This document shows positions 1-64,000 of a DNA stretch of 64,000 bases, piece by piece. Numbering within the stretch: the stretch's first letter is position 1; every line of letters begins with the position of its first letter. The notes under the pieces were generated by a model. The model was not told the DNA's origin, searched no databases, and saw only the letters and a program-made list of their open reading frames with translations. Source of the stretch: Rhabdaerophilum calidifontis (GTDB taxonomy: Bacteria > Pseudomonadota > Alphaproteobacteria > Rhizobiales > Beijerinckiaceae); assembly GCF_008641065.1 (NCBI RefSeq), contig NZ_VTRS01000006.1, forward strand, positions 124,001 through 188,000, read 5' to 3'. Position numbers and translations under genes: made by a program.

Positions 1-2
1 CG

Positions 3-152
3 CGTCGCTGGCCCTGGTTCGGCCTGCTGCCGGAGACCCAGCCGGCTGCCGGGCCGATCGATTGGAAGGGGCTCACGCTGCGGCTCCTCGTGCTGCTGCT
101 GGCGGTGATCGTCACGGCATTGCTGCTGCGCGTTCTCGTCGTGCAACCCTGA
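3..152 (+). CDS. C-terminal end of a membrane protein (partial)
   Basis: The reading frame is open from the window edge to a TGA at 150-152 and covers the last 49 residues of a protein that begins outside the window. The visible part is a short polar stretch with several Trp and Pro, then a hydrophobic segment of about 20 residues rich in Leu, Val and Ala, then a few residues before the stop. That is the pattern of a single C-terminal membrane helix. Codon third positions are almost all G or C, as in the neighbouring genes, which supports real coding. The family cannot be identified from this fragment. It converges on the radical SAM gene, with only two bases between the stop codons. Confidence 0.6.
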   Translation, partial: RRWPWFGLLPETQPAAGPIDWKGLTLRLLVLLLAVIVTALLLRVLVVQP

Positions 153-154
153 GA

Positions 155-1330
155 TCAGAACAGCGACATCTGTTCCCCGGTGATCCCCGGGCGGCGGAAC
201 AGGTCGGTCCGCAGTCGCCCCGCCGCGCGGCGTCCCAGACCCAGCCGGGTGCAGGCGAGCCGGAACCGCTTGGCGATCATCTCGGCGAAATAGCCGCTGC
301 CCCGCTGCCGTTCGCCGAAATTGGCCACGTAATCCCGCCCCCCGCGCGTCGATTGCACGAGCGACATCACATGGCGCAGCTTGCCGGGATAATGCGTGAG
401 CAGCCATTCGCGGAACAATTCGCGCAATTCGTGCGGCAGGCGCAGCAGCACGTAGCCGGCATCGCCCGCGCCGGCCTCCCGCGCCGCCTCGAGCAGGGAT
501 TCGATTTCGTGATCATTGATCGCGGGGATGATCGGCGCCATCAGCACCGAGACCGGGATTCCCGCCGCCGCGAGTGCGCGCACCGCCTCGAGCCGTCGCC
601 GCGGTGTCGGCGCGCGCGGCTCCATCCGCCGCGCCAGCGTGCCGTCGAGGGTCGTGATCGACACCGCGACGCGCGCGAGCCCCTGCGCTGCCATCGGCGT
701 CAGGATGTCGATATCGCGCGTGATGAGCGCCGATTTGGTGACGATCGTCACTGGATGCCCGGCGCGCGCCAGCACCTCCAGCACCTGCCGGGTGATGCGG
801 TGCTGGCGCTCGATCGGCTGGTAGGGATCGGTATTGGCGCCGAGCGCGATCTCGCGCGGCGCATATTTCGGGTCCGCGAGTTCGCGCGCGAGCAATTCGG
901 CCGCGTTCGGCTTGGCAAAGAGCCGCGATTCGAAATCGAGCCCCGGCGAGAGCCCGAGATAGGCATGGCTCGGCCGGGCATAGCAATAGCTGCATCCGTG
1001 CTCGCAGCCGCGATAGGGGTTGATCGACCGGTCGAATGGAATGTCCGGCGATTGGTTGCGGGTGATGATCGTCATTGCCCGTTCGAGCGTCGTTTCGGTG
1101 CGGAAGGGCGGCAATTCGTCCGGCTCGTCCCACCCGTCGTCGAAACGCTCCCGCGCCAGCGGCTCGAAGCGGCCGGAGGCATTGGTCAGCGCGCCCCGGC
1201 CGCCGCGATTGGCGGCCGCGAGGGGCGTGACCAGCCGCGCCTGACGGGCGAGGTCCTGGTGCGAGAGGTTCTGGCGCGAGAGATCCGGGCCGGCGAGATC
1301 CTGGTTGCGGGCATGCGGGCCGAGAGACAT
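155..1330 (-). CDS. PA0069-family radical SAM protein
   Basis: A 391-residue radical SAM enzyme related to the spore-photoproduct-lyase-like PA0069/Rv2578c group. The 4Fe-4S/SAM motif is GCEHGCSYCY, with Cys109, Cys113 and Cys116, followed by the conserved stretch around ANTDPYQPIE. The substrate of the family is not established. The start at 1330 is chosen because it has a GGAGAAC ribosome site; a longer open frame exists but runs through the promoter. Residues about 9-33 form five pentapeptide-like units with D or N then L at positions 3-4. A direct-repeat LexA box lies 21 bases upstream of the start, so SOS induction and a DNA-damage role are likely. The divergent neighbour is a glycosyltransferase-like gene. 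Confidence 0.88.
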   Translation of the reverse strand: MSLGPHARNQDLAGPDLSRQNLSHQDLARQARLVTPLAAANRGGRGALTNASGRFEPLARERFDDGWDEPDELPPFRTETTLERAMTIITRNQSPDIPFDRSINPYRGCEHGCSYCYARPSHAYLGLSPGLDFESRLFAKPNAAELLARELADPKYAPREIALGANTDPYQPIERQHRITRQVLEVLARAGHPVTIVTKSALITRDIDILTPMAAQGLARVAVSITTLDGTLARRMEPRAPTPRRRLEAVRALAAAGIPVSVLMAPIIPAINDHEIESLLEAAREAGAGDAGYVLLRLPHELRELFREWLLTHYPGKLRHVMSLVQSTRGGRDYVANFGERQRGSGYFAEMIAKRFRLACTRLGLGRRAAGRLRTDLFRRPGITGEQMSLF

Positions 1331-1350
1331 GTAATGTTCTCCATATATCA

Positions 1351-1365
1351 GAACATAAAAAGAAC
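1351..1365 (-). promoter_or_regulatory. LexA (SOS) box, direct-repeat type
   Basis: GAAC, seven A/T-rich bases, then GAAC reads as GTTC-N7-GTTC on the minus strand. This is the established LexA recognition form in Alphaproteobacteria such as Rhizobium, Rhodobacter and Caulobacter. It sits just upstream of the ribosome site of the radical SAM gene, where bound repressor would block transcription. A further ATGTTCT half-site, inverted, lies at 1334-1340, so three half-sites occur in 34 bases. Confidence 0.75.
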
Positions 1366-1457
1366 ATATCATGATCGAGAGGTCAAGCGCGACGGGTTGC
1401 ATTTTTGTATGCTGCGGCGCAGCATAAAGATCGATCACGCGCGATTGCTGGAGGCCC

Positions 1458-1994
1458 ATGCTCACCGTCATCATCGATGCCAGGCCCGATCCCGCCGCGC
1501 TCGCCGCCACGATCGCGCCTTTGGTGCGTGGCGTGGTCGAGGGCATCGTCGGCGGCGCCGTGCTGGTGGCGCCGGCGGCGGACCGGGCTGTCGAGGAGAT
1601 CGCCGACGCCGCCGGCTGCCGGGTGCTGGTCGCGTCGCGCTGGCCGGAAGGGTTCGCGCGCGCGGTGGCCGGCGCTGGCGGTTCGGGTTTCCTGCTCGTC
1701 GATACGGGCCTGCTGATCGGCCCGGAATTCTGGCCGATCCTCGCCGATCGCCTGCCGCTGCTCCAGGACCGCCCGGCCGTAACGCGGCCGGCCGCGCGGC
1801 CGGGTTTCGCCGGAATGGCGGCGCGGGCCGCGGCGATCCTGCGCGAGACCGGCGGCCGCGCCGGCCGCGACCGTGCGCTGCTGCTGCCGCCCCGCCGCGC
1901 CCGCGAGATCGCGGCGGCGAAGGCGGACCCGTTCGCGCATCCGTTCGGGCGCGATCTCGTGCGGCTCGACCCCGAGGTCCGCCGCCTGCCCTGA
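1458..1994 (+). CDS. Small glycosyltransferase-family-2-like protein
   Basis: A 178-residue protein beginning with a beta strand typical of GT-A folds (MLTVIIDARPDPAAL) and containing LLVDTGLLIGPEFWPIL, which resembles the region after the sugar-nucleotide site in family 2 glycosyltransferases. It is much shorter than active GT2 enzymes (usually 230 residues or more), and no clear DxD metal motif is visible. It may be a degenerate or regulatory member. The start has a good GGAGG site four bases upstream. It diverges from the LexA-controlled radical SAM gene across about 127 bases. The family assignment rests on overall pattern and is tentative; coding itself is well supported by codon use. 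Confidence 0.55.
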   Translation: MLTVIIDARPDPAALAATIAPLVRGVVEGIVGGAVLVAPAADRAVEEIADAAGCRVLVASRWPEGFARAVAGAGGSGFLLVDTGLLIGPEFWPILADRLPLLQDRPAVTRPAARPGFAGMAARAAAILRETGGRAGRDRALLLPPRRAREIAAAKADPFAHPFGRDLVRLDPEVRRLP

Positions 1995-2000
1995 CGCGCC

Positions 2001-2294
2001 TCAGCGTGGCAGGGAAGCGAAGAAGGCGGCGATCTCGCGCATTTCCGCGTCGGTCATCTGGCGGCTCATGACCCGCATCTCGCGATGCGCGCGCCGGCCG
2101 GCGCGAAAATCGTGCATCTGCTTGAGGAGATACTCGAAATTCTGCCCGGCGAGATGCGGAACATCCTTGTCCTTGGCGATTCCCTCCTCGCCATGGCAGG
2201 CCATGCATTCGCGGATATGGTCGCGCGGCTGCGCGCCTTGCGCATGGGCGGCGGCGGAGACAAGCAGCGCCAGCAGCGGTGCGGCGCGGATCAT
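2001..2294 (-). CDS. Small class I c-type cytochrome
   Basis: A 97-residue exported cytochrome c. An N-terminal signal peptide ends near AAAHA-Q, followed by the heme-binding motif CMACH (Cys30, Cys33, His34). Met residues in the C-terminal half (around MRVMSRQM) offer the distal axial ligand. The mature size of about 78 residues matches single-heme periplasmic electron carriers. It lies 13 bases downstream of the YpfJ-type metallopeptidase gene on the same strand, so the two are probably co-transcribed. Its redox partner is not indicated by the neighbours. Confidence 0.85.
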   Translation of the reverse strand: MIRAAPLLALLVSAAAHAQGAQPRDHIRECMACHGEEGIAKDKDVPHLAGQNFEYLLKQMHDFRAGRRAHREMRVMSRQMTDAEMREIAAFFASLPR

Positions 2295-2307
2295 GGTCGC
2301 CTCCGCC

Positions 2308-3201
2308 TCACAGCGCCCGGCTGTTGAACGTGTCGCAGGCCTGGATCGAGCCGGTCCGCAGCCCCTGCGTCAGCCAGCGCGCGCGCTGTTCGGAGGTTCC
2401 GTGGGTGAAGCTGTCGGGCACGACATAGCCCTGCGCCTGCTTCTGGAGCTTGTCGTCGCCGATCGCCGCCGCCGCGGTCAGCGCCTCCTCGATATCGCCC
2501 TGTTCGAGGATGCGCCAGCGCTGCTGCGCGTGATGGGCCCAGACCCCGGCGAGGCAATCCGCCATCAGTTCCACGCGCACCGAGAGCGCATTGGCCTCCC
2601 GCCGGGAGAGGCGCTGCTGCATCGCCTGCACCTTGGGCAGGATGCCGAGCACGTTCTCGACATGGTGGCCGACCTCGTGGGCGATCACGTAGGCATAGGC
2701 GAAATCGCCGCCCGCGCGCATCTTGGTGCGCATTTCCTCGAAGAAGCTCATGTCGAGATAGACCCGCTCGTCGAGCGGACAATAGAACGGCCCCATCGCC
2801 GATTGCGCGCCGCCGCATTGGGAGCGCGTCGCGCCGCGGAACAGCACCAGCCGCGGGTTGCGGTATTGCACCCGGCGCTGTTCGGGCAGGATGCGTTCCC
2901 ACACATCCTCGTTGGTCTTGAGCACGCGCGCGACGAACTGCCGCAGCTGCTCCTCCTGGGGCGAGGAGGCGCGCGGCGGCGCGCTCTGGCTCACCACCTG
3001 CCCGCCGCGGCCCTGGATCATCTCCGCCCCGCCGATCAGGATCGCCGGGTTGATGCCGAGCGCCCAGCCGACCAGGGTCAGGACCGCGATCGTCCCGATC
3101 CCCAGACCGCCGCGACCGCCGGGGAAGCCGCCGCCGAACCCGCCGCCCTGGCCGCGGCGATCCTCGACATTCGATGATTCCTCGATGTCATCGAGCCGCA
3201 T
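2308..3201 (-). CDS. ypfJ: YpfJ-family neutral zinc metallopeptidase
   Basis: A 297-residue membrane-anchored protein. A Gly-rich cytoplasmic N-terminus (residues 10-35) precedes one membrane helix at about 36-57 and then the peptidase-like domain. The zinc motif HEVGHH lies at residues 175-180. MRLDDIEESSNVEDRRG at the N-terminus is characteristic of this family. Biochemical function is poorly known; the sequence predicts a zinc-dependent peptidase acting at the outer face of the inner membrane. It is followed closely by a cytochrome c gene and preceded by a uracil-DNA glycosylase gene, all on the minus strand. Confidence 0.9.
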   Translation of the reverse strand: MRLDDIEESSNVEDRRGQGGGFGGGFPGGRGGLGIGTIAVLTLVGWALGINPAILIGGAEMIQGRGGQVVSQSAPPRASSPQEEQLRQFVARVLKTNEDVWERILPEQRRVQYRNPRLVLFRGATRSQCGGAQSAMGPFYCPLDERVYLDMSFFEEMRTKMRAGGDFAYAYVIAHEVGHHVENVLGILPKVQAMQQRLSRREANALSVRVELMADCLAGVWAHHAQQRWRILEQGDIEEALTAAAAIGDDKLQKQAQGYVVPDSFTHGTSEQRARWLTQGLRTGSIQACDTFNSRAL

Positions 3202-3283
3202 GGCTGGTCTCCTGCCCGGGGCGCCTTCGCCCGCCCGGCATCAATATCGCGAGGCCGGGGCCGGGATCAATGCGCAGCGCGCC

Positions 3284-4090
3284 TCATCGCGGATCGAGCC
3301 GCGCCTTCAGCGCCCGCATGTCGCGCCAGGCCAGGGCCTTCTGCGCCGGCTGGCGGAGGAGATAGGCCGGATGCAGCGTCGCCAGTGCCGGGATCTTCCG
3401 GCCCTCGATCTCGCAATCGAACCAGCGTCCGCGCAGCCGCAGGATGCCATCCTTCTGGCCGAGCAGGTTCTGGCTTGCCGGCGCCCCCATCGTCACCAGC
3501 AGTTCGGGCGCCGCGAGCGCGATCTGCCGGCGGATGAAGGGCAGGCAGATCGCGATCTCCTGCGGGGTGGGGGTGCGGTTGCCCGGCGGCCGCCAGGGCA
3601 CGACATTGGCGATGTAGACGCCGCTGCGGTCGAGGCCGATCGCCGCCAGCATGCGGTCGAGCAGCCGCCCGGCGCGGCCGACGAAGGGCCGGCCGGTCTC
3701 GTCCTCCTCGCGGCCCGGCGCCTCGCCGATGATCATCACCCGGCCGGCCGGGTTGCCGTCCGCGAAGACGAGGCGGGAGGCCGTGGCCTTGAGCGCGCAG
3801 CCCTCGAAGGCGGCGAGCAGGGTTTCGAGCGTGGCGAGATCCGGCGCCGAGGCCGCAAGACGCCGTGCCTCGCCCGCCGCGTCGTCCGGCGGCGGGGGGG
3901 TGGCGGGTCTCGGTGCGGCGGCTTTCGGCGCGGCGGCGCGGTCTTGCGCATCGGCACGCGGCGCGGCCGCCTGCTCCGGCAGGAGGGAGGGCTCCGGCGC
4001 GAAGCGGTTCACAGCCGTGTCGCCGATGGCGAGATCAATCCCCGCCGCGGCGTAGAATTCGAGGATCTGCAGGGGCGAAGCGCCGTCCAT
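3284..4090 (-). CDS. Family-4-like uracil-DNA glycosylase
   Basis: A 268-residue glycosylase that would remove uracil from DNA in base excision repair. The domain starts near residue 95. Motif 1 is [15 protein letters not shown] (from residue 122) and motif 2 is HPAYLLR (His240). The first 90 residues are a low-complexity Ala/Pro-rich extension seen in alphaproteobacterial members. Family 4 enzymes normally bind a 4Fe-4S cluster through four Cys. Here only Cys98, Cys182 and Cys226 are present and the usual CxxC pair at the domain start is reduced to one Cys, so the cluster is probably absent. It diverges from the ETF-QO gene. Confidence 0.88.
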
Positions 4091-4237
4091 GGCTTCCGGT
4101 TCGCTCGCTCGGGTTCGTTCCGCTGAAGCGCCCGCGCCCGCCCGAAGCGGCTGCCGGCTTTCGCCCGTCGGTTGCGGGGGTGATGCTTTCCATTTCTAGC
4201 CGTCTGCCCTATCCAGAACAAGCCGGGCTTGCAGAAG

Positions 4238-4254
4238 GTTTACATATAAACTAT
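4238..4254. promoter_or_regulatory. Candidate operator upstream of ETF-QO
   Basis: GTTTACATATAAACTAT is an AT-rich near-palindrome (core GTTTAYATRTAAAC, 4238-4251) lying 32 bases before the ETF-QO start. The exact reverse complement of all 17 bases occurs at 20244-20260, upstream of the acyl-CoA dehydrogenase operon. An identical 17-base match in DNA this GC-rich, in front of two functionally linked genes, points to a shared transcription factor, probably one that senses fatty-acid or acyl-CoA status. The regulator is not identified in this window. Confidence 0.7.
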
Positions 4255-4285
4255 TATCCGTCCGGCCCGGTGGGGAGGAAAGCGG

Positions 4286-5962
<1,677 letters not shown>

Positions 5963-5984
5963 CGGGGTTCGGGCCGCCGCGGCT

Positions 5985-6407
5985 TCAGCGCAAGGCGGCG
6001 AGCGCAAAGGTGCGGATATTCTCCTTGTCGGTCACGCCGCCGGAACGCGCGACCTCCTTGCCGTCGCGGAACACCAGGATGATCGACTGGGTGCCGATAT
6101 TATGCGCCTTCTTGAAGTCCGTCTCCTTGTCGAAATCGACGACGAAGGCCCGGAATTGCTGGAAATCCGGCGTGCCGGACAATTCACCGAGCACGGTTTC
6201 CTGCTTCTTGCAGACCGGGCACCAATCGGCATGGACATGCACGAGAACCGGTTTCGGTTCCTTCAGCGCCGCCTCGAACGCCGCCTTGCTGTAGGGTTCG
6301 AAGCCTGCGGCGAGCGCGAGCGCCGGGGCGGCCGCGGCGAGGGCGAGAAGGGTGGCGCCGCCGAGCACGGCGCGGCGCGACGGATTCGGGGCGGGAAGGG
6401 TGGTCAT
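5985..6407 (-). CDS. Exported thioredoxin-like protein
   Basis: A 140-residue thioredoxin-fold protein with active site WCPVC (Cys63, Cys66). The N-terminus carries SRRAVLGGATLLALAAAAPAL, a signal peptide with a twin-arginine motif that suggests Tat export, although Sec cannot be excluded. The domain contains the typical VVDFDKETDFKKAHNIGTQS region, so it probably acts as a periplasmic thiol reductase or oxidase. The start at 6407 is chosen because it sits directly at the signal peptide; the frame stays open for another 970 bases upstream but only as a shadow of the TPR gene. It diverges from the TPR lipoprotein gene. Confidence 0.85.
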   Translation of the reverse strand: MTTLPAPNPSRRAVLGGATLLALAAAAPALALAAGFEPYSKAAFEAALKEPKPVLVHVHADWCPVCKKQETVLGELSGTPDFQQFRAFVVDFDKETDFKKAHNIGTQSIILVFRDGKEVARSGGVTDKENIRTFALAALR

Positions 6408-6612
6408 GGTTTTGTCTCCGCAGGTTCGTCCGGGTTTCGGGTTCCCGACCGGCCGCACCCTGCGCGCGCGGCGTGGGACTGTCATTTCACGAGCCTGGGC
6501 GTAAAGATCACTTTCCCGTGGGACGGGGCGTCGGGGGCTTCTCGGGAACCTCTGCTTGCAAGGGTCTTTCTGCGGCCTTGTTTCGGTGATAACCGGATTC
6601 ACGGGGTTTCCC

Positions 6613-6629
6613 GGCCGGCCCTGCCGGCC
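6613..6629 (+). other. Leader hairpin upstream of the TPR gene
   Basis: GGCCGGC-CCT-GCCGGCC forms a perfect 7-bp stem in the 5' region of the TPR lipoprotein gene, 21 bases before its start. There is no T-run, so termination is unlikely. It could influence translation initiation or mRNA stability, or be chance in DNA this GC-rich. Confidence 0.3.
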
Positions 6630-6650
6630 TTCAGAGGATTGGTCATCAGA

Positions 6651-8435
6651 ATGGATCGCTTCTCCCATGCGACCGTGTCCGCCAGCCGGGTGGCATTTTC
6701 CCGGCTCCGGCGGGGCGCGGCTTTCGCCGCGGCGTTTCTCCTGCTGGCGGCAGGCTGCGCGGCCGCGCGCGAGCGTCCGTCGGGCCTCGGGGCCTCGGGC
6801 ACCTTCCTGGCCGGAGTGGTCGCCAATGCCGGCCGCGACACCAGCGCGGCGGCGGAATATTTCCGCGAGGCGCTGAAGGCCGATCCCGGCAATGCGGGCC
6901 TGCTCGACCAGGCCTTCCTCTCGGAACTGGTGGACGGCAACCTTCCGGAGGCGTTCAGGCTCGCGGAACGGGCGATCCAGCGCGACAAATCCAACGCGCT
7001 CGCCCATGTCGCACTCGGCGTCCGCGCCCTCAAGGCGCGGGATTACGTCCGCGCCCGCCGCGCCTTCCAGCGCGCCGGCGGCGATGTCCGCGAGGCGGAT
7101 CTGACGATCGCGCTGCTCAAGGCCTGGGCGGTCGTCGGCACCGGCGACCTGCCCGCCGCGCTCCAGATGGTGGATCGCTTCCAGGACAACGAATTGCGCG
7201 GTTACCGCGATTTCTTCGGCGGTCTCATGGCCGAGATCGGCCGGCGGCCGGGCGAGGCCGAGAAGCGGCTCGCCGGCGCCTTCAAGACCGAGAGCGGCAT
7301 CATGCGCGTCACCGAGGCCTATGCCCGGAACCTCTCGCGCCGCAACAAGATCCCGGAAGCGCGCGAAACTCTCCGGCAATGGCGGGAGCGCAATCCCGGC
7401 CAGCCCTTCCTCGGGCGGGAACTGGCGCTACTGGAAAAGGGCGAGCCGCTGCCGCCGCTGGTGGCGGATGTCGCGCAGGGCGCGGCGGAGGTCTTCTACG
7501 GGCTTGGCGCCGTCGGCTCCGCCTCGCGCGATCCGATGACCGCGCTGATCTACATGCAGCTCGCGCATTACCTCTCGCCGGAGGACGAGGTCATCACGAT
7601 GACCCTCGCCGAGTTCTTTGAGCAATTGCGCCGCAACGAGCGCGCGGCCGCGCTCTACGAGCGCATTCCCGCCACCTCGCCGCTTGCGAATCGCGCCGTG
7701 ATCGGCCGCGCGACCGCGCTCGAGCGGCTGGAGCGGACCGACGAGGCCATCGGCATCCTTCGGCGTCTGGTCGCCGCGCATCCCGAGGATGCCGAGGCGA
7801 TCGACACGCTGGGCTCGATCCTGCGCATCAAGAAGCGCTGGCCCGAATCCATCGAGGCCTATGATGCCGGGCTCAAGGCCATCCGCCATTACGAATACAA
7901 GCACTGGACGCTCTTCTTCGGCCGCGCCATCGGCTACGAGCGCACCAAGCAATGGGCGAAGGCGGAGCCCGATTTCCTCGCGGCGCTCGACCTGCTGCCG
8001 AAGCGGCCGCGCACGGCGCGCGAGCGGGCGGAGCGGGCGCAGGTGCTGAACTATCTCGGCTATTCCTGGGTCGATCAGCACATGAATATCGAGAAGAGCT
8101 TCGAGATGCTGCGCGAAGCCGTGACCCTGACCCCGACCGACGGCGCGATCGTCGATTCGCTCGGCTGGGCGTTCTACCGGCTCGGCCGCTTCGACGAGGC
8201 GGTGCGAGAGCTGGAGCGCGCGGTGCAGCTCAAGGCCGGCGATCCGACGATCAACGATCATCTCGGCGATGCCTATTGGAAGCTCGGCCGCCAGCGCGAG
8301 GCGCGGTTCAAATGGAGCCAGGCGCTCGGCCTCGATCCGGAGCCCGAGGACCGCGAGAAGATCCAGAAGAAGCTCGAAACCGGCCTCGACGAGGGGCCGG
8401 CGGCCGCGGTCACGCCGAAAGCGAATGGCGGCTGA
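6651..8435 (+). CDS. Tetratricopeptide-repeat lipoprotein
   Basis: A 594-residue protein built mostly of TPR helices from residue 45 to near the end, with typical A/G-Y-F motifs and the sequence NYLGYSWVD in a late repeat. The N-terminus has a hydrophobic stretch ending in LAAGC, a good lipobox, so it is probably anchored in the outer or inner membrane facing the periplasm. Such proteins act as assembly or interaction scaffolds; the partner is unknown. The start at 6651 is placed before the signal sequence; the longer open frame to 5919 overlaps the thioredoxin-like gene on the other strand and is rejected. The last 11 bases overlap ispE, so the two are translationally linked. Confidence 0.88.
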
Positions 8436-9333
8436 GGCGCGGAACGGCGAGATCGAGGCGCTCGCACCGGCCAAGATCAACCTGTTCCTGCATGTGCTCG
8501 GGCGTCGCAAGGACGGGTATCACGCGCTGGAGAGCCTCGTCAGTTTCGCGGAGATCGGCGACCGGCTGAGCCTCGTGCCGGGCGCGCCGCTCGGGCTCGA
8601 TCTCTGCGGCCCCTTCGCGGCCCCGCTCCGGGGCGAGGCGGACAATCTCGTGCTGCGCGCCGCGCGGGCCTTTGCCGCCCATATATCCGGCGCGCGGCTC
8701 GGGGCCTTCCGGCTGGAGAAGACCCTTCCCGTCGCCTCCGGCATCGGCGGCGGTTCGAGCGATTGCGCCGCCGCCCTGCGCCTGCTGGCCCGCGCGAACG
8801 GGCTCCCTGCGGACGATCCCCGCCTGATGGACGCCGCCCGCGCGCTGGGGGCGGATGTGCCGGTCTGTCTCGATCCGGCCGCGCCACGGCTCATGCGCGG
8901 CATCGGCCACGAACTCGGCCCGGCGCTTGCGGCGGCGCCGGTCCCGGCACTGCTCGTCAATCCCGGCGTGGCGGTGGCGACGCCGGCGGTGTTCGCCGCG
9001 CTCGGACTCGCCTGCGGCGCGCGCTTCGTGCCGGAGGGTGCGGTGCCGGGTCCGGCCGGGGCACTGCTTGCCGGCACCCGCAACGATCTCGAGCCGCCGG
9101 CTTTGCGGCTCGCGCCGGAGATCGGCCTGGCGCTCGCGGCCTTGCGGGCCGCTCCGGGCTGCCGCCTTGCGCGGATGTCCGGATCCGGGGCGACCTGCTT
9201 CGGCCTGTTCGGTAGCGGCGAGGCGACGGCTTCGGCGGCGGCGCGGATCGCGCGCGATCATCCGCGCTGGTGGCTCGCGCCGACTCGGATCATGATCCCG
9301 TCTCCGCAGGGAGGCTTGAATGGTCTCGGTTGA
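8425..9333 (+). CDS. ispE: 4-diphosphocytidyl-2-C-methyl-D-erythritol kinase
   Basis: A 302-residue GHMP kinase that phosphorylates CDP-methylerythritol in the MEP isoprenoid pathway. PAKINL (residues 15-20) is the first family motif. [13 protein letters not shown] (to residue 113) is the ATP-binding loop, and [13 protein letters not shown] is the C-terminal GHMP motif. It follows the TPR gene with an 11-base overlap and overlaps the DinB gene by 14 bases, so the three form one operon. Another MEP gene, dxs, lies at 30.3-32.2 kb, and a polyprenyl synthase using the products lies just downstream on the other strand. Confidence 0.95.
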
Positions 9334-9829
9334 ATTCGTGCGTACCATGGCGCGCTACAACGCATGGCAGAACCGGTCGCTCTACGATGCGGCCGACACG
9401 CTCGACGAGGCCGCCCGCCGGCTCGACCGCGGCGCCTTCTTCCGCTCGATCCACGGCACCTTCAACCATCTCCTGTGGGGCGATGCGATCTGGATGCACC
9501 GCTTTGCCGGCACGCCGAAACCGGCGGGCGGCATCGCGGAATCCGCCGGCCGCATCGGCGATTGGGCGGCGCTCAAGGCCGAACGCGCGGCATTGGACCG
9601 CGCGATCCTCGCCTGGGCCGAGGGGCTCGACGCGGAATGGCTCGCCGGCGACCTGACCTGGTTCTCCGGCGCCGCGGGGCGCACGGTGACGAAGCCATGC
9701 GGCCTGCTGGTCGCGCATTTCTTCAACCACCAGACGCATCATCGCGGCCAGGTCCACGCGATGCTGACCGCCGCCGGCGCGAAACCGGGAGATACGGATC
9801 TCTTCCTGCTCGCGGAGGCGACGGCCTGA
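9320..9829 (+). CDS. DinB-family metal-binding protein
   Basis: A 169-residue four-helix protein of the DinB/YfiT superfamily. The likely metal ligands are the His in HGTFNH (about residues 45-50) and the pair in [13 protein letters not shown] near residues 129-139, which is the usual three-His pattern. Members are thiol-dependent transferases or hydrolases, often of unknown substrate; the name does not imply DNA polymerase IV. The start overlaps the end of ispE by 14 bases. It converges with the polyprenyl diphosphate synthase gene, with nine bases between stops. Confidence 0.88.
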
Positions 9830-9838
9830 GCGGCGCGC

Positions 9839-10852
9839 TCAATGCGCGCGGCTGATGCAGAAATCGACGACCTCGTCGAGCGCCTCGCGCATGTCCGAGG
9901 GCGGGAACAGCGCCAGCGCATCCTTCGCCATGGCGCCGTAATGGCGCGCGCGCTCGATCGTGTCCTCGATGGCGCGGTGGCGGCGCAACAGCTCGATCGC
10001 GCGGGCCAGGGCCGCATCGTCGGAGCGGCCCTCCTCGAGCGCGGCGCGCCAGAAGCCGCGCTCCTCGTCCGAGCCGCGCCGGAAGGCGAGCACCACCGGC
10101 AGGGTGATCTTGCCCTCGCGGAAATCGTCGCCGACATTCTTGCCGAGCTTGGCGGCCGTGCCGCCGTAATCGAGCGCGTCGTCGATGAGCTGGAAGGCGA
10201 TGCCGAGATTGAGCCCGTAGGAGCGGCAGGCCTTCTGCGCCGTCGGCTCCGCCCCGGCGAGGATCGGCCCGACTTCCGCCGCCGCAGCGAACAGCGCCGC
10301 GGTCTTGGCGCGGATCACGGCGAGATATTCGTCCTCGGTCGTCGCGGTGTTCTTGGCGGCGGCGAGCTGCATCACCTCGCCCTCGGCGATCACGGCCGCG
10401 GCGGTGGAGAGCACGTCGAGGCAGGCGAGCGAACCGACTTCCACCATCATCTTGAATGCCTGCCCGAGCAGGAAATCGCCGACAAGCACGCTCGCCTCAT
10501 TGCCCCAGACCTTGCGGGCCGAGGGCTTGCCGCGGCGCAGGTCGCTCTCGTCGACCACGTCGTCATGGAGCAGCGTCGCGGTGTGCATGAACTCGACCGA
10601 GGCCGCGAGCTTGACGTGGCCGGCGCCGGAATAGCGGCTGAGCCGCGCGGTCGCGAGCGTCAGCATCGGCCGGAGGCGCTTGCCGCCGGAGGAGATCAGA
10701 TGCTGCGCGACCTCGGGGATCATCGTCACGTCCGAGCCGGTCCGGGCGAGGATCGTCTCGTTGACCCGGCCCATATCCTCGCGAACCAAAGCGACAAGGC
10801 GGTCGATGCTGCCGGAATCCGCCTTCTCGCCGAAGGAAACGACGACGCCCAC
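9839..10852 (-). CDS. Polyprenyl (octaprenyl/decaprenyl) diphosphate synthase
   Basis: A 337-residue trans-prenyltransferase that elongates farnesyl diphosphate with isopentenyl units to make the ubiquinone side chain. The first Asp-rich motif is DDVVD (residues 97-101) and the second is IDDALD (about 223-228). GGKRLRP near residue 57 is the IPP-binding region. Small residues before the first Asp motif fit a long-chain synthase, but chain length cannot be read with certainty. It diverges from the TrmN6-like methyltransferase gene. Confidence 0.93.
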   Translation of the reverse strand: MGVVVSFGEKADSGSIDRLVALVREDMGRVNETILARTGSDVTMIPEVAQHLISSGGKRLRPMLTLATARLSRYSGAGHVKLAASVEFMHTATLLHDDVVDESDLRRGKPSARKVWGNEASVLVGDFLLGQAFKMMVEVGSLACLDVLSTAAAVIAEGEVMQLAAAKNTATTEDEYLAVIRAKTAALFAAAAEVGPILAGAEPTAQKACRSYGLNLGIAFQLIDDALDYGGTAAKLGKNVGDDFREGKITLPVVLAFRRGSDEERGFWRAALEEGRSDDAALARAIELLRRHRAIEDTIERARHYGAMAKDALALFPPSDMREALDEVVDFCISRAH

Positions 10853-10912
10853 GCTTTCGCCTCCACGCTGCCCGCGCGAGCGGGATTTGCCCCCCGCGCG
10901 ATTGAACCGGCG

Positions 10913-10928
10913 CTAGGCATGCACCTAG
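10913..10928. promoter_or_regulatory. CTAG-flanked near-palindrome in a divergent promoter region
   Basis: CTAGGCATGCACCTAG has perfect 5-bp arms (CTAGG/CCTAG) around a 6-base centre. It lies between the polyprenyl synthase start (10852) and the methyltransferase start (10991). CTAG is normally a rare tetranucleotide in bacteria, so two copies here are notable. It may be an operator or contain promoter elements. Confidence 0.35.
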
Positions 10929-10990
10929 ATTGGCGGAATTGCAACTTGAGCCGATGCCGCATCCGCGATGCGCGGCGAAGCGAGGCCGGA

Positions 10991-11749
10991 ATGCCGCAAC
11001 AGGCCGCCGGGCAACCGGAACGCGTGACCGAGGACCGCCTGTTCGGCGGCCGTCTGCTGCTGCTTCAGCCGGCGCGCGGCCACCGCGCCGGCACCGATGC
11101 GGTTCTGCTCGCCGCCGCGACCCCGCCCGACGCGGCGCGGATCGCCGATCTCGGCGCGGCGAGCGGCATTGTCGGCCTGCGCGCGGCGCAGATCGCGCCG
11201 GCGGCGCGCGTTCTGCTCGTCGAGCGTGATCCTGCGCTCGTCGCGCTGGCCGAGGCCAACATCGCCCGCAACGGCCTTGCCGCGCGCGTCGCGGCGCGCG
11301 CGGCCGACATTCTCGCGCTTGGCCGGGCACCGGATCTGCGCGAGGATTTCGACCTCGTGCTCACGAACCCGCCCTTTCTCGAAGCCGGCCGGGCGCGGGT
11401 CTCGGCGGATGCCCGCCGCGCCGAGGCGCATGTGCTCGACGGCGATCTCGAAGGCTGGCTGCGCGCCGCCGCCACCCTGCTCGCGCCGCGGGGGCGGCTG
11501 GTGCTCATCCACCGCGCCGATGCGCTGCCGGCGCTGATCCGCGCCGCGGGCCGACGCTTCGGCGGGCTGCGGCTGCGCTTCATTCATCCGACGGCGGAGG
11601 GCACGGCGATCCGGGTTCTGATGACGGGGATCAAGGGCTCGCGGGCACCGCTCACCGTTCTTCCGCCCCTGGTGCTTCACGGGGCGGGCGGGGCCTTCAC
11701 CGCGGAAGCCGCCGCCCTGCATGCCGGGGCGGCAGCCATCGAGCCGTGA
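10991..11749 (+). CDS. TrmN6-like tRNA1(Val) adenine methyltransferase
   Basis: A 252-residue class I SAM-dependent methyltransferase. Motif I is DLGAASGIVGL (residues 53-63) and the N6-adenine catalytic motif NPPF lies at residues 126-129. The early segment TEDRLFGGRLLLLQPARGHRAGTDAVLLAA is the typical start of the TrmN6/YfiC family, which modifies A37 of tRNA1(Val). The GGCCGGA stretch just before the ATG at 10991 is a modest ribosome site. The frame is open far upstream only as a shadow of the polyprenyl synthase gene. Assignment to the exact tRNA substrate is by family. Confidence 0.85.
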   Translation: MPQQAAGQPERVTEDRLFGGRLLLLQPARGHRAGTDAVLLAAATPPDAARIADLGAASGIVGLRAAQIAPAARVLLVERDPALVALAEANIARNGLAARVAARAADILALGRAPDLREDFDLVLTNPPFLEAGRARVSADARRAEAHVLDGDLEGWLRAAATLLAPRGRLVLIHRADALPALIRAAGRRFGGLRLRFIHPTAEGTAIRVLMTGIKGSRAPLTVLPPLVLHGAGGAFTAEAAALHAGAAAIEP

Positions 11750-11755
11750 GGGGCC

Positions 11756-12064
11756 TCAGCGGCAGACGCGGACGTAGCGCGGCCGCCAGCCATAGGGCGT
11801 CCACACCATCCGGCGCTGGGTGAAGCAGCGGCGGTAATAGACCGGCCGGCTGTAATAGCGCGGCGGGCCGACCCAGACGCGGCGGCAGCCATAGGGGCCG
11901 CAGCGCACGACCCAGCGCACAGATTCGGCCGCGGGACGCGAGGTTTCGTCGAGCGCGAGCGCCGGGCCGACGGGCAGGCTGGCGGCGCGGGCCGGCGCGG
12001 CGGCGGAAAGCCCGACAAGCAGCGTGAACAGGGCTACAATGGCGAAATGCGTTGATCGGATCAT
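11756..12064 (-). CDS. Small exported Tyr/Arg/Cys-rich protein
   Basis: A 102-residue protein of unknown function. A clear signal peptide (MIRSTHFAIVALFTLLVGLSA, cleavage near ARA-A) is followed by a mature part rich in Tyr, Arg, Pro and Trp, with Cys in CGPYGC, RRC and the C-terminal VCR. The four mature Cys could form two disulfides. The start at 12064 has AGGAGA nine bases upstream; an upstream in-frame ATG at 12121 lacks a good site. It resembles short periplasmic or envelope proteins common in Hyphomicrobiales. It converges on the methyltransferase with six bases between them. Confidence 0.7.
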   Translation of the reverse strand: MIRSTHFAIVALFTLLVGLSAAAPARAASLPVGPALALDETSRPAAESVRWVVRCGPYGCRRVWVGPPRYYSRPVYYRRCFTQRRMVWTPYGWRPRYVRVCR

Positions 12065-12172
12065 CAGGCAGGTCTCCTGTCTCAGTCGCCCGCCGCAATC
12101 ATATCCGGCGGACATGAACATAGGTTCAACAACACGTTACGGCGCGGAAAGGCGGCGTCCCCGCCGCCTGTC

Positions 12173-12589
12173 TCACATGCCTTTCAGGCAGTAGAATTCC
12201 GGCTGCTGGCCCGGCCCCACCGGCACCTGCTGGACGACGGCGCAATTGGCGAAGCCGTTGATCTTCACGAGGCGCGCCGTCGGCCGGGCGCCGGGCGGCG
12301 GGGTGAACTTGCATTGGCGCAGGCTGGCGCCGTCGCTCTGGGCGTCGCAGGTCTCCGGCGCCCGGCGCCGCTCGCGCTGGTTCTGGGCATGGGTGATCGC
12401 CCCGTAATCCTGGGCCATCACGCCACCGGGCTCGCCGCCATTGCCGCTGTCGCCGCCGCCACCCTGGCCGCGGGCCATGGCGGGTTCGGTCAGCGTTGCG
12501 AAGGTGAGCATGCCGCCGGCGGTGCCACAGGACAGGGCGAGCGCGAGCGCGATGCTGTGGATCTTCGAGGATTTCGTCTGGCTGGTCAT
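12173..12589 (-). CDS. Small exported protein of unknown function
   Basis: A 138-residue protein with a signal peptide (hydrophobic stretch IALALALSCGTAGGMLTFA) and a Gly-rich linker (RGQGGGGDSGNGGEPGG). The C-terminal part holds four Cys (ETCDAQ, RQCKF, ANCAVV, FYCLKG), possibly two disulfides. The start at 12589 has AGGAGAG at good spacing. No recognised domain is seen. It is on the same strand as the next small exported protein at 11756-12064, about 108 bases apart, and both are Cys-containing. Confidence 0.65.
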   Translation of the reverse strand: MTSQTKSSKIHSIALALALSCGTAGGMLTFATLTEPAMARGQGGGGDSGNGGEPGGVMAQDYGAITHAQNQRERRRAPETCDAQSDGASLRQCKFTPPPGARPTARLVKINGFANCAVVQQVPVGPGQQPEFYCLKGM

Positions 12590-12838
12590 GGTCGTCTCTC
12601 CTGGCTGTTCTGACAGTTTCAGTTCGACCCGAACCCGGGCTGGGGCTGCGCTTGAAAGCGCCGCGTGATCTGTGCGCATCATGCGGCGGGGGCATCCGCG
12701 CGTCGGTGCGGCCGCGCACAGGCCTGATCGGGGAAACCGCGGCGGACGCTGCCGGATGCCGCGCCGGAAAGGCTTGCCCCGCGGGCCGGGGCTCGGCTAA
12801 GCGGAAGGCCCCGCTTTCCGCTGCGAAGGTCGCCCGCC

Positions 12839-13765
12839 TTGTCCGCCGATTCCGATCCGCTGAGCCCCACCCGCTCGTTCCAGGGGCTGATCCTCACGCT
12901 CCAGCGCTTCTGGGCCTCGAAAGGCTGCGTGATCCTCCAGCCCTACGACATGGAAGTCGGCGCCGGCACCTTCCACCCGGCGACGACCCTGCGCGCGCTC
13001 GGCCCGAAGCGCTGGAACGCCGCCTATGTCCAGCCCTCGCGTCGCCCGAAGGACGGGCGCTACGGCGAGAACCCCAACCGCTTCCAGCATTATTACCAGT
13101 TCCAGGTGATCCTGAAGCCGTCGCCGCCCAACCTGCAGGAACTCTATCTCGAAAGCCTCTTTGCGATCGGGATCGACCCGGCCCTGCACGATCTCCGCTT
13201 CGTGGAGGACGATTGGGAAAGCCCGACGCTCGGCGCCTGGGGGCTCGGCTGGGAATGCTGGTGCGACGGCATGGAGGTGAGCCAGTTCACTTACTTTCAG
13301 CAGGTCGCGGGTCAGGAATGCGCACCGGTCGCCGGCGAACTGACCTACGGCCTCGAACGCCTCGCCATGTATCTCCAGGGCGTCGACAACGGCTTCGATC
13401 TCAATTTCAACGGGCTCGAAGGCGCGGAAAAGGTCACTTACGGCGATGTGTTCCGGCAGGCCGAGGAGGAATATTCCCGGCACAATTTCGAATATGCCGA
13501 TACGGACAAGCTCTTCCGCAATTTCGCCGAGGCCGAGAAGGAATGCCGGGCCCTGCTCGCGGCGGGCGATCGCGGCGAGGGCGCGCGCCATCTCCAGGTG
13601 CTCCCGGCCTATGACCAGTGCATCAAGGCCTCGCACGCATTCAACCTGCTCGATGCGCGCGGGGTGATCTCGGTCACCGAGCGGCAGAGCTACATCCTGC
13701 GCGTGCGCGAACTCGCCAAGGCCTGCGGCGCGGCCTGGGTGCAAACCGAAGCCGGGGGGGCGTGA
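12839..13765 (+). CDS. glyQ: Glycine-tRNA ligase alpha subunit
   Basis: A 308-residue catalytic subunit of the bacterial two-subunit glycyl-tRNA synthetase, which activates glycine and charges tRNA-Gly. Family signatures are [26 protein letters not shown] and the [23 protein letters not shown] region (each quoted only in part). The start appears to be TTG at 12839, encoding MSADSD; GAAGG lies 11 bases upstream and no better ATG precedes the conserved core. It is followed three bases later by an isochorismatase-family gene and then glyS, so the two subunits are not adjacent. Confidence 0.95.
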
Positions 13766-13768
13766 GCC

Positions 13769-14371
13769 ATGGAGCCGAAGACCTTGTTGCAAATGGCTGG
13801 CGTCGCTCCGGTGCCGCCGATGCTGGCGGAAAGCGTTCTCGTCATCATTGATGCACAGAACGAATATCTCGAGGGGCCGCTGGGGCTCACGGGCATCGGC
13901 CTTGCAGTTGAGCGCTCCGCCGAGGTGCTCGCCGCCTTCCGCAAGGCAGGGGCACCGGTGATCCACATCGCGCACAAGGGTCGCCCCGGAGGCGCCTTTG
14001 ATCGCGATGCGGCGCGCGGGCAGATTGTCGAGGCGCTGGCCCCGATAGCCGGTGAAACCGTGATCGAGAAGCCGTTGCCGAATTCCTTCGCGAAAACCAC
14101 TTTGGCCGAGGCCATCGCGGCCACCGGCCGCATGAAGCTCGTGACGATCGGCTTCATGACGCATATGTGCGTCTCATCCACGGCGCGCGCTGCGCTCGAT
14201 CTCGGCTTCGCGACGACAATTCTCGCCGACGCCTGTGCGACCCGTGACCTGCCGGATGGATCGGGGGGGGTGGTGCCGGCGGAAGTCGTGCACCGCGCGG
14301 AACTTGCCGCCCTGTCGGATCGGTTCGCAGGAATTTTTTCGACCGCGACCTTCCTAGGCAGCCAGACCTGA
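13769..14371 (+). CDS. Isochorismatase-family cysteine hydrolase
   Basis: A 200-residue hydrolase with the family catalytic triad: Asp28 (IIDAQNEY), a Lys near residue 101 and Cys134 in HMCVSST. Members cleave amide or isochorismate-like substrates; which one cannot be told. It sits between glyQ and glyS with three-base gaps on both sides, so it is part of the glycyl-tRNA synthetase operon here. Its codons include more A- and T-ending forms (TTG, CAA, GCA, GTT, ATA, AAA) than the flanking genes, which suggests later insertion, perhaps by transfer. Confidence 0.9.
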   Translation: MEPKTLLQMAGVAPVPPMLAESVLVIIDAQNEYLEGPLGLTGIGLAVERSAEVLAAFRKAGAPVIHIAHKGRPGGAFDRDAARGQIVEALAPIAGETVIEKPLPNSFAKTTLAEAIAATGRMKLVTIGFMTHMCVSSTARAALDLGFATTILADACATRDLPDGSGGVVPAEVVHRAELAALSDRFAGIFSTATFLGSQT

Positions 14372-14374
14372 GCC

Positions 14375-16585
14375 ATGCCCGATCTTCTCTTCGAACTCTT
14401 CTCCGAGGAAATCCCGGCGCGCATGCAGCGGCAGGCGGCGGCGGATCTCCAGCGCCTCGTGACCGGCGCGCTGGTCGAGGCCGGCGTGACCTATCAGGGT
14501 GCACGCGCCTTCGCGACCCCGCGCCGGCTCGCGCTGCACGTGGCGGGCCTGCCCGCCCGCCAGCCGGACACGCGCGAGGAGCGGAAGGGCCCGCGCGTCG
14601 GCGCGCCCGAGGCGGCTCTGGCCGGCTTCCTGAAATCCGCCGGGCTGACGGATATTTCTGAGGCGAAGATCGAGAGCGACCCGAAGAAGGGCGAATTCTA
14701 TGTCGCCGTGATCGAGAAGCCCGGCCGCGCGACGCTCGATCTCCTCGCCGAAATCCTGCCGCAGGTCATCCGCGCGTTTCCGTGGCCGAAATCGATGCGC
14801 TGGGGGGCGGCAAGCGCGGCGCCGGGCTCCTTACGCTGGGTGCGGCCCCTGCGCGCGATCGTCGCGACCTTCGGCCCCGAGACCGAGGACCCCGAGATCG
14901 TGCCGTTCGAAATCGACGGGCTCGTCGCCGGCAACGTCACCTACGGTCACCGGTTCTTGAAACCGGAGGCGATCACCGTGCGTCGCTTCGATGATTACGT
15001 CGCGAAGCTTGAAGCTTCAAAGGTCGTGCTCGATCCCGAGCGCCGCAAGGCGATCATCAAGGCGGATGCGAAAAATCTTGCTTTTGCGCAAGGGCTTGAG
15101 GTTGTGGAGGACGAGGGCCTGCTGGAGGAGGTCGCGGGCCTCGTCGAATGGCCGGTCGTGCTGATGGGGTCGTTCGAGGCGGATTTCCTCGATGTGCCGG
15201 GCGAGGTGATCCGCGCCACGATCCGCGCCAACCAGAAATGCTTCGTGCTGCGGCGCGCGGACGGCAGCCTCGCCAACCGCTTCCTCATGGTCTCGAACAT
15301 CCTCGCCCGGGATGGCGGGAAAACCATCATCGCCGGCAACGAGCGCGTCATCCGCGCGCGGCTCTCGGATGCGAAATTCTTCTGGGAGACGGACAAGCGG
15401 GTCTGGCGCGAGGACAAGGAATTCGCCCGGCTCGAGAAGTTCAAGAACGTTACCTTCCACGAGAAGCTTGGCAGCCAGTGGGACCGCATCGAGCGGATCC
15501 GCGCGCTGGCGAAGGAACTGTGCAATGTCACCGGGGCCGACCCCGCAAAGGTCGATCGCGCGGCGCGGCTCTGCAAGGCGGATCTGCTCACGGAAGTCGT
15601 CGGCGAATTCCCCGAGGTGCAGGGGCTGATGGGGCGCATCTATGCCGGGCTGATCGGCGAGGACATTTCCGTCGCCGCCGCCTGCGAGGCGCATTACAGG
15701 CCTGCGGGGCCGACGGATTCGGTGCCCACGGACCCGGTTTCCGTCACCGTGGCTTTGGCCGACAAGCTCGACACCCTCGTCGGCTTCTGGGCCATCAACG
15801 AGAAGCCCACCGGCTCCAAGGACCCCTATGCGCTGCGCCGCGCGGCTTTGGGGGTGATCAGGCTCGTGGTGGAGAATGGGGTGCGGTTGGAGCTTCGCCC
15901 GGTTCTGTTCCGCACCATGCGGGCAGGCTTGGATTCTCAGCAGGCCGGCAAAACGGACCCGGACGCTGGGCGTCGCATGCGCGAGGACCAAGCCGCCGAC
16001 CTCCTCGCCTTCTTCCATGATCGCCTGAAGGTCATGCTGCGCGACCAGGGCGCGCGGCATGATCTCGTCGATGCCGTGCTCGGCAACGGCGGCAAAGCGA
16101 AATCGAACGAGGTGGAAACCGGCTCGCGCGAAGATTTCGCGTCAGGAAACAATGCCAACGACGACCTCCTGCTCGTCGTCCGCCGGGTGGAAGCCCTCGG
16201 CGCCTTCCTCGATACGGAGGACGGCAGGAGCCTGCTCGCGAGCTTCCGCCGCGCCGCCAACATCCTGCGCGCCGAGGAGAAGAAGGACGGCGAGGGCGCG
16301 TTCGAGGCCGCCGCCGATCCCGCTCTGCTGAAGGAGGGCGCCGAGCAGGCGCTGCATGATGCGCTCTCAACAGCGGGCGAGGCGGCATCCGTTGCGCTCG
16401 ACAAGCAGGATTATGCCGCCGCCATGCGTGCCATGGCCGCCTTGCGCGGCCCGGTCGATCGATTCTTCGAGGCGGTTATGGTCAATGCCGAGGATCCGGC
16501 CATCCGCCGCAACCGCCTCGCGCTGCTCGCCGCGCTCCGGCGCGTGACGCGGCAGGTGGCGGATTTCTCGAAGGTCGCGGGGTGA
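14375..16585 (+). CDS. glyS: Glycine-tRNA ligase beta subunit
   Basis: A 736-residue subunit that binds tRNA-Gly and supports the catalytic alpha subunit. The start [18 protein letters not shown] is diagnostic, as are [16 protein letters not shown] and [12 protein letters not shown] in the core. The C-terminus carries the anticodon-binding-like domain (from about residue 600). The protein is somewhat longer than the E. coli subunit; two inserts near residues 530-580, rich in charged residues, account for this. It is the last gene of the glyQ-isochorismatase-glyS operon. A 152-base gap separates it from the MFS gene. Confidence 0.95.
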
Positions 16586-16637
16586 ACGCACGCCTTACAC
16601 GAACCGAACAGCCAACCCTTCTTATCACGGCGTCCGA

Positions 16638-16649
16638 TTGATCGATCAA
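16638..16649. promoter_or_regulatory. Palindrome upstream of the MFS gene
   Basis: TTGATCGATCAA is a perfect 12-bp palindrome about 90 bases before the MFS start. It lies in an AT-richer stretch, fits a dimeric repressor or activator site and may overlap the promoter. No binding factor can be named. Confidence 0.35.
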
Positions 16650-16699
16650 ATCTATTCATTCGTGAAATGGGTCCGGTGCGTGTAGCCTCCGGGGCAACG

Positions 16700-16718
16700 G
16701 GAGCCGCGCCGCGGCTCC
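16700..16718 (+). other. Leader hairpin just before the MFS gene
   Basis: GGAGCCGCG and CGCGGCTCC flank a single base and would fold into a strong GC hairpin (about 7 bp with a 5-base loop). It ends 19 bases before the ATG at 16738, close to the GGAG ribosome site. It could modulate translation. There is no T-run. Confidence 0.35.
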
Positions 16719-16737
16719 GCCCCGCCTGGAGCCCGCC

Positions 16738-18060
16738 ATGTCCCCACCGGCTTCCGCCGCCGTTGCGCCTCGTGTCCTGCCGGTCGCGCTCGTCATTCTC
16801 GCCGGCTGCCTGTGCTCGATGCTGACCTTCGGTCCGCGTTCGGCCATGGGTTTCTTCCAGCAGCCGATCATCTCCGCCAATGGCTGGGGGCGCGATGTCT
16901 TTGCCTTCGCCATTGCGGTCCAGAACCTGCTCTGGGGGGTCGGCCAGCCCTTCATGGGCGCGATCGCCGACCGGTTCGGCACGTTGCGCGTGCTCTGGAT
17001 CGGGGCCGGGCTCTATGCCGCCGGCCTCTACCTGATGACGTTTTCGACCGATCCGCTGACGCTCAATATCGGCGCCGGGGTGCTGATCGGCTTCGGCCTC
17101 GCCGGCTCCTCGTTCAACCTGGTCCTCGCGGCCTTCGGCAAGCTGCTGCCGCCGGAGAAGCGCGGCATGGCGTTCGGCTTCGGCACGGCCGCCGGCTCCT
17201 TCGGCCAGTTCCTCTATTCGCCGCTCGGCGTGATGCTGATCCGGGATTACGGCTGGCAGCAGGCGCTGGTCATCTTCGCCGGGCTCACGCTGCTCGTGCT
17301 CCCGCTGGCGCTCGCGCTCGCGACGAAGCCGCAGGACAAGGCACCCGGCACGGGCATGACGGCGCCCTCCGCCGCCGCGGGGCAATCGATCCGGCAGGCG
17401 CTGGCGGAGGCGTTCCGGCACCGCTCCTACGTGCTGCTCGTGCTCGGCTTCTTCACCTGCGGCTTCCAGCTCGCCTTCATCACGGTGCATCTGCCGAGCT
17501 ACCTCAAGGATATCGGCATCCCGCCTGAGATCGGCGGCTGGACGCTTGCGCTGGTGGGCATATTCAACATCGCGGGTTCGCTCACGGCCGGCTGGGCCTC
17601 GAACCGCGTGCCGAAGCGCTGGATCCTGGCGCTGATCTATCTCGCGCGATCCGTGGTCACGGTGGGGCTGCTGCTGGCCGTCCCCTTCGCGGCGGTTCCG
17701 GTTTCCCTCTTCGGCATCCAGAGCATGGCCGGGATTCCGCTCACGATCGGCGTTCTGACGGCGCTGTCGTTCGGCGCCCTGACCGGGCTGCTCTGGCTTT
17801 CCACCGTGCCGCCGACGGCGGGGCTGGTCTCGATCATGTTCGGCCCGCGCTACATGGCCATGCTCTACGGCTTCGCCTTCTTCTCGCATCAGGTCGGCGG
17901 GTTCCTCGGCGTATGGCTCGGCGGCCTCCTGTTCGAGCGCACGGGCAGCTATGACATCGTCTGGTGGCTTTCCGTGGCGCTGGGCATCGCCTCGGCACTG
18001 ATCAACCTGCCGATCGTCGAGAGGGCGGCGCCGGGGCGCTGGCAGTTGCAGGGCGCCTGA
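16738..18060 (+). CDS. MFS transporter
   Basis: A 440-residue major facilitator with about 12 hydrophobic segments. The loop 2-3 region holds GAIADRFGTLRVLW, the usual MFS signature (D-R-F-G with basic residues). The overall pattern matches the oxalate/formate-antiporter-like or monocarboxylate-like group, in which the substrate is often an organic anion; substrate cannot be assigned. It stands alone with its own leader (palindrome at 16638 and hairpin at 16700) and converges on a LysR gene six bases away. That regulator could control it, although it is not divergently placed. Confidence 0.88.
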   Translation: MSPPASAAVAPRVLPVALVILAGCLCSMLTFGPRSAMGFFQQPIISANGWGRDVFAFAIAVQNLLWGVGQPFMGAIADRFGTLRVLWIGAGLYAAGLYLMTFSTDPLTLNIGAGVLIGFGLAGSSFNLVLAAFGKLLPPEKRGMAFGFGTAAGSFGQFLYSPLGVMLIRDYGWQQALVIFAGLTLLVLPLALALATKPQDKAPGTGMTAPSAAAGQSIRQALAEAFRHRSYVLLVLGFFTCGFQLAFITVHLPSYLKDIGIPPEIGGWTLALVGIFNIAGSLTAGWASNRVPKRWILALIYLARSVVTVGLLLAVPFAAVPVSLFGIQSMAGIPLTIGVLTALSFGALTGLLWLSTVPPTAGLVSIMFGPRYMAMLYGFAFFSHQVGGFLGVWLGGLLFERTGSYDIVWWLSVALGIASALINLPIVERAAPGRWQLQGA

Positions 18061-18066
18061 CGCCGC

Positions 18067-18981
18067 TCAGCCGTCCTCGCCCTCGATGATCTTGCGCTTG
18101 CGGGCGAGTTCGGTGCCGAAGAATTCGAGAAAGGCGCGCACCCGCGCCGCCTTCTTGAGATCCGGATGGGTCAGGACCCAGAGCCCGGTGCTGGAGGTCG
18201 GCCGCAGCGCCGGGATGCGGATCAGCCCCTTGATGCATTCGCCGATGAAGCTCGGCAGCACGCCGATGCCGAGCCCGCTCTCGATCGCGGTGGCGAGCAC
18301 CGAGACCATGTTGACCTTCACGCCGATGCAATCGGGATGGACATTGGCCGCCATCCAGCGCGCGCCCGCGGTCATGGCCAGCGGATCGCCGAGGCCGACC
18401 CAGCGCATCGGCGGCCGCGTCAGCGCCACCGCGTCGTCGAGCGGCAGCTTGAGTTCATGGGCGAGGCCGGTCGAGAGATAGGCATGCCAGGCGATGGTGG
18501 CGACGCGACGGCCGACCAGCGTCTGCGGCGGGTCGATCGCGGCGCGGATCGCGACATCGGCGTCGCGGCGCGACAGGTTGAGCGCGCGGTTATCGATCAC
18601 GAAATCGAGCGTGATCTCGGGATATTTCCGCCGGAACGCGCAGAACATCGGCGCGACGAGATGCGAGAAGATCGTGTCGGTGGTTGTGACCCGCAATTCG
18701 CCGGAGGGGCGGACATCCTGTCCCGCGACGCGCCGTTCGAACTCGACGATCGATTCCGCCATCCGCACCGCGAGCGCAACCATCTCCTCGCCGGCAGAGG
18801 TCAGCATGTAGCCGGTGCGCGCACGCTCGAACACGCGCACGCCGAGCTGTTTCTCCAGCGCGTTGAGGCGGCGGAACACCGTGGAATTGTTGACGCCGAG
18901 CGCATCCGCGGCGCCGCCGAGCGAACGGTGGTCGGCGATGGCGCGGACGAGGCGGAAATCGTCCCAGGCGAGCGGCTGCAT
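18067..18981 (-). CDS. LysR-family transcriptional regulator
   Basis: A 304-residue regulator. Residues about 5-64 form the winged helix-turn-helix (RSLGGAADALGVNNSTVFRRL), and the remainder is the periplasmic-binding-protein-like effector domain. The start at 18981 (MQPLAWDDFRLV) fits the family; a longer frame adds 18 residues without support. The target and ligand are unknown. It ends six bases from the end of the MFS gene. Upstream lies a CG-rich tandem repeat and then the Sua5/TsaC gene, on the same strand. Confidence 0.9.
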   Translation of the reverse strand: MQPLAWDDFRLVRAIADHRSLGGAADALGVNNSTVFRRLNALEKQLGVRVFERARTGYMLTSAGEEMVALAVRMAESIVEFERRVAGQDVRPSGELRVTTTDTIFSHLVAPMFCAFRRKYPEITLDFVIDNRALNLSRRDADVAIRAAIDPPQTLVGRRVATIAWHAYLSTGLAHELKLPLDDAVALTRPPMRWVGLGDPLAMTAGARWMAANVHPDCIGVKVNMVSVLATAIESGLGIGVLPSFIGECIKGLIRIPALRPTSSTGLWVLTHPDLKKAARVRAFLEFFGTELARKRKIIEGEDG

Positions 18982-19060
18982 CGAGACTCCGAAACCCACG
19001 GCGGGGCCAGGACCCGCCGGAAGCACGTCATACAAGTGTCACGGCACGGCAGGCAAGGCC

Positions 19061-19094
19061 CGCGCCCCGCGCCCCGCGCCCCGCGCCCCGCGCC
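19061..19094. repeat. 7-bp tandem repeat (CGCGCCC)n
   Basis: Nearly five tandem copies of CGCGCCC lie between the end of the Sua5/TsaC gene (19105) and the start of the LysR gene (18981). The copies are identical except for the last base of the fifth. Such runs are prone to slippage, so copy number may differ between strains. It could affect expression of the LysR gene, whose start is 80 bases away. Confidence 0.7.
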
Positions 19095-19104
19095 TATCCG
19101 CCGA

Positions 19105-20106
19105 TCACGCCCGCGGCGCTGCCGCGCGCCGCAGCCGGTCGCGGATCGCCTCGCCGAGCCCTTCGGGGGGGATCGGCGCCACCGCGATGCCGCGATGCGC
19201 GCGGGCGTCGAGCGCGCGCAGATGGTGGTAGAGATTGGCGGCGGCCTCGGCGAGATCGCCGGTTTCGGAGAGGTTGAGCGTCAGCCCGGCTTCCGCCCCC
19301 GCCGGCAGCGGCAGGCCGAAGCCGAGGCAGGCTTCGCCCGGCAGGATCCGCGCCGCGTCGAGCCGCACCGGATGCGCGGGCGCGTAATGCGAATCGAGCC
19401 GGCCCGGCGCCAGCGGTGCTGCACCGTCGCCGCGATGCGCGGCAAGCGGGCGGCCAAGCCGAGCCTCGATCGCGGCGCGCGGCAGGCCGCCGGGGCGCAG
19501 CAGCGCCACCTCGCCGTCGAGGCAGGCGAGGATCGTCGATTCGACCCCGACCGGGCTCGCCCCGCCCGCGACGATCGCCGCGATTCCCGCGCCGAGATCC
19601 GCCGCGACATGCTCCGGCCGGGTCGGCGAGACATGGCCGGAGCGGTTGGCGCTCGGCGCTGCAACCGGTCGCCCCGTCGCGGCGAGGATCGCCTGCGCGA
19701 CCGGGTGATCGGGGACGCGGATCGCCAGCGTCGCGAGGCCCGCCCGCGCCAGTTCGCAGACCGGCGAGGCCGCACCGGCCGGCACGACGAGCGTCAGCGG
19801 TCCGGGCCAGAAGGCGCGGGCGAGGGCGCGCGCCGGTTCCGGGAAATCACCGAGCTCGAGCGCCGCGTCGAGCGTGGCAGCATGCGCGATCAGCGGGTTG
19901 AAATGCGGCCGCCCCTTGGCGGCATAGAGCCCGGCTATGGCGGCCGGGTCGGTCGCGTCGGCACCGAGGCCGTAGACGGTCTCGGTCGGGAAGGCGACGA
20001 GCGCCCCGGCGCGCAGAAGCCGCGCCGCCTCGGCGATGCCGGCGGGGGCGGCATCGAGCCACAGGGGCCGGCCGGAGCCGGAACGGGGCGGCGCGATCGC
20101 GGCCAT
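19105..20106 (-). CDS. tsaC: L-threonylcarbamoyladenylate synthase (Sua5/TsaC type)
   Basis: A 333-residue enzyme that makes threonylcarbamoyl-AMP for the t6A modification of tRNAs decoding ANN codons. The YrdC domain shows FPTETVYGLGADA and KGRPHFNPL (Lys64, Arg66) and SANRSGHVSPT. The extra C-terminal 110 residues are the Sua5 domain, so it is the long form. The start at 20106 is the first ATG before conserved sequence; the frame remains open through the promoter. A TGTCA-N6-TGACA inverted repeat lies 20 bases upstream. It diverges from the acyl-CoA dehydrogenase operon. Confidence 0.93.
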   Translation of the reverse strand: MAAIAPPRSGSGRPLWLDAAPAGIAEAARLLRAGALVAFPTETVYGLGADATDPAAIAGLYAAKGRPHFNPLIAHAATLDAALELGDFPEPARALARAFWPGPLTLVVPAGAASPVCELARAGLATLAIRVPDHPVAQAILAATGRPVAAPSANRSGHVSPTRPEHVAADLGAGIAAIVAGGASPVGVESTILACLDGEVALLRPGGLPRAAIEARLGRPLAAHRGDGAAPLAPGRLDSHYAPAHPVRLDAARILPGEACLGFGLPLPAGAEAGLTLNLSETGDLAEAAANLYHHLRALDARAHRGIAVAPIPPEGLGEAIRDRLRRAAAPRA

Positions 20107-20126
20107 GGTCCAATCCCTCGCGCGAA

Positions 20127-20142
20127 TGTCAGGTTTTTGACA
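20127..20142. promoter_or_regulatory. TGTCA-N6-TGACA inverted repeat before tsaC
   Basis: TGTCAGGTTTTTGACA has perfect 5-bp arms around six bases. It lies 20 bases upstream of the tsaC start on the minus strand. It fits a dimeric regulator site; no factor can be named and chance is possible. Confidence 0.3.
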
Positions 20143-20243
20143 CAGGCCCCGCGCGATAGCGTGGATAATGGCCCGCGTCGATCCTTGATCGCGTCGCCGG
20201 CGACACTTCGTGCGATCGGGCTTGCAACGGATCAGGAGACGAT

Positions 20244-20260
20244 ATAGTTTATATGTAAAC
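20244..20260. promoter_or_regulatory. Candidate operator upstream of the acyl-CoA dehydrogenase operon
   Basis: ATAGTTTATATGTAAAC is the exact reverse complement of 4238-4254 upstream of ETF-QO. The 14-bp core GTTTATATGTAAAC is palindromic except at the central pair. It lies 107 bases before the GTG start at 20368. The two sites control genes of one electron path, so a common regulator of fatty-acid or acyl-CoA degradation is inferred. Confidence 0.7.
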
Positions 20261-20367
20261 AAACTGATGTCGAGCCGCGGCCCCGGCCTTTCGGGAGAGG
20301 GGCGGCCTTGCTAGGCTCGCGGAACACGAAAGACGAGGGCGGCCCGTTCCGCCCGCATGGAGGGAAC

Positions 20368-22155
20368 GTGACCTATCGCGCGCCGGTCGAGGATATTCTG
20401 TTCGCGATGCGCCATGCCGCCGGGCTTGAGCGCGGGATCGAGAGCGGGCTCTACGCCGATCTCGCCGATGGCGCCGCCGAGGCGGTGCTCGAGGAGGCGG
20501 CGAAATTCGCCGAGGCGCGGATCGCGCCGCTCAACCGCACCGGCGACCGGGAGATGGCCCGCCTCGTCGACGGCCGGGTGGTCATGCCGGAAGGGTTCGC
20601 GGAGACCTATCGCGATTGGGCGGCGGGGGGCTGGCTGGGGGTCGCGGCCGCGCCGGAATTCGGCGGCCAGGGCCTGCCGGTCCTGCTCAACATCGCCTGC
20701 ACCGAGATGTGGAACGCGGCGAACCTCGCCTTCGCGCTCAACCCGCTGCTCACCATGGGCGCGATCGAGGCGCTGACGGCGCATGGCTCGGATACGCTGA
20801 AGGCGACCTATCTTGAGAAGATGATCGCCGGGGAATGGACCGGCACGATGAACCTGACCGAGCCGGCGGCCGGCTCGGATCTCAACCTGCTGACCGCGCG
20901 GGCCGAACCGGCGGGCGACGGCAGCTACCGCATCTTCGGCAGCAAGATCTTCATTACCTATGGCGATCACGAGATGACGGAGAACATCGTCCATCTCGTG
21001 CTCGCGCGGCTGCCGGACGCGCCGCCCGGCACGCGCGGCATCTCGCTGTTCCTGGTCCCGAAATTCCTCGTCAACGCCGATGGCTCGCTCGGCGCGCGCA
21101 ACGATCTGCGCTGCCATGCCCTCGAACACAAGCTCGGCATCCACGCTTCCCCGACCGCGACCATGATCTATGGCGATAGGGGTGGCGCCATCGGCTGGCT
21201 GGTCGGCGAGGAGAACAAGGGCCTCGCCTGCATGTTCACGATGATGAACAATGCCCGCCTGGCGGTGGGCGTCCAGGGCGTGGCGGTGGCCGAGCGTGCC
21301 TATCAGCAGGCGCTCGGCTATGCGCGGGAGCGCCGGCAGGGCCGGGCGACCGGCGCTTCTGCGGCCTCGCCGATCATCGCGCATCCGGATGTCAAGCGCA
21401 TGCTGCTCGAAATGCGCGCGAAGACCGCCGCCGCGCGTGCGCTCTGCCTGGCGACCGCCGCCGCGCTCGACCGCCACCACCGCGCCGGAGATGCCGAGGC
21501 GGAGCGGATCGCGCACGAGGAGGCGAGCCTGCTGACCCCGATCGCCAAGGCGTTCTCGACCGATATCGGCATCGAGGTCGCCTCGCTCGGCGTGCAGATC
21601 CATGGCGGCATGGGCTTCGTCGAGGAGACCGGGGCGGCCCAGCATTACCGCGATGCGCGCATCCTTCCGATCTACGAGGGCACCAACGGCATCCAGGCGA
21701 TCGATCTCGTGACGCGCAAGCTGCCGCTCTCCGGCGGGGCGCGCGTCGCGGCGATGATCGCGGAGTGCCGCCGCTCGGCCGAGGCGGCCGCCGCGGTCAA
21801 CGAACCCGGCTTCGGGCGCATGGGCGCGCGCCTCGGCGAGGCGGTCGACGCGCTCGAACGCGCGACGCGCTTCATGCTCGACAATCTCAAGGCCCGGCCC
21901 GACACCGCACTCGCCGGCGCGACGCCCTATCTCCGGCTCTTCGCGCTGGCCGCCGGCGGCGCGCGCCTTGCCGATCAGGCCTTGGCCGCGCGGGCGGCGC
22001 TTGCCGCGGGTGAGACCGATCCGCGCCATGCCCGGCGCATCGGCGATGCCCGTTTCTTCGCCGAGAATGTTGCGAGCGGCGCCGGCGGGCTCGAGATCGC
22101 GGTGCTCGAAGGCGGCGAGGCCGTCAATGCCGCCTTCCAAGATGCGGCGGAGTGA
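20368..22155 (+). CDS. Acyl-CoA dehydrogenase (long C-terminal-domain type)
   Basis: A 595-residue FAD enzyme that oxidises acyl-CoA to enoyl-CoA and passes electrons to ETF. It has the N-terminal domain, MNLTEPAAGSDLN (substrate/FAD motif), QIHGGMGF, and IYEGTNGIQAIDL, where the Glu near residue 437 is the expected catalytic base. An extra C-terminal domain of about 120 residues is typical of this long subgroup. The start is taken as GTG at 20368 (TYRAPVEDILF), with GGAGGGA seven bases upstream; a TTG at 20308 is less likely. It is the first gene of an operon with an enoyl-CoA hydratase and an SDR, behind the operator shared with ETF-QO. Confidence 0.94.
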   Translation: MTYRAPVEDILFAMRHAAGLERGIESGLYADLADGAAEAVLEEAAKFAEARIAPLNRTGDREMARLVDGRVVMPEGFAETYRDWAAGGWLGVAAAPEFGGQGLPVLLNIACTEMWNAANLAFALNPLLTMGAIEALTAHGSDTLKATYLEKMIAGEWTGTMNLTEPAAGSDLNLLTARAEPAGDGSYRIFGSKIFITYGDHEMTENIVHLVLARLPDAPPGTRGISLFLVPKFLVNADGSLGARNDLRCHALEHKLGIHASPTATMIYGDRGGAIGWLVGEENKGLACMFTMMNNARLAVGVQGVAVAERAYQQALGYARERRQGRATGASAASPIIAHPDVKRMLLEMRAKTAAARALCLATAAALDRHHRAGDAEAERIAHEEASLLTPIAKAFSTDIGIEVASLGVQIHGGMGFVEETGAAQHYRDARILPIYEGTNGIQAIDLVTRKLPLSGGARVAAMIAECRRSAEAAAAVNEPGFGRMGARLGEAVDALERATRFMLDNLKARPDTALAGATPYLRLFALAAGGARLADQALAARAALAAGETDPRHARRIGDARFFAENVASGAGGLEIAVLEGGEAVNAAFQDAAE

Positions 22156-22159
22156 GAGC

Positions 22160-22912
22160 ATGACCGGGAATGTCGTCCAGCGGCGCGAAGGCGCCGTCCT
22201 AGTCCTGACGCTCGACCGCGCCGACAAGAAGAACGCGCTGACCGGCGACATGTATCGCGCGCTGAGCGCCGGCCTCGCGGACGCCAATGCCGACCCCGCC
22301 ATCGGCGCGACGCTGATCCTCGGCCAGCCGGGCATCTTCTGCGCAGGCAACGACATCAAGGATTTCGTCGGCTTCGCGATGTCGGGCAGCCTGGGCGAGC
22401 CGATCCTCGCCTTCCTGCGCGCGCTCGTCGCCAATGCGAAGCCGCTCGTTGCAGGCATCGACGGCGCCGCCATCGGCATCGGCACCACCCTGGTCCTGCA
22501 TTGCGATTACGCCGTGGCGAGCGAGCGGGCGCTGTTCCAGACGCCCTTCGTCGATCTCGCCCTGGTGCCCGAGGCCGGTTCGAGCCTCATCCTGCCCCAG
22601 CTCATGGGCCAGCGCCTCGCCTTCGAGATGCTGGTGATGGGCGAGAAGTTCGACGCGGACCGCGCGGCGGCCACCGGCCTTGTCAACCGCGTCGTCGCGG
22701 CCGAGACGCTCGAAGCCGCCGCGATCGACGCCGCCCGGCGCATCGCCGCCAAGCCGCGCGAGGCGACGATGATCGCCAGGGCGCTGATGCGCGGCGATCC
22801 CGCCGCGCTGCTCGCACGGATCGACGCGGAGGCCAGCGCCTTCGCCGAGCGTCTGCGCTCCGACGAGGCCCGGCGGGCCTTCGAGGCGTTCCTGTCGAAA
22901 GGCAAGGGATGA
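22160..22912 (+). CDS. Enoyl-CoA hydratase/isomerase family protein
   Basis: A 250-residue crotonase-fold protein in the acyl-CoA dehydrogenase operon. The oxyanion-hole segment is FCAGNDIKDF. Of the two Glu used by classical enoyl-CoA hydratases, the second is present (PEAGSS), but the first position falls in GIGTTL, where Thr replaces Glu. That pattern is more usual in enoyl-CoA isomerases, so it may shift double bonds rather than add water. The ATG at 22160 begins four bases after the dehydrogenase stop. An SDR gene follows 51 bases later. Confidence 0.88.
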   Translation: MTGNVVQRREGAVLVLTLDRADKKNALTGDMYRALSAGLADANADPAIGATLILGQPGIFCAGNDIKDFVGFAMSGSLGEPILAFLRALVANAKPLVAGIDGAAIGIGTTLVLHCDYAVASERALFQTPFVDLALVPEAGSSLILPQLMGQRLAFEMLVMGEKFDADRAAATGLVNRVVAAETLEAAAIDAARRIAAKPREATMIARALMRGDPAALLARIDAEASAFAERLRSDEARRAFEAFLSKGKG

Positions 22913-22963
22913 GCCGGGGCCCGATCTCCGCCGCCGAATGCAATGCCGTCTGAAAGGTGCGCC

Positions 22964-23830
22964 ATGAGCCTCCACGCAAAGACCCTCTTCATCACCGGTG
23001 CCTCGCGCGGCATTGGCCTCGCGATCGCGCTGCGCGCGGCGCGGGACGGCGCGAATATCGTCGTCGCCGCCAAGACCGCGGAACCGCATCCGAAGCTCGA
23101 GGGCACGATCTTCACCGCCGCCGACGCGATCGAGAAGGCCGGCGGCAGGGCGCTTCCGATCGCGCTCGATATCCGCGACGACGCCGCGACCGAGGCGGCG
23201 ATGGCGAAGGCCGCGCAGCATTTCGGCGGCATCGACATCGTCGTCAACAATGCGAGCGCGATCAACCTCGCCCCGGTCGCGGCGCTGGAGATGAAGCGCT
23301 TCGACCTCATGCACCAGATCAACGCGCGCGGCACCTATCTCGTCTCGCGCACGGCGCTTCCCTATCTCGCGAAGGCCGCGAACCCGCATATCCTGATGCT
23401 GTCGCCGCCGCTTGACATGAAGGAGAAATGGTTCGCCGGCCATACTGGCTACTCGATGGCGAAATTCGGCATGAGCCTTGTCGTGCTCGGCCTTGCCGGG
23501 GAGACGCGCGGCCGCATCGGCGTCAATGCGCTCTGGCCGCGCACCACCATCGCCACGGCGGCGGTTCGCAACATCCTCGGCGGTGATGAACTGATGCGCG
23601 CCTCGCGCATGCCGGATATCTTGGCCGATGCGGCCTATGCGGTTTTCAACAAGGACGCGAAGACCTTCACCGGCCATTTCCTGATCGACGACACCTTCCT
23701 CGCCGGCGAGGGTGTGACCGACTTCGATCCTTACCGCGCCGATCCCACCCATGCGCTCGCGCCGGATTTCTTCGTGCCGGACGATATCCCGCCGCCGCCG
23801 ACCGCGCGCTTCGGGCCGCTCAAGGCGTGA
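22964..23830 (+). CDS. HSDL2-like short-chain dehydrogenase
   Basis: A 288-residue SDR close to hydroxysteroid-dehydrogenase-like protein 2 of peroxisomes. The cofactor motif is TGASRGIG (residues 11-18), the catalytic motif is YSMAK, and the unusual DFFVPDDIPPP stretch near the C-terminus occurs in this subgroup. The substrate is probably a lipid-derived hydroxy or keto acyl compound, given its place after acyl-CoA dehydrogenase and enoyl-CoA hydratase. The start at 22964 has GAAAGG nine bases upstream; an in-frame ATG at 22943 is less well placed. Confidence 0.88.
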   Translation: MSLHAKTLFITGASRGIGLAIALRAARDGANIVVAAKTAEPHPKLEGTIFTAADAIEKAGGRALPIALDIRDDAATEAAMAKAAQHFGGIDIVVNNASAINLAPVAALEMKRFDLMHQINARGTYLVSRTALPYLAKAANPHILMLSPPLDMKEKWFAGHTGYSMAKFGMSLVVLGLAGETRGRIGVNALWPRTTIATAAVRNILGGDELMRASRMPDILADAAYAVFNKDAKTFTGHFLIDDTFLAGEGVTDFDPYRADPTHALAPDFFVPDDIPPPPTARFGPLKA

Positions 23831-23914
23831 CCGCGGCCGCGTTTTTCGCTTGCCAAGACCGGACGGATCGGTTGGAACAGCGCTAGGCGCCGCGCCCCGC
23901 GACGAGGTTCCGGA

Positions 23915-24910
23915 ATGATCATTGCCCATCTCCCCGCGGGCGCGGCGGCGGCCGATGCCCGCTGCCATTTCGAGCGGCGCATCCTCGGCCCCTCGGATCC
24001 GGTTCCTGCGGATGCCGTCTGGCTCGACCTGATCGAGCCGACCCGCGAGGAGGACCGCCGCGTCGAACTGGCCCTCGGCATCGAAATCCCGACCCGAGAA
24101 GAATCGCAGAACATCGAGCCCTCCGAGGTGCTCTATTTCGAGAACGATGCGCGCTACATGTCGGCGCGCATCCTCTGCCAATCGGGGACGGAGAGCCCGA
24201 AGCTCGCGGCGATCTCCTTCATCCTGAAGGGCCGCGTGCTTGTCACGGTGCGCTATGACGAACCGCGCTCCTTCCAGATGTTCATCAACCGCCTCCAGCG
24301 GCCCGGTGCGGCTCTGGCCGATGGTGACCATATCCTCATCGCGCTGTTCGAGACCGTGATCGACCGCGCGGCCGAGATCCTGCGCCTGACGGGGGAGCGG
24401 ATCGACGATGTCTCCGCCGCCATCTTCGACGGTGCCGCGCCGCGCGGCGGCGGTGACCAGCTTCGCACCACGCTCCAGCTCATGGGCGCGGAGGGCAACC
24501 GCATCTCCAAGGTTCGCGAGAGCCTGGTTTCGGTCGAGCGGATGCTGCTCTTCCTCTCGGCGAACACCGCCGGCGCCGTCCTGCGCGACGATCTGCGTGC
24601 CGAGGTCCGCACCACCCTGCGCGACCTGCAATCGCTCGAGGACCACGCGACCTTCCTGTCCTCGAAGATCCAGTTCCTGCTCGATGCGGTTCTCGGCCTC
24701 GTCAATCTCGACCAGAACAAGATCATCAAGATCTTCTCGGTCGCGGCGGTCGTCTTCCTGCCGCCGACCCTGATCGCATCGAGTTACGGCATGAATTTCA
24801 AGAACATGCCTGAGCTTGAGTGGCAGTATGGCTATCCGCTGGCGCTCGGCCTCATGGTGCTCTCCGCCGCGGCGACCTATCTCTTCTTCAAGATGAAGCG
24901 GTGGCTGTGA
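23915..24910 (+). CDS. corA: CorA-family magnesium transporter
   Basis: A 331-residue divalent-cation channel. The large cytoplasmic N-terminal domain is followed by two C-terminal membrane helices. The selectivity motif YGMN (GMN at residues 292-294) lies between them, with MPELEW in the loop, and the chain ends KMKRWL. It carries Mg2+ or Co2+ into the cell. Its TGA overlaps the ATG of the SelW-like gene (TGATG), so the downstream protein is translationally coupled. Upstream, GCTAGG at 23882-23887 may be part of the promoter. Confidence 0.95.
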   Translation: MIIAHLPAGAAAADARCHFERRILGPSDPVPADAVWLDLIEPTREEDRRVELALGIEIPTREESQNIEPSEVLYFENDARYMSARILCQSGTESPKLAAISFILKGRVLVTVRYDEPRSFQMFINRLQRPGAALADGDHILIALFETVIDRAAEILRLTGERIDDVSAAIFDGAAPRGGGDQLRTTLQLMGAEGNRISKVRESLVSVERMLLFLSANTAGAVLRDDLRAEVRTTLRDLQSLEDHATFLSSKIQFLLDAVLGLVNLDQNKIIKIFSVAAVVFLPPTLIASSYGMNFKNMPELEWQYGYPLALGLMVLSAAATYLFFKMKRWL

Positions 24911-25209
24911 TGTCCGGCAAGCCTTCGATCACCATCACCTATTGCACGCTCTGCCACTGGATGCTGCGCGCCGCCTGGATGGCGCAGGAACTGCTTTCCA
25001 CCTTCGGGGAGGATCTCGGCCGCGTCAGCCTGGTTCCGACGCGCGGCGGCGTCTTCACGATCCATTACGGCGAGGAGCTGATCTGGGAGCGCGTGCGCGA
25101 CGGCGGCTTCCCGGATTCGAAGGAGCTCAAGAAGCGGGTGCGCGACCGCCTCGATCCGGGCCGCGATCTCGGCCATATCGACCGCGACCATCGCGGACCC
25201 GGCGGCTGA
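24910..25209 (+). CDS. SelW/Rdx-family thioredoxin-like protein
   Basis: A 99-residue protein of the Rdx (SelT/SelW/SelH) family. The redox motif is YCTLCHW (Cys12, Cys15); in vertebrate SelW the second position is selenocysteine, so this is the Cys form. The later RVSLVPTRGGVFTI and DGGFPDSKELKKRVRD segments are typical. It probably acts as a small thiol oxidoreductase; its partner is unknown. It overlaps corA by one base and is followed by a strong hairpin at 25220-25246. Confidence 0.9.
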   Translation: MSGKPSITITYCTLCHWMLRAAWMAQELLSTFGEDLGRVSLVPTRGGVFTIHYGEELIWERVRDGGFPDSKELKKRVRDRLDPGRDLGHIDRDHRGPGG

Positions 25210-25219
25210 GCCGGATGCG

Positions 25220-25246
25220 GCGGGGCGGAGACTGGCTCCGCCCCGC
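25220..25246. terminator. Hairpin terminator between convergent genes
   Basis: GCGGGGCGGAG-ACTGG-CTCCGCCCCGC forms a perfect 11-bp stem with a 5-base loop, ten bases after the SelW-like stop and 33 bases before the stop of the convergent outer-membrane gene. Only two T follow, so termination may be partial, but the site is well placed to serve both directions. A second weaker repeat (GAACGCC/GGCGTTC) spans 25251-25281. Confidence 0.65.
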
Positions 25247-25279
25247 TTCCGAACGCCGGACTAGGGGGGCCGGGGGCGT

Positions 25280-25987
25280 TCAGAACCGGTAATTCACGCC
25301 GATCTTCGCGGAGAGATCGCCGGCGGTGACATGGGTGCGACCGGCGGCGAAATTCATCTTCTGCTTGCCGAGTGCGAGGTAATCGACCTCGCCCTTGAGG
25401 CTGATCCGGTCGGTCAGCATCTGCTCGACGCCGAAGCCGAGGAGCGGGCCGGCGCGGGTCTCGTTCTTGCGGCTGGAGGCGAAGCCGCCGGTCGCCGGGC
25501 TTGTGTAGCGCACTGGCGCGATGCCGATGCCGGCGACGCCGTAGACCAGGGTCGAGCCGAAGGAATAGCCCAGCCGGGCCTTGAGCGCATGGCGCGAATG
25601 CTGCTCGACCCCGAGATGGGTCGAGCTCTTCTTGCGGCTGCCGAGCAGCAATGCGCTCTCGGCCTCGACGCCGTAGACGAGGCTCCCGGCCTGGAAATTG
25701 TAGCCGGCCTGCACGCCGAGCCGGCCGCCGCCCATGCTGCGGGTGTTGCGCTTGCCGGAGAAGTTCAGCGCGTTGATGTTGGGGCTCGCGCCGCTCGACT
25801 TGAATCCGTTCGCATCCCCGCCGCCATGCACGCCGATATAGCCGCCGGACCAGTCCATGACGCGCGCGGGTATCGGAGCCGCAGCCGGGGCCGGGCGGCG
25901 GGCAAGGGGATCGGCGGCGCCGGCGGCACCCGGCAGGAGGACTAGGGCGGCGGCGGTGAGCGCAAGGCCGGTTATTCTGTTCATCAT
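25280..25987 (-). CDS. Outer-membrane beta-barrel protein (Omp25/Omp31-like)
   Basis: A 235-residue porin-like surface protein. A signal peptide (cleavage near AGA-A) precedes a short Pro/Ala linker and then an eight-stranded-type barrel with WSGGYIGVHGG at its start, AGYNFQAG and repeated alternating aromatic/polar strands, ending in VNYRF; the terminal Phe is the outer-membrane sorting signal. Two ATG codons (25985-25987 and 25982-25984) are possible starts. It is divergent from a membrane-anchored AraC regulator, which likely controls it through the intergenic repeats at 26058-26132. Confidence 0.88.
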   Translation of the reverse strand: MMNRITGLALTAAALVLLPGAAGAADPLARRPAPAAAPIPARVMDWSGGYIGVHGGGDANGFKSSGASPNINALNFSGKRNTRSMGGGRLGVQAGYNFQAGSLVYGVEAESALLLGSRKKSSTHLGVEQHSRHALKARLGYSFGSTLVYGVAGIGIAPVRYTSPATGGFASSRKNETRAGPLLGFGVEQMLTDRISLKGEVDYLALGKQKMNFAAGRTHVTAGDLSAKIGVNYRF

Positions 25988-26057
25988 CGTCTCTCGGTTG
26001 GTCGGAACGGGCGGCGCCGGCGCCATGGCCGGCGCCTCGCCGCTCCGATGCCGGACC

Positions 26058-26086
26058 CCGACCCGCCTGTCGCCCGGACGGGTCGG
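26058..26086. repeat. Inverted repeat, 8-bp arms
   Basis: CCGACCCG (26058-26065) and CGGGTCGG (26079-26086) are perfect inverted arms 13 bases apart, in the region between the outer-membrane gene and the AraC-type gene. Together with the larger repeat at 26093-26132 they make two successive hairpins or protein sites. Confidence 0.5.
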
Positions 26087-26092
26087 CCCGGT

Positions 26093-26132
26093 CGCCGCCA
26101 TGTCCGAACGGGCCGGATCGGACATGGTGGCG
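26093..26132. repeat. Long inverted repeat, 15-bp arms with one mismatch
   Basis: The left arm CGCCGCCATGTCCGA and the right arm TCGGACATGGTGGCG pair in 14 of 15 positions around a 10-base loop. It is the strongest inverted repeat in any intergenic space of the window. It lies about 105 bases before the outer-membrane gene start on one side and 95 bases before the AraC-type start on the other. It could be an operator or a 5'-UTR structure of the outer-membrane transcript. Confidence 0.6.
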
Positions 26133-26226
26133 GGCCGCAGCCGCTGCCCGCCACAGTTTCGACCCGCTCGAACGCAATCCGGCAGGGAGCGTAGCGCGGG
26201 GCGCGCGAATCGGGGATCACGGTTCC

Positions 26227-27432
26227 ATGAAGATGACTCTCGTCGGGCAGATCCTGACCGGGGCGCTGGTGCTGCACCAGCTGTTCGTCATCCTGCTGCT
26301 GCTGACCCGGCGCGAGGAGCGCAAGGACCATTCCTTCGCCATGGCGGCGTTCTTCGCCGCGAATCTCACGACCAGCCTGCCCGATCTCGTCGGGTTCTTC
26401 TGGCCGGGCGGGCATGTCGAGATCGGCGAGATGCTGGCGACCGCCTTCCTGATGCTGCTCGGCCCGGCGATTTATTTCTATGCCCGCGCCCTGGTGGCGC
26501 CGGAGGTCGTCCGGCTCGCCCGGGGCGATCTCGTGCATCTCGCGCCCTTTGCCGGAACGCTCGCAGTCGTGGCGATCCTCTTCCCGCTGATCCGCGCCGG
26601 CATCGACCCGGCCAAGCTCGCTCCCGGCACGCCCTGGCCGCCGGCGGCCATCGCGCTGGTGGGGCTGTCGATCCTCGTCGTCGGGGGCTTCCTCATCGTC
26701 ACGACCTTCTATCTCGCCCAGACCCTGCGTCTGCTGGCGCGATACAGGCGCAGCAAGTTCGATTATTTCGCCGCGATCGAGGGGCGAAGCCTCACCTGGT
26801 TCGAGTGGATGATCGGGATCCTGACCCTGATCTGGCTCGTCAACCTGATTCTCATCATCGACGGCATGACCCTCGAATTGTTCGGGATCTCGCCGGACGC
26901 CTCGGCGATCGTCGAGGCGGGCTGGGTCTATGTCCTGTCCTTCATGGTGCTCTGGCAGCAGGCGATCTTCAAACCCTACCGGCATTTCCACCCGCAGCCG
27001 GAGATCGAGGCGGCTGCGGGTGAGGCGACCGAGCCGGAACCGCCGGCGAACGGCGCGCCCAAATACCAGCGCTCGGCCCTCGACGAGGAGCGCGGCCGCC
27101 GGATCGCCTCCAAGATCGAGAAGGCGATGGCGGAGGACCGGCTCTATCGCAACCAGGGCGTCACCCTGCGGCATCTCTCGGATCATACCCGCGTGCCGGA
27201 GAACTATCTCTCGCAGGTGCTCAACGAGCATCTCGGCCGCAACTTCTACGAATACATCAATCATTGGCGGATCAAGGATGCCTGCGGGCTGCTTGCCGAC
27301 GAGGCATTCTCGATCATCGAGATCGGCGAGGAGGTCGGCTTCAATTCGCGTTCCACCTTCAACGCTGCCTTCAAGAAGGAGACCGGGCTGACGCCTTCGG
27401 AATACCGCGCCGCGCTTCGCGGCGCGGCGTGA
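26227..27432 (+). CDS. Membrane-anchored AraC-family regulator
   Basis: A 401-residue protein with seven hydrophobic segments in residues 3-245, then a cytoplasmic linker and an AraC/XylS DNA-binding domain at about 290-400 (NYLSQVLNEHLGRNFYEYIN and the final GLTPSEYRAAL region). It should sense a signal in the membrane or periplasm and act directly on DNA, without a separate kinase. The divergent neighbour encodes an outer-membrane barrel, and the 239-base space contains two inverted repeats, so control of that gene is the simplest guess. No strong ribosome site is seen; a second ATG is at 26233. Confidence 0.88.
   Translation: MKMTLVGQILTGALVLHQLFVILLLLTRREERKDHSFAMAAFFAANLTTSLPDLVGFFWPGGHVEIGEMLATAFLMLLGPAIYFYARALVAPEVVRLARGDLVHLAPFAGTLAVVAILFPLIRAGIDPAKLAPGTPWPPAAIALVGLSILVVGGFLIVTTFYLAQTLRLLARYRRSKFDYFAAIEGRSLTWFEWMIGILTLIWLVNLILIIDGMTLELFGISPDASAIVEAGWVYVLSFMVLWQQAIFKPYRHFHPQPEIEAAAGEATEPEPPANGAPKYQRSALDEERGRRIASKIEKAMAEDRLYRNQGVTLRHLSDHTRVPENYLSQVLNEHLGRNFYEYINHWRIKDACGLLADEAFSIIEIGEEVGFNSRSTFNAAFKKETGLTPSEYRAALRGAA
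27406..27426 (+). terminator. Hairpin overlapping the end of the AraC-type gene
   Basis: CGCGCCGCG-CTT-CGCGGCGCG is a perfect 9-bp stem with a 3-base loop inside the last codons of the gene. No T-run follows. It could slow or end transcription before the convergent RNA methyltransferase gene, or be a by-product of the Ala/Arg codons. Confidence 0.3.
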
Positions 27433-27461
27433 GGCTGCGGGGGTTCGGGAGGCCAGTCCGC

Positions 27462-28703
27462 CTAGCGCGACAGTTGCGCGACCAGTTCGACATGCGGCGA
27501 ATGCCGGAACTGATCGACCGGGGTCACCGTCTCGATCCGGAACCCGCCCGCAGCGAGGATGGCCGCGTCGCGCGCGAAGCTTTCGGGATCGCACGAGACA
27601 TAGGCGAGGCGCGCAAGCCGCGATTTGGCGATTTCCCGCGCCTGCGCCTCGGCGCCCTGGCGGGGCGGGTCGAGGAGGACGGCGTCGAAGGGCTTCAGTT
27701 CCGCCGCAAAGAGCGGCCGGCGGAACAGGTCACGCGCCTCCGCCCGCGCCGGCTTCCCACCCGGATTGGCGCGGATCGAGCGCGCGAGTGCCGCGATCGC
27801 GCCGCTGTCGGAATCATAGCCCGCGACCTTCATGCGCCGTGCGAGGCGCAATGTGAACGGGCCGAGCCCGCAGAAGAGATCGGCGACATGCCGCGCCTCC
27901 CCGAGCGCCGTGCTTGCCAGCGCCGCGAGCCGGGCCTCGGCCTCGGCCGTCGCCTGCAGGAAGGCGCCGGAGGGCAGGGTGGCGGAGAGTTCCGGCGCAT
28001 CGGCGAAACGGATCGTCGGCATCCGCGCCTCGATCAGCCGCTCGCCATGCAGCGTCAGGCGCGCGAGATCGAAGCGCGCCGCCAGTACGACGAGCTTCTG
28101 CCGCAGCGCCTCCGGCAGGGCGCCGGCGCCACGGATATCGCAATCGAGTCCGGAATCGCTCGCCGTCACCAGCAGGTCGAGCGGCTTGGCGAGGCCGCGC
28201 AGCACATGGCCGATGGCGCGGGCGATGTCCGGCGCCGGGGCGAGCGCCGGCACCAGCAGCGGACAATGGTCGAGATCGACGAGATCGTGGCTGCGCTGCC
28301 GCATGAAGCCGGCGGCGATCCCGGCCGTGTGCCGGCGGATATGCAGCGTCACCCGCCGCCGCCCTGCGCCATGCGCGTCGATCGTCGGCGTGACCGGCGG
28401 CGACAGCCCCGCGCGCGCCAGCGCCGCGACGATCCGCGCCCGCTTCCATTCCGCGACCGCCGGTGCTGCCCAATGCTGGAGCGCGCAGCCGCCGCAGGTG
28501 CCGAAATGCCGGCATTCCGGGGCGATCCGTTCCGGGCTCGGGGCCAGGATCTCGATCAACGCGCCGCGCCCGTCCGCGATCGCGGCCCGCACGCGCTCCC
28601 CCGGCAGGGTGAAGGGCACCGCGACGCGCGCCTCCCCATCCCGGGCGAGCCCGTCGCCCCGCCCGCCGATCGCGGTGATGTCGAGCGTTGCGACGGCGCT
28701 CAT
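27462..28703 (-). CDS. RlmD/TrmA-like RNA (uracil-5-)-methyltransferase
   Basis: A 413-residue SAM-dependent enzyme methylating C5 of uracil in rRNA or tRNA. An N-terminal TRAM-like region (residues 5-50) is followed by Cys64, Cys70, Cys73 and Cys147, the pattern of a 4Fe-4S cluster in RlmD/RumA. SAM motif I is DLFCGLGPFTLRLA, the uracil-binding motif is LDPPRQG, and the catalytic Cys lies in YVSCDPESFARD. Which U is methylated cannot be read. Its start overlaps the TlyA gene end by four bases (ATGA), giving one operon. Confidence 0.92.
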   Translation of the reverse strand: MSAVATLDITAIGGRGDGLARDGEARVAVPFTLPGERVRAAIADGRGALIEILAPSPERIAPECRHFGTCGGCALQHWAAPAVAEWKRARIVAALARAGLSPPVTPTIDAHGAGRRRVTLHIRRHTAGIAAGFMRQRSHDLVDLDHCPLLVPALAPAPDIARAIGHVLRGLAKPLDLLVTASDSGLDCDIRGAGALPEALRQKLVVLAARFDLARLTLHGERLIEARMPTIRFADAPELSATLPSGAFLQATAEAEARLAALASTALGEARHVADLFCGLGPFTLRLARRMKVAGYDSDSGAIAALARSIRANPGGKPARAEARDLFRRPLFAAELKPFDAVLLDPPRQGAEAQAREIAKSRLARLAYVSCDPESFARDAAILAAGGFRIETVTPVDQFRHSPHVELVAQLSR

Positions 28704-29431
28704 GCGGCCTTCCGCGCCACGATCAGGAATTCGCGGTTCCCGTCGCCGCCGGCGATCGGCGAGGGCAGGCGGGCCTCGACCGTCACCCCGAGCGCGGCGA
28801 TCTCGGCCGCTACCCGGTCGAGAACCGCCGCCTGGAGGGCCGGATCGCGGATCACGCCCTTCTTGCCGGCACCCGGCCCGGCCTCGAATTGCGGCTTCAC
28901 CAGCCCCACCAGCCGCCCGCCGGGCTTCACGCGGGCAAGGCCGGCCGGCAGCGCCTTGGCGAGCCCGATGAAGGCGAGATCGGCGACGAGAAGATCGACG
29001 GGCTCCGGCACCTCGGCGGGGGTGATCGCGCGCGCGTCGAGCCCTTCCAGCGCCACGACGCGCGGATCGTCGCGCAGCGCGGCGTGCAATTGGCCGTGCC
29101 CGACATCGACCGCGAACACGCGCTTTGCGCCGCGCCGGAGCAGGAGATCGGTGAACCCGCCTGTCGAGGCGCCGAGATCGAGGCAGATGGCGCCGGAAGG
29201 ATCGATCCCCGCCGCGTCGAGCGCCGCCGCGAGCTTCAGCGCCCCGCGCGAGACATAGTCATGCTCGGGCTCCGCCTCGATCGCCGTATCGGCTTCCACC
29301 ATCTGCGCCGCCTTGCGCGCCGGGCTGCCGCCGATCCGGACCCGGCCGGCGGCGATCGCTGCCGCGGCACGGGCGCGGCTCGGGAAGACTGTCCGTTCGA
29401 CGAGCAACTGGTCGAGCCGCATCCGTGCCAT
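28700..29431 (-). CDS. TlyA-family RNA methyltransferase
   Basis: A 243-residue protein with an N-terminal S4 RNA-binding domain (RLDQLLVERTVFPSRARA) and an FtsJ-like methyltransferase domain (DLGASTGGFTD at about 84-95, then VDVGHGQLH and LVKPQFEAG). TlyA homologues 2'-O-methylate ribosomal RNA. In many Hyphomicrobiales tlyA follows dxs; here an oppositely oriented superoxide dismutase gene lies between them. It is translationally coupled to the downstream uracil methyltransferase gene. Confidence 0.93.
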   Translation of the reverse strand: MARMRLDQLLVERTVFPSRARAAAAIAAGRVRIGGSPARKAAQMVEADTAIEAEPEHDYVSRGALKLAAALDAAGIDPSGAICLDLGASTGGFTDLLLRRGAKRVFAVDVGHGQLHAALRDDPRVVALEGLDARAITPAEVPEPVDLLVADLAFIGLAKALPAGLARVKPGGRLVGLVKPQFEAGPGAGKKGVIRDPALQAAVLDRVAAEIAALGVTVEARLPSPIAGGDGNREFLIVARKAA

Positions 29432-29547
29432 ATTTTATCAGTGCCTCTATGCATCCGGCGTGGCGGCCGGGAGGTAGAAAAACGGGGAGGCTTCGCGCCC
29501 TGGTCCAGAGCGGACCCTTAACCCCAGACTCGACCCGGAGGAAGACA

Positions 29548-30285
29548 ATGAAACCCGAAACCCTGTTCTCGCGCCGCCTGTTCCTCGCCGGTGCCGCAAG
29601 CGCCGCCACGTTGCCGGCGCTTCCGCGCGCCGTGCTGGCGCAGGCCGCGCCCGCCGGTCCCTTCGTCCTGCCGCAGCTCGGCTATGCCTTCAACGCGCTC
29701 GAACCGCATATCGACGCGATGACGATGGAGGTTCACTCGCAGCGCCACCACGGTGCATTCATCGGCAATCTCAACAATTTCGCCAAGGAGCATTCGGTCC
29801 TGGCCGCGAACCCGGTCGAGAAGCTGCTCGCCGGCTGGCAGCAATTGCCGGAATCGATCCGCATGGGGGCCAAGAATTCGCTTGGCGGCCATGCCAACCA
29901 CACCATGTTCTGGATCATCATGACCCCCGGCGGCGCCAAGGAACCCTCGGGCGAACTCAGGACCGCGATCGAGCGCGATCTCGGTGGGTTCGACAAGATG
30001 AAGACCGATTTCAACGCCGCCGGTGCGCGCGTCTTCGGCTCGGGCTGGGTCTTCATCACGGTGGACCAGAGCGGCAAGCTGGCGATCACCACGCGCCCCA
30101 ACCAGGATACGCCGCTGATGGACGGGCAGCGGGTGCTGCTCGGCAACGATGTCTGGGAGCACGCCTATTATCTCAAGTATCAGAACCGCCGCGCCGAATA
30201 CCTCGTGAACTGGTGGGCGGTCGTCAACTGGACGAAGATCGGCGAGCGCTATGCCGCCGCCAAGGCCGGCACGCTGACGATCTGA
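29548..30285 (+). CDS. Exported Fe/Mn superoxide dismutase
   Basis: A 245-residue superoxide dismutase with a twin-arginine signal peptide (SRRLFLAGAASAAT, cleavage near LAQ-A). Metal ligands are His63 (EVH), His118 (GHANHTMFW), Asp201 and His205 (NDVWEH). The GGH-x-NH pattern leans toward Mn or cambialistic use, but metal choice cannot be settled. Most bacterial Fe/Mn SODs are cytoplasmic; Tat export would place this one in the periplasm. GGAGGAAGACA precedes the ATG. Its stop TGA abuts the reverse-strand stop of dxs with no base between. Confidence 0.93.
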   Translation: MKPETLFSRRLFLAGAASAATLPALPRAVLAQAAPAGPFVLPQLGYAFNALEPHIDAMTMEVHSQRHHGAFIGNLNNFAKEHSVLAANPVEKLLAGWQQLPESIRMGAKNSLGGHANHTMFWIIMTPGGAKEPSGELRTAIERDLGGFDKMKTDFNAAGARVFGSGWVFITVDQSGKLAITTRPNQDTPLMDGQRVLLGNDVWEHAYYLKYQNRRAEYLVNWWAVVNWTKIGERYAAAKAGTLTI

Positions 30286-32205
30286 TCAGGCCCGCACCGC
30301 GCGCTCGGCCTGGCTGCCGAGCGCGCGCAACACCGTGGCGACAATGCCGCGCGCGTCGAGCCCTGCCTCGGCATACATCCGCTCCGGCCTGTCCTGGTCC
30401 TGATAGCGGTCCGGCAGCGTCATCGTGCGCACCTTGAGCGCGCCGTCGAGCAACCCGTCCTCGGCCAGCGCGTGCAGCACCTGGCTGCCGAAGCCGCCGA
30501 CCGACCCCTCCTCGATGGTGACGAGCAGCGCATGCCCCTCCGCGAGACGCCGGAGCAGCGCGCGGTCGATTGGCTTGGCGAAGCGCGCATCGGCGACGCT
30601 GGTGGAAAGCCCCAGCTTCTCCAGCTCCTCGGCGGCCTTCAGCGCCTCCTGAAGCCGGGTGCCGAGCGAGAGCAGCGCGATCTCCCGCCCTTCGCGCAGG
30701 ATGCGACCCCGGCCGATCTCCAGCACCTCGCCCCGCGCCGGCATCTCGACCCCGATTCCCTCGCCGCGCGGATAACGGAAGGCGATGGGGCCGGCATCAT
30801 GGGCGGCGGCGGTGCGCACCATGTGGCACAATTCGGCCTCGTCCGCCGCCGCCATCACCACCATGTTCGGCAGGCAGCAGAGATAGGCGAGGTCGAAGGC
30901 GCCGGCATGGGTCGGCCCGTCGGCGCCGACAAGCCCGGCCCGGTCGAGCGCGAAGCGCACCGGCAGGTTCTGGAGCGCGACGTCATGCACCACCTGGTCG
31001 TAGCCGCGCTGAAGGAAGGTGGAATAGATGGCGCAGAACGGCCTGAACCCCTCGGCCGCGAGCCCGGCCGCGAAGGTCACGGCGTGCTGCTCGGCGATTC
31101 CGACATCGAAGGTGCGGCGCGGAAACGCCGCGCCGAACAGATCGAGCCCGGTGCCGGAAGGCATCGCGGCGGTGATCGCAACGATCTTCTCGTCCACCTC
31201 CGCCTCGCGGATCAGGCTCTCGGCGAAGACGCGGGTATAGGCCGGCGCGTTGGTCGGGGCCTTGGCCTGCTTGCCGGTGACGACATCGAACTTGACGACG
31301 CCGTGATATTTGTCGGCGCTCGCCTCGGCCGGGGCATAGCCCTTGCCCTTCTGCGTCACGACATGAACGAGGATCGGCGCGCCGACCTCGGCGTCGCGGA
31401 CATTGCGCAGCACCGGCAGCAGATGGTCGAGATTGTGGCCGTCGATCGGCCCGACATAATAGAAGCCCAGCTCCTCGAACAGCGTGCCGCCGGTGACATA
31501 GCCGCGCGCATGTTCCACCGCGCGGGTGATCGCGGAATCGAGCCGCTTGGGCAGTTGCGCGGTGAGCTGCTTGCCGAAATCACGCAGCTTCAGATAGGTC
31601 TTGCCCGAGGCGAGCCGCGCGAGATAGGCGGACATCCCCCCCACCGGCGGCGCGATCGACATGTCGTTGTCGTTGAGGATGACGATGAGCCGCGAATGCG
31701 CTGCGCCGGCATTGTTCATAGCCTCATAGGCCATACCGGCGCTCATCGCGCCGTCACCGATCACGGCGATGACGTGGTTTGTCCCGCCGGCGAGATCGCG
31801 CGCCACCGCCATGCCGAGCCCGGCCGAGATCGATGTCGAGGAATGCGCGGCGCCGAAGGGATCGTATTCGCTCTCGGCGCGCTTGGTGAAGCCGGAGAGC
31901 CCGCCACCCTGGCGCAGCGTGCGGATGCGGCTCCGCCGCCCGGTCAGGATCTTGTGCGGATAGGCCTGGTGTCCGACATCCCAGATCAGCCGGTCGGCCG
32001 GGGTGTCGAACACGTGATGCAGCGCGACCGTCAGTTCGACAACCCCGAGCCCGGCGCCGAGATGGCCGCCGGTAACGGAGACCGCGTCGATCGTCTCGGC
32101 ACGGAGTTCGTCGGCGACCTGCCGCAATTGCGATGGGTCGAGCCGGCGCAGGTCGGCGGGGCTGGCGATGCGGTCGAGCAGCGGCGTTTCAGGGCGCGGG
32201 TTCAT
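30286..32205 (-). CDS. dxs: 1-deoxy-D-xylulose-5-phosphate synthase
   Basis: A 639-residue thiamine-diphosphate enzyme joining pyruvate and glyceraldehyde 3-phosphate, the first step of the MEP pathway. Signatures include [16 protein letters not shown], the ThDP motif [18 protein letters not shown], and [15 protein letters not shown] in the pyrimidine-binding domain. The start at 32205 ([13 protein letters not shown]) is the first ATG before the conserved region. ispE of the same pathway is at 8.4 kb. The gene normally clusters with xseB and tlyA; here pirin/AhpD-like genes and sod separate them. Confidence 0.96.
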
Positions 32206-32357
32206 CCGCAGCGTTATAGCGCCTCTGGCGGTTCGGGCAATCGCCCATCCCTGATCATGCACCGCCACGGCTTGCGCCACCGCAAGGGAAATCATATGAA
32301 AAACTGAATGTGTCTATGAAAGGTCCGGCGCGATGGCCGCCGGCAGCGGAGCACCCC

Positions 32358-32714
32358 ATGAAGGATTATCCGGACATCACCCGCTCGACCTCGGCCGGCC
32401 TGCGCGAATTGCGCAAGGATGCCGGCGAGACGCTCGCGGCCTTCTCCGCCCTGACCAAGGAGGCCATGAAGCCGGGGCTGCTCGATGCCAAGACCAAGGA
32501 ATTCATCGCCCTGGCGCTCGGCGTCGCGGCGCGCTGCGATGCCTGCCTTGGCTACCACGCAGAGGCGCTGGTGCGGCTCGGCGCCACGCGCCAGGAACTG
32601 GCGGAGGTGCTGGCGGTGGCGGTGCAGATGGGCGGCGGCCCCTCGCTGATGTATGCCGCCGATGCGATGACCGCCTTCCTCCAGTTCGAGGCCGGCGAAA
32701 AGGCCCGGACCTAG
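32358..32714 (+). CDS. AhpD-like carboxymuconolactone decarboxylase family protein
   Basis: A 118-residue protein of the AhpD/CMD fold. CDACLGYH (Cys60, Cys63, His67) is the CxxCxxxH motif of AhpD-like thiol peroxidases, so it probably reduces peroxides or alkylhydroperoxides rather than decarboxylating. The start at 32358 has GGAG seven bases upstream. Its last four bases, CTAG, are also the last four of the convergent pirin gene. Sod and pirin nearby fit a loose oxidative-stress grouping. Confidence 0.88.
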
Positions 32715-33631
32715 CGCTCCGGCAGCGGGATGAACTCGCTTTCGCCGGGCACGGAATCGAACCGGCCGGCCGCCCAGTCGGCCTTGGCCTGTTCGATCCG
32801 GTCCTTGCGCGAGGAGACGAAATTCCACCAGATGTGCCGGGGTCCGTCCATGGGCTCGCCGCCGAAGATCATCAGCCGCGCATGGCCGAGCGCGAGGATC
32901 GAGATCCGGTCGCCGGGGTGGAAGACGAGGAGCTGGCCGGGGCCGAACGTGTCGCCGGCGATGTCGATCTCGCCCGAGACCGTGTAGACGGCGCGCTCGT
33001 CGAGATCGGCGTCGAGCGGCAGCACGGCGCCGGGCGCCAGAACCGCCTCGGCATAGAAGGCGGGATGGGGGAAGGCGACGGGCGAGCGGGCGCCGTAGCC
33101 CTCGCCCATGATGATCCGCACCCGCTTGCCCTCGCCGGTCACGCGCGGCAATTCGGTCTCGGCATGGTGGACAAAGGCCGGCGCCGTCTCCTCGTGGCTG
33201 GCGGGCAGGGCGGCCCAGGCCTGGATGCCGAAGAGCCGCCGGTTCGGGGCCTGCCGCGCCTCGGGGCTGGTGCGCTCGGAATGGACGACGCCCGCGCCGG
33301 CGCTCATCAGGTTGAGCGCGCCGGGCCGGATCTCCTGCACGATCCCGAGCGAATCGCGATGCAGGATCGATCCATCGAAGAGATAGGTCACGGTCGCGAG
33401 CCCGATATGGGGGTGCGGCCGCACGTCGAGCCCGGTGCCGAGCAGGAATTCGCTCGGCCCCATCTGGTCGAAGAAGACGAAGGGGCCGACCATCCGCCGC
33501 CCGGCTGCGGGCAGCGCGCGCCGCACCTCGAATCCACCGATATCGTGGGCGCGCGGCACGATCACCTGTTCGATCGCCGCGCAGGCGCGGGCATCGCCGG
33601 GGGCGGGATCTTCGGCGGGCAGGCTCGACAT
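32711..33631 (-). CDS. Pirin-family protein
   Basis: A 306-residue bicupin. The metal-binding pattern RPHPH (His73, His75) and VVHSE (His117, Glu119) matches the four ligands of pirin, so quercetin-dioxygenase-like activity is possible; cellular role is unknown. FDQMGPSEF precedes the first motif, as in the family. AGGAGG lies eight bases upstream of the ATG. It shares CTAG at its stop with the convergent AhpD-like gene and is followed upstream by xseB on the same strand. Confidence 0.92.
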
Positions 33632-33693
33632 GGCGGGCTCCTCCTTGCGCAAGCAAATGGGGCCGTGCGCCGCTGCGGGAAGGGCAGGCGGCT

Positions 33694-33948
33694 TCAGCGC
33701 TCGGGATCGAGCGGCGCGGCGCCGGCGGGCTTGCCGTCCGGTCCGAGCGCGATCCGGGCGATGCGCATCTCGGCTTCCTTCAGCAGCGCCTCGCAGCGCT
33801 TCTTCAGCTGTTCGCCGCGCTCGTAGCGCTCGATCGATTTTTCGAGGCTCACCTCGCCGCGTTCGAGCTCGGCGACGATGGTTTCGAGTTCGGCCAGCGC
33901 CGCCTCGAAGGGCATCGCGGCGATATCGGGGGGAAGGGTGCTGCTCAT
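33694..33948 (-). CDS. xseB: Exodeoxyribonuclease VII small subunit
   Basis: An 84-residue helical subunit that joins XseA to make exonuclease VII, which degrades single-stranded DNA. The core [33 protein letters not shown] is diagnostic (quoted in parts), followed by the second helix [14 protein letters not shown]. The large subunit is not in this window. In many alphaproteobacteria xseB is directly upstream of dxs; here pirin and the AhpD-like gene intervene. CTAG at 33977-33980 may be in its promoter. Confidence 0.95.
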
Positions 33949-34044
33949 GGGGAAGAACCTGTGATCGGGCAGACCCTAGACGATCGCGGCCGGGGAGGAA
34001 ACAGCGCGGCGGGTTATCCACGCCCCGACGCGGCCGCCCGCGCA

Positions 34045-35004
34045 TCAGCCGAGCCGGCCGAGGCGGAAGCCGGGCGCCGGGCGCTCCGTCAGCACCTCGC
34101 GGCGGAAGCGGAACAGCGCGGCCGGGCGGCCGCCGGTCACGGTCTGGCCGCCGGTGGGCTCGACGAGCCCGCCCTGCTCGACGAGGCGGCGGAAATTCTG
34201 CTTGTGCAGGTGATGGCCCGAGATCGCCTCGACCTTCTTCTGGAGATCGGTCAGCGTGAAGCTCTCGGGCATCATCTCGAAGATCAGCGGGCGGTATTTC
34301 AGCTTGCCGCGGATGCGCCCCAGCGCGGTCGCGAGGATGCGGCGATGATCGAACGCCATCGGCTCGCCCGGCACGCAAACGGCGCCGGCGGCGCGGCCGT
34401 CGCGGATCGCCTCCGGCACGAGCCCGGCCTCGTAGAGCAGTTCGTAGCGTTCGAGCACCTTCTCCTCGTCGAAGGGCAGGGTATCGGAACCGAAATAGAG
34501 CGCGACGCGCTCGACAGGCGAGAGCGCGCGGCGGTCGATGCCGGCGCCGCGCTGATCGGCGCCGCGCGCCCAGCTTTCGAGCGCCGGCCGGATCATGGCG
34601 TCGATCAGCGCCGGCTTGCCGCCCCGCCAATCCTCCCAGGGGAAGCAGGCGTAGAGCGGCGCGAAATGCGCCGCGCCGCGATCGGCGATCCGGGTCAGGG
34701 CGAGATAGCCGATCGAGACGACATGCGGGCTCGCATCGACCTCGCCGCGCGCGCGCTCGGCGGCGTGCCGGCCGCGATCGCCGAAGGTGTAGAGCTGCTC
34801 GACATAGCCCAATGCCTGCCCGGCCTGCTCCTGCGCGAAGGAGCGCAGCCCGATTTCCAGCGTGCGATGCTTCAGCGGGTCGAACGGCCCGGAGGGCAGG
34901 CCGAGGCTCTCCCCGCCCCGCGCCGCATAGACCAGCGGCGTCTGCCCCTCCACCGCCATGAGGACGGCGGTGAGATTGATCTCGATGGGCAGGGCGGGGC
35001 GCAT
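34045..35004 (-). CDS. NrtR-like NAD regulator (degenerate NUDIX plus winged helix)
   Basis: A 319-residue protein matching the alphaproteobacterial NAD-regulator group. The N-terminal two thirds resemble a NUDIX fold, but the NUDIX box is degenerate: the expected REUxEE is replaced by RSFAQEQ. The C-terminal part ([28 protein letters not shown], quoted in part) is the winged helix of NrtR-type regulators. It likely binds a NAD-related ligand such as ADP-ribose and represses NAD biosynthesis or salvage genes. None of those genes is next to it here. It lies six bases from the tyrosine-phosphatase gene on the same strand. Confidence 0.82.
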
Positions 35005-35010
35005 ATCCGT

Positions 35011-35529
35011 TCAGCCGGCGCCGATATCGAGCGCGAAGGGCACGCCCTCGAACGTATCGATTCCGCGGCCGATGGCGTCGATCGCATCGACCATCCGCCC
35101 GCCGCGCCCGAGCAGATCGTCGCCGAGCGCGGCCAGATGCCGGTTCGGCGTCGCGGTGGGCGAGACGGCGCGGATATGTCCGGCCCATTCGGTCTCGGTC
35201 CGGTCCGGCCGGAGCGCGCAGGCGGCGATGAAGGCGCTCGCGGTTGAGCGGCTGACCCCGGCATAGCAATGGATGACCAGGGGCCGCGCGCGCTCCCAGC
35301 GCGTCACGAACGCGACGAGCGCCGCGACATCCTGCTCCCCGGCCATCACCTCGCCCTCGCGCGGTTCGGTGATGTCGGAGAAATTGAGCACGAGATGCCG
35401 CTCCGGCGCGATTCCCTCCGGGCGCGGCACCGGTGTGACCGCCTTGATCACCGTCACGACATCGGCCGCGCCGGTCGTGCGGACGGTTTCGTACAGGCGC
35501 TGCAGCGAACAGACATGGATGCGGGGCAT
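35011..35529 (-). CDS. Dual-specificity-like tyrosine phosphatase
   Basis: A 172-residue phosphatase with the Cys-based motif [12 protein letters not shown] (Cys88, Arg94), the C-x5-R signature. It is a compact form common in Hyphomicrobiales beside HD-hydrolase and NAD-regulator genes. Substrate is unknown. The start at 35529 (MPRIHVCSL) is the best-supported ATG. Order on the minus strand is HD hydrolase, phosphatase, NAD regulator, with gaps of one and six bases, so the three are probably one operon. Confidence 0.87.
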
Positions 35530-35530
35530 G

Positions 35531-36202
35531 TCAGGGCTCCTGTCGACCGGGCGGCCCGGCATGGAGGGCGGCGTCGAGTTCGGTGAAGCGGGCGAGGAAG
35601 GCCGCCTCCACCGCCTCGATCGGCAGGGGAAGGACGAGCGCGGCCATGTCCGGTTTGAGCCGGAACGGCTGGCCGAAGAATTCCCGCGCCTCGGCCTCGG
35701 TGAAGCCTGCGAGCCGGGTCGCCTCGTGATACGCGGCGGCGCGATCCGCGCGCTTGGCGAGATCGGCGGCGAGGCGCGGCATCGGCGCCGGCAGCGAGAA
35801 GCGACGCAGCACCGCGTCGAGGATGCGGCTCTCGGTCTCGCGATAGGCGTCGCCGATCACCGCCTTGAACGGCGAGATCATGTCGCCGATCACGTATTCG
35901 GCGGCATCGTGCAGCAGCACCGCGAGCCGGGTGCGCAGGCCGGCCTGCGGCGCCATCTCCCCCGCGATCGCCTCGACGAGCAGCGAATGCTGTGCCACAG
36001 AGAAGATATGCGTGCCATGCGTCTGCCCGTTCCAGCGCGCGACCCGCGCCAGACCATGGGCGATGTCGGCGATCTCGATATCGAACGGCGAGGGGTCGAG
36101 CAGGTTGAGCCGCCGCCCGGAGAGCATGCGCTGCCAGGCGCGCGGCGGTTTCGCGCGCGTCGTCCGCGCGGCGGATGAGGGGGCGGATGCGGAGCGCGCC
36201 AT
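35531..36202 (-). CDS. HD-domain hydrolase (YfbR-like)
   Basis: A 223-residue HD-superfamily phosphohydrolase. His72, the pair His98-Asp99 (LLHDAAEYVIGDM) and a later Asp form the metal site. The fold and the SPFK segment after it resemble YfbR deoxynucleoside 5'-monophosphatases. The N-terminal 25 residues are basic and low in complexity. The start at 36202 is the first ATG in frame that avoids the ygfZ coding region upstream. It heads the phosphatase/NAD-regulator operon. Confidence 0.87.
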   Translation of the reverse strand: MARSASAPSSAARTTRAKPPRAWQRMLSGRRLNLLDPSPFDIEIADIAHGLARVARWNGQTHGTHIFSVAQHSLLVEAIAGEMAPQAGLRTRLAVLLHDAAEYVIGDMISPFKAVIGDAYRETESRILDAVLRRFSLPAPMPRLAADLAKRADRAAAYHEATRLAGFTEAEAREFFGQPFRLKPDMAALVLPLPIEAVEAAFLARFTELDAALHAGPPGRQEP

Positions 36203-36254
36203 GCAGCGGTTTTGTCCTCTCGCGCCGGGATTGGCAACAGGCGCGATGCGCCGG

Positions 36255-37154
36255 TCAGGCCATGCCCTTGCCGAAGCGGGCATAGGCGGGCGGCGTCAGC
36301 TCGACGGGAACGCCGCCGGCAGTGACCGGCAGCCCCGCTGCTTCGGCCTCCGCCAGCCGGTCGAGCCGCAGGATGGCGATGGCACGGTCGCCGAAGCTTT
36401 CGCCGACCCGGCCGATCGCCCGCTCTCCCGCCATCACCTCGGCACCGCCGGTAACGCCGAACCCGTTGAGGAACCGCGCCGCGAGCGCGCGCGTGCGCGC
36501 CGTGCCGCGATGCTCCATGCGGCTCACGACCTCCTGGCCGATATAGCAGCCCTTGCGGAAATCGACCCCGCCGAGCTGGTCGAGATTGACCTCGTGCGGG
36601 AAGGCGTCGCCGGTGACGAAATCCTTCCCCGCTTCGGGGATGCCGAGCGCCACGCGCCGCGCGTGATAGGCTTCCGCGGCGCCGGGGGCGAAGCCGGCGG
36701 TCGCACGCTCCAGCGCATCGCGCGGGCCGTAGAGCCGCTGCCCGAGTTCCGGCGCGCGGGGATCGGCGAAGGCGTAGAAATCCGGCCCCTCGACCGGCGG
36801 TGCATCGAGGCAGATCCGCATATCGATCGGCGCCCCGAGCCGGCTGATGGCGATCGCCGCGCGCAGCCGGTAGCGTTCGAGGCGTTCGAGAAGGTCATCC
36901 GCCAGCCCGGCTGCAACATCGATGAGGTAAAGCGGCTCGTCGTCGCTGCCGTTGAACACCAGCATGTCGGCGATGATCTTGCCCTGCGGGGTCAGAAGCG
37001 CCGCGGCGCGGCCGGTTCCCGGCGCGAGCCCGGCGATATCGGCGGTGACGAGGTTGTGCAGGAAATGCTGCGCCTCGCCGCCGGTGATCGCGAGAACGGC
37101 GCGATCCTCTGCGGGAATGACGTGGGGCGGGGCGGAGGGCTCGATCGCGGTCAC
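36255..37154 (-). CDS. ygfZ: Folate-binding YgfZ-type protein
   Basis: A 299-residue protein of the GcvT fold. The diagnostic motif KGCYIGQE lies in the C-terminal half, followed by RMEHRGTARTR. YgfZ (IBA57-like) uses folate to help assemble or repair 4Fe-4S proteins such as the radical SAM enzyme MiaB. It diverges from the dihydroorotase-like gene, an arrangement common in Hyphomicrobiales; 117 bases lie between. Confidence 0.92.
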   Translation of the reverse strand: MTAIEPSAPPHVIPAEDRAVLAITGGEAQHFLHNLVTADIAGLAPGTGRAAALLTPQGKIIADMLVFNGSDDEPLYLIDVAAGLADDLLERLERYRLRAAIAISRLGAPIDMRICLDAPPVEGPDFYAFADPRAPELGQRLYGPRDALERATAGFAPGAAEAYHARRVALGIPEAGKDFVTGDAFPHEVNLDQLGGVDFRKGCYIGQEVVSRMEHRGTARTRALAARFLNGFGVTGGAEVMAGERAIGRVGESFGDRAIAILRLDRLAEAEAAGLPVTAGGVPVELTPPAYARFGKGMA

Positions 37155-37271
37155 GGGATCTCGTTCACGGGCTGGCGGGCGCGTTGGGGGCTTGTTTGCC
37201 TCCGGAGCGGCAGATAAGTCCGGTGCGGGGGCGCGGCAAGGGCGCCCGGATCACCGGCCGCGGAGAGAGGT

Positions 37272-38612
37272 ATGGCAGAGACATTCGACACCCTGCTGCT
37301 CGGCGCCGAGATCGTCAACCAGGACGGCCGCGCCATCTGCGATCTCGGCCTGCGCGGCGGGCGGATCGCCGTGATCGGCGATCTCTCCCGCGCCGCCGCC
37401 GCCGAGACGCTCTCCTGCCGGGGCCTGACCATCCTGCCCGGCATCATCGACACGCAGGTGCATTTCCGCGAACCGGGCCTCACCCACAAGGAGGATCTCG
37501 AATCCGGCTCGCGCGCCGCCGTTCTGGGCGGGGTGACGGCGGTGTTCGAGATGCCGAACACCAACCCGATGACAACCTCCGCCGCGGCGCTCGCCGCCAA
37601 GGTTGCCGCGGCGCATCACCGCATGCATTGCGATTTCGCCTTCTTTGTCGGCGGCACGGCCGAGAATGTCGAGGAGATCCCGGTTCTGGAAAAGCTGCCC
37701 GGCGCGGCGGGGATCAAGGTCTTCATCGGTTCGTCGACCGGCAACCTGCTGGTGGAGGATGACGAAACCCTGGCGCGGATCGTTGCCCGGCTCTCCCGCC
37801 GCGCCTCCTTCCATTGCGAGGACGAGGCGCGGCTCCGCGCGCGGCTCGATCTGCGCCGGCCGGGCGACCCCGCCTCCCATCCCGTCTGGCGCGATCCGGA
37901 GGCGGCGCTGCTGGCGACGCAGCGGCTGGTGACGCTGGCGCGCCGCTTCGGCCGGCGGGTGCACGTTCTGCATGTCTCGACCGGCGACGAGATCGAATAC
38001 CTCGCTGGTCACAAGGATGTCGCGAGCTGCGAGGTGACGCCGCATCATCTCACGCTCGCCGCGCCGGAATGCTACGAACGCCTCGGCACCTACGCGCAGA
38101 TGAACCCGCCGGTGCGCGATAGGGCGCATCAGGAGCGGATCTGGCGCGGTGTGGCGGAAGGGGTCGTCGATATCCTTGGCTCGGACCACGCCCCCCATAC
38201 CCGCGCGGAGAAGGATCACCCCTATCCCGGATCGCATTCGGGCATGACCGGCGTGCAGACGCTGGTCCCGGTCATGCTCGATCACGTCCATGCCGGGCGG
38301 CTGAGCCTCGAGCGCTTCGTCGATCTCGCCGCGGCCGGGCCGGCGCGGCTGTTCGGCATCGCCGCGAAGGGGCGCATCGCGGTCGGCTACGACGCGGACC
38401 TGACGATCGTCGATCTGAAGCGCCGCGAGACGATCACCGACGGCTGGATCGCCTCGAAATGCGGCTGGACGCCCTATGACGGGATGCAGGTCACCGGCTG
38501 GCCGGTCGGCACCTTCGTGCGCGGCCGCCGCGTGATGTGGCAGGGCGAGTTGACGGGACCGGGAACGGGCGAGCCGGTGCGTTTCGGGGAAGCCTTGCCG
38601 GAACGCGGATGA
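37272..38612 (+). CDS. Dihydroorotase-like amidohydrolase
   Basis: A 446-residue amidohydrolase of the class I dihydroorotase group, expected to make dihydroorotate in pyrimidine synthesis. Most metal-site residues are seen: His64 (VHFREPG), His181 (FHCEDE), His234 (HVLHVST) and Asp305 (GSDHAPH). The first His of the usual HxH is replaced by Gln62 (DTQVH). Lys149 (IKVFIGSSTG) could be the carboxylated lysine. This variant occurs in several Hyphomicrobiales next to ygfZ, where a second true dihydroorotase may exist elsewhere. GGAGAGAGG precedes the ATG. Activity on dihydroorotate is inferred, not certain. Confidence 0.85.
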   Translation: MAETFDTLLLGAEIVNQDGRAICDLGLRGGRIAVIGDLSRAAAAETLSCRGLTILPGIIDTQVHFREPGLTHKEDLESGSRAAVLGGVTAVFEMPNTNPMTTSAAALAAKVAAAHHRMHCDFAFFVGGTAENVEEIPVLEKLPGAAGIKVFIGSSTGNLLVEDDETLARIVARLSRRASFHCEDEARLRARLDLRRPGDPASHPVWRDPEAALLATQRLVTLARRFGRRVHVLHVSTGDEIEYLAGHKDVASCEVTPHHLTLAAPECYERLGTYAQMNPPVRDRAHQERIWRGVAEGVVDILGSDHAPHTRAEKDHPYPGSHSGMTGVQTLVPVMLDHVHAGRLSLERFVDLAAAGPARLFGIAAKGRIAVGYDADLTIVDLKRRETITDGWIASKCGWTPYDGMQVTGWPVGTFVRGRRVMWQGELTGPGTGEPVRFGEALPERG

Positions 38613-38640
38613 ACGGGCCGCTCTTGACGGGCCGGCCGGC

Positions 38641-38901
38641 TCAGTTCTTCATCTTGAGCGAATATTCGCCGGCCTTGATCCGCTCGGGCAACCGTTCGGC
38701 GAATTTGCCGACAGCCTCCTCGCCATAGGTGGCGACGAGCTCGACGAAGGCGGCGAACAGCGCGGCATGGGCGAGGCAATCGCCGTCGATTCCGTCATAG
38801 CGGCCTTCGGCAAAGGCTTCCGAGACATAATTATACGCTGCACGCCGCTGGTCGGCGTAGAGCGCGTCGTTCGACCTGCCCAGTTCGTCGTTCGTCTGCA
38901 C
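38641..38901 (-). CDS. Conserved hypothetical protein
   Basis: An 86-residue mostly helical protein without recognised domain. It has no signal peptide or membrane segment. The sequence (LYADQRRAAYNYVSEAFAEGRYDGIDGD) has the look of a cytoplasmic helical protein, and codon use matches the neighbours, so coding is likely. It converges on the dihydroorotase-like gene with 28 bases between. Upstream are CTAG (38988-38991) and an AT-richer stretch that may be its promoter. Confidence 0.7.
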   Translation of the reverse strand: MQTNDELGRSNDALYADQRRAAYNYVSEAFAEGRYDGIDGDCLAHAALFAAFVELVATYGEEAVGKFAERLPERIKAGEYSLKMKN

Positions 38902-39073
38902 GCGCGCATTCCCCGTTTCGTCCGCAGGTCGGCCCGCCGTTCCCGGCGCTGCTCGCCTTCCACTCGCCCCTTGCTGGCAGGATCAGGCTAGACCGCGCAG
39001 AGCGCGAAAGCGAGCATTCCGTTGAGAAAACGTTAACGCGGCCGTTCGTCTTGTGGATGAAAGCGGGGAAAGC

Positions 39074-39550
39074 TCAGCTCCCGAAGCGGCGGTCGAGTTC
39101 GCGGGCGAGCCGCGCGGCGTCGCGCGTCAGCATGGCGCGGGCGGCCCGGGCGGCCGGCGTGCATTGGCGGTAGCTCGTCGAATATTCGGAAAATCCCTGG
39201 TTGTAGGCGCCGGTCAGCCGCTCGCGCAGCCCGGAATTGTCGCCCTCGGCTTCGAGGAACGCCTCCATCCGCCGCTGCCAGGGGTTGGGCCACGTGTCCG
39301 GCGCGCAGAGATCGGCGAGGAAGGCCAGCGCCCCGATCACCTCCGAGAACTGCGTCAGGGGAGCTTCCTGCGCATTCGGCGGCGCGATCGCCGGTTTCGG
39401 CACCGGTGCCGGCGCCTCCGCCGCAGGGCGCTTGCGGCGGATCGGGCGCGGCTGCGCCGCCGGTTGCGCGAGCGCCTCCAGCGCCGGCAGCAGGGAGAGA
39501 ACGAGCGCCATCGCGGCGCGGGCAAAGGACCGGGCGCGTCGCCCGGTCAC
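39074..39550 (-). CDS. TIGR02301-family exported protein
   Basis: A 158-residue protein of unknown function found in Hyphomicrobiales. A signal peptide (ALVLSLLPALEALA) is followed by a Pro/Ala-rich linker and a helical domain with LAFLADLCAPDTWPNPWQ and YSTSYRQCTPAA, whose two Cys are conserved in the family and could form a disulfide. It is probably periplasmic. It overlaps the NUDIX gene by four bases (ATGA) and is the last gene of the pdxH-SDR-NUDIX-TIGR02301 operon. Confidence 0.85.
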   Translation of the reverse strand: MTGRRARSFARAAMALVLSLLPALEALAQPAAQPRPIRRKRPAAEAPAPVPKPAIAPPNAQEAPLTQFSEVIGALAFLADLCAPDTWPNPWQRRMEAFLEAEGDNSGLRERLTGAYNQGFSEYSTSYRQCTPAARAARAMLTRDAARLARELDRRFGS

Positions 39551-39984
39551 GCCGCCGCCCCGGCGACGAGGCGCGCCGCGCGCGCGAGCACCGCCTCGAG
39601 CCCGCGCGTCATCGCGAGATCGCCCGGCGCGAGCGGATCGACCCAGCGGATATCGGATATTTCGGCCGATGGGGTGGGCTCGCCCGCGATCCAGCGCCCG
39701 GCGAAGGCCGCGATCACCGCATGCGCGCGCAGCAGCCCGGCGGGATCATGCTCGATATGCTCGACATGATCGACGAACCCGACGATCTCGGCCGTGACCC
39801 CCACCTCCTCGGCGAGTTCGCGCAGCGCGCCTTCAGCCATGCGCTCGCCGGGCTCGATCCGGCCGCCGGGCAGCGACCAGAGCCCGAGCGCCGGTGCGCG
39901 GGCGCGGCGCGCGACCAGCACCCGGCCGTCGCGGAACACGGCGATCGACGCCGCGAGCACCGGCCGCGCCGGCGGGTCAGACAT
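39547..39984 (-). CDS. NUDIX hydrolase
   Basis: A 145-residue pyrophosphohydrolase. The intact NUDIX box occupies residues 41-63 (GRIEPGERMAEGALRELAEE followed by VGV). The substrate is unknown; the family includes ADP-ribose and dNTP hydrolases. The start at 39984 is chosen because its ATG overlaps the SDR stop by eight bases and SDPPARP precedes the domain; earlier ATGs lie deeper in the SDR gene. Four bases overlap with TIGR02301. Confidence 0.9.
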   Translation of the reverse strand: MSDPPARPVLAASIAVFRDGRVLVARRARAPALGLWSLPGGRIEPGERMAEGALRELAEEVGVTAEIVGFVDHVEHIEHDPAGLLRAHAVIAAFAGRWIAGEPTPSAEISDIRWVDPLAPGDLAMTRGLEAVLARAARLVAGAAA

Positions 39985-40735
39985 GCTGACCGCCATTGAT
40001 GTGCAATTCGGCGCCGGTGACATAGGCGGAGGCATCGGTGCAGAGGAAATAGATCGCCTTGGCGACCTCGTCCGGCGTGCCGAGCCGGCGCATCGGCAGG
40101 GTCTCGACGATCTTCTCCGTGCCGGGGGAGAGGATCGAGGTGTCGATCTCGCCGGGCGAGATGGCGTTGACCCGCACGCCGAAGGGGCCGAAATCCGCCG
40201 CCATCTCGCGGGTCAGCGCCGCCAGCGCGGCCTTGGAGGTGGCATAGGCCGCCCCCGCGAAGGGGTGGACGCGCCCGCCGGCGATGGAGGTGACATTGAC
40301 CACCGCGCCCTTCGCGGCCCGCAATTCATCGATCAGCCCGCGCGCGAGCATGATCGGGGCGAAGAAATTGACCTGGAAGACGGTGGCCCAATCCTCGATC
40401 GGGGTTTCGATCGCCGAGAGCCGCGCGCCGCCCGGCCCCTTCGGCGAGATCCCGGCATTGTTGACAAGCGCGTGCAGCCGGCCATCCGCCAGCCGCGACT
40501 TGATCTCGCCGATCGCGCGCAGGGTGTCGGCCGGGTCGGCGAGATCGACCTGGACATGGTTGTCGCCCCCGGCGTCCCAGGGGCAGTTCTCCGGCACGGG
40601 CTGGCGCGAGCAGGCGATCACCCGCCAGCCGGCCGAGGCGAAACGCTTGACGGTGGCGTGCCCGATCCCGCGCGAGGCACCGGTCAGGAGCAGGGTCCGC
40701 CGCTCGGCGGGGGCATTGGCGCGGTCCCGTTCCAT
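39977..40735 (-). CDS. Short-chain dehydrogenase/reductase
   Basis: A 252-residue SDR with cofactor motif TGASRGIG (residues 19-26), NNAGISPKG and catalytic YATSK. The conserved C-terminal segment with NGGQHV is like 3-oxoacyl-ACP reductases. The substrate is not known. It lies 12 bases after pdxH and overlaps the NUDIX gene by eight bases, so it belongs to the pdxH operon; the link to vitamin B6 metabolism may be positional only. Confidence 0.9.
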   Translation of the reverse strand: MERDRANAPAERRTLLLTGASRGIGHATVKRFASAGWRVIACSRQPVPENCPWDAGGDNHVQVDLADPADTLRAIGEIKSRLADGRLHALVNNAGISPKGPGGARLSAIETPIEDWATVFQVNFFAPIMLARGLIDELRAAKGAVVNVTSIAGGRVHPFAGAAYATSKAALAALTREMAADFGPFGVRVNAISPGEIDTSILSPGTEKIVETLPMRRLGTPDEVAKAIYFLCTDASAYVTGAELHINGGQHV

Positions 40736-40747
40736 GGCGGCCTCCGT

Positions 40748-41350
40748 TCAGGGGTAGAAATGCACGATCTCGAACGGCGCGTCGAGCGCGGCGCGGCGGA
40801 AGATCAGCCTGTCATGCAGGCGGAACGGCTTGTCCTGCCAGAATTCGATGGAGAGCGGCCGGATCCGCCAGCCGCTCCAATAGGGCGGGCGCGGCACCTC
40901 GCCGAGCCCGAACCGAGCCGCCTCGCGCGCCACCGCCGCCTCCAGCGCGAAGCGGCCCTCGAGCGGGCGCGATTGCCGCGAGGCCCAGGCGCCGATCCGG
41001 CTGTCACGCGGGCGCGAGGCGAAATAGGCATCGGCCTGTTCCGGAGCGACCTCCTCGACGGGGCCGCGGAAGCGCACCTGCCGGCGCAGGCTCTTCCAGT
41101 GCAGAACGCCCGCCGCCTGCATGTTCGCGGCCAGCTCGCCGCCCTTCTGGCTCTCGCGATTGGAATAGAAGACGAAGCCGCGCGGATCATACTCCTTCAG
41201 CAGCACCATGCGGACATTGGGCATCAGATCGGCGCCGGCGGTGGCGAGGGCCATCGCGTCGGGATCATTGATCTCCTTGTCGCGCGCTTGCGCAAACCAT
41301 TCCGCAAACAGCGCGAAAGGGTCCCGCACGTCATCCCACAAACCGGTCAT
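40748..41350 (-). CDS. pdxH: Pyridoxamine 5'-phosphate oxidase
   Basis: A 200-residue FMN enzyme that oxidises pyridoxine or pyridoxamine 5'-phosphate to pyridoxal 5'-phosphate. Motifs include [35 protein letters not shown] and the C-terminal [19 protein letters not shown] region (quoted in parts); the last is the substrate-binding end of the family. It heads a four-gene operon on the minus strand and diverges from the RT0821-type surface protein gene. Confidence 0.95.
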
Positions 41351-41501
41351 TAACGGTTCCGTCCTCTAATGAAGATTGCGGTTCACTCGCTGGGGTCGCG
41401 TCGTGTCGCGTTCAACCTGCTCCCCTGCCGGCCGGATGGCCGTGCCATGCTTCCGATATAGCGCGCCGCCGGGTGCGCGCAATCGGAACAGTTCGGCGCG
41501 C

Positions 41502-42011
41502 ATGCTCGCGGCCCTGCTGCTCGGCGGGCCGCTGCTCGGCGGGTGCAGCCTCGTGATGCCGCTCGCCTCCTTCCACCAGGATGCCGAGACCACGGGCAGC
41601 CTCGCGAGCCCGGCCGCCGCCCTCGATCCGGCGCTCGATGCCGAGGATTGGCGCCGCGCCCAGGCCGCGCTCGCGCTGGCCGTGGATCCGCAGGGACCGG
41701 GGCAGCCGGTCAACTGGGACAATCCCGCAACCCGGCGGCGCGGCAGCTTCGCGCCGGCCGGCGACCTCGTCCTCGTCGAGGGGCAGGTCTGCCGCCCCTT
41801 CGTGGCGACGCTCGGCTCCTCGCTGCCCGGCACCCGCGAGACGCGGCGCAACGGTCGCGCCTGCCGCACCGGCCCCGGCGAATGGGCGCTCCGGAGCGTT
41901 CCGGAACCCGAAGTCAGGGATGGACGCGCCGCCGCGGCGCCTTTCGCGCTGACGCCGCGGCTGCCCGGCCCTGCCGGTTCGGCGCTCGAGGCGAGGGCGG
42001 CCGACGAATAG
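41502..42011 (+). CDS. RT0821/Lpp0805-family surface lipoprotein
   Basis: A 169-residue protein of the RT0821/Lpp0805 surface family. The N-terminus MLAALLLGGPLLGGCSLVMP has a lipobox (LLGGC). DAEDWRRAQAALALAVDPQG, VNWDNPAT and CRPFVATL are family signatures, and RACRTGPGEW holds the second conserved Cys. The start is uncertain: the frame is open to 41376 and ATGs occur at 41376 and 41436, but 41502 is the one placed before a compact signal peptide. No strong ribosome site is visible. It is probably an envelope structural protein of unknown role. Confidence 0.8.
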   Translation: MLAALLLGGPLLGGCSLVMPLASFHQDAETTGSLASPAAALDPALDAEDWRRAQAALALAVDPQGPGQPVNWDNPATRRRGSFAPAGDLVLVEGQVCRPFVATLGSSLPGTRETRRNGRACRTGPGEWALRSVPEPEVRDGRAAAAPFALTPRLPGPAGSALEARAADE

Positions 42012-42097
42012 CCTCTCCGGCGCGTTGCGCTTCGGCAACAGCGTTCCCATCTAGGCGGCGGGCGCCGCGACGAGTGCGGCAGCCGATCGAGGGACAG

Positions 42098-43030
42098 ATG
42101 CGCGATCCTTACCTTGTTCTGGGCGTGAAGCGCGATGCGGGCGCGGAGGAGATCAAGCGCGCCTTCCGCAAGCTCGCGAAAACCTGGCATCCTGATCGCA
42201 ATTCCGGGGATCCGAAGGCGAAGGAGCGCTTCGCCGAGATCAACGCCGCCTACGAGATCCTCGGCGATGCGGCGCGCCGCCGGCAATTCGACCGCGGCGA
42301 GATCGATGCCGAAGGCAAGCCGCGCGCCACCTTCCATCCCGGCTTCGACCCCGCCAGCCAGGGCATGGCGGGCGGGTTCCGCTTCGATTTCGGTGCGGAT
42401 GCCTCTCCGGGCGGCCGCCCCGACCCGCGCGACATCTTCTCAGACCTGTTCCGCCGCTTCGAGGCCGGCGGCGCCGATCCGCGCGCCGGCGCGGGGCCGC
42501 GACCGGGCGGCGCGGCAGGCGGACGCTCGGCGATCCCGCCGGGCGAGGATATCGAACTCGAGGCCGCAGTGCCGCTCGAAACGATCGCACAGGGCGGAAC
42601 GGTACGGCTGACACTGCCGGATCTTCGCATGCTCGAAGTCAAGGTGCCCGCCGGTGCGGCGAACGGCGCGACGATGCGGCTGCGCGGCCAGGGCCAGCCC
42701 TCGCCCTTCGGTGGCCCGAACGGCGATGCGCTGGTGACGATCCGCTACCAGCGCCATCCGCGCTTCACGCTCGATGGCGCCGATTTGCGGATCTCGGTGC
42801 CCGTGCCGCTGCGCGAGGCGATTCTCGGCGGTTCGGTGCGGGTGCCGACGCTGGCCGGCGAGGTCGAGGTCACGGTTCCCCCCTGGACGAGCGGCGGCAA
42901 GGCGCTGCGCCTGCGCGGCAAGGGCCTGCCGCTGAAGGAGCGCACGGGCGACCTTTTCGTGACGCTCGACATCGATCTCGGCCCCAACGATCCGGAGATC
43001 GAGGGCTTCTTCCGTCGCCGCCGCGGCTGA
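42098..43030 (+). CDS. DnaJ-like co-chaperone (CbpA type)
   Basis: A 310-residue J-domain protein. The J domain is residues 3-65 with HPD at 31-33, followed by a Gly/Phe-rich linker (about 85-150) and two DnaJ C-terminal peptide-binding subdomains. It lacks the CxxCxGxG zinc finger of DnaJ, which makes it CbpA-like. It would stimulate DnaK and bind unfolded clients in the cytoplasm. The start at 42098 has GAGGGA four bases upstream. fabI follows 120 bases later with its own likely promoter. Confidence 0.93.
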   Translation: MRDPYLVLGVKRDAGAEEIKRAFRKLAKTWHPDRNSGDPKAKERFAEINAAYEILGDAARRRQFDRGEIDAEGKPRATFHPGFDPASQGMAGGFRFDFGADASPGGRPDPRDIFSDLFRRFEAGGADPRAGAGPRPGGAAGGRSAIPPGEDIELEAAVPLETIAQGGTVRLTLPDLRMLEVKVPAGAANGATMRLRGQGQPSPFGGPNGDALVTIRYQRHPRFTLDGADLRISVPVPLREAILGGSVRVPTLAGEVEVTVPPWTSGGKALRLRGKGLPLKERTGDLFVTLDIDLGPNDPEIEGFFRRRRG

Positions 43031-43150
43031 AAGACGGCGATTGTCGCCCGTCCCCGCTTGAACCTTGCTCCGAACCGGGTATGGAAGACGGCCAATCACG
43101 GTCGATCCGCCGCGGACGGCCGTCTTCTCTGTTCGGGAATCGGAGCCGGA

Positions 43151-43987
43151 ATGACGATGGCGACGGAAGAGAAGCCGGGCAACGGCCTCCTCAAAGGCAA
43201 GCGCGGGCTCATCATGGGGCTCGCCAACAACCGCTCGATCGCCTGGGGCATCGCCCGGGCCTGCCGAGCGGCGGGGGCCGAACTGGCATTCACCTACCAG
43301 GGCGATGCGCTGAAGAAGCGCGTCGAGCCGCTGGCCGCGGAGCTCGGGGGCCTGGTGGTCGGCCATTGCGACGTGACCGACCAGGGCTCGATCGATGCCG
43401 TCTTCGCCGAGCTCGGCCGGCACTGGAACCGGCTCGATTTCGTCGTCCATGCCATCGCCTTCGCCGACAAGGACGAGCTGACCGGCCGCTACATCGACAC
43501 GAGCGAGGCCAATTTCTCGAAATCCATGCTCATCTCCTGCTATTCGCTGACGGCGATCGCCCAGCGCGCGGAGAAGCTGATGGGGGCCGGCGGCTCGATC
43601 CTGACGCTGACCTATTACGGCGCCGAGAAATGGATGCCGCATTACAATGTCATGGGCGTCGCCAAGGCGGCGCTCGAAGCGAGCGTTCGCTATCTCGCGG
43701 CCGACCTCGGTCCGCAGGCGATCCGCGTCAACGCAATCTCGGCCGGGCCGATCAAGACGCTGGCCGCGAGCGGGATCGGCGATTTCCGCTACATCCTCAA
43801 ATGGAACGAATACAACGCGCCGCTGCGCCGCACCGTGACGATCGAAGAGGTCGGCGACAGTTCGGTCTACCTGCTCTCGGACCTGTCGCGCGGGGTGACC
43901 GGCGAGGTGATGCACGTCGATTCGGGCTATCATGTCGTCGGCATGAAGAACCCCGAGGCGCCGGATCTTTCGCTCGACAAGGAATGA
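43151..43987 (+). CDS. fabI: Enoyl-ACP reductase
   Basis: A 278-residue NADH-dependent enzyme for the last step of fatty-acid elongation. GLANNRSIAWGIA is the NAD-binding signature of FabI, the catalytic Tyr and Lys are Tyr165 and Lys172 (YNVMGVAK), and YHVVGM closes the chain. FabI is the target of triclosan and isoniazid-like inhibitors. The start at 43151 has GGAGCCGGA directly before it; a second ATG is at 43157. The next gene begins four to nine bases after its stop, or overlaps it if the alternative start is used. Confidence 0.95.
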   Translation: MTMATEEKPGNGLLKGKRGLIMGLANNRSIAWGIARACRAAGAELAFTYQGDALKKRVEPLAAELGGLVVGHCDVTDQGSIDAVFAELGRHWNRLDFVVHAIAFADKDELTGRYIDTSEANFSKSMLISCYSLTAIAQRAEKLMGAGGSILTLTYYGAEKWMPHYNVMGVAKAALEASVRYLAADLGPQAIRVNAISAGPIKTLAASGIGDFRYILKWNEYNAPLRRTVTIEEVGDSSVYLLSDLSRGVTGEVMHVDSGYHVVGMKNPEAPDLSLDKE

Positions 43988-43995
43988 GGGTTCCG

Positions 43996-44466
43996 ATGCG
44001 GCCGGCCATCCATTCCGTTTCCGGTCTTGTGATGCTGCTCGCCGTCTCCGGCGCTTCCGGCCAGACTGCTCCCGCGGCGCCGGCTTCCGCGACACCGACC
44101 GCTACGGCGCCGGCTTCCGCGCCGAACGTGGTCCGGACCGAGACCGAGCGCAAGGGCCGCTCCGGGCTCGAGATCTTTCTCGGCACCTATCTGACGCTCA
44201 ACCGCGAATGCAAGGTCGGGCCGACGCCGAAGATCGAATATCCCGAACCGCCGAAGAACGGGAAGATGACGACCCGCCCCTTCCCGATCAACCTGCGCGC
44301 GGTGCCCGGCGCGCCGCGCGGCAATTGCATCGGCACCTCGCCGAACGGGCTCGCGGTGATCTACCGCTCGGAGCGCCGCTTCCGGGGCGAGGACCGGATC
44401 GTCTTCCGCGTCGTCTATCCAACCGGCGATGTCCGCGAGGTGACGGCCAGGGTCATCGTTCAATAG
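43996..44466 (+). CDS. Exported protein of unknown function
   Basis: A 156-residue exported protein. A signal peptide (LVMLLAVSGASG) is followed by an Ala/Pro/Thr-rich linker with two copies of PASA-TP, then a domain containing TYLTLNRECKVGPTPKIEYPEPPKNGK and RGNCIGTSPNG, whose two Cys may pair. The ending RIVFRVVYPTGDVREVTARVIV is a beta-rich stretch. An in-frame ATG at 43984 overlaps the fabI stop; 43996 is preferred for its GAGGG site. No family could be named. It is followed four bases later by the histidine phosphatase gene. Confidence 0.75.
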   Translation: MRPAIHSVSGLVMLLAVSGASGQTAPAAPASATPTATAPASAPNVVRTETERKGRSGLEIFLGTYLTLNRECKVGPTPKIEYPEPPKNGKMTTRPFPINLRAVPGAPRGNCIGTSPNGLAVIYRSERRFRGEDRIVFRVVYPTGDVREVTARVIVQ

Positions 44467-44470
44467 GGCG

Positions 44471-45082
44471 ATGCCGGTCCTGTATTTCATCCGCCACGGC
44501 GAGACCGACTGGAACCGAGAGGGCCGCCTCCAGGGCCAGACGGAGACCAGCCTGAACGCGCGCGGCCGGCGGCAGGCGGCCATCGCCGGCGCGCATCTGA
44601 GCGCGGTCGCGGCGGCCGACGGCGTGGCCGATCTCGCCGCCTTGCCCTTCCATGCGAGCCCGATGGCGCGCACCCGCGAGACGGTCGAGATCATCCGCGC
44701 CGGCCTGGGGCTTCCGCCGGACGGCTACACCACCGATGCGCGGCTCAAGGAGATCCGCTTCGGCGCCTGGGAGGGCCGGCGCTGGGCGGATATCCGCGAT
44801 CGCGAGCCCGGCCGCGCCCGCGCGCGCAACCGCGACCGCTGGCGCTTCGAGCCGCCGGACGGCGAGAGCTATGCCGCGATGCTCGATCGCGTCTCGGCCT
44901 GGCTCGGATCGGTCCGCGAGGATCTCTGCGTCGTCGCCCATGGCGGCACGGCGCGCGTGCTGATGGTCGCGCTGGCCGGTGTTCCGCCGGAGGAAGCTGC
45001 GCATCGCGAGATCTGGCAGGGCAAGGTGCTGCGGCTTTCCGCGCACGGCGCCGAATGGCTGCCGGATGCCGGCCATGCCTGA
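44471..45082 (+). CDS. Histidine phosphatase family protein
   Basis: A 203-residue phosphoglycerate-mutase-like phosphatase. The catalytic RHGE motif lies at residues 8-11, with Arg and Glu in EIRFGAWEGR and the second His in VVAHGGTAR. The substrate is unknown; alpha-ribazole phosphatase-like or general sugar-phosphate activity is possible. It follows the exported unknown protein by four bases and precedes the Pls-type synthetase by 226 bases. Confidence 0.92.
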   Translation: MPVLYFIRHGETDWNREGRLQGQTETSLNARGRRQAAIAGAHLSAVAAADGVADLAALPFHASPMARTRETVEIIRAGLGLPPDGYTTDARLKEIRFGAWEGRRWADIRDREPGRARARNRDRWRFEPPDGESYAAMLDRVSAWLGSVREDLCVVAHGGTARVLMVALAGVPPEEAAHREIWQGKVLRLSAHGAEWLPDAGHA

Positions 45083-45112
45083 CCGCGCCGCGCTGAAAAC
45101 AGGTCGCGCCAT

Positions 45113-45131
45113 CTATTCAGTCGCTATTCAG
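45113..45131. promoter_or_regulatory. Direct repeats upstream of the peptide synthetase
   Basis: CTATTCAG-TCG-CTATTCAG: two perfect 8-bp direct repeats one helical turn (11 bases) apart, followed ten bases later by TATAAG (45142-45147), a possible -10. OmpR/PhoB-type response regulators bind direct repeats with 11-base spacing, often in place of a -35 element. The factor is not identified; the match to PhoB consensus is only partial. Confidence 0.5.
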
Positions 45132-45244
45132 CCCGAAATCGTATAAGGGCCGCGCTGGCGGGAATCGATCGGGTCGTCCGGTGGACGGGCGGTTCCGAAT
45201 GAAACGCGGCGCGGATGCGCCGGGATCCTCGGGCGACAGCGCGG

Positions 45245-45260
45245 GGCGGATCGATCCGCC
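45245..45260. repeat. 16-bp palindrome in the peptide synthetase leader
   Basis: GGCGGATCGATCCGCC is a perfect 16-bp palindrome, 48 bases before the ATG of the peptide synthetase and about 100 bases after the candidate -10. As RNA it would form an 8-bp stem with no real loop, so a DNA-binding site is as likely as a hairpin. Confidence 0.4.
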
Positions 45261-45308
45261 GCGCGGCATGGGTGGGAGCGGCCTGGTCGGCACGCAATCG
45301 GAGCATCG

Positions 45309-48300
45309 ATGAACAGCATGGACGCATCGCAGGTTGCGGTGGAGGCGCCGGCCGCATGGCTCGCCGGCGCGCGGGATCCCGGGTTGCTGCGCGACGAGGT
45401 GCTCGCCGACCTGTTCCGGGCCAGCGCCGCCCGCCGGGGCGACAAGGTTCTGTTCCGCTCCGGCGCACGCCGGGTCACCTGGGCCGAGGCCGACCGGCTC
45501 ACCGACCGTATCGCGGCGCGGCTCGCCGCGCTCGGCGCGCGGCCGGGCCGGGTCGTGGGGCTGTGGATGCCGCGCGGCATCGATCTCCTGATGGCGCAGA
45601 TCGCGATCGTGAAATCCGGCGCGGCCTTCCTGCCGTTCGACGCCGACGCGCCGACCGATCGCATCGCCACCTGCCTCGCCGATGCCGGCGGCCTCTTGCT
45701 GCTGGCGGACGAAGCGGGGACGCACAAGGCCATGGAGACCGGCCTCGCGCTCGCCGCCTTCGAGACGCTCGCCGATGCGGCACCGATGGCGGAGACGGCG
45801 CCGCTGCCCGCCGCGCCGGATGATCCCGCCTATCTCATCTATACCTCCGGCTCGACGGGCGTGCCCAAGGGCATCGTCATCTCGAACCGCAATATCTGCC
45901 ATTTCCTGCGCGCCGGGAACGCGGTCTACGGCATCCGCGAGGACGATGTCGTCTTCCAGAGCGCCTCGGTCGCCTTCGATCTCTCGATGGAGGAGATCTG
46001 GACGCCCTATCTCGTCGGCGCGACGCTTCTGGTTGCGACGCCGGAGATCCTCGCCGATCTCGAGCGGCTTCCGAAGCTGCTCGCCGATGAGGGGGTGACG
46101 GTCATCGACACGGTGCCGACCCTGCTTTCGGTGATTCCGAACGACATTCCCGGCCTGCGCCTCATCCTGCTGGGCGGCGAGGCGCTGGCGCCGGCGCTCG
46201 TCGAACGCTGGGCGCGGCCCGGCCGGCGCATCCTCAACACCTATGGCCCCACGGAGGCGACGGTGGTCGCCACCGTCGACGAGGTCGCCCCCGGCCGGCC
46301 CGTGACGATCGGCCGGCCGATCCCGAACTATACCTGCTACATCGTCGACGAGGCGTTGCGTCTCGTGCCGCCGGGGCAGGAGGGCGAATTGCTGATCGGC
46401 GGCCCCGGCGTCGCCGCCGGCTATCTTCAGCGCCCCGAGCTGACGGCCGAGAAATTCATCGCCAACCCGTTCGGCGGCGATGGGAAGGATCCCGTCCTCT
46501 ACCGCTCCGGCGATGCGGTGAGCCTCGATGCCGAGGGGCGGATCGTGTTCCACGGCCGCATCGACGATCAGGTCAAGATCCGCGGGTTCCGCGTCGAGCT
46601 CGGCGAGATCGAGGCCGCGCTCGCCGATTGCGACGATGTGCTCCAGGCGGCGGTCGTCCTGCGCCATGATGCCGGGATGGACCGGCTCGTCGCCTTCCTG
46701 GTGCCGGAGCCGGAGAGCGTCGTCGTGCCGACGATCCTGCGCGAGGAGCTGCGCCGGCGCCTGCCGCCCTACATGATCCCCGAGCGGTTTGAGACCGTCG
46801 CGGCATTGCCGCGGCTGACCTCGGGCAAGACCGACCGCAAGGCGCTCAAGGCGATGCCGCTCGCCGAGATGCCGGTCGCCGCCAATGACGAGGAGCCGCC
46901 CGCGACCGAGACCGAAGCGCTGCTGCTCGTCGCCGCGCGCAAGGTGATGCCGGGACGGGCGATCGCCTTCGATGCCGATTTCTTCCTCGATCTCGGCGGC
47001 CATTCGCTGATCGCCGCGCAATTCGTGTCGCTGATCCGCGAGGTTCCGGCCTTTTCCGGCATCACGCTCCAGGATGTCTACCAGCTCCGCACGCTGAGGA
47101 AGATCGGCGCGATGCTCGATGCGCGCTTCGGGCATGCCGATGCGCCGCCGCCGGATCTGTCCTTCGCGCCGCCCTCGCGCGCGCGGCGCATCGCCTGCGC
47201 GCTCGCCCAGCTCGCCGCGATGCCGGTGATCCTCTCGATCTCGACGCTGCAATGGCTCGGCGTCTTCCTGGCCTTCATGTTCGTGAGCGCCGAGAACCTT
47301 TCGCTCGGCCGCACGGTGCTGATCCTGTGCACGACCTATGTCGGGATCAAATTCGGCACGCTCGCGCTCGTCGTGGCGCTCAAATGGCTGGTCCTCGGCC
47401 GCACGAAACCGGGGCGCTACCCGCTCTGGGGCGTCTATTTCTTCCGCTGGTGGTTCGTGCAGCGCCTCAACGCGCTCGTCCATCCGAGCTATCTCGCCAA
47501 TTCCCCGATCATGCGGCTTTATCTGCGTCTGATGGGCGCCCGGGTCGGCTCGGGGGTGATGATCGCCCATGCCGAGTTCGGCTCGGCCGACCTTGTCGAG
47601 ATCGGCGCCGGCGCCTCGATCGGCCACAAGGCGAACATCGCCAATTCCGAGGTGATCGCCGGCGAACTGGTGATCGGCCGGGTGCGGATCGGGCCGGATG
47701 CCTATATCGGCAACCAGTCGATCATCCCCCTCGGCTGCGAGATCGGCGCCGATGCCCGCATCGAGGACATGACCGCGCTCGCCGAACATCAGGTCGTGGG
47801 CGAATGCGAGATCTGGGACGGCTCCCCGGCGCGCAGGGTTGGCATGGTCGATCGCGCCACCCTGCCCGAGAAATCGCTGCCGAGCCCGTTCTGGCGGCAT
47901 GCGCAATACTGGGTCTACGGCCTGCTGATCCTCGCCTTCTCGGCGATCGGCCTCATTCCGCTCTTCCCCGCCTTCTTCCTGATGGACAAGGTGGAGGCCC
48001 TGCTGGTCGACAGCGTATCCTGGCTCGAATGGTATCACGTCCTGCCGGTCGTGACCTGGATCATGGGTGCGGCGCTGGTGGTCTTCACGCTTGCCTTCGT
48101 GATCGCGATCCGCTGGCTGCTGCTGCCGATGCGGGTGAAGCCGGGCACCTATTCGGTCAATTCCTGGTTCTATCTCCGGCAATGGATGGTGAACCTCGCG
48201 ACCGAGGTCTCCCTCGACACGCTCTCCTCGCTCTATGCGACGATCTACATGCGCGGCTGGTATCGCCTGATGGGCTGCCGCATCGGCAAGGGCGCCGAGA

Positions 48301-49322
48301 TCTCGACCAATATCGGCGCGCGCTACGATCTGGTTTCGATCGGCGAGGGATCGTTCATGGCCGATGAATGCGTGCTCGGCGACGAGGACAACCATCGCGG
48401 CTGGGTCACGTTCCGCGAGACCGCGATCGGCAACCGCGTCTTCGTCGGCAACAACGCCGTCATCGCCCATGGCACGCGCATCGAGGAGGGCGCGTTGGTC
48501 GGCGTGAAATCGCGCGCGCCGGATTCCGGCCTTGTCGGGCCCGGCGAGACCTGGTTCGGTTCGCCGCCGATCAAGTTTCCCGTGCGCCAGACCTTCGGCG
48601 ATATCGGCGCCAACTGGACCTACGAGCCACCGCTGCGGATGAAGCTGTGGCGGGCCGCTTTCGAGGCGCTCCACACCACCTTCCCGACCATGCTGTTCCT
48701 GACGCTCGGGTCGATCGCGGTCTATTTCTTCATCTACCCGGCCTACGAGAAGGGGCTGTGGCTCAGCGCTCTCGGCGCCTTCGTCGCCGCGAGCATGGTG
48801 ATGCCGGTGGTGATGGTGCTCTGCGTCTGCGCGATCAAATGGGGGCTGATGGGCGTCTACAAGCCGCTCGCCAAGCCGATGTGGTCGTGGTGGGCGATGA
48901 AGACCGAGGCGGTGGCGGTGCTCTATTGGGGGCTCGGCGGCAAGGTCCTGCTCGAACATCTGCGCGGCACCGCTTATCTGCCGATGTTCCTGCGGCTGTT
49001 CGGGGCCCGGATCGGCGAGGGTGTCTACATGGACACGACCGACATCACCGAATTCGATTGCGTCAGGATCGGCAATCACGTGGCGATGAACGATCTCTCC
49101 TGCCTCCAGACGCATCTCTACGAGGATCGCGTGATGAAGGTCGGGCGGATCGAGGTGGCGGACGGGGTGTCGATCGGCTCCTTCGCGACCGTGCTCTACG
49201 ATACCAAGGTCGGCGCCTTCGCGCGGCTCACCCCGCTGACGCTGGTGATGAAGGGCGAGCAGATCCCCGCGCATACCGTCTGGGGCGGTGCGCCGGCGGT
49301 GCCGGCGGGGGCCGCGCCGTGA
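45309..49322 (+). CDS. Pls/PosA-type membrane peptide synthetase
   Basis: A 1337-residue single-module NRPS-like protein with the layout of epsilon-poly-lysine synthetase. Residues 25-505 are an adenylation domain (YTSGSTGVPKG, NTYGPTEATV, YRSGDAV, KIRGFRVELGEIE, SGKTDRKAL). Residues 535-610 are a carrier domain (DLGGHSL, the Ser carrying phosphopantetheine). Then six membrane segments occur as three pairs (about 636-695, 866-940, 1125-1180), each pair followed by a soluble domain with left-handed beta-helix repeats (745-850, 990-1098, 1230-1330). There is no thioesterase. It should activate one amino acid and condense it at the membrane into a homopolymer or a capped product. The substrate pocket begins Asp224-Leu225 with Glu228, which could suit a basic amino acid, but this is weak evidence. 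No partner genes are adjacent. Confidence 0.9.
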   Translation: MNSMDASQVAVEAPAAWLAGARDPGLLRDEVLADLFRASAARRGDKVLFRSGARRVTWAEADRLTDRIAARLAALGARPGRVVGLWMPRGIDLLMAQIAIVKSGAAFLPFDADAPTDRIATCLADAGGLLLLADEAGTHKAMETGLALAAFETLADAAPMAETAPLPAAPDDPAYLIYTSGSTGVPKGIVISNRNICHFLRAGNAVYGIREDDVVFQSASVAFDLSMEEIWTPYLVGATLLVATPEILADLERLPKLLADEGVTVIDTVPTLLSVIPNDIPGLRLILLGGEALAPALVERWARPGRRILNTYGPTEATVVATVDEVAPGRPVTIGRPIPNYTCYIVDEALRLVPPGQEGELLIGGPGVAAGYLQRPELTAEKFIANPFGGDGKDPVLYRSGDAVSLDAEGRIVFHGRIDDQVKIRGFRVELGEIEAALADCDDVLQAAVVLRHDAGMDRLVAFLVPEPESVVVPTILREELRRRLPPYMIPERFETVAALPRLTSGKTDRKALKAMPLAEMPVAANDEEPPATETEALLLVAARKVMPGRAIAFDADFFLDLGGHSLIAAQFVSLIREVPAFSGITLQDVYQLRTLRKIGAMLDARFGHADAPPPDLSFAPPSRARRIACALAQLAAMPVILSISTLQWLGVFLAFMFVSAENLSLGRTVLILCTTYVGIKFGTLALVVALKWLVLGRTKPGRYPLWGVYFFRWWFVQRLNALVHPSYLANSPIMRLYLRLMGARVGSGVMIAHAEFGSADLVEIGAGASIGHKANIANSEVIAGELVIGRVRIGPDAYIGNQSIIPLGCEIGADARIEDMTALAEHQVVGECEIWDGSPARRVGMVDRATLPEKSLPSPFWRHAQYWVYGLLILAFSAIGLIPLFPAFFLMDKVEALLVDSVSWLEWYHVLPVVTWIMGAALVVFTLAFVIAIRWLLLPMRVKPGTYSVNSWFYLRQWMVNLATEVSLDTLSSLYATIYMRGWYRLMGCRIGKGAEISTNIGARYDLVSIGEGSFMADECVLGDEDNHRGWVTFRETAIGNRVFVGNNAVIAHGTRIEEGALVGVKSRAPDSGLVGPGETWFGSPPIKFPVRQTFGDIGANWTYEPPLRMKLWRAAFEALHTTFPTMLFLTLGSIAVYFFIYPAYEKGLWLSALGAFVAASMVMPVVMVLCVCAIKWGLMGVYKPLAKPMWSWWAMKTEAVAVLYWGLGGKVLLEHLRGTAYLPMFLRLFGARIGEGVYMDTTDITEFDCVRIGNHVAMNDLSCLQTHLYEDRVMKVGRIEVADGVSIGSFATVLYDTKVGAFARLTPLTLVMKGEQIPAHTVWGGAPAVPAGAAP

Positions 49323-49405
49323 CGGAGGGGCAGGGCAGGCGCTTCGCCGGGACAAGCGGACCTGCCGGATTTGCCAAGGCGGCCGGGTTCGACTAGAGCC
49401 CGGAC

Positions 49406-50491
49406 ATGTCGCATAATTCCTTCGGCCACCTCTTCCGCTTCACGACCTTCGGAGAAAGCCACGGCCCGGCGATCGGCTGCGTCGTCGATGGCTGCCCGCC
49501 GCTGATCCCGCTGACGGAGGCGGAGATCCAGGCCGATCTCGATCGGCGCCGGCCGGGACAGAGCCGCTACACCACCCAGCGCCAGGAGCCGGATACGGTC
49601 AGGATCCTCTCCGGCGTCTTCACCGAGGCCGACGGCATCCAGCGCACCACCGGCACGCCGATCGGGCTCCTGATCGAGAATGTCGACCAGCGCTCGAAGG
49701 ATTATTCGGAGATCGCCGCGAAATTCCGCCCCGGTCACGCCGATTTCACCTATGACGCGAAATACGGCATCCGTGATCCGCGTGGCGGCGGCCGTGCCTC
49801 GGCGCGCGAGACCGCCTGCCGCGTCGCCGCCGGCGCGATTGCCCGCAAGATCCTGCCCGGCTGCCGCGTGCGCGGCGCGCTGGTGCAGATGGGCCCGCAC
49901 CGGATCGACCGCGCCAATTGGGATTGGGACGAGATCGACCGCAACCCGTTCTTCTGCCCGGATGCGAAAGCCGCCGCTCTGTTCGCCGAGTATCTCGACG
50001 GCATCCGCAAGGCCGGCTCCTCGATCGGGGCCGTGATCGAGGTGGTGGCGGAGGGCGTGCCGCCGGGGCTCGGCGCGCCGGTTTATGGCAAGCTCGATTC
50101 CGATCTCGCCGCTGCGCTGATGTCGATCAACGCGGTCAAGGGCGTCGAGATCGGGGCCGGCTTCGGCGCCGCGGAATTGAGCGGCGAGGCGAATGCCGAC
50201 ACGATGCGCATCGGCAATGACGGGCGGCCAATCTTCGCCTCGAACCATGCCGGCGGCATCCTCGGCGGCATCTCGACCGGGCAGCCGGTGGTCGCGCGTT
50301 TCGCCGTCAAGCCGACCTCGTCGATCCTGACCCCGCGCGAGACGGTCGACCGGTTCGGCAACGAGACCGAGATCCTGACCAGGGGCCGGCACGACCCCTG
50401 CGTCGGCATCCGCGCGGTGCCCGTCGGCGAAGCGATGGTGGCAATCGTCCTGGCGGATCATTATCTCCGCCATCGCGGGCAGGTTGGGTGA
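49406..50491 (+). CDS. aroC: Chorismate synthase
   Basis: A 361-residue FMN-dependent enzyme converting EPSP to chorismate, the last shared step of aromatic amino-acid synthesis. Signatures include [14 protein letters not shown] at the start, [29 protein letters not shown] and the C-terminal [18 protein letters not shown] (each short). Length is normal. CTAG at 49393-49396 may mark its promoter. The next gene, ribB, has its likely start 12 bases after the stop; a GTG overlapping the stop is also open. Confidence 0.97.
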
Positions 50492-50502
50492 GGGAGCATC
50501 AG

Positions 50503-51576
50503 GTGGCCAATTCCATTGCCGATGTGATCGAGGCATTCCGGAACGGGGAGATCGTCGTCGTGACGGACGACGACGACCGCGAGGGCGAGGGCGATCTCAT
50601 CGTTGCGGCGTCGCTGTGCACGCCGGAGAAGATGGCCTTCATCATTCGCCACACGTCCGGCATCGTCTGCGCGCCGCTGCCGCTCGGCGAGGCGCGGCGG
50701 CTCAGGCTCGACCCGATGGTGGCGGTCAACGATTCCGCGCATTCCACCGCCTTCACGGTCTCGATCGATTATCGCGAGGGGTTGACGACCGGCATCTCGG
50801 CGGATGAGCGCACAGCCACCGTGCGCGCGCTGGCCAATGGCAATGTCCAGGCGGGGGATTTCGTCCGCCCCGGCCATATCTTCCCGCTGATCGCGCGCGA
50901 GGGCGGGGTGCTGATGCGTTCCGGGCACACCGAGGCCGCGGTCGATCTCTGCCGGCTCGCGGGGCTGCCGCCGGTCGGGGTCATCTCCGAACTGGTGAAC
51001 GACGACGGCAGCGTGACCAAGGGCCGCCAGGTCGCGGATTTCGCGGCCCGGCATGCGCTGAAAACGGTGACGATCGCCGATCTCATCACCTATCGCCAGG
51101 CGCGCGAGAAGCTTGTGGAGCGTGTCGTCACCTTCCCGGTCGAGACCGCGATCGGCACGCTCCGGGGGCACGCCTTCTCGACCCCGTTCGACGAGGTGCA
51201 GCATCTGGCGCTGGTGCATGGCGAGATCGGCGACGGCCGCGGCGTGCTCACGCGCCTGCACCGGGCCAACGCCATGACCGACGTGTTCGGCGGCGGCAAG
51301 GTGATCGGCGCGGCGCTGGAGCGCTTCCGCGCCGAGGGGCGCGGCGTGCTTGTCTATCTGCGCGATGGCACCGCCGGTGTCCCGAGTTCCGGGCTCGCAA
51401 GCCGGCAGAATTCGGACCAGCAGCGCGCGACCGCCTGGCGCGAGGTCGGGCTCGGCGCGCAGATCCTGCGCGATCTCGGCGTCTCCTCGATCCGCAATCT
51501 CTCCACGAGCGGCAACCGCGCCTTCGTCGGGCTGGCGGCCTTCGGCATCGAGATCGAGGGCACGGAGGCGCTCTAG
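50503..51576 (+). CDS. ribB: 3,4-dihydroxy-2-butanone-4-phosphate synthase with degenerate RibA domain
   Basis: A 357-residue protein for riboflavin synthesis. The N-terminal 200 residues are RibB: TDDDDREGEGDL (metal and substrate site), HTSGIVC and RPGHIFPLIAREGGVLMR. The C-terminal half has the GTP cyclohydrolase II fold but lacks the three Cys of its zinc site, so that half is unlikely to be active. Such fusions are common in Alphaproteobacteria, where a separate RibA works. The start is GTG at 50503 with AGGGAG upstream; another GTG at 50488 overlaps the aroC stop. Confidence 0.92.
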   Translation: MANSIADVIEAFRNGEIVVVTDDDDREGEGDLIVAASLCTPEKMAFIIRHTSGIVCAPLPLGEARRLRLDPMVAVNDSAHSTAFTVSIDYREGLTTGISADERTATVRALANGNVQAGDFVRPGHIFPLIAREGGVLMRSGHTEAAVDLCRLAGLPPVGVISELVNDDGSVTKGRQVADFAARHALKTVTIADLITYRQAREKLVERVVTFPVETAIGTLRGHAFSTPFDEVQHLALVHGEIGDGRGVLTRLHRANAMTDVFGGGKVIGAALERFRAEGRGVLVYLRDGTAGVPSSGLASRQNSDQQRATAWREVGLGAQILRDLGVSSIRNLSTSGNRAFVGLAAFGIEIEGTEAL

Positions 51577-51616
51577 CGGCCCGTTCCGGCGCCATGTCGC
51601 CCGGAAACGCCCCTAG

Positions 51617-52543
51617 CTAGGCGCCCATCAGCGTCTCGACATGCGCGGCGACGGAGGTCGAGAGCCCTTCGAGATCGTAGCCGCCTTCCAGCAGGCTGAC
51701 GATGCGGCCGCCGCAATGCCGGCCGGCGATCTCCATCAGCCGCGCGGTGGCCCAGGCGAAATCCGCGGCCTCGAACCGCAGATTGGCAAGCGGATCGCGC
51801 CGATGCGCATCGAACCCGGCCGAGATCAGGATCAGATCCGGCGCATGCGCGACAAGACGCGGGAAGACCTTCGCCTCATAGGCCTCGCGCAGCGCCGCGC
51901 CGCCATCCCCGGCGCGGAACGGCACATTGACGATGTTGTCATGCGCGCCGCGTTCGTCCGGGGCACCGGTGCCGGGATAGAGCGGCATCTCGTGGCTGGA
52001 GATGAAGAGCACGTCCCGCTCCGACCAGAAGATGTCCTGCGTGCCGTTGCCGTGATGCACGTCCCAATCCACGATGGCGACGCGCCGCGCGCCGGCCTCG
52101 CGCGCGAGGCGCGCCGCGACCGCGACCGTGTTGAACAGGCAGAAGCCCATCGCGGTCTCGCGTTCGGCATGGTGGCCCGGCGGGCGGGCGGCGACGAAGG
52201 CATTGGCGGCCTCGCCCCCGAGGACCGCCGCGACCGCGCGCCGCACCGAGCCCAGCGCGGCGAGCGCCGCCGGCAGCGACCCGGGGGAAAGCGAGGTATC
52301 CGCATCGAGGAAGGCGAAACCCGTCTCCGGCGCCGCGGCGACGAGATCGTGCACATAGCCCTCGGGATGGACGAGGAGCGCGAGTTCCGGCGTGCCGGGG
52401 GCGGCGCCCTCGCGTCGCAGCGCCGCGAATCGCGGATCGGCAAGCGCGGCCTCGACCGCGCGCAGCCGGTCCGGCCGTTCCGGGTGGCCGGCCGGCATCG
52501 CATGGCCCAGGAAGAGGGGGTCGGAGATGAGGAGGGTCGTCAC
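51617..52543 (-). CDS. Histone-deacetylase-like (class II) amidohydrolase
   Basis: A 308-residue zinc enzyme of the HDAC/acetylpolyamine amidohydrolase fold. The metal site is DWDVHHGNG (Asp, His), with ARPPGHHAE before it and SAGFDAHRRDPLANL later; the catalytic His pair and a Tyr in the C-terminal SLLEGGYDL are visible. In bacteria such proteins deacetylate acetylpolyamines or small amides. The start is taken as GTG at 52543 (TTLLISDPLFLGH), with GGAGGG upstream, rather than a distal ATG. It converges with ribB. Confidence 0.9.
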   Translation of the reverse strand: MTTLLISDPLFLGHAMPAGHPERPDRLRAVEAALADPRFAALRREGAAPGTPELALLVHPEGYVHDLVAAAPETGFAFLDADTSLSPGSLPAALAALGSVRRAVAAVLGGEAANAFVAARPPGHHAERETAMGFCLFNTVAVAARLAREAGARRVAIVDWDVHHGNGTQDIFWSERDVLFISSHEMPLYPGTGAPDERGAHDNIVNVPFRAGDGGAALREAYEAKVFPRLVAHAPDLILISAGFDAHRRDPLANLRFEAADFAWATARLMEIAGRHCGGRIVSLLEGGYDLEGLSTSVAAHVETLMGA

Positions 52544-52689
52544 GGGCGATCCGGATGGGCTCGGGCAGGGGCGTTCAAGGTGTGTGATAGCGCACCGACC
52601 GGCCGCGGCAAACCATCGCTTGGCGAAACTGTGGCTTTGTTGCACTATTGCGGCGATTCATCCGGCGTTAAGCAGACCGCAAGTTTTCC

Positions 52690-52703
52690 CTGATCTACGT
52701 CAA
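52690..52703. promoter_or_regulatory. FNR/FixK-like palindrome at the L,D-transpeptidase start
   Basis: CTGATCTACGTCAA differs by one base from the alphaproteobacterial FNR/FixK form TTGAT-N4-RTCAA. It ends three bases before the ATG at 52707, so a factor bound here could only repress, or activate a start inside the gene. Function is doubtful. Confidence 0.3.
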
Positions 52704-52706
52704 GTC

Positions 52707-53327
52707 ATGAACACGATTCTTTCTCGCTTTGCCCGATTCGCGCTGGTTGCCGGCCTCGCCATGGCCGCGGCGGCCTGCAATTACACATCCTTCCCCGATC
52801 CGCAGCTTTCGGCGCGCGATGTCGAGCTGCTCGCGCTCGCGCCCAAATCGCTCAACCGCGATCTCGATCCGGCCCGCGCCCGCTACCGCATGCCGAACCC
52901 GACGAAGGAGAGGGTGCCGGGAACCATCGTGGTCGATACCCAGGCGCGCTTCCTCTATTTCGTCGAGGAGGGCAACACGGTTCTGCGCTACGAGATCTCG
53001 CCGGGCGAGGAAGCGCATCAATGGACCGGAATCGCTACCATCGGCCGCAAGGTCGAATGGCCGTCCTGGACACCGGGGCCGACGGCCCGCAAGATGAACC
53101 CGGCCCTGCCGGGAACGGTTCCGGGCGGGCCGGAAAACCCGCTCGGCGCGCGTGCCATCTATCTCCACGATGAGCGCGGCCGCGACACCGAATACCGTAT
53201 CCACGGCACCAACGAGCCGGATATGATCGGCCTCCCGGTTTCGCTCGGTTGCATCCGCATGCACAATATCGACGCGATCGATCTCTACAACCGCGTCAAG
53301 ATCGGTTCGAAGGTCGTCGTGCTCTGA
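52707..53327 (+). CDS. L,D-transpeptidase
   Basis: A 206-residue YkuD-domain enzyme that cross-links peptidoglycan or attaches proteins to it. The catalytic motif is HGTNEPDMIGLPVSLGCIRM, with Cys182 as nucleophile and His166 in HGT. The N-terminus has a signal sequence ending AAAAC, so it may be a lipoprotein. The ATG at 52707 has no clear ribosome site. An FNR-like palindrome lies just before it. A hairpin at 53336-53351 follows. Confidence 0.92.
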   Translation: MNTILSRFARFALVAGLAMAAAACNYTSFPDPQLSARDVELLALAPKSLNRDLDPARARYRMPNPTKERVPGTIVVDTQARFLYFVEEGNTVLRYEISPGEEAHQWTGIATIGRKVEWPSWTPGPTARKMNPALPGTVPGGPENPLGARAIYLHDERGRDTEYRIHGTNEPDMIGLPVSLGCIRMHNIDAIDLYNRVKIGSKVVVL

Positions 53328-53335
53328 TCGGGCCT

Positions 53336-53351
53336 GCACCGGACTCGGTGC
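53336..53351 (+). terminator. Short hairpin after the L,D-transpeptidase gene
   Basis: GCACCG-GACT-CGGTGC is a 6-bp stem with a 4-base loop nine bases after the stop. No T-run follows, so it would be a weak terminator at best. Confidence 0.35.
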
Positions 53352-53421
53352 GGCAACGTTTCCGGAATGCCAGAAAGACAGCCGACCGGCCGCCTTTTCG
53401 CATCGGATAATCGAAGCCGGG

Positions 53422-53619
53422 TCAGTCGTGATCGGGCTGCGGCATCGGCCGGGAGGGCGCCGTGCCGGTGCGGCGCGGGCGCGCGGCGGCGGCCAGCGCC
53501 GGCAGCGCGATCGAGCGGTAGTTCCGGGCGACATGCTCCCGGACCGCGACGCGCTCGCGCGCGATATGGATCTCTTCCTGGTTGCGAATGGCTTCGGCAA
53601 GAATCGAGGCCGGCATCAT
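53422..53619 (-). CDS. Small hypothetical protein (candidate)
   Basis: A possible 65-residue protein in the 417-base space between the L,D-transpeptidase and MarR genes. Codon third positions are almost all G/C, as in real genes here, and AGGAAGGA lies nine bases before ATG-ATG at 53619. The product would be a basic helix (SILAEAIRNQEEIHIARERVAVREHVARNYR, seen in parts) with a Pro/Arg-rich tail, no signal and no domain. A longer frame to 53691 also exists. No function is suggested. The rest of the space holds the weak hairpin at 53336 and nothing else recognised. Confidence 0.45.
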   Translation of the reverse strand: MMPASILAEAIRNQEEIHIARERVAVREHVARNYRSIALPALAAAARPRRTGTAPSRPMPQPDHD

Positions 53620-53744
53620 CTCAATCTGTCCTTCCTGGCACGGCCGGACGATCCGCCGACCATCGGGAAGAGAAACCCGAGGATGATGCAATCCGTTCGG
53701 CCGAATTGTGGAAAAAGCGCGGCCCGAGATCGCGCGATCCTGCG

Positions 53745-54260
53745 TCAGGCCGTTCTACGTGCCTTGGGCTCGCCCTGAGCCGGGCCCGCCTCCGCAACGG
53801 TCGTGGCGGCCTCGCTCTGTTCGAGCGCGCGAAACGTGTCGCGCCAGCGGCTGATCACCTGGTCGAGATATTCGAGATCGACATCCTTCAGGCGGCCGAT
53901 GGTCTCGGTGACGAAGACCTGCTGCACCTGCATCCCCGCCTGCGCCGCCTGGCGGCCCTCGGTGGTGAGATGCAGCGCGTAGGAGCGCCGGTCGCCGGGG
54001 ATCGCGCGGCGGTCGACGAGCCCGGCCTCGACAAGCCGGTCGACAAGGCCCGAGACATTGCCCTTGGTGACATAGAGCCGCTCGGCGAGGTCACGCTGGG
54101 TGATGCCCTCGGCTTCGGTCAGGGTCGAGAGCAGGTCGAACTGGGCAATCGACAACCCGAGCCGCCGAAGCCGCTGTGACATCGCGGCGTGGCCGCGCTG
54201 GTGAAGCCGCAGGAACCGGAACCAGATCCTCGCGGGCGTGACGGCTGGACGTTCGGACAT
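53745..54260 (-). CDS. MarR-family transcriptional regulator
   Basis: A 171-residue winged-helix regulator. The DNA-binding part is around residues 45-110 (SIAQFDLLSTLTEAEGITQRDLAERLYVTKGNVSGLVDRL, seen in parts, then the wing with GDRRSY). It normally represses itself and neighbours and responds to small phenolic or lipophilic compounds. The start at 54260 has AGAAGGA seven bases upstream; a second possible ATG is at 54278. TTGACA occurs on the minus strand at 54306-54311, 46 bases before the start, and may be a -35 element. It diverges from DUF898 across 210 bases. Confidence 0.9.
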   Translation of the reverse strand: MSERPAVTPARIWFRFLRLHQRGHAAMSQRLRRLGLSIAQFDLLSTLTEAEGITQRDLAERLYVTKGNVSGLVDRLVEAGLVDRRAIPGDRRSYALHLTTEGRQAAQAGMQVQQVFVTETIGRLKDVDLEYLDQVISRWRDTFRALEQSEAATTVAEAGPAQGEPKARRTA

Positions 54261-54470
54261 ATGATATCCTTCTACCATACTGGCTTTTGTGATGATAGCC
54301 GTTCTTGTCAATCCGGTTTTGCGATGCTGTGCGGCGGCGCATGGCTTTTCCTGACGATGCTTGTCCGTCTGCCGGTTTTCCTTGGGGCGCTTTTCCTCGG
54401 GCGGCGCGCGTGCGACAAGCGTGCCGGAGTTGGGGAAACGCGGGCGACGGGAACGGGTTTGGGTGGCGCG

Positions 54471-55709
54471 ATGGTGCATGTTCCGACGATCACCCGCGCC
54501 TGGGCGGTGGCGCCTGTGCCAAGCGCCCCGGCATCTTCGGGGGAGCCGGCCGGCCGGCGGCTCGAACCGGTTGATGCGCCGCTGGCCGGGCTGGTGCTCC
54601 GGGGACTGGTGCTGACCTTCGCGACGCTGGGGCTCTACCGCTTCTGGTATCGCACCGCCCTGCGGCGGTATTACTGGGGCCAGACCCGGCTCCTCGGCGA
54701 TGCCTTCGAATATACGGGGACCGGCCGGGAATTGTTCATCGGCTTCCTGATCGCGCTGGCGATCATCGTGCCGATCAACCTTGCCGTCACGCTGCTCGGT
54801 CTGTTCGGCGGGGCGCTATTCGGGCCGTTCCTCTCCTCCTTCGTTGCCCTCGTGCTGGTGCCGGCCCTGGTGCAGATCGCGCTCTACCGGGCGCGGCGTT
54901 ATCGGCTGTCGCGCACCCGGTTCCGCGGCATCCGCTTCCGCCAGGGCGGCACCGGCACGGCCTATCTCGCGCGGACGGTGAAATGGCTGCTGATCGCCGG
55001 CGCGACATTCGGCATCCTGCTGCCCTATCTGCGCGCCGCGCAGGAGCGCTACAAGATCGACAACACCTGGTTCGGCTCGGCGCAAGGCGCGTTCGAGGCG
55101 CGCATCCGCCCGCTGATGGGGCCGTGGATCGCCTGCTGGCTCACGGCGCTCTGCACGCTGGCCGGGTTCGCGGCCGCGATCCTGATGCTGCTTGGCGGCA
55201 ATGTCGCGCTCGCGGCGGGCGCGGCCCTTTTCGGCGGCCTCGCTCTCATCACGTTGCCCTTCCTGTGGATGAATTACCGGGTGCGGGAATTCCGGGCCTT
55301 CACCGGCGGCACGCGGCTCGGGCCGCTGGCCTTCCGTGCCGATCTCGCCCTCTGGCCGGTGATCGGGATCTTCCTGCGCTATGCTCTCGCGCTGGGGCTG
55401 GTCGTCCTGGCCGCCGCCGCCGCTCTTCTCGCGGGGGGCGGCGCGGATGCTGGCGTCGAGGGCGCCGCCGAGGCGCTGGCGCGATCGGGGCCCGGCGGGT
55501 GGATCGTGCTCGCGGGCGGCGCGCTCGCCGCGCTGCTCGCCGCAGCCTTTCTCGGGGAGTTCCTGCTGCGGCGGCCGCTCTGGCGGCGCATGGCGGCCTC
55601 GGTGACGGTGCTGAACGCCGCCGCGCTCGATGCGATCGTCCAGACCGCGCAGCAGGATTCGCGCGGCATCGGCGAGGCTTTCGACACCGGCTTCGATCTC
55701 CCGGTATGA
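54471..55709 (+). CDS. DUF898 (YjgN-family) membrane protein
   Basis: A 412-residue integral membrane protein with about eight hydrophobic segments. LRGLVLTFATLGLYRFWYRTALRRYYW, the repeated Arg-rich loops and YKIDNTWFGSAQGAFEA are typical of DUF898 (YjgN). Function is not established. It overlaps the M48 metallopeptidase gene by four bases (ATGA), a conserved pairing in Hyphomicrobiales that suggests a joint envelope role. The start at 54471 is the ATG nearest the domain; the frame is open to 54189, but that region is the MarR promoter and gene. No strong ribosome site is seen. Confidence 0.85.
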   Translation: MVHVPTITRAWAVAPVPSAPASSGEPAGRRLEPVDAPLAGLVLRGLVLTFATLGLYRFWYRTALRRYYWGQTRLLGDAFEYTGTGRELFIGFLIALAIIVPINLAVTLLGLFGGALFGPFLSSFVALVLVPALVQIALYRARRYRLSRTRFRGIRFRQGGTGTAYLARTVKWLLIAGATFGILLPYLRAAQERYKIDNTWFGSAQGAFEARIRPLMGPWIACWLTALCTLAGFAAAILMLLGGNVALAAGAALFGGLALITLPFLWMNYRVREFRAFTGGTRLGPLAFRADLALWPVIGIFLRYALALGLVVLAAAAALLAGGGADAGVEGAAEALARSGPGGWIVLAGGALAALLAAAFLGEFLLRRPLWRRMAASVTVLNAAALDAIVQTAQQDSRGIGEAFDTGFDLPV

Positions 55710-56845
55710 GCCCCATGGAGATCGCGGCCCGCCATTTCGACGGCAAGATTGCGACGCCCCGCTTGGTGCGGCTGCGCCGCGCGCCCGATGGAATCGAGAT
55801 CCTGCCCGCTGCCCCGGATGATCCGGCGCCACCGCGCGTCTGGCCCTTCGCCGAGGCGCGGATCGACCGGACGGCGCCCGATGTCCAGCTCCACCGCGTG
55901 GAGGCGGGCGAGGATCACGGCGAGCGGCTGGTGGTGCCGGCGGCGGCGTTCCGCGCGCTCTTCGGGACGGATATGACCCGGTTCGGCCGCGGCCGTGCCG
56001 GCGAGATCAGCCTGCGGCGGCTCGCGCTGTGGTCCGGCGCGGCGATCGCCTCGTTTCTTTTCCTGTTCTTCGTCGGGCTGCCCGTCTTCGCGCGCCATGC
56101 CGCGCCGCTGGTGCCCTGGCGATGGGAGGCGGCGATCGGGCTCCAGGTCGAGCGGCAGGTGCTCGACTTCTTCACGGACGGCAAGGCGCCGCGCCTTTGC
56201 GGCCGGCCGGGCGGGCCGGGGCGCGCGGCCCTCGAGCGGATGGCCGGGCGGCTCATGGCGGGCGCCGAACTGCCCGGCCCCCTGCATGTGGCGGTGCTCG
56301 ACACCGCGATGACCAATGCCTTCGCGCTGCCCGGCGGGCGGATCTTCCTGTTCCGTCCGATCATCGAGAAGGCCGGCCATCCGGACGAGGTCGCCGGCGT
56401 GCTCGCGCATGAGATCGGCCATGTGATCCACCGCGACGCGATGCGCGGCCTCATCAGCGACGCGACGCTCTCGGTGCTCGTCGGGCTGGTGATCGGCGAC
56501 ATCACCGGCGGCTCAACGCTGGCGATCCTGAGCAAGGCGCTCGCCGGCTCCGCCTATAGCCGCGAGAACGAGAGCGAGGCGGACCGGGTGAGCATCGCCC
56601 TGATGCGGGCGGCGGGGGCGGATCCGCGTGCGATCAACCGCTTCTTCCGCCGCATCGCACCGCTCGACGGCGATGGCCGCTCGCTGCTCGACGCCTTCCG
56701 CTCGCATCCGGTGACGGGAGAGCGCATCTCAGCGGTAGAGGCGCTCGCCGGCGCGGTGCCGGCGGCCACCCGGCCGATCCTCGACGCTGCCGATTGGGCG
56801 GCGCTGAAGGCGATCTGCGCCGAGGATCGCGGCGGCAGCGGCTGA
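55706..56845 (+). CDS. M48-family metallopeptidase
   Basis: A 379-residue membrane-anchored zinc peptidase. An N-terminal cytoplasmic domain of about 100 residues (DUF7092-like) is followed by a membrane helix at 107-130, then the periplasmic M48 domain with HEIGHVIHRD (His235, Glu236, His239) and the third ligand Glu in ENESEADR. Members trim or degrade misfolded envelope proteins. It begins inside the end of DUF898 (ATGA), so the two are co-translated. A DUF1499 gene follows 41 bases later. Confidence 0.92.
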   Translation: MSPMEIAARHFDGKIATPRLVRLRRAPDGIEILPAAPDDPAPPRVWPFAEARIDRTAPDVQLHRVEAGEDHGERLVVPAAAFRALFGTDMTRFGRGRAGEISLRRLALWSGAAIASFLFLFFVGLPVFARHAAPLVPWRWEAAIGLQVERQVLDFFTDGKAPRLCGRPGGPGRAALERMAGRLMAGAELPGPLHVAVLDTAMTNAFALPGGRIFLFRPIIEKAGHPDEVAGVLAHEIGHVIHRDAMRGLISDATLSVLVGLVIGDITGGSTLAILSKALAGSAYSRENESEADRVSIALMRAAGADPRAINRFFRRIAPLDGDGRSLLDAFRSHPVTGERISAVEALAGAVPAATRPILDAADWAALKAICAEDRGGSG

Positions 56846-56886
56846 ACCCGCTTGCACGCCCGCGCCGCGCGGGCGATATCCGCCGC

Positions 56887-57657
56887 ATGCGTTACCGTCT
56901 GCCGCCCCTGCCGCCCTCGCGCTTTGCCCGCGCTGCCGAGCGCCTGGCCTGGCTTTCGGTGCCGGTCGCGCTGGCGGCGGTGCTCGCCACCCGGGCCGGG
57001 CAGGTCGCGCCGCTGGCCGGCATTGCCGTGATGGCGGGCGCCGCCATCCTCGCCGCGGCGGCACTGGCGGTGGCGTGCGTCGGCGCGGCCGAGATGTGGC
57101 GGACGGGCCATCTCGGGCTTGGCGCGCTGTTCCGGGCCGTTGCGGTGGCGGGGCTGGTTCTGGCCTATCCCGCCTGGCTGGCGGCGCAGGCGCTGCGGCT
57201 GCCGGTTCTCAACGATGTGACGACCGATCTCGCCGATCCGCCGGTCTTCTCGACGAGCCGCGCCGCGCTCGCCGCCCGCGACGGCCATCGCCCGCCCGAT
57301 CTCGACCCGCGCCGCCGCGCGGCGCAGGCCGGCGCCTATCCCGATCTGCGCGGCCTCGTGCTCGATATCGAGCCGGAGGAGGCGTTCCAGCAGGTGATCG
57401 AGGCCGTACGCCGGCGCAAATGGCGGGTGATCGAGGAGCAGCGCCCGGATGATCGGCGTGGGCTCGGCCGGATCGAGGCAATCGACGAATCCCGGCTCAT
57501 GCGCCTGCCGCACGACATCACCATCCGCCTGCGCTGGACGGGGCGGGAGACGCGCGTCGATATCCGCGCCGCCGGGCGCGTCGGCCGGCATGATTTCGGT
57601 GCCAATGCCGCGCGGATCCGCGCGCTGGTGCAGGAGATCCTGAACCCAGCCGAATAG
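56887..57657 (+). CDS. DUF1499-domain membrane protein
   Basis: A 256-residue protein. Three hydrophobic segments (about 18-40, 48-72 and 80-100) precede the DUF1499 domain (LNDVTTDLADPPVF, then YPDLRGLVLDIEPEEAFQQVIE and a C-terminal RLRWTGRETRVDIR strand). Function is unknown; the family appears in many proteobacteria and plant chloroplasts. It belongs to the DUF898-M48 gene group and ends one base before the stop of the convergent MBL-fold gene. Confidence 0.88.
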   Translation: MRYRLPPLPPSRFARAAERLAWLSVPVALAAVLATRAGQVAPLAGIAVMAGAAILAAAALAVACVGAAEMWRTGHLGLGALFRAVAVAGLVLAYPAWLAAQALRLPVLNDVTTDLADPPVFSTSRAALAARDGHRPPDLDPRRRAAQAGAYPDLRGLVLDIEPEEAFQQVIEAVRRRKWRVIEEQRPDDRRGLGRIEAIDESRLMRLPHDITIRLRWTGRETRVDIRAAGRVGRHDFGANAARIRALVQEILNPAE

Positions 57658-57658
57658 T

Positions 57659-58582
57659 TCACACGCGGCGGAACACGGCGTCGAGCGTCGCCTCGCCCTC
57701 CGCCGCGACCAGGCCGCGGCCGATCAGATCCTCGACATGGGCATAGACCGAAAGCGCTGCCGCGCCGAGCAGCGCCGGCTGGAGCCCCGGATAATGGGTC
57801 GCCACGATCTCGCGGATGCGGCCCGGCCCGCGGGCGAGGAAATCCATCACCTGCCCCTCGCGCTGGCGGCGATGCTGGAGCAGCGCCCGCGTGAAGCGGC
57901 GCGGCTCTGACACCGGCCCGCCATGGCCGGGCCAATAGGCGGCGTCGTCCTCGCGCGCGAGAAGCCGTTCGAGCGAGGCGAGATAGGCGCTCATGGCGCC
58001 ATCCGGCGGCGCGACGATCGTCGTCGACCAGGCCATCACATGATCGCCAGAGAACACCATGCCGGTCGGCTTGCCGGCCGCGTCGTCGAGCGCGAAGGCA
58101 AGGTGATTCGCGGTATGCCCCGGCGTCGCGATCACCCGGAAGGCGTGGTCGAGGCCTTCCACCCGGTCATTGTCGGCGAGGATGCCGGCGGGGGCATGGT
58201 CCGGGTCGGCGCTGGCGTCGAGCATCATCGTCTCGCCCGCCCGCGGGGGACGCGAGGCGCGGTGCGGCCCGCAGCCCAGGATCGGCGCGCCGGTCCGCGC
58301 CGCGAGCAGGCGCGCGCCGGGGGAATGGTCGCGATGGGTATGCGTGACGAGGATCCGCGCCACCCGCGCGCCCCCGAGCTGGTCGAGCAGCGCGGCGACA
58401 TGGCCGGCATCCTCCGGCCCGGGATCGATGACGCTCACCGCCTCCCGGCCGATGACATAGGTGCAGGTTCCGGTGAAGGTGAAGGGGCCGGGATTGTTGG
58501 CGATGATGCGCCGGATGCCCGGCGCCACCGCCTGCAGCCGGCCGGGTTCGGCGGGCGGCGCACGGTCGAATTCGAGGTCCAT
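57659..58582 (-). CDS. MBL-fold hydrolase (LACTB2-like)
   Basis: A 307-residue metallo-beta-lactamase-fold protein. The zinc motif is THTHRDHSPG (His81, His83, Asp85, His86), with later ligands in TPGHTANH, SGDHV and WPGHGGP. The C-terminal 60 residues form a winged-helix-like segment (REIVATHYPGLQPALLGAAALSVYAHVEDLI, in parts) as in LACTB2, an RNase/hydrolase. The true substrate is not known. GAGGAGGGG lies before the ATG at 58582. It converges on DUF1499 and is divergent from bioY across 116 bases. Confidence 0.9.
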   Translation of the reverse strand: MDLEFDRAPPAEPGRLQAVAPGIRRIIANNPGPFTFTGTCTYVIGREAVSVIDPGPEDAGHVAALLDQLGGARVARILVTHTHRDHSPGARLLAARTGAPILGCGPHRASRPPRAGETMMLDASADPDHAPAGILADNDRVEGLDHAFRVIATPGHTANHLAFALDDAAGKPTGMVFSGDHVMAWSTTIVAPPDGAMSAYLASLERLLAREDDAAYWPGHGGPVSEPRRFTRALLQHRRQREGQVMDFLARGPGRIREIVATHYPGLQPALLGAAALSVYAHVEDLIGRGLVAAEGEATLDAVFRRV

Positions 58583-58698
58583 GATCCCCTCCTCTCGCCT
58601 GGGCCATCGCGTCGGGCTTATACGACCTCCGGCCGGATTGAAATGCGGCAGGCGGCGCGCTACCACCGCAGGCCGGAATGCCGAAAGAGGAGAGCCCG

Positions 58699-59286
58699 AT
58701 GCGCGCCGCCCCGATGATCGATGAAGCCATCCGTGCCGAAGGGCGCGCCCGCCTGATCCGCGATGCCGCGCTCGCGCTCGCCGCGACGCTGCTGCTGACG
58801 CTCTCGGCCAAGATCCAGATTCCGTTCTATCCGGTCCCGATGACGATGCAGTCGCTGGTCGTGCTGGTGATCGGCGCGGCCTTCGGCTGGCGGCTCGGCG
58901 CGGCGACCGTGCTGCTTTATCTCGCCGAGGGCGCGGCCGGCCTCCCGGTCTTCGCCGGCACGCCGGAGAAGGGAATCGGCCTCCCCTACATGATGGGCCC
59001 GACCGGCGGCTACCTCCTCGGCTTCGTGCTCGGCGCCGCGCTCACCGGCTGGCTCGCGGAGCGCGGCTGGACGAAGAGCGCCGGCGGCGCGCTCGCCGCA
59101 ATCGCGCTCGGCCATGTCGCGCTGTTCGTGCCGGGCTGGGCCTGGCTCGCGACACTGATCGGCGCCGAGAAGGCCTGGCTTGCCGGTGTCGCGCCCTTCT
59201 ATGCCGCGACCGTGCTCAAGACCGCGCTCGGTGCCGCGCTTCTGCCCGCGGCCTGGTGGCTGCTCGACCGGGTGCGCCGGGACTGA
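58699..59286 (+). CDS. bioY: Biotin transporter substrate-binding subunit
   Basis: A 195-residue S-component of the biotin ECF transporter with six membrane helices. FYPVPMTMQSL, GPTGGYLLGF and the LPVFAG loop are BioY signatures. It can work alone or with shared BioMN (energy-coupling) subunits, which are not in this window. AGGAGAG precedes the ATG; a farther ATG at 58678 is less well placed. No BioR box (TTATCTATAA-like) is seen upstream. A strong hairpin at 59329-59352 ends the transcript. Confidence 0.93.
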   Translation: MRAAPMIDEAIRAEGRARLIRDAALALAATLLLTLSAKIQIPFYPVPMTMQSLVVLVIGAAFGWRLGAATVLLYLAEGAAGLPVFAGTPEKGIGLPYMMGPTGGYLLGFVLGAALTGWLAERGWTKSAGGALAAIALGHVALFVPGWAWLATLIGAEKAWLAGVAPFYAATVLKTALGAALLPAAWWLLDRVRRD

Positions 59287-59328
59287 GCCGGCGGCATCCT
59301 CCCCGCATCATCATCCCGAGGGCACGCG

Positions 59329-59352
59329 AAGGCCGGGTTCGCCCGGCCTTTT
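59329..59352. terminator. Bidirectional terminator between bioY and folK
   Basis: AAGGCCGGG-TTCG-CCCGGCCTT is a perfect 9-bp stem with a stable TTCG tetraloop, followed by TT and preceded by AA, 42 bases after bioY and 26 before the folK stop. It is the best terminator in the window. Confidence 0.8.
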
Positions 59353-59377
59353 CGCGTCGCGCGGGCCGCCTTCCGCC

Positions 59378-59917
59378 TCACGTCTCCGGCGACGGCGGGG
59401 CGGATGCCTCGAAATCGGCCATCGGCACGATGCCGGTCCGGTCAAGCGCCGCGAGCCAATCCGAGATGGACCGGTCCCGGATCCGGAGGCCGGGCGCGAC
59501 ATCGAGCAGCGGCACCAGCACGAAAGCGCGTTCCGTCAAGGCCGGATGGGGCAGGGTGAGCTGCGATGTCGCGCGGGTCGCCGTGCCATGGGTCAGCAGG
59601 TCGATATCGATGATGCGCGGCCCCCAGCGTTCGCGGCGCTCGCGCCCGAGCCGCGCCTCGATGGCGAGGCAGAGTTCCAGCAACGCCTCCGGGGTGAGGG
59701 TTGTTTCGACCGCCAGCACCGCATTGGCGAACCAATCCTGATCGGTCTTGCCCCAGGGCGGCGTGCGGTAGATGCGCGAATGCGCCGCGATCCGGGTTCC
59801 GGGCAGCGCCGCGATCGCCGCCGCCGCGCGGCGCAGATGGTCGGCCTTGTCGCCGAGATTGCTGCCGAGCGCGAGATGGGCGCGCGGCAGCGGCTCCCGA
59901 TGCTCCCTTCCCGTCAT
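59378..59917 (-). CDS. folK: 6-hydroxymethyl-7,8-dihydropterin pyrophosphokinase
   Basis: A 179-residue kinase that transfers pyrophosphate from ATP to hydroxymethyl-dihydropterin before dihydropteroate synthesis. ALGSNLGDK at the start, SRIYRTPPWG, and RWGPRIIDIDLL are the diagnostic motifs, the last holding the metal-binding Asp pair. Its start overlaps folB by four bases (ATGA). Order on the minus strand is folP, folB, folK, three consecutive folate steps in one operon. Confidence 0.95.
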   Translation of the reverse strand: MTGREHREPLPRAHLALGSNLGDKADHLRRAAAAIAALPGTRIAAHSRIYRTPPWGKTDQDWFANAVLAVETTLTPEALLELCLAIEARLGRERRERWGPRIIDIDLLTHGTATRATSQLTLPHPALTERAFVLVPLLDVAPGLRIRDRSISDWLAALDRTGIVPMADFEASAPPSPET

Positions 59918-60300
59918 CGTGCCCGCGTGCGGGTGATGGTCACGGCGATCGTGTCGAGCAGCGCCGCCACGGCGGCATTGGGCTTTTCCACCGTCACCTC
60001 GATCGTGTCGATGCGCGGAAAATCGCGCAACAGCGCCGCCGCGATCGCCTCGGCGAGCCCCTCGATGGTCCGGAAGCGGTTCGCCACCGCGATTTCCTGC
60101 ACGAGCTGGGCGAGATCGGCATAGGAGACGGAGAGTTCGAGATCATCCGCCTTCCCGGCCGGTGCGAGATCGAGCATCGCCTCAAGGGAGATGTAGAAGC
60201 GCTGGCCGAGGCGGCTCTCCTCCTCGTAGACGCCGTGATAGGCGAAGACGCCGATGCGCCGGATGGCGATGCGGTCGCGCGCGGGCGCAGGTTCGGTCAT
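59914..60300 (-). CDS. folB: Dihydroneopterin aldolase
   Basis: A 128-residue aldolase that cuts dihydroneopterin to hydroxymethyl-dihydropterin and glycolaldehyde. GVFAYHGVYEEESRLGQRFY is the substrate-site signature, with the Glu and Tyr expected, and Lys near residue 103 in the C-terminal VTVEKPNAA supplies the base. It follows folP by 14 bases and overlaps folK by four. Confidence 0.93.
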   Translation of the reverse strand: MTEPAPARDRIAIRRIGVFAYHGVYEEESRLGQRFYISLEAMLDLAPAGKADDLELSVSYADLAQLVQEIAVANRFRTIEGLAEAIAAALLRDFPRIDTIEVTVEKPNAAVAALLDTIAVTITRTRAR

Positions 60301-60314
60301 GGCGGGCCTCTCGT

Positions 60315-61172
60315 TCAGGCGGGGTCGCGCGCGAGCGCGGCGATCAGCAGCGCCGCGTCGCGATGCGGCGCGACGTCATGGACGCGGATCACGTCCGCGC
60401 CGGCGAGGAGCCCGAAGCAATCGGCCGCCAGGGTCGCGGCGCCACGCCCCTCGACCGGCCGGCCGGTGATCAGGCCCAGGAAGGATTTCCGCGACAGCCC
60501 GAGCAGCACCGCGTGGCCGAGGCGGCGCAGCCGCGGGATCGCGCGGATGGCGGCGAGATTCTGCTCGAAGCTCTTTCCGAAGCCGATGCCGGGATCGAGC
60601 GCGATCCGCGCCGGATCGAGCCCCGCGCGCGCGGCAAGCGTCAGGCTCCGTTCGAAGAAGCGCTCCATATCCGCGACGATGTCGCAGCCGGGGTCCTTGT
60701 CGGCGCGGTTATGCATGATGACCAGTCCCGCGCCGGTCTCGGCGGCGATCCCGGCCATCGCCGGGTCGCGCTGGAGGCCCCAGACATCGTTGATGATCCG
60801 CGCCCCGGCGGCGATGGCGCGCCGCGCGACCTCGGCCTTGGTGGTGTCGATCGAGAGCGCGAGATCCGGCCGGGCGCGGGCGAGCCCCTCGATCACCGGC
60901 AGGACGCGGCGGATTTCCTCATCGGCCGGCACCTCGACATGGCCGGGCCGGGTCGATTCCCCGCCGATATCGAGGATGTCGGCGCCTTCCCCGGCAAGGC
61001 GGAGCCCTTGCGCGAGCGCGTCCTCCGCCGCGAGGAAGCGGCCGCCATCGGAGAAGGAATCCGGCGTCACATTGACGATGCCCATGATCAGGGCGCGCGC
61101 CTCGGTCGGCGTCGGCCAGGGCGGGGCGAGGCGGGCAGGCTCTGCGGGCGGGATGGGCAAAGGCGGGGCCAT
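60315..61172 (-). CDS. folP: Dihydropteroate synthase
   Basis: A 285-residue TIM-barrel enzyme joining the pterin pyrophosphate with p-aminobenzoate; it is the sulfonamide target. MGIVNVTPDSFSDGG, GGESTRPGH, ALDPGIGFGKS and GLSRKSFLG are the classical motifs. The start at 61172 is one of two candidates; MSAEARCG at 61217 is the other, and neither has a clear ribosome site. It is the first gene of folP-folB-folK and diverges from the AGE-family epimerase gene across 145 bases. Confidence 0.95.
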   Translation of the reverse strand: MAPPLPIPPAEPARLAPPWPTPTEARALIMGIVNVTPDSFSDGGRFLAAEDALAQGLRLAGEGADILDIGGESTRPGHVEVPADEEIRRVLPVIEGLARARPDLALSIDTTKAEVARRAIAAGARIINDVWGLQRDPAMAGIAAETGAGLVIMHNRADKDPGCDIVADMERFFERSLTLAARAGLDPARIALDPGIGFGKSFEQNLAAIRAIPRLRRLGHAVLLGLSRKSFLGLITGRPVEGRGAATLAADCFGLLAGADVIRVHDVAPHRDAALLIAALARDPA

Positions 61173-61317
61173 GGCGGTTTCGGGCAAGCGGCGGCCACAT
61201 CGGGCCTCGGCGCTCATAGCGGCTCGCCCGGCCCGAGGCAACGCGCGCGAGGGATCGGTTCGGGGCTGGACAGGTTCCGATGCTTCTGCGAGCCTGCCCC
61301 GCGAATCGGGGGGCAGC

Positions 61318-62517
61318 ATGGCGCAGCACAGCCAGGATGATCGGAACGCCGCCGCCACGGCGCGAATCGCCACCCGGCGCATCCGCGCCGGCGAGGAGAA
61401 TGCGCGCCGTTTTGTTTCCTGGCTCCGGAACGAGGCGCTGCCCTTCTGGAGCGACAGGGGCTGGGATGCCCGGCGCGGCGGCTTCCACGAGCGCATGTTC
61501 TTCGACGGCAAGGCCGATGATCTCGTCATGCGCCGCACCCGGGTGCAATGGCGGCAGATCTATGTCTATGCGCACGCGCATGAGCTTGGCTGGACGGCGG
61601 GGCTCAAGATCGCGCTCAAGGGGCTTGAGCACATGATCGCCCGCGCCTGGGCGCCGGACGGCGCGCCGGGCTTCGTCCATGTCCTCAACCCGGATGGTTC
61701 GGTCTCCGCAGGCAAGCGCGACGCCTATGACCACGCCTTCGCGATCCTTGCGCTCTCCTGGCTCTCCCGCGCCAGCGGTGACGCGCAGGTGCGCGCGCTG
61801 CTCGACAGGGTGATGGATTTCTGCGAGGAAGCGCTGACCGACGCCAACGGCTTCCTGATCGAGGCGCTTCCGCCCGAACTGCCACGCCGGCAGAACCCGC
61901 ACATGCACATGCTCGAGGCGATGATGGCCGCGCTCGAAACCGTGAATCATCCCGATGCCGCCGCGCGCGCCACGCGCTACCGGCGCATGCTGGAGCGCAG
62001 CTTCCTCGATCGCGAGACCGGGTTGCTCGTCGAATTCTTCGATGATGACTGGAACGTCATCACGGAGGAGGGCGCCGCCGTGGTCGAGCCGGGCCATATG
62101 GCGGAATGGGTCTGGCTGATCCGCAAATACGAGAAGCTGCTCGGCCAGAAGGCATCCCCCCTCGGCACGCATCTGCTCGGCGCCGCGCTCCGCGCCGCCG
62201 AACCGCAGACCGGCTTCCTGATCGACGAGATCGACACCGCGCAGCAGGTCCGCCGCGCCAGTCGGCGGCTATGGCCGCAGACGGAGCTGATCAAGGCCTG
62301 GCTCGCGCAGGCCGAGACCGGCGCCGACCGTGCCGAGGAGGCCGCCGATACGCTGATCGGCACGCTTCTCGCCACCTATCTCTCCGGCCCCTTCGCCGGC
62401 GGCTGGTATGATCGCTATGATGCGGCAGGAGCAATCGGCATCGACACCGTGCCGGCGAGCACGCTCTACCATATCTTCGTTGCGGCGGTCGAAGCCGACC
62501 GGGTGCTCTGCGCCTGA
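61318..62517 (+). CDS. AGE-family epimerase/isomerase
   Basis: A 399-residue (alpha/alpha)6-barrel enzyme of the N-acylglucosamine 2-epimerase family, which includes GlcNAc 2-epimerases, cellobiose 2-epimerases and mannose isomerases. RTRVQWRQIYVYAHAHELGW, KRDAYDHAFAILALSW, RQNPHMHMLEAMM and the C-terminal ALSTLYH-like STLYHIF stretch mark the catalytic His and substrate residues. Which sugar is used cannot be told. The start is the ATG at 61318; the frame is open far upstream only as a shadow of folP. Confidence 0.9.
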   Translation: MAQHSQDDRNAAATARIATRRIRAGEENARRFVSWLRNEALPFWSDRGWDARRGGFHERMFFDGKADDLVMRRTRVQWRQIYVYAHAHELGWTAGLKIALKGLEHMIARAWAPDGAPGFVHVLNPDGSVSAGKRDAYDHAFAILALSWLSRASGDAQVRALLDRVMDFCEEALTDANGFLIEALPPELPRRQNPHMHMLEAMMAALETVNHPDAAARATRYRRMLERSFLDRETGLLVEFFDDDWNVITEEGAAVVEPGHMAEWVWLIRKYEKLLGQKASPLGTHLLGAALRAAEPQTGFLIDEIDTAQQVRRASRRLWPQTELIKAWLAQAETGADRAEEAADTLIGTLLATYLSGPFAGGWYDRYDAAGAIGIDTVPASTLYHIFVAAVEADRVLCA

Positions 62518-62668
62518 CGGGGGAGCCCTGTCTGACGGGGCTTGCCGGATGCGAGATCTCGCGCCCGGCCCCGAATCGTCAGTTCCGATGTCGCGGGGCC
62601 CGGAGGGCGCGACAATTGCATGAGATGAAGGCTGATCAGGAGCAATCTCGGATCGGGAGCAGTCTCAC

Positions 62669-62745
62669 TGGTCGGAGTGGCAGGATTCGAACCTGCGACC
62701 CCCTCGTCCCGAACGAGGTGCGCTACCAGACTGCGCTACACTCCG
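62669..62745 (-). tRNA. tRNA-Pro (anticodon CGG)
   Basis: On the minus strand CGGAGTG pairs with CACTCCG in the acceptor stem. The D arm is GCGCAGTCTGGTAGCGC, the anticodon stem-loop CCTCG-TTCGGGA-CGAGG gives anticodon CGG, and the T arm contains GGTTCGAATCC. The 3' CCA is encoded. A promoter with good -35 and -10 elements lies 23 bases upstream of the mature 5' end. Confidence 0.95.
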
Positions 62746-62767
62746 TAAGACCAGCGAAGAGGCGGTT

Positions 62768-62796
62768 TCTATAGAACCCCGCTTGGCGTGCCGCAA
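62768..62796 (-). promoter_or_regulatory. Promoter of tRNA-Pro
   Basis: On the minus strand TTGCGG (62791-62796) and TATAGA (62768-62773) are separated by 17 bases, close to the sigma-70 consensus. Transcription would begin about 16 bases before the mature tRNA. The -10 lies in a perfect palindrome TTCTATAGAA (62767-62776). Confidence 0.65.
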
Positions 62797-62944
62797 GGGC
62801 GGCGGCGGTTTTTTTTCGCGGGTGCGGAAACGCGCTGCGACGATCGATGCGCAAGGACGCCAACCTTCGCGGTTGCCCCGTGGCGTGCGAGCAGCTAAAC
62901 GGACGGCCGCGCCGGCCATGTCCTGGTCCGGCCGCAAATCCTGT

Positions 62945-63019
62945 TGGGGCGTAGCCAAGCGGTAAGGCAGCGGATTTTGATTCCGCCATTCCCAGGTTCG
63001 AATCCTGGCGCCCCAGCCA
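62945..63019 (+). tRNA. tRNA-Gln (anticodon TTG)
   Basis: TGGGGCG pairs with CGCCCCA in the acceptor stem. The anticodon stem GCGGA/TCCGC encloses loop TTTTGAT, anticodon TTG, and the T arm has GGTTCGAATCC. The encoded 3' end is GCCA. TTGCCC (62873-62878) and CTAAAC (62895-62900), 16 bases apart, may be its promoter. Confidence 0.95.
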
Positions 63020-63081
63020 GATTGTTCCGGGATGCCGCCATGGCCGGGCGAGGCCGGCATCAGCCTTACGGATGACCGGGG

Positions 63082-63891
63082 TCAGCGGTCCGAAGGGGCG
63101 GCTCCGCGCCCGCCGCGCCGCAGGGTCGGCAGGCCGATTCCCGCCGCGTCAAACCCGCCATCCACGGCCAGGATCTGGCCCGTGATGTAGCTCGCCTCGG
63201 GCGAGGCCAGAAAGAAGATCGCCGCCGCCAGTTCTTCCTCGAGCCCGTAGCGGTTCAGCGGGATCGCGTCGTGGTAATCGGCGCGGATAGCCGGGGAATG
63301 CACCGCCTTGGCCATCGCGGTATCGACCGGCCCCGGCGCGACGGCGTTGACGCGGATGCCGAGTTCGCCGAGTTCCACGGCCTGCTGCCGCGTGAGATGC
63401 GCGAGCGCCGCCTTGCTCGTGCCGTAGGCCACCCGCAAGGTCGAGGCGCGAAGGCCGGAAATCGACGTGACGTTCACCACCGCGCCGCCGGTCTTTCCGA
63501 GCATGGGCGCCGCCGCCGCGGTGGCGAGGAACGGTCCGGTGAGATTGACCGCGAGGACACGGTTCCATTCGGCGAGCGTCGTTTCCAGCAGCGGCTTGAA
63601 CACCGCCGTGCCGGCATTGTTGACGAGCGCGTCGAGCCGCCCGAAACGGGCCTCGACCGCCGCGATCGCCGCCGTGACCGCCGCCGGATCCGCCACGTCC
63701 CCCTCGATCGGCAGAACCAAGGCGCCGGGGCCGAGCGCCGCGCAGGTCTCCCGCAGCGCGGCACCGTCGATATCGAGCACGGCGACCCGCCAGCCCGCGG
63801 CGAGGAAGCGCGCCGCGCTCGCCCGGCCGATTCCCCGCGCCGCGCCGGTGACGAGCGCGACACGCTCCACCGGTCCGTTCCCGCTCGTCAT
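63082..63891 (-). CDS. Short-chain dehydrogenase/reductase
   Basis: A 269-residue SDR. The cofactor motif is TGAARGIG (residues 15-22), NNAGTAVF follows, and the catalytic YGTSK and the later ITGQILAVDGG are typical of classical SDRs. The substrate is unknown. GAGGAGG precedes the ATG at 63891. It is a single gene, downstream of tRNA-Gln in the opposite direction; the window ends 109 bases beyond its start, with nothing else recognised there. Confidence 0.9.
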   Translation of the reverse strand: MTSGNGPVERVALVTGAARGIGRASAARFLAAGWRVAVLDIDGAALRETCAALGPGALVLPIEGDVADPAAVTAAIAAVEARFGRLDALVNNAGTAVFKPLLETTLAEWNRVLAVNLTGPFLATAAAAPMLGKTGGAVVNVTSISGLRASTLRVAYGTSKAALAHLTRQQAVELGELGIRVNAVAPGPVDTAMAKAVHSPAIRADYHDAIPLNRYGLEEELAAAIFFLASPEASYITGQILAVDGGFDAAGIGLPTLRRGGRGAAPSDR

Positions 63892-64000
63892 GGCTTTCCT
63901 CCTCTGGTGCGCGCTCTGCGTTCGCGCTTTCCGGATTTGCCTCGCCCGCATGCCCCGCGCGGGTGGCATGGCCGGGCGGCCGCCGCGCGCGATTTCACGA

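Follow-up and report, generated by a model that had tools for sequence, protein, structure and literature searches.

A probable shared operator of beta-oxidation and ETF operons in Rhabdaerophilum and its family, and a candidate MarR-type regulator

Closest described regulators

Acyl-CoA is the inducer of FadR, the PsrA box has AAAC placed before GTTT, and the regulons of PsrA and FadP include ETF genes. According to the part of a survey of proteobacterial regulons used here, fatty-acid degradation is controlled by FadR, PsrA or FadP (PMC5343134). The regulon described below is similar in that, as for FadR of Escherichia coli, a single regulator would serve dispersed fad operons and, as for the PsrA and FadP regulons of gamma- and betaproteobacteria, control would be of the repressor type and genome-wide over fatty-acid degradation genes (same part of PMC5343134). 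By contrast, PsrA and FadP are TetR proteins and FadR belongs to the GntR family, whereas the candidate here is a winged-helix protein of the MarR family with the box GTTYAYATRTRAAC. The FadR box differs from this box as well.

Among MarR proteins, CouR and FerC are repressors released by aryl-CoA thioesters according to the sections consulted of PMC5487221, and a CoA-thioester inducer is proposed here too; CouR moreover has the MarR fold in common with the protein studied here (5cyv among the structural matches). Both, however, control local aromatic-acid operons, whereas the regulon here is one of dispersed beta-oxidation genes. FabT of streptococci is described in the same sections as a lipid-sensing MarR protein (PMC5487221). 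Its ligand is acyl-ACP and its targets are genes of fatty-acid synthesis, whereas the target here is beta-oxidation; our protein matches FabT weakly in NCBIfam, far below the cut-off. TtmR (Mext_0925) of Methylobacterium extorquens, from the same bacterial family as our host, is MarR-like and is described for the formaldehyde response (PMC8153426, PMC12180729, both in extract), and in the extracts used for CstR and TtmR of Methylobacterium no mention of fatty acids or beta-oxidation was found. Among openly licensed papers we found none with GTTTACATATAAAC, and in the same literature, subscription papers being outside the scope, no description of a MarR regulon of this kind.

The window, i.e. 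the whole 64,000-nucleotide stretch of Rhabdaerophilum DNA analysed here, contains two 17-bp repeats that are, with high probability, two operators of a beta-oxidation regulon, most likely bound and repressed by a MarR protein encoded in the same window and released by a CoA thioester. By comparison of sequences, the sites, their predicted targets, their conservation and their co-occurrence with the MarR gene are established.

Operator sites in the window and in the genome

The copy GTTTACATATAAACTAT at positions 4238-4254 and the copy ATAGTTTATATGTAAAC at 20244-20260 were both read directly and the second is the exact reverse complement of the first, as the first-pass annotation had it. That annotation had also placed each copy in the promoter region of a gene of one pathway. 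Operator 1 has its 14-bp core GTTTACATATAAAC at 4238-4251 on the plus strand, with an extended half-palindrome to 4254, and the core ends 34 bp before the ATG (4286) of etfD, which encodes ETF-ubiquinone oxidoreductase (ETF-QO; 4286-5962, plus strand; PF05187 and PF21162); orthologous sites precede ETF-QO genes in relatives. Operator 2 has the same core at 20247-20260 on the minus strand, with its extended half-palindrome at 20244-20246, and sits in the divergent region between a sua5-like gene and an acyl-CoA dehydrogenase gene (called acdh2 here; 20368-22155, plus strand; PF00441, PF12806, PF02771 and PF02770), whose plus-strand operon it serves and before which orthologous sites occur in relatives. 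The GTG start of acdh2 (20368), 107 bp from the end of the core, was picked from the sequence by the ribosome-binding-like GGAGGGAA just upstream. The operon continues with an enoyl-CoA hydratase gene (22160-22912, plus strand; PF00378, NF004681 above cut-off; start estimated from the domain match) and a short-chain dehydrogenase (SDR) gene (22943-23830, plus strand; PF00106).

Only operators 1 and 2 match the 14-bp core exactly in the window, where 4 matches at up to 3 mismatches compare with 0.08 expected from 100 shuffles. Using GTTTAYATRTAAAC on the whole genome (3.09 Mb, 19 contigs), we found 7 sites at up to 2 mismatches and 0 for the control pattern read backwards; at up to 3 mismatches the pattern gave 23 sites against 21 for the control, and the 16 extra sites were therefore dropped as noise and the 7 sites used. 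A chance origin of the sites was rejected by the shuffles and the reversed-pattern control.

Beta-oxidation and ETF operons are headed by 5 of the 7 sites. Site 1 (contig C1) precedes fadE, followed by a thiolase gene and a FadB-like gene (fadE-fadA-fadB); sites 2 and 3 are the window operators (4238 and 20247), before etfD and before the genes for acyl-CoA dehydrogenase, enoyl-CoA hydratase and SDR, respectively; site 4 (contig C19) precedes etfB-etfA and then a 3-hydroxybutyryl-CoA dehydrogenase-like gene (hbd); and site 5 (contig C11) precedes fadD, an AMP-binding ligase gene. Site 6 (contig C12) lies before a DUF2147 gene and site 7 (contig C17) before a 128-residue gene, weakly DUF2780-like, that is divergent from a DUF853-like ATPase gene. 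Targets were placed by reading the flanking genes and the main ones by Pfam; the names thiolase, FadB, hbd and DUF853 come from reading of the translations.

Alignment of 57 sites by target direction showed conserved flanks, with A-T before the core and T-A-T after it, an A standing at the second position after the core in 52 of the 57, and the operator therefore comes close to the palindromic 20-mer ATAGTTYAYATRTRAACTAT, in which the central 14 bp form a strong core; each window copy has 2 mismatches to this 20-mer. The 17-bp repeat first described is confirmed, and the operator is extended to about 20 bp with a 14-bp core. At many targets the predicted -10 element or spacer overlaps the operator core (by a consensus score, used without a control set), which suggests repression by occlusion. 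Around operator 1, consensus scoring predicts a promoter at 4229-4257 (plus strand), with TTGCAG at 4229-4234, a 17-bp spacer containing the operator and TATTAT at 4252-4257.

The AT-richness of the sites and their overlap with predicted -10 elements could also mean that the two copies are chance, or an AT-rich promoter element in common use with no dedicated regulator. We give this explanation almost no weight, against the 7 genome sites and 0 for the control, the palindromic covariation of the two operator halves, whose free Y/R positions stand solely at symmetric places, and the site counts, which are at background in genomes where the MarR gene is absent (see below).

Conservation of the sites and of their targets

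At up to 1 mismatch, at least one GTTYAYATRTRAAC site was present in 48 of 60 genomes of the family. Exact GTTYAYATRTRAAC sites occurred in 9 of 150 genomes of the order, namely the 5 family members drawn and 4 others with one copy each; for these 4 (out of 145 non-family genomes, one copy of the 14-bp motif in each) a reference search indicated that the adjoining genes are not beta-oxidation genes. The exact 17-mer is nearly limited to the family across 289 genomes of the class, as GTTYAYATRTRAACTAT was found in 5 of them, namely in 3 out of 4 sampled family members and, as a single copy, in each of 2 unrelated genomes.

We then considered the genes behind 86 sites with at most 1 mismatch, taken from selected loci and making up part of all the sites of the 60 family genomes. 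In the 34 genomes that bear the MarR gene, 47 of the 52 exact sites examined precede core genes (etfD, fadE, acdh2, etfB, fadD, tesB or fadL), or 45 of 52 without tesB and fadL, whose references were themselves taken from sites. The other 5 comprise 1 site before a DUF2147 gene and 4 to which the test assigned no core or DUF target: one before a gene for an XRE-shikimate-kinase regulator (L015), one before a phasin-like gene (L048), one with etfB at about 2.5 kb (L066) and one with nothing clear (L071). The 23 1-mismatch sites of the same genomes divide into 9 core, 8 DUF and 6 other. Where no MarR ortholog was present, 4 of 5 exact sites were core (3 in genome G170 and 1 in G189) and 0 of 6 1-mismatch sites. 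A further set gave 6 core among 8 exact sites in MarR-bearing genomes, plus one exact fadE site in G204.

A regulon for beta-oxidation electron flow had been proposed from the two copies. The regulon is supported (5 of 7 sites in the genome, 47 of 52 in relatives), but its scope is the whole beta-oxidation pathway and not electron flow alone. The operator recurs before etfB-etfA, fadE, fadD, the second acyl-CoA dehydrogenase gene and the ETF-QO gene, in the same genome and in many genera of the family; scattered copies are few and the sites are conserved in related genomes.

The candidate MarR regulator

No regulator was seen beside the sites in the loci first examined. The route to a candidate was given by genomes G197 and G203, in which 1-mismatch sites lie directly before a MarR gene divergent from a gene for an AMP-binding acyl-CoA ligase. 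A protein search located the ortholog of our genome within the window (C16:177820-178245, minus strand), where by reading of its start and end the gene occupies 53745-54260 on the minus strand, the stop codon being at 53745-53747. The protein matches PF12802 (E 3.6e-19) and PF01047 (E 1.4e-17), both above the curated cut-off, with no TetR_N and no GntR match in Pfam at E <= 0.001 and no NCBIfam equivalog above cut-off (FabT equivalog, 33 bits for a cut-off of 200). Its closest solved sequence is 3boq (E 3e-15, residues 9-129), likewise of the MarR family, for which the PDB molecule name gives no function. The monomer model (mean pLDDT 94) shows the MarR fold, including the terminal helices through which a dimer would form. 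Its matches in the PDB number 330 (E <= 0.001), and nearly all of the 50 best are named as MarR-type; the matches include FabT with DNA (6jbx) and CouR with p-coumaroyl-CoA (5cyv). The recognition region contains a stretch, ERLYVTKGN.SGL, that hardly varies across 25 MarR orthologs.

The MarR gene and an acyl-CoA ligase gene form a divergent pair in 11 of 30 family loci and in 40 of 80 named loci (the best 80 of 266), in one of these at a distance of 1.5 kb, and the divergent ligase matches NF004674, a long-chain-fatty-acid--CoA ligase, above cut-off. The named loci, collected with a MarR profile, include many Bosea and Methylobacterium and are thus not independent. Among the matches listed, MarR-bearing loci come from Beijerinckiaceae bacteria, Bosea, Methylobacterium, Microvirga, Chelatococcus and Rhabdaerophilum, and we take the five named genera to be one GTDB family.

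The operator was expected by the first-pass annotation to recur before a regulator gene of TetR or MarR type, and in relatives it does so before MarR: a site at up to 3 mismatches lies within 300 bp upstream of the gene in 29 of the best 80 of 266 named loci (8 at 1, 13 at 2 and 8 at 3 mismatches), against 0 of 80 for the reversed control and 33 of 2000 random 330-bp windows from the same loci. The corresponding figures for the family loci are 7 of 30 and, for the control, 1 of 30, to which G166 adds one. The own MarR gene of the window has no site at up to 4 mismatches (53601-55200), none at up to 3 mismatches was found before the MarR genes of its 15 nearest relatives among the named loci listed (L134-L148), and alignment of the upstream regions of these 15 loci and of the own gene gave no conserved operator copy; MarR autoregulation is therefore not general.

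In the 60 family genomes, the MarR search gave 35 matches at E <= 1e-20, of which 34 (E <= 6.7e-43) were counted as orthologs and that of G180 (1.1e-21) was left out. The mean number of sites is 4.68 in the 34 MarR-bearing genomes (reversed control 0.97) and 0.92 in the 26 others (control 0.92), with P 2.9e-8 and an AUC of 0.91, or an AUC of 0.94 with genera as units (23 vs 18, 2 mixed); as the genomes are related and the tests ignore the tree, these P values are too small. In the order sample of 150 genomes, the 5 that carry at least two exact sites are the very ones in which a strong MarR ortholog (E below 1e-66) is present; the match that follows stands at 1.9e-29. Exceptions are G170 and G204 (drafts 92 and 95% complete), each with 4 sites but a best MarR homolog that is weak (E 1.5e-20 and 2.9e-21, respectively), G189, with an exact site before fadE and a weak homolog (4.9e-29), and G198, with a MarR ortholog and no site; G170, G204, G198 and others remained exceptions when rechecked with the MarR profile and, for some, site by site.

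A real regulon in which another regulator (TetR, the LysR beside sua5-acdh2, GntR or XRE) occupies the operator and MarR merely shares its distribution appears improbable to us. It would agree with the site-free MarR gene of the window, and shared descent within the family is a confounder of any co-occurrence; in several genomes the acdh2 site also has a LysR gene as its neighbour, the site GTTTACATATGAAC of locus L015 in G042 precedes the gene for the XRE-shikimate-kinase regulator, and reading of the genome's 8 TetR genes revealed weak sites around one (L080) and a weak GTCTAGATGTGAAC upstream of another (L077). Co-occurrence was compared for MarR, the window LysR (18067-19035) and one of the 8 TetR genes (L080, contig C11), the presence cut-offs of the two rivals being set by eye from the lists of E-values (near 1e-50 for LysR and near 1e-35 for TetR). 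Both track the sites much worse than MarR (AUC 0.75 for LysR and 0.72 for TetR vs 0.91) and were rejected as the regulator for this poorer fit. Furthermore, sites before MarR orthologs are far above controls, and no regulator besides MarR recurred among the sites examined.

That the MarR protein would repress the whole pathway, with acyl-CoA as its inducer, is what we infer from the position of the operator, the divergent acyl-CoA ligase and the CoA-thioester precedent of CouR and FerC. The dimeric MarR protein (53745-54260) would bind the roughly 20-bp palindrome, which lies inside or next to the core promoters of etfD, fadE-fadA-fadB, acdh2-ech-SDR, etfB-etfA-hbd, fadD and the DUF2147 and weakly DUF2780-like genes, and would exclude RNA polymerase from these promoters. 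A CoA thioester made from fatty acids would release it, and uptake, activation, oxidation and the electron path from ETF to ETF-QO would be switched on together. Rather unlikely, in our estimate, is that MarR activates these promoters, or represses them with acyl-ACP or a free fatty acid as ligand rather than acyl-CoA: some MarR proteins are activators, and acyl-ACP improves DNA binding by FabT (PMC5487221, in the sections consulted), but at many targets the predicted -10 or spacer is overlapped or directly adjoined by the operator, which fits repression, the divergent partner gene encodes an acyl-CoA ligase, and CouR and FerC are induced by CoA thioesters (same sections of PMC5487221).

We lean slightly towards a wider reading, in which an acyl-CoA-sensing MarR master regulator has replaced the role of FadR, PsrA or FadP in one large alphaproteobacterial family, couples uptake, activation and oxidation to ETF-QO and has recruited the DUF2147 and 128-residue families into lipid catabolism. 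For a family that includes laboratory methylotrophs and soil bacteria, and in which the openly licensed papers searched gave us no such description, this would name the regulator, the operator and the targets of fatty-acid oxidation. It would be a further case of a single pathway passed to an unrelated regulator family, and it predicts that two uncharacterised families (DUF2147 and the weakly DUF2780-like 128-residue proteins) take part in the use of lipids. As acyl-CoA-responsive parts are useful as sensors, operator and regulator might also be built into a biosensor, should the inferred ligand prove correct.

Targets outside the core pathway

The exact site in L015 (G042; L015:460-1501) lies 87 bp upstream of the gene for the XRE-shikimate-kinase regulator, which is of the BoxR/BzdR type, and may constitute a regulatory link to aryl-CoA metabolism. 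In G150, the exact site precedes a gene (L048:1501-2052) with a sub-threshold phasin match (PF09361, 21.9 vs 24.9 bits), a target that would link polyhydroxyalkanoate granules to the regulon in this genome. The interval of about 2.5 kb between operator and etfB in G161 (L066:4001-6600) contains a gene that matches HTH_38 weakly, which could point to a mobile element.

Two targets recur: counting our own genome, a site precedes a DUF2147 gene in 4 genomes and the gene for the 128-residue protein in 5. The 128-residue gene of our genome (L012:7473-7859) has counterparts in L089, L093, L098 and L102 and is found near DUF853-like or methylmalonyl-CoA-mutase-like genes; its protein matches DUF2780 below threshold (23.8 bits, cut-off 27.5), and those of L093 and L102 have no Pfam match. 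The DUF2147 gene (L011:7266-7715), which encodes a secreted-looking protein, is also a target in L090, L094 and L100. About 1.1 kb from its operator, on contig C12 of our genome, a very long CRISPR-like array (L011:8865-16001), which continues up to the end of the stretch examined, carries a 28-nt repeat, GGCCTATCCCCGCGAGCGCGGGGGAACC, with a period of 61 bp and at least 114 copies in register.
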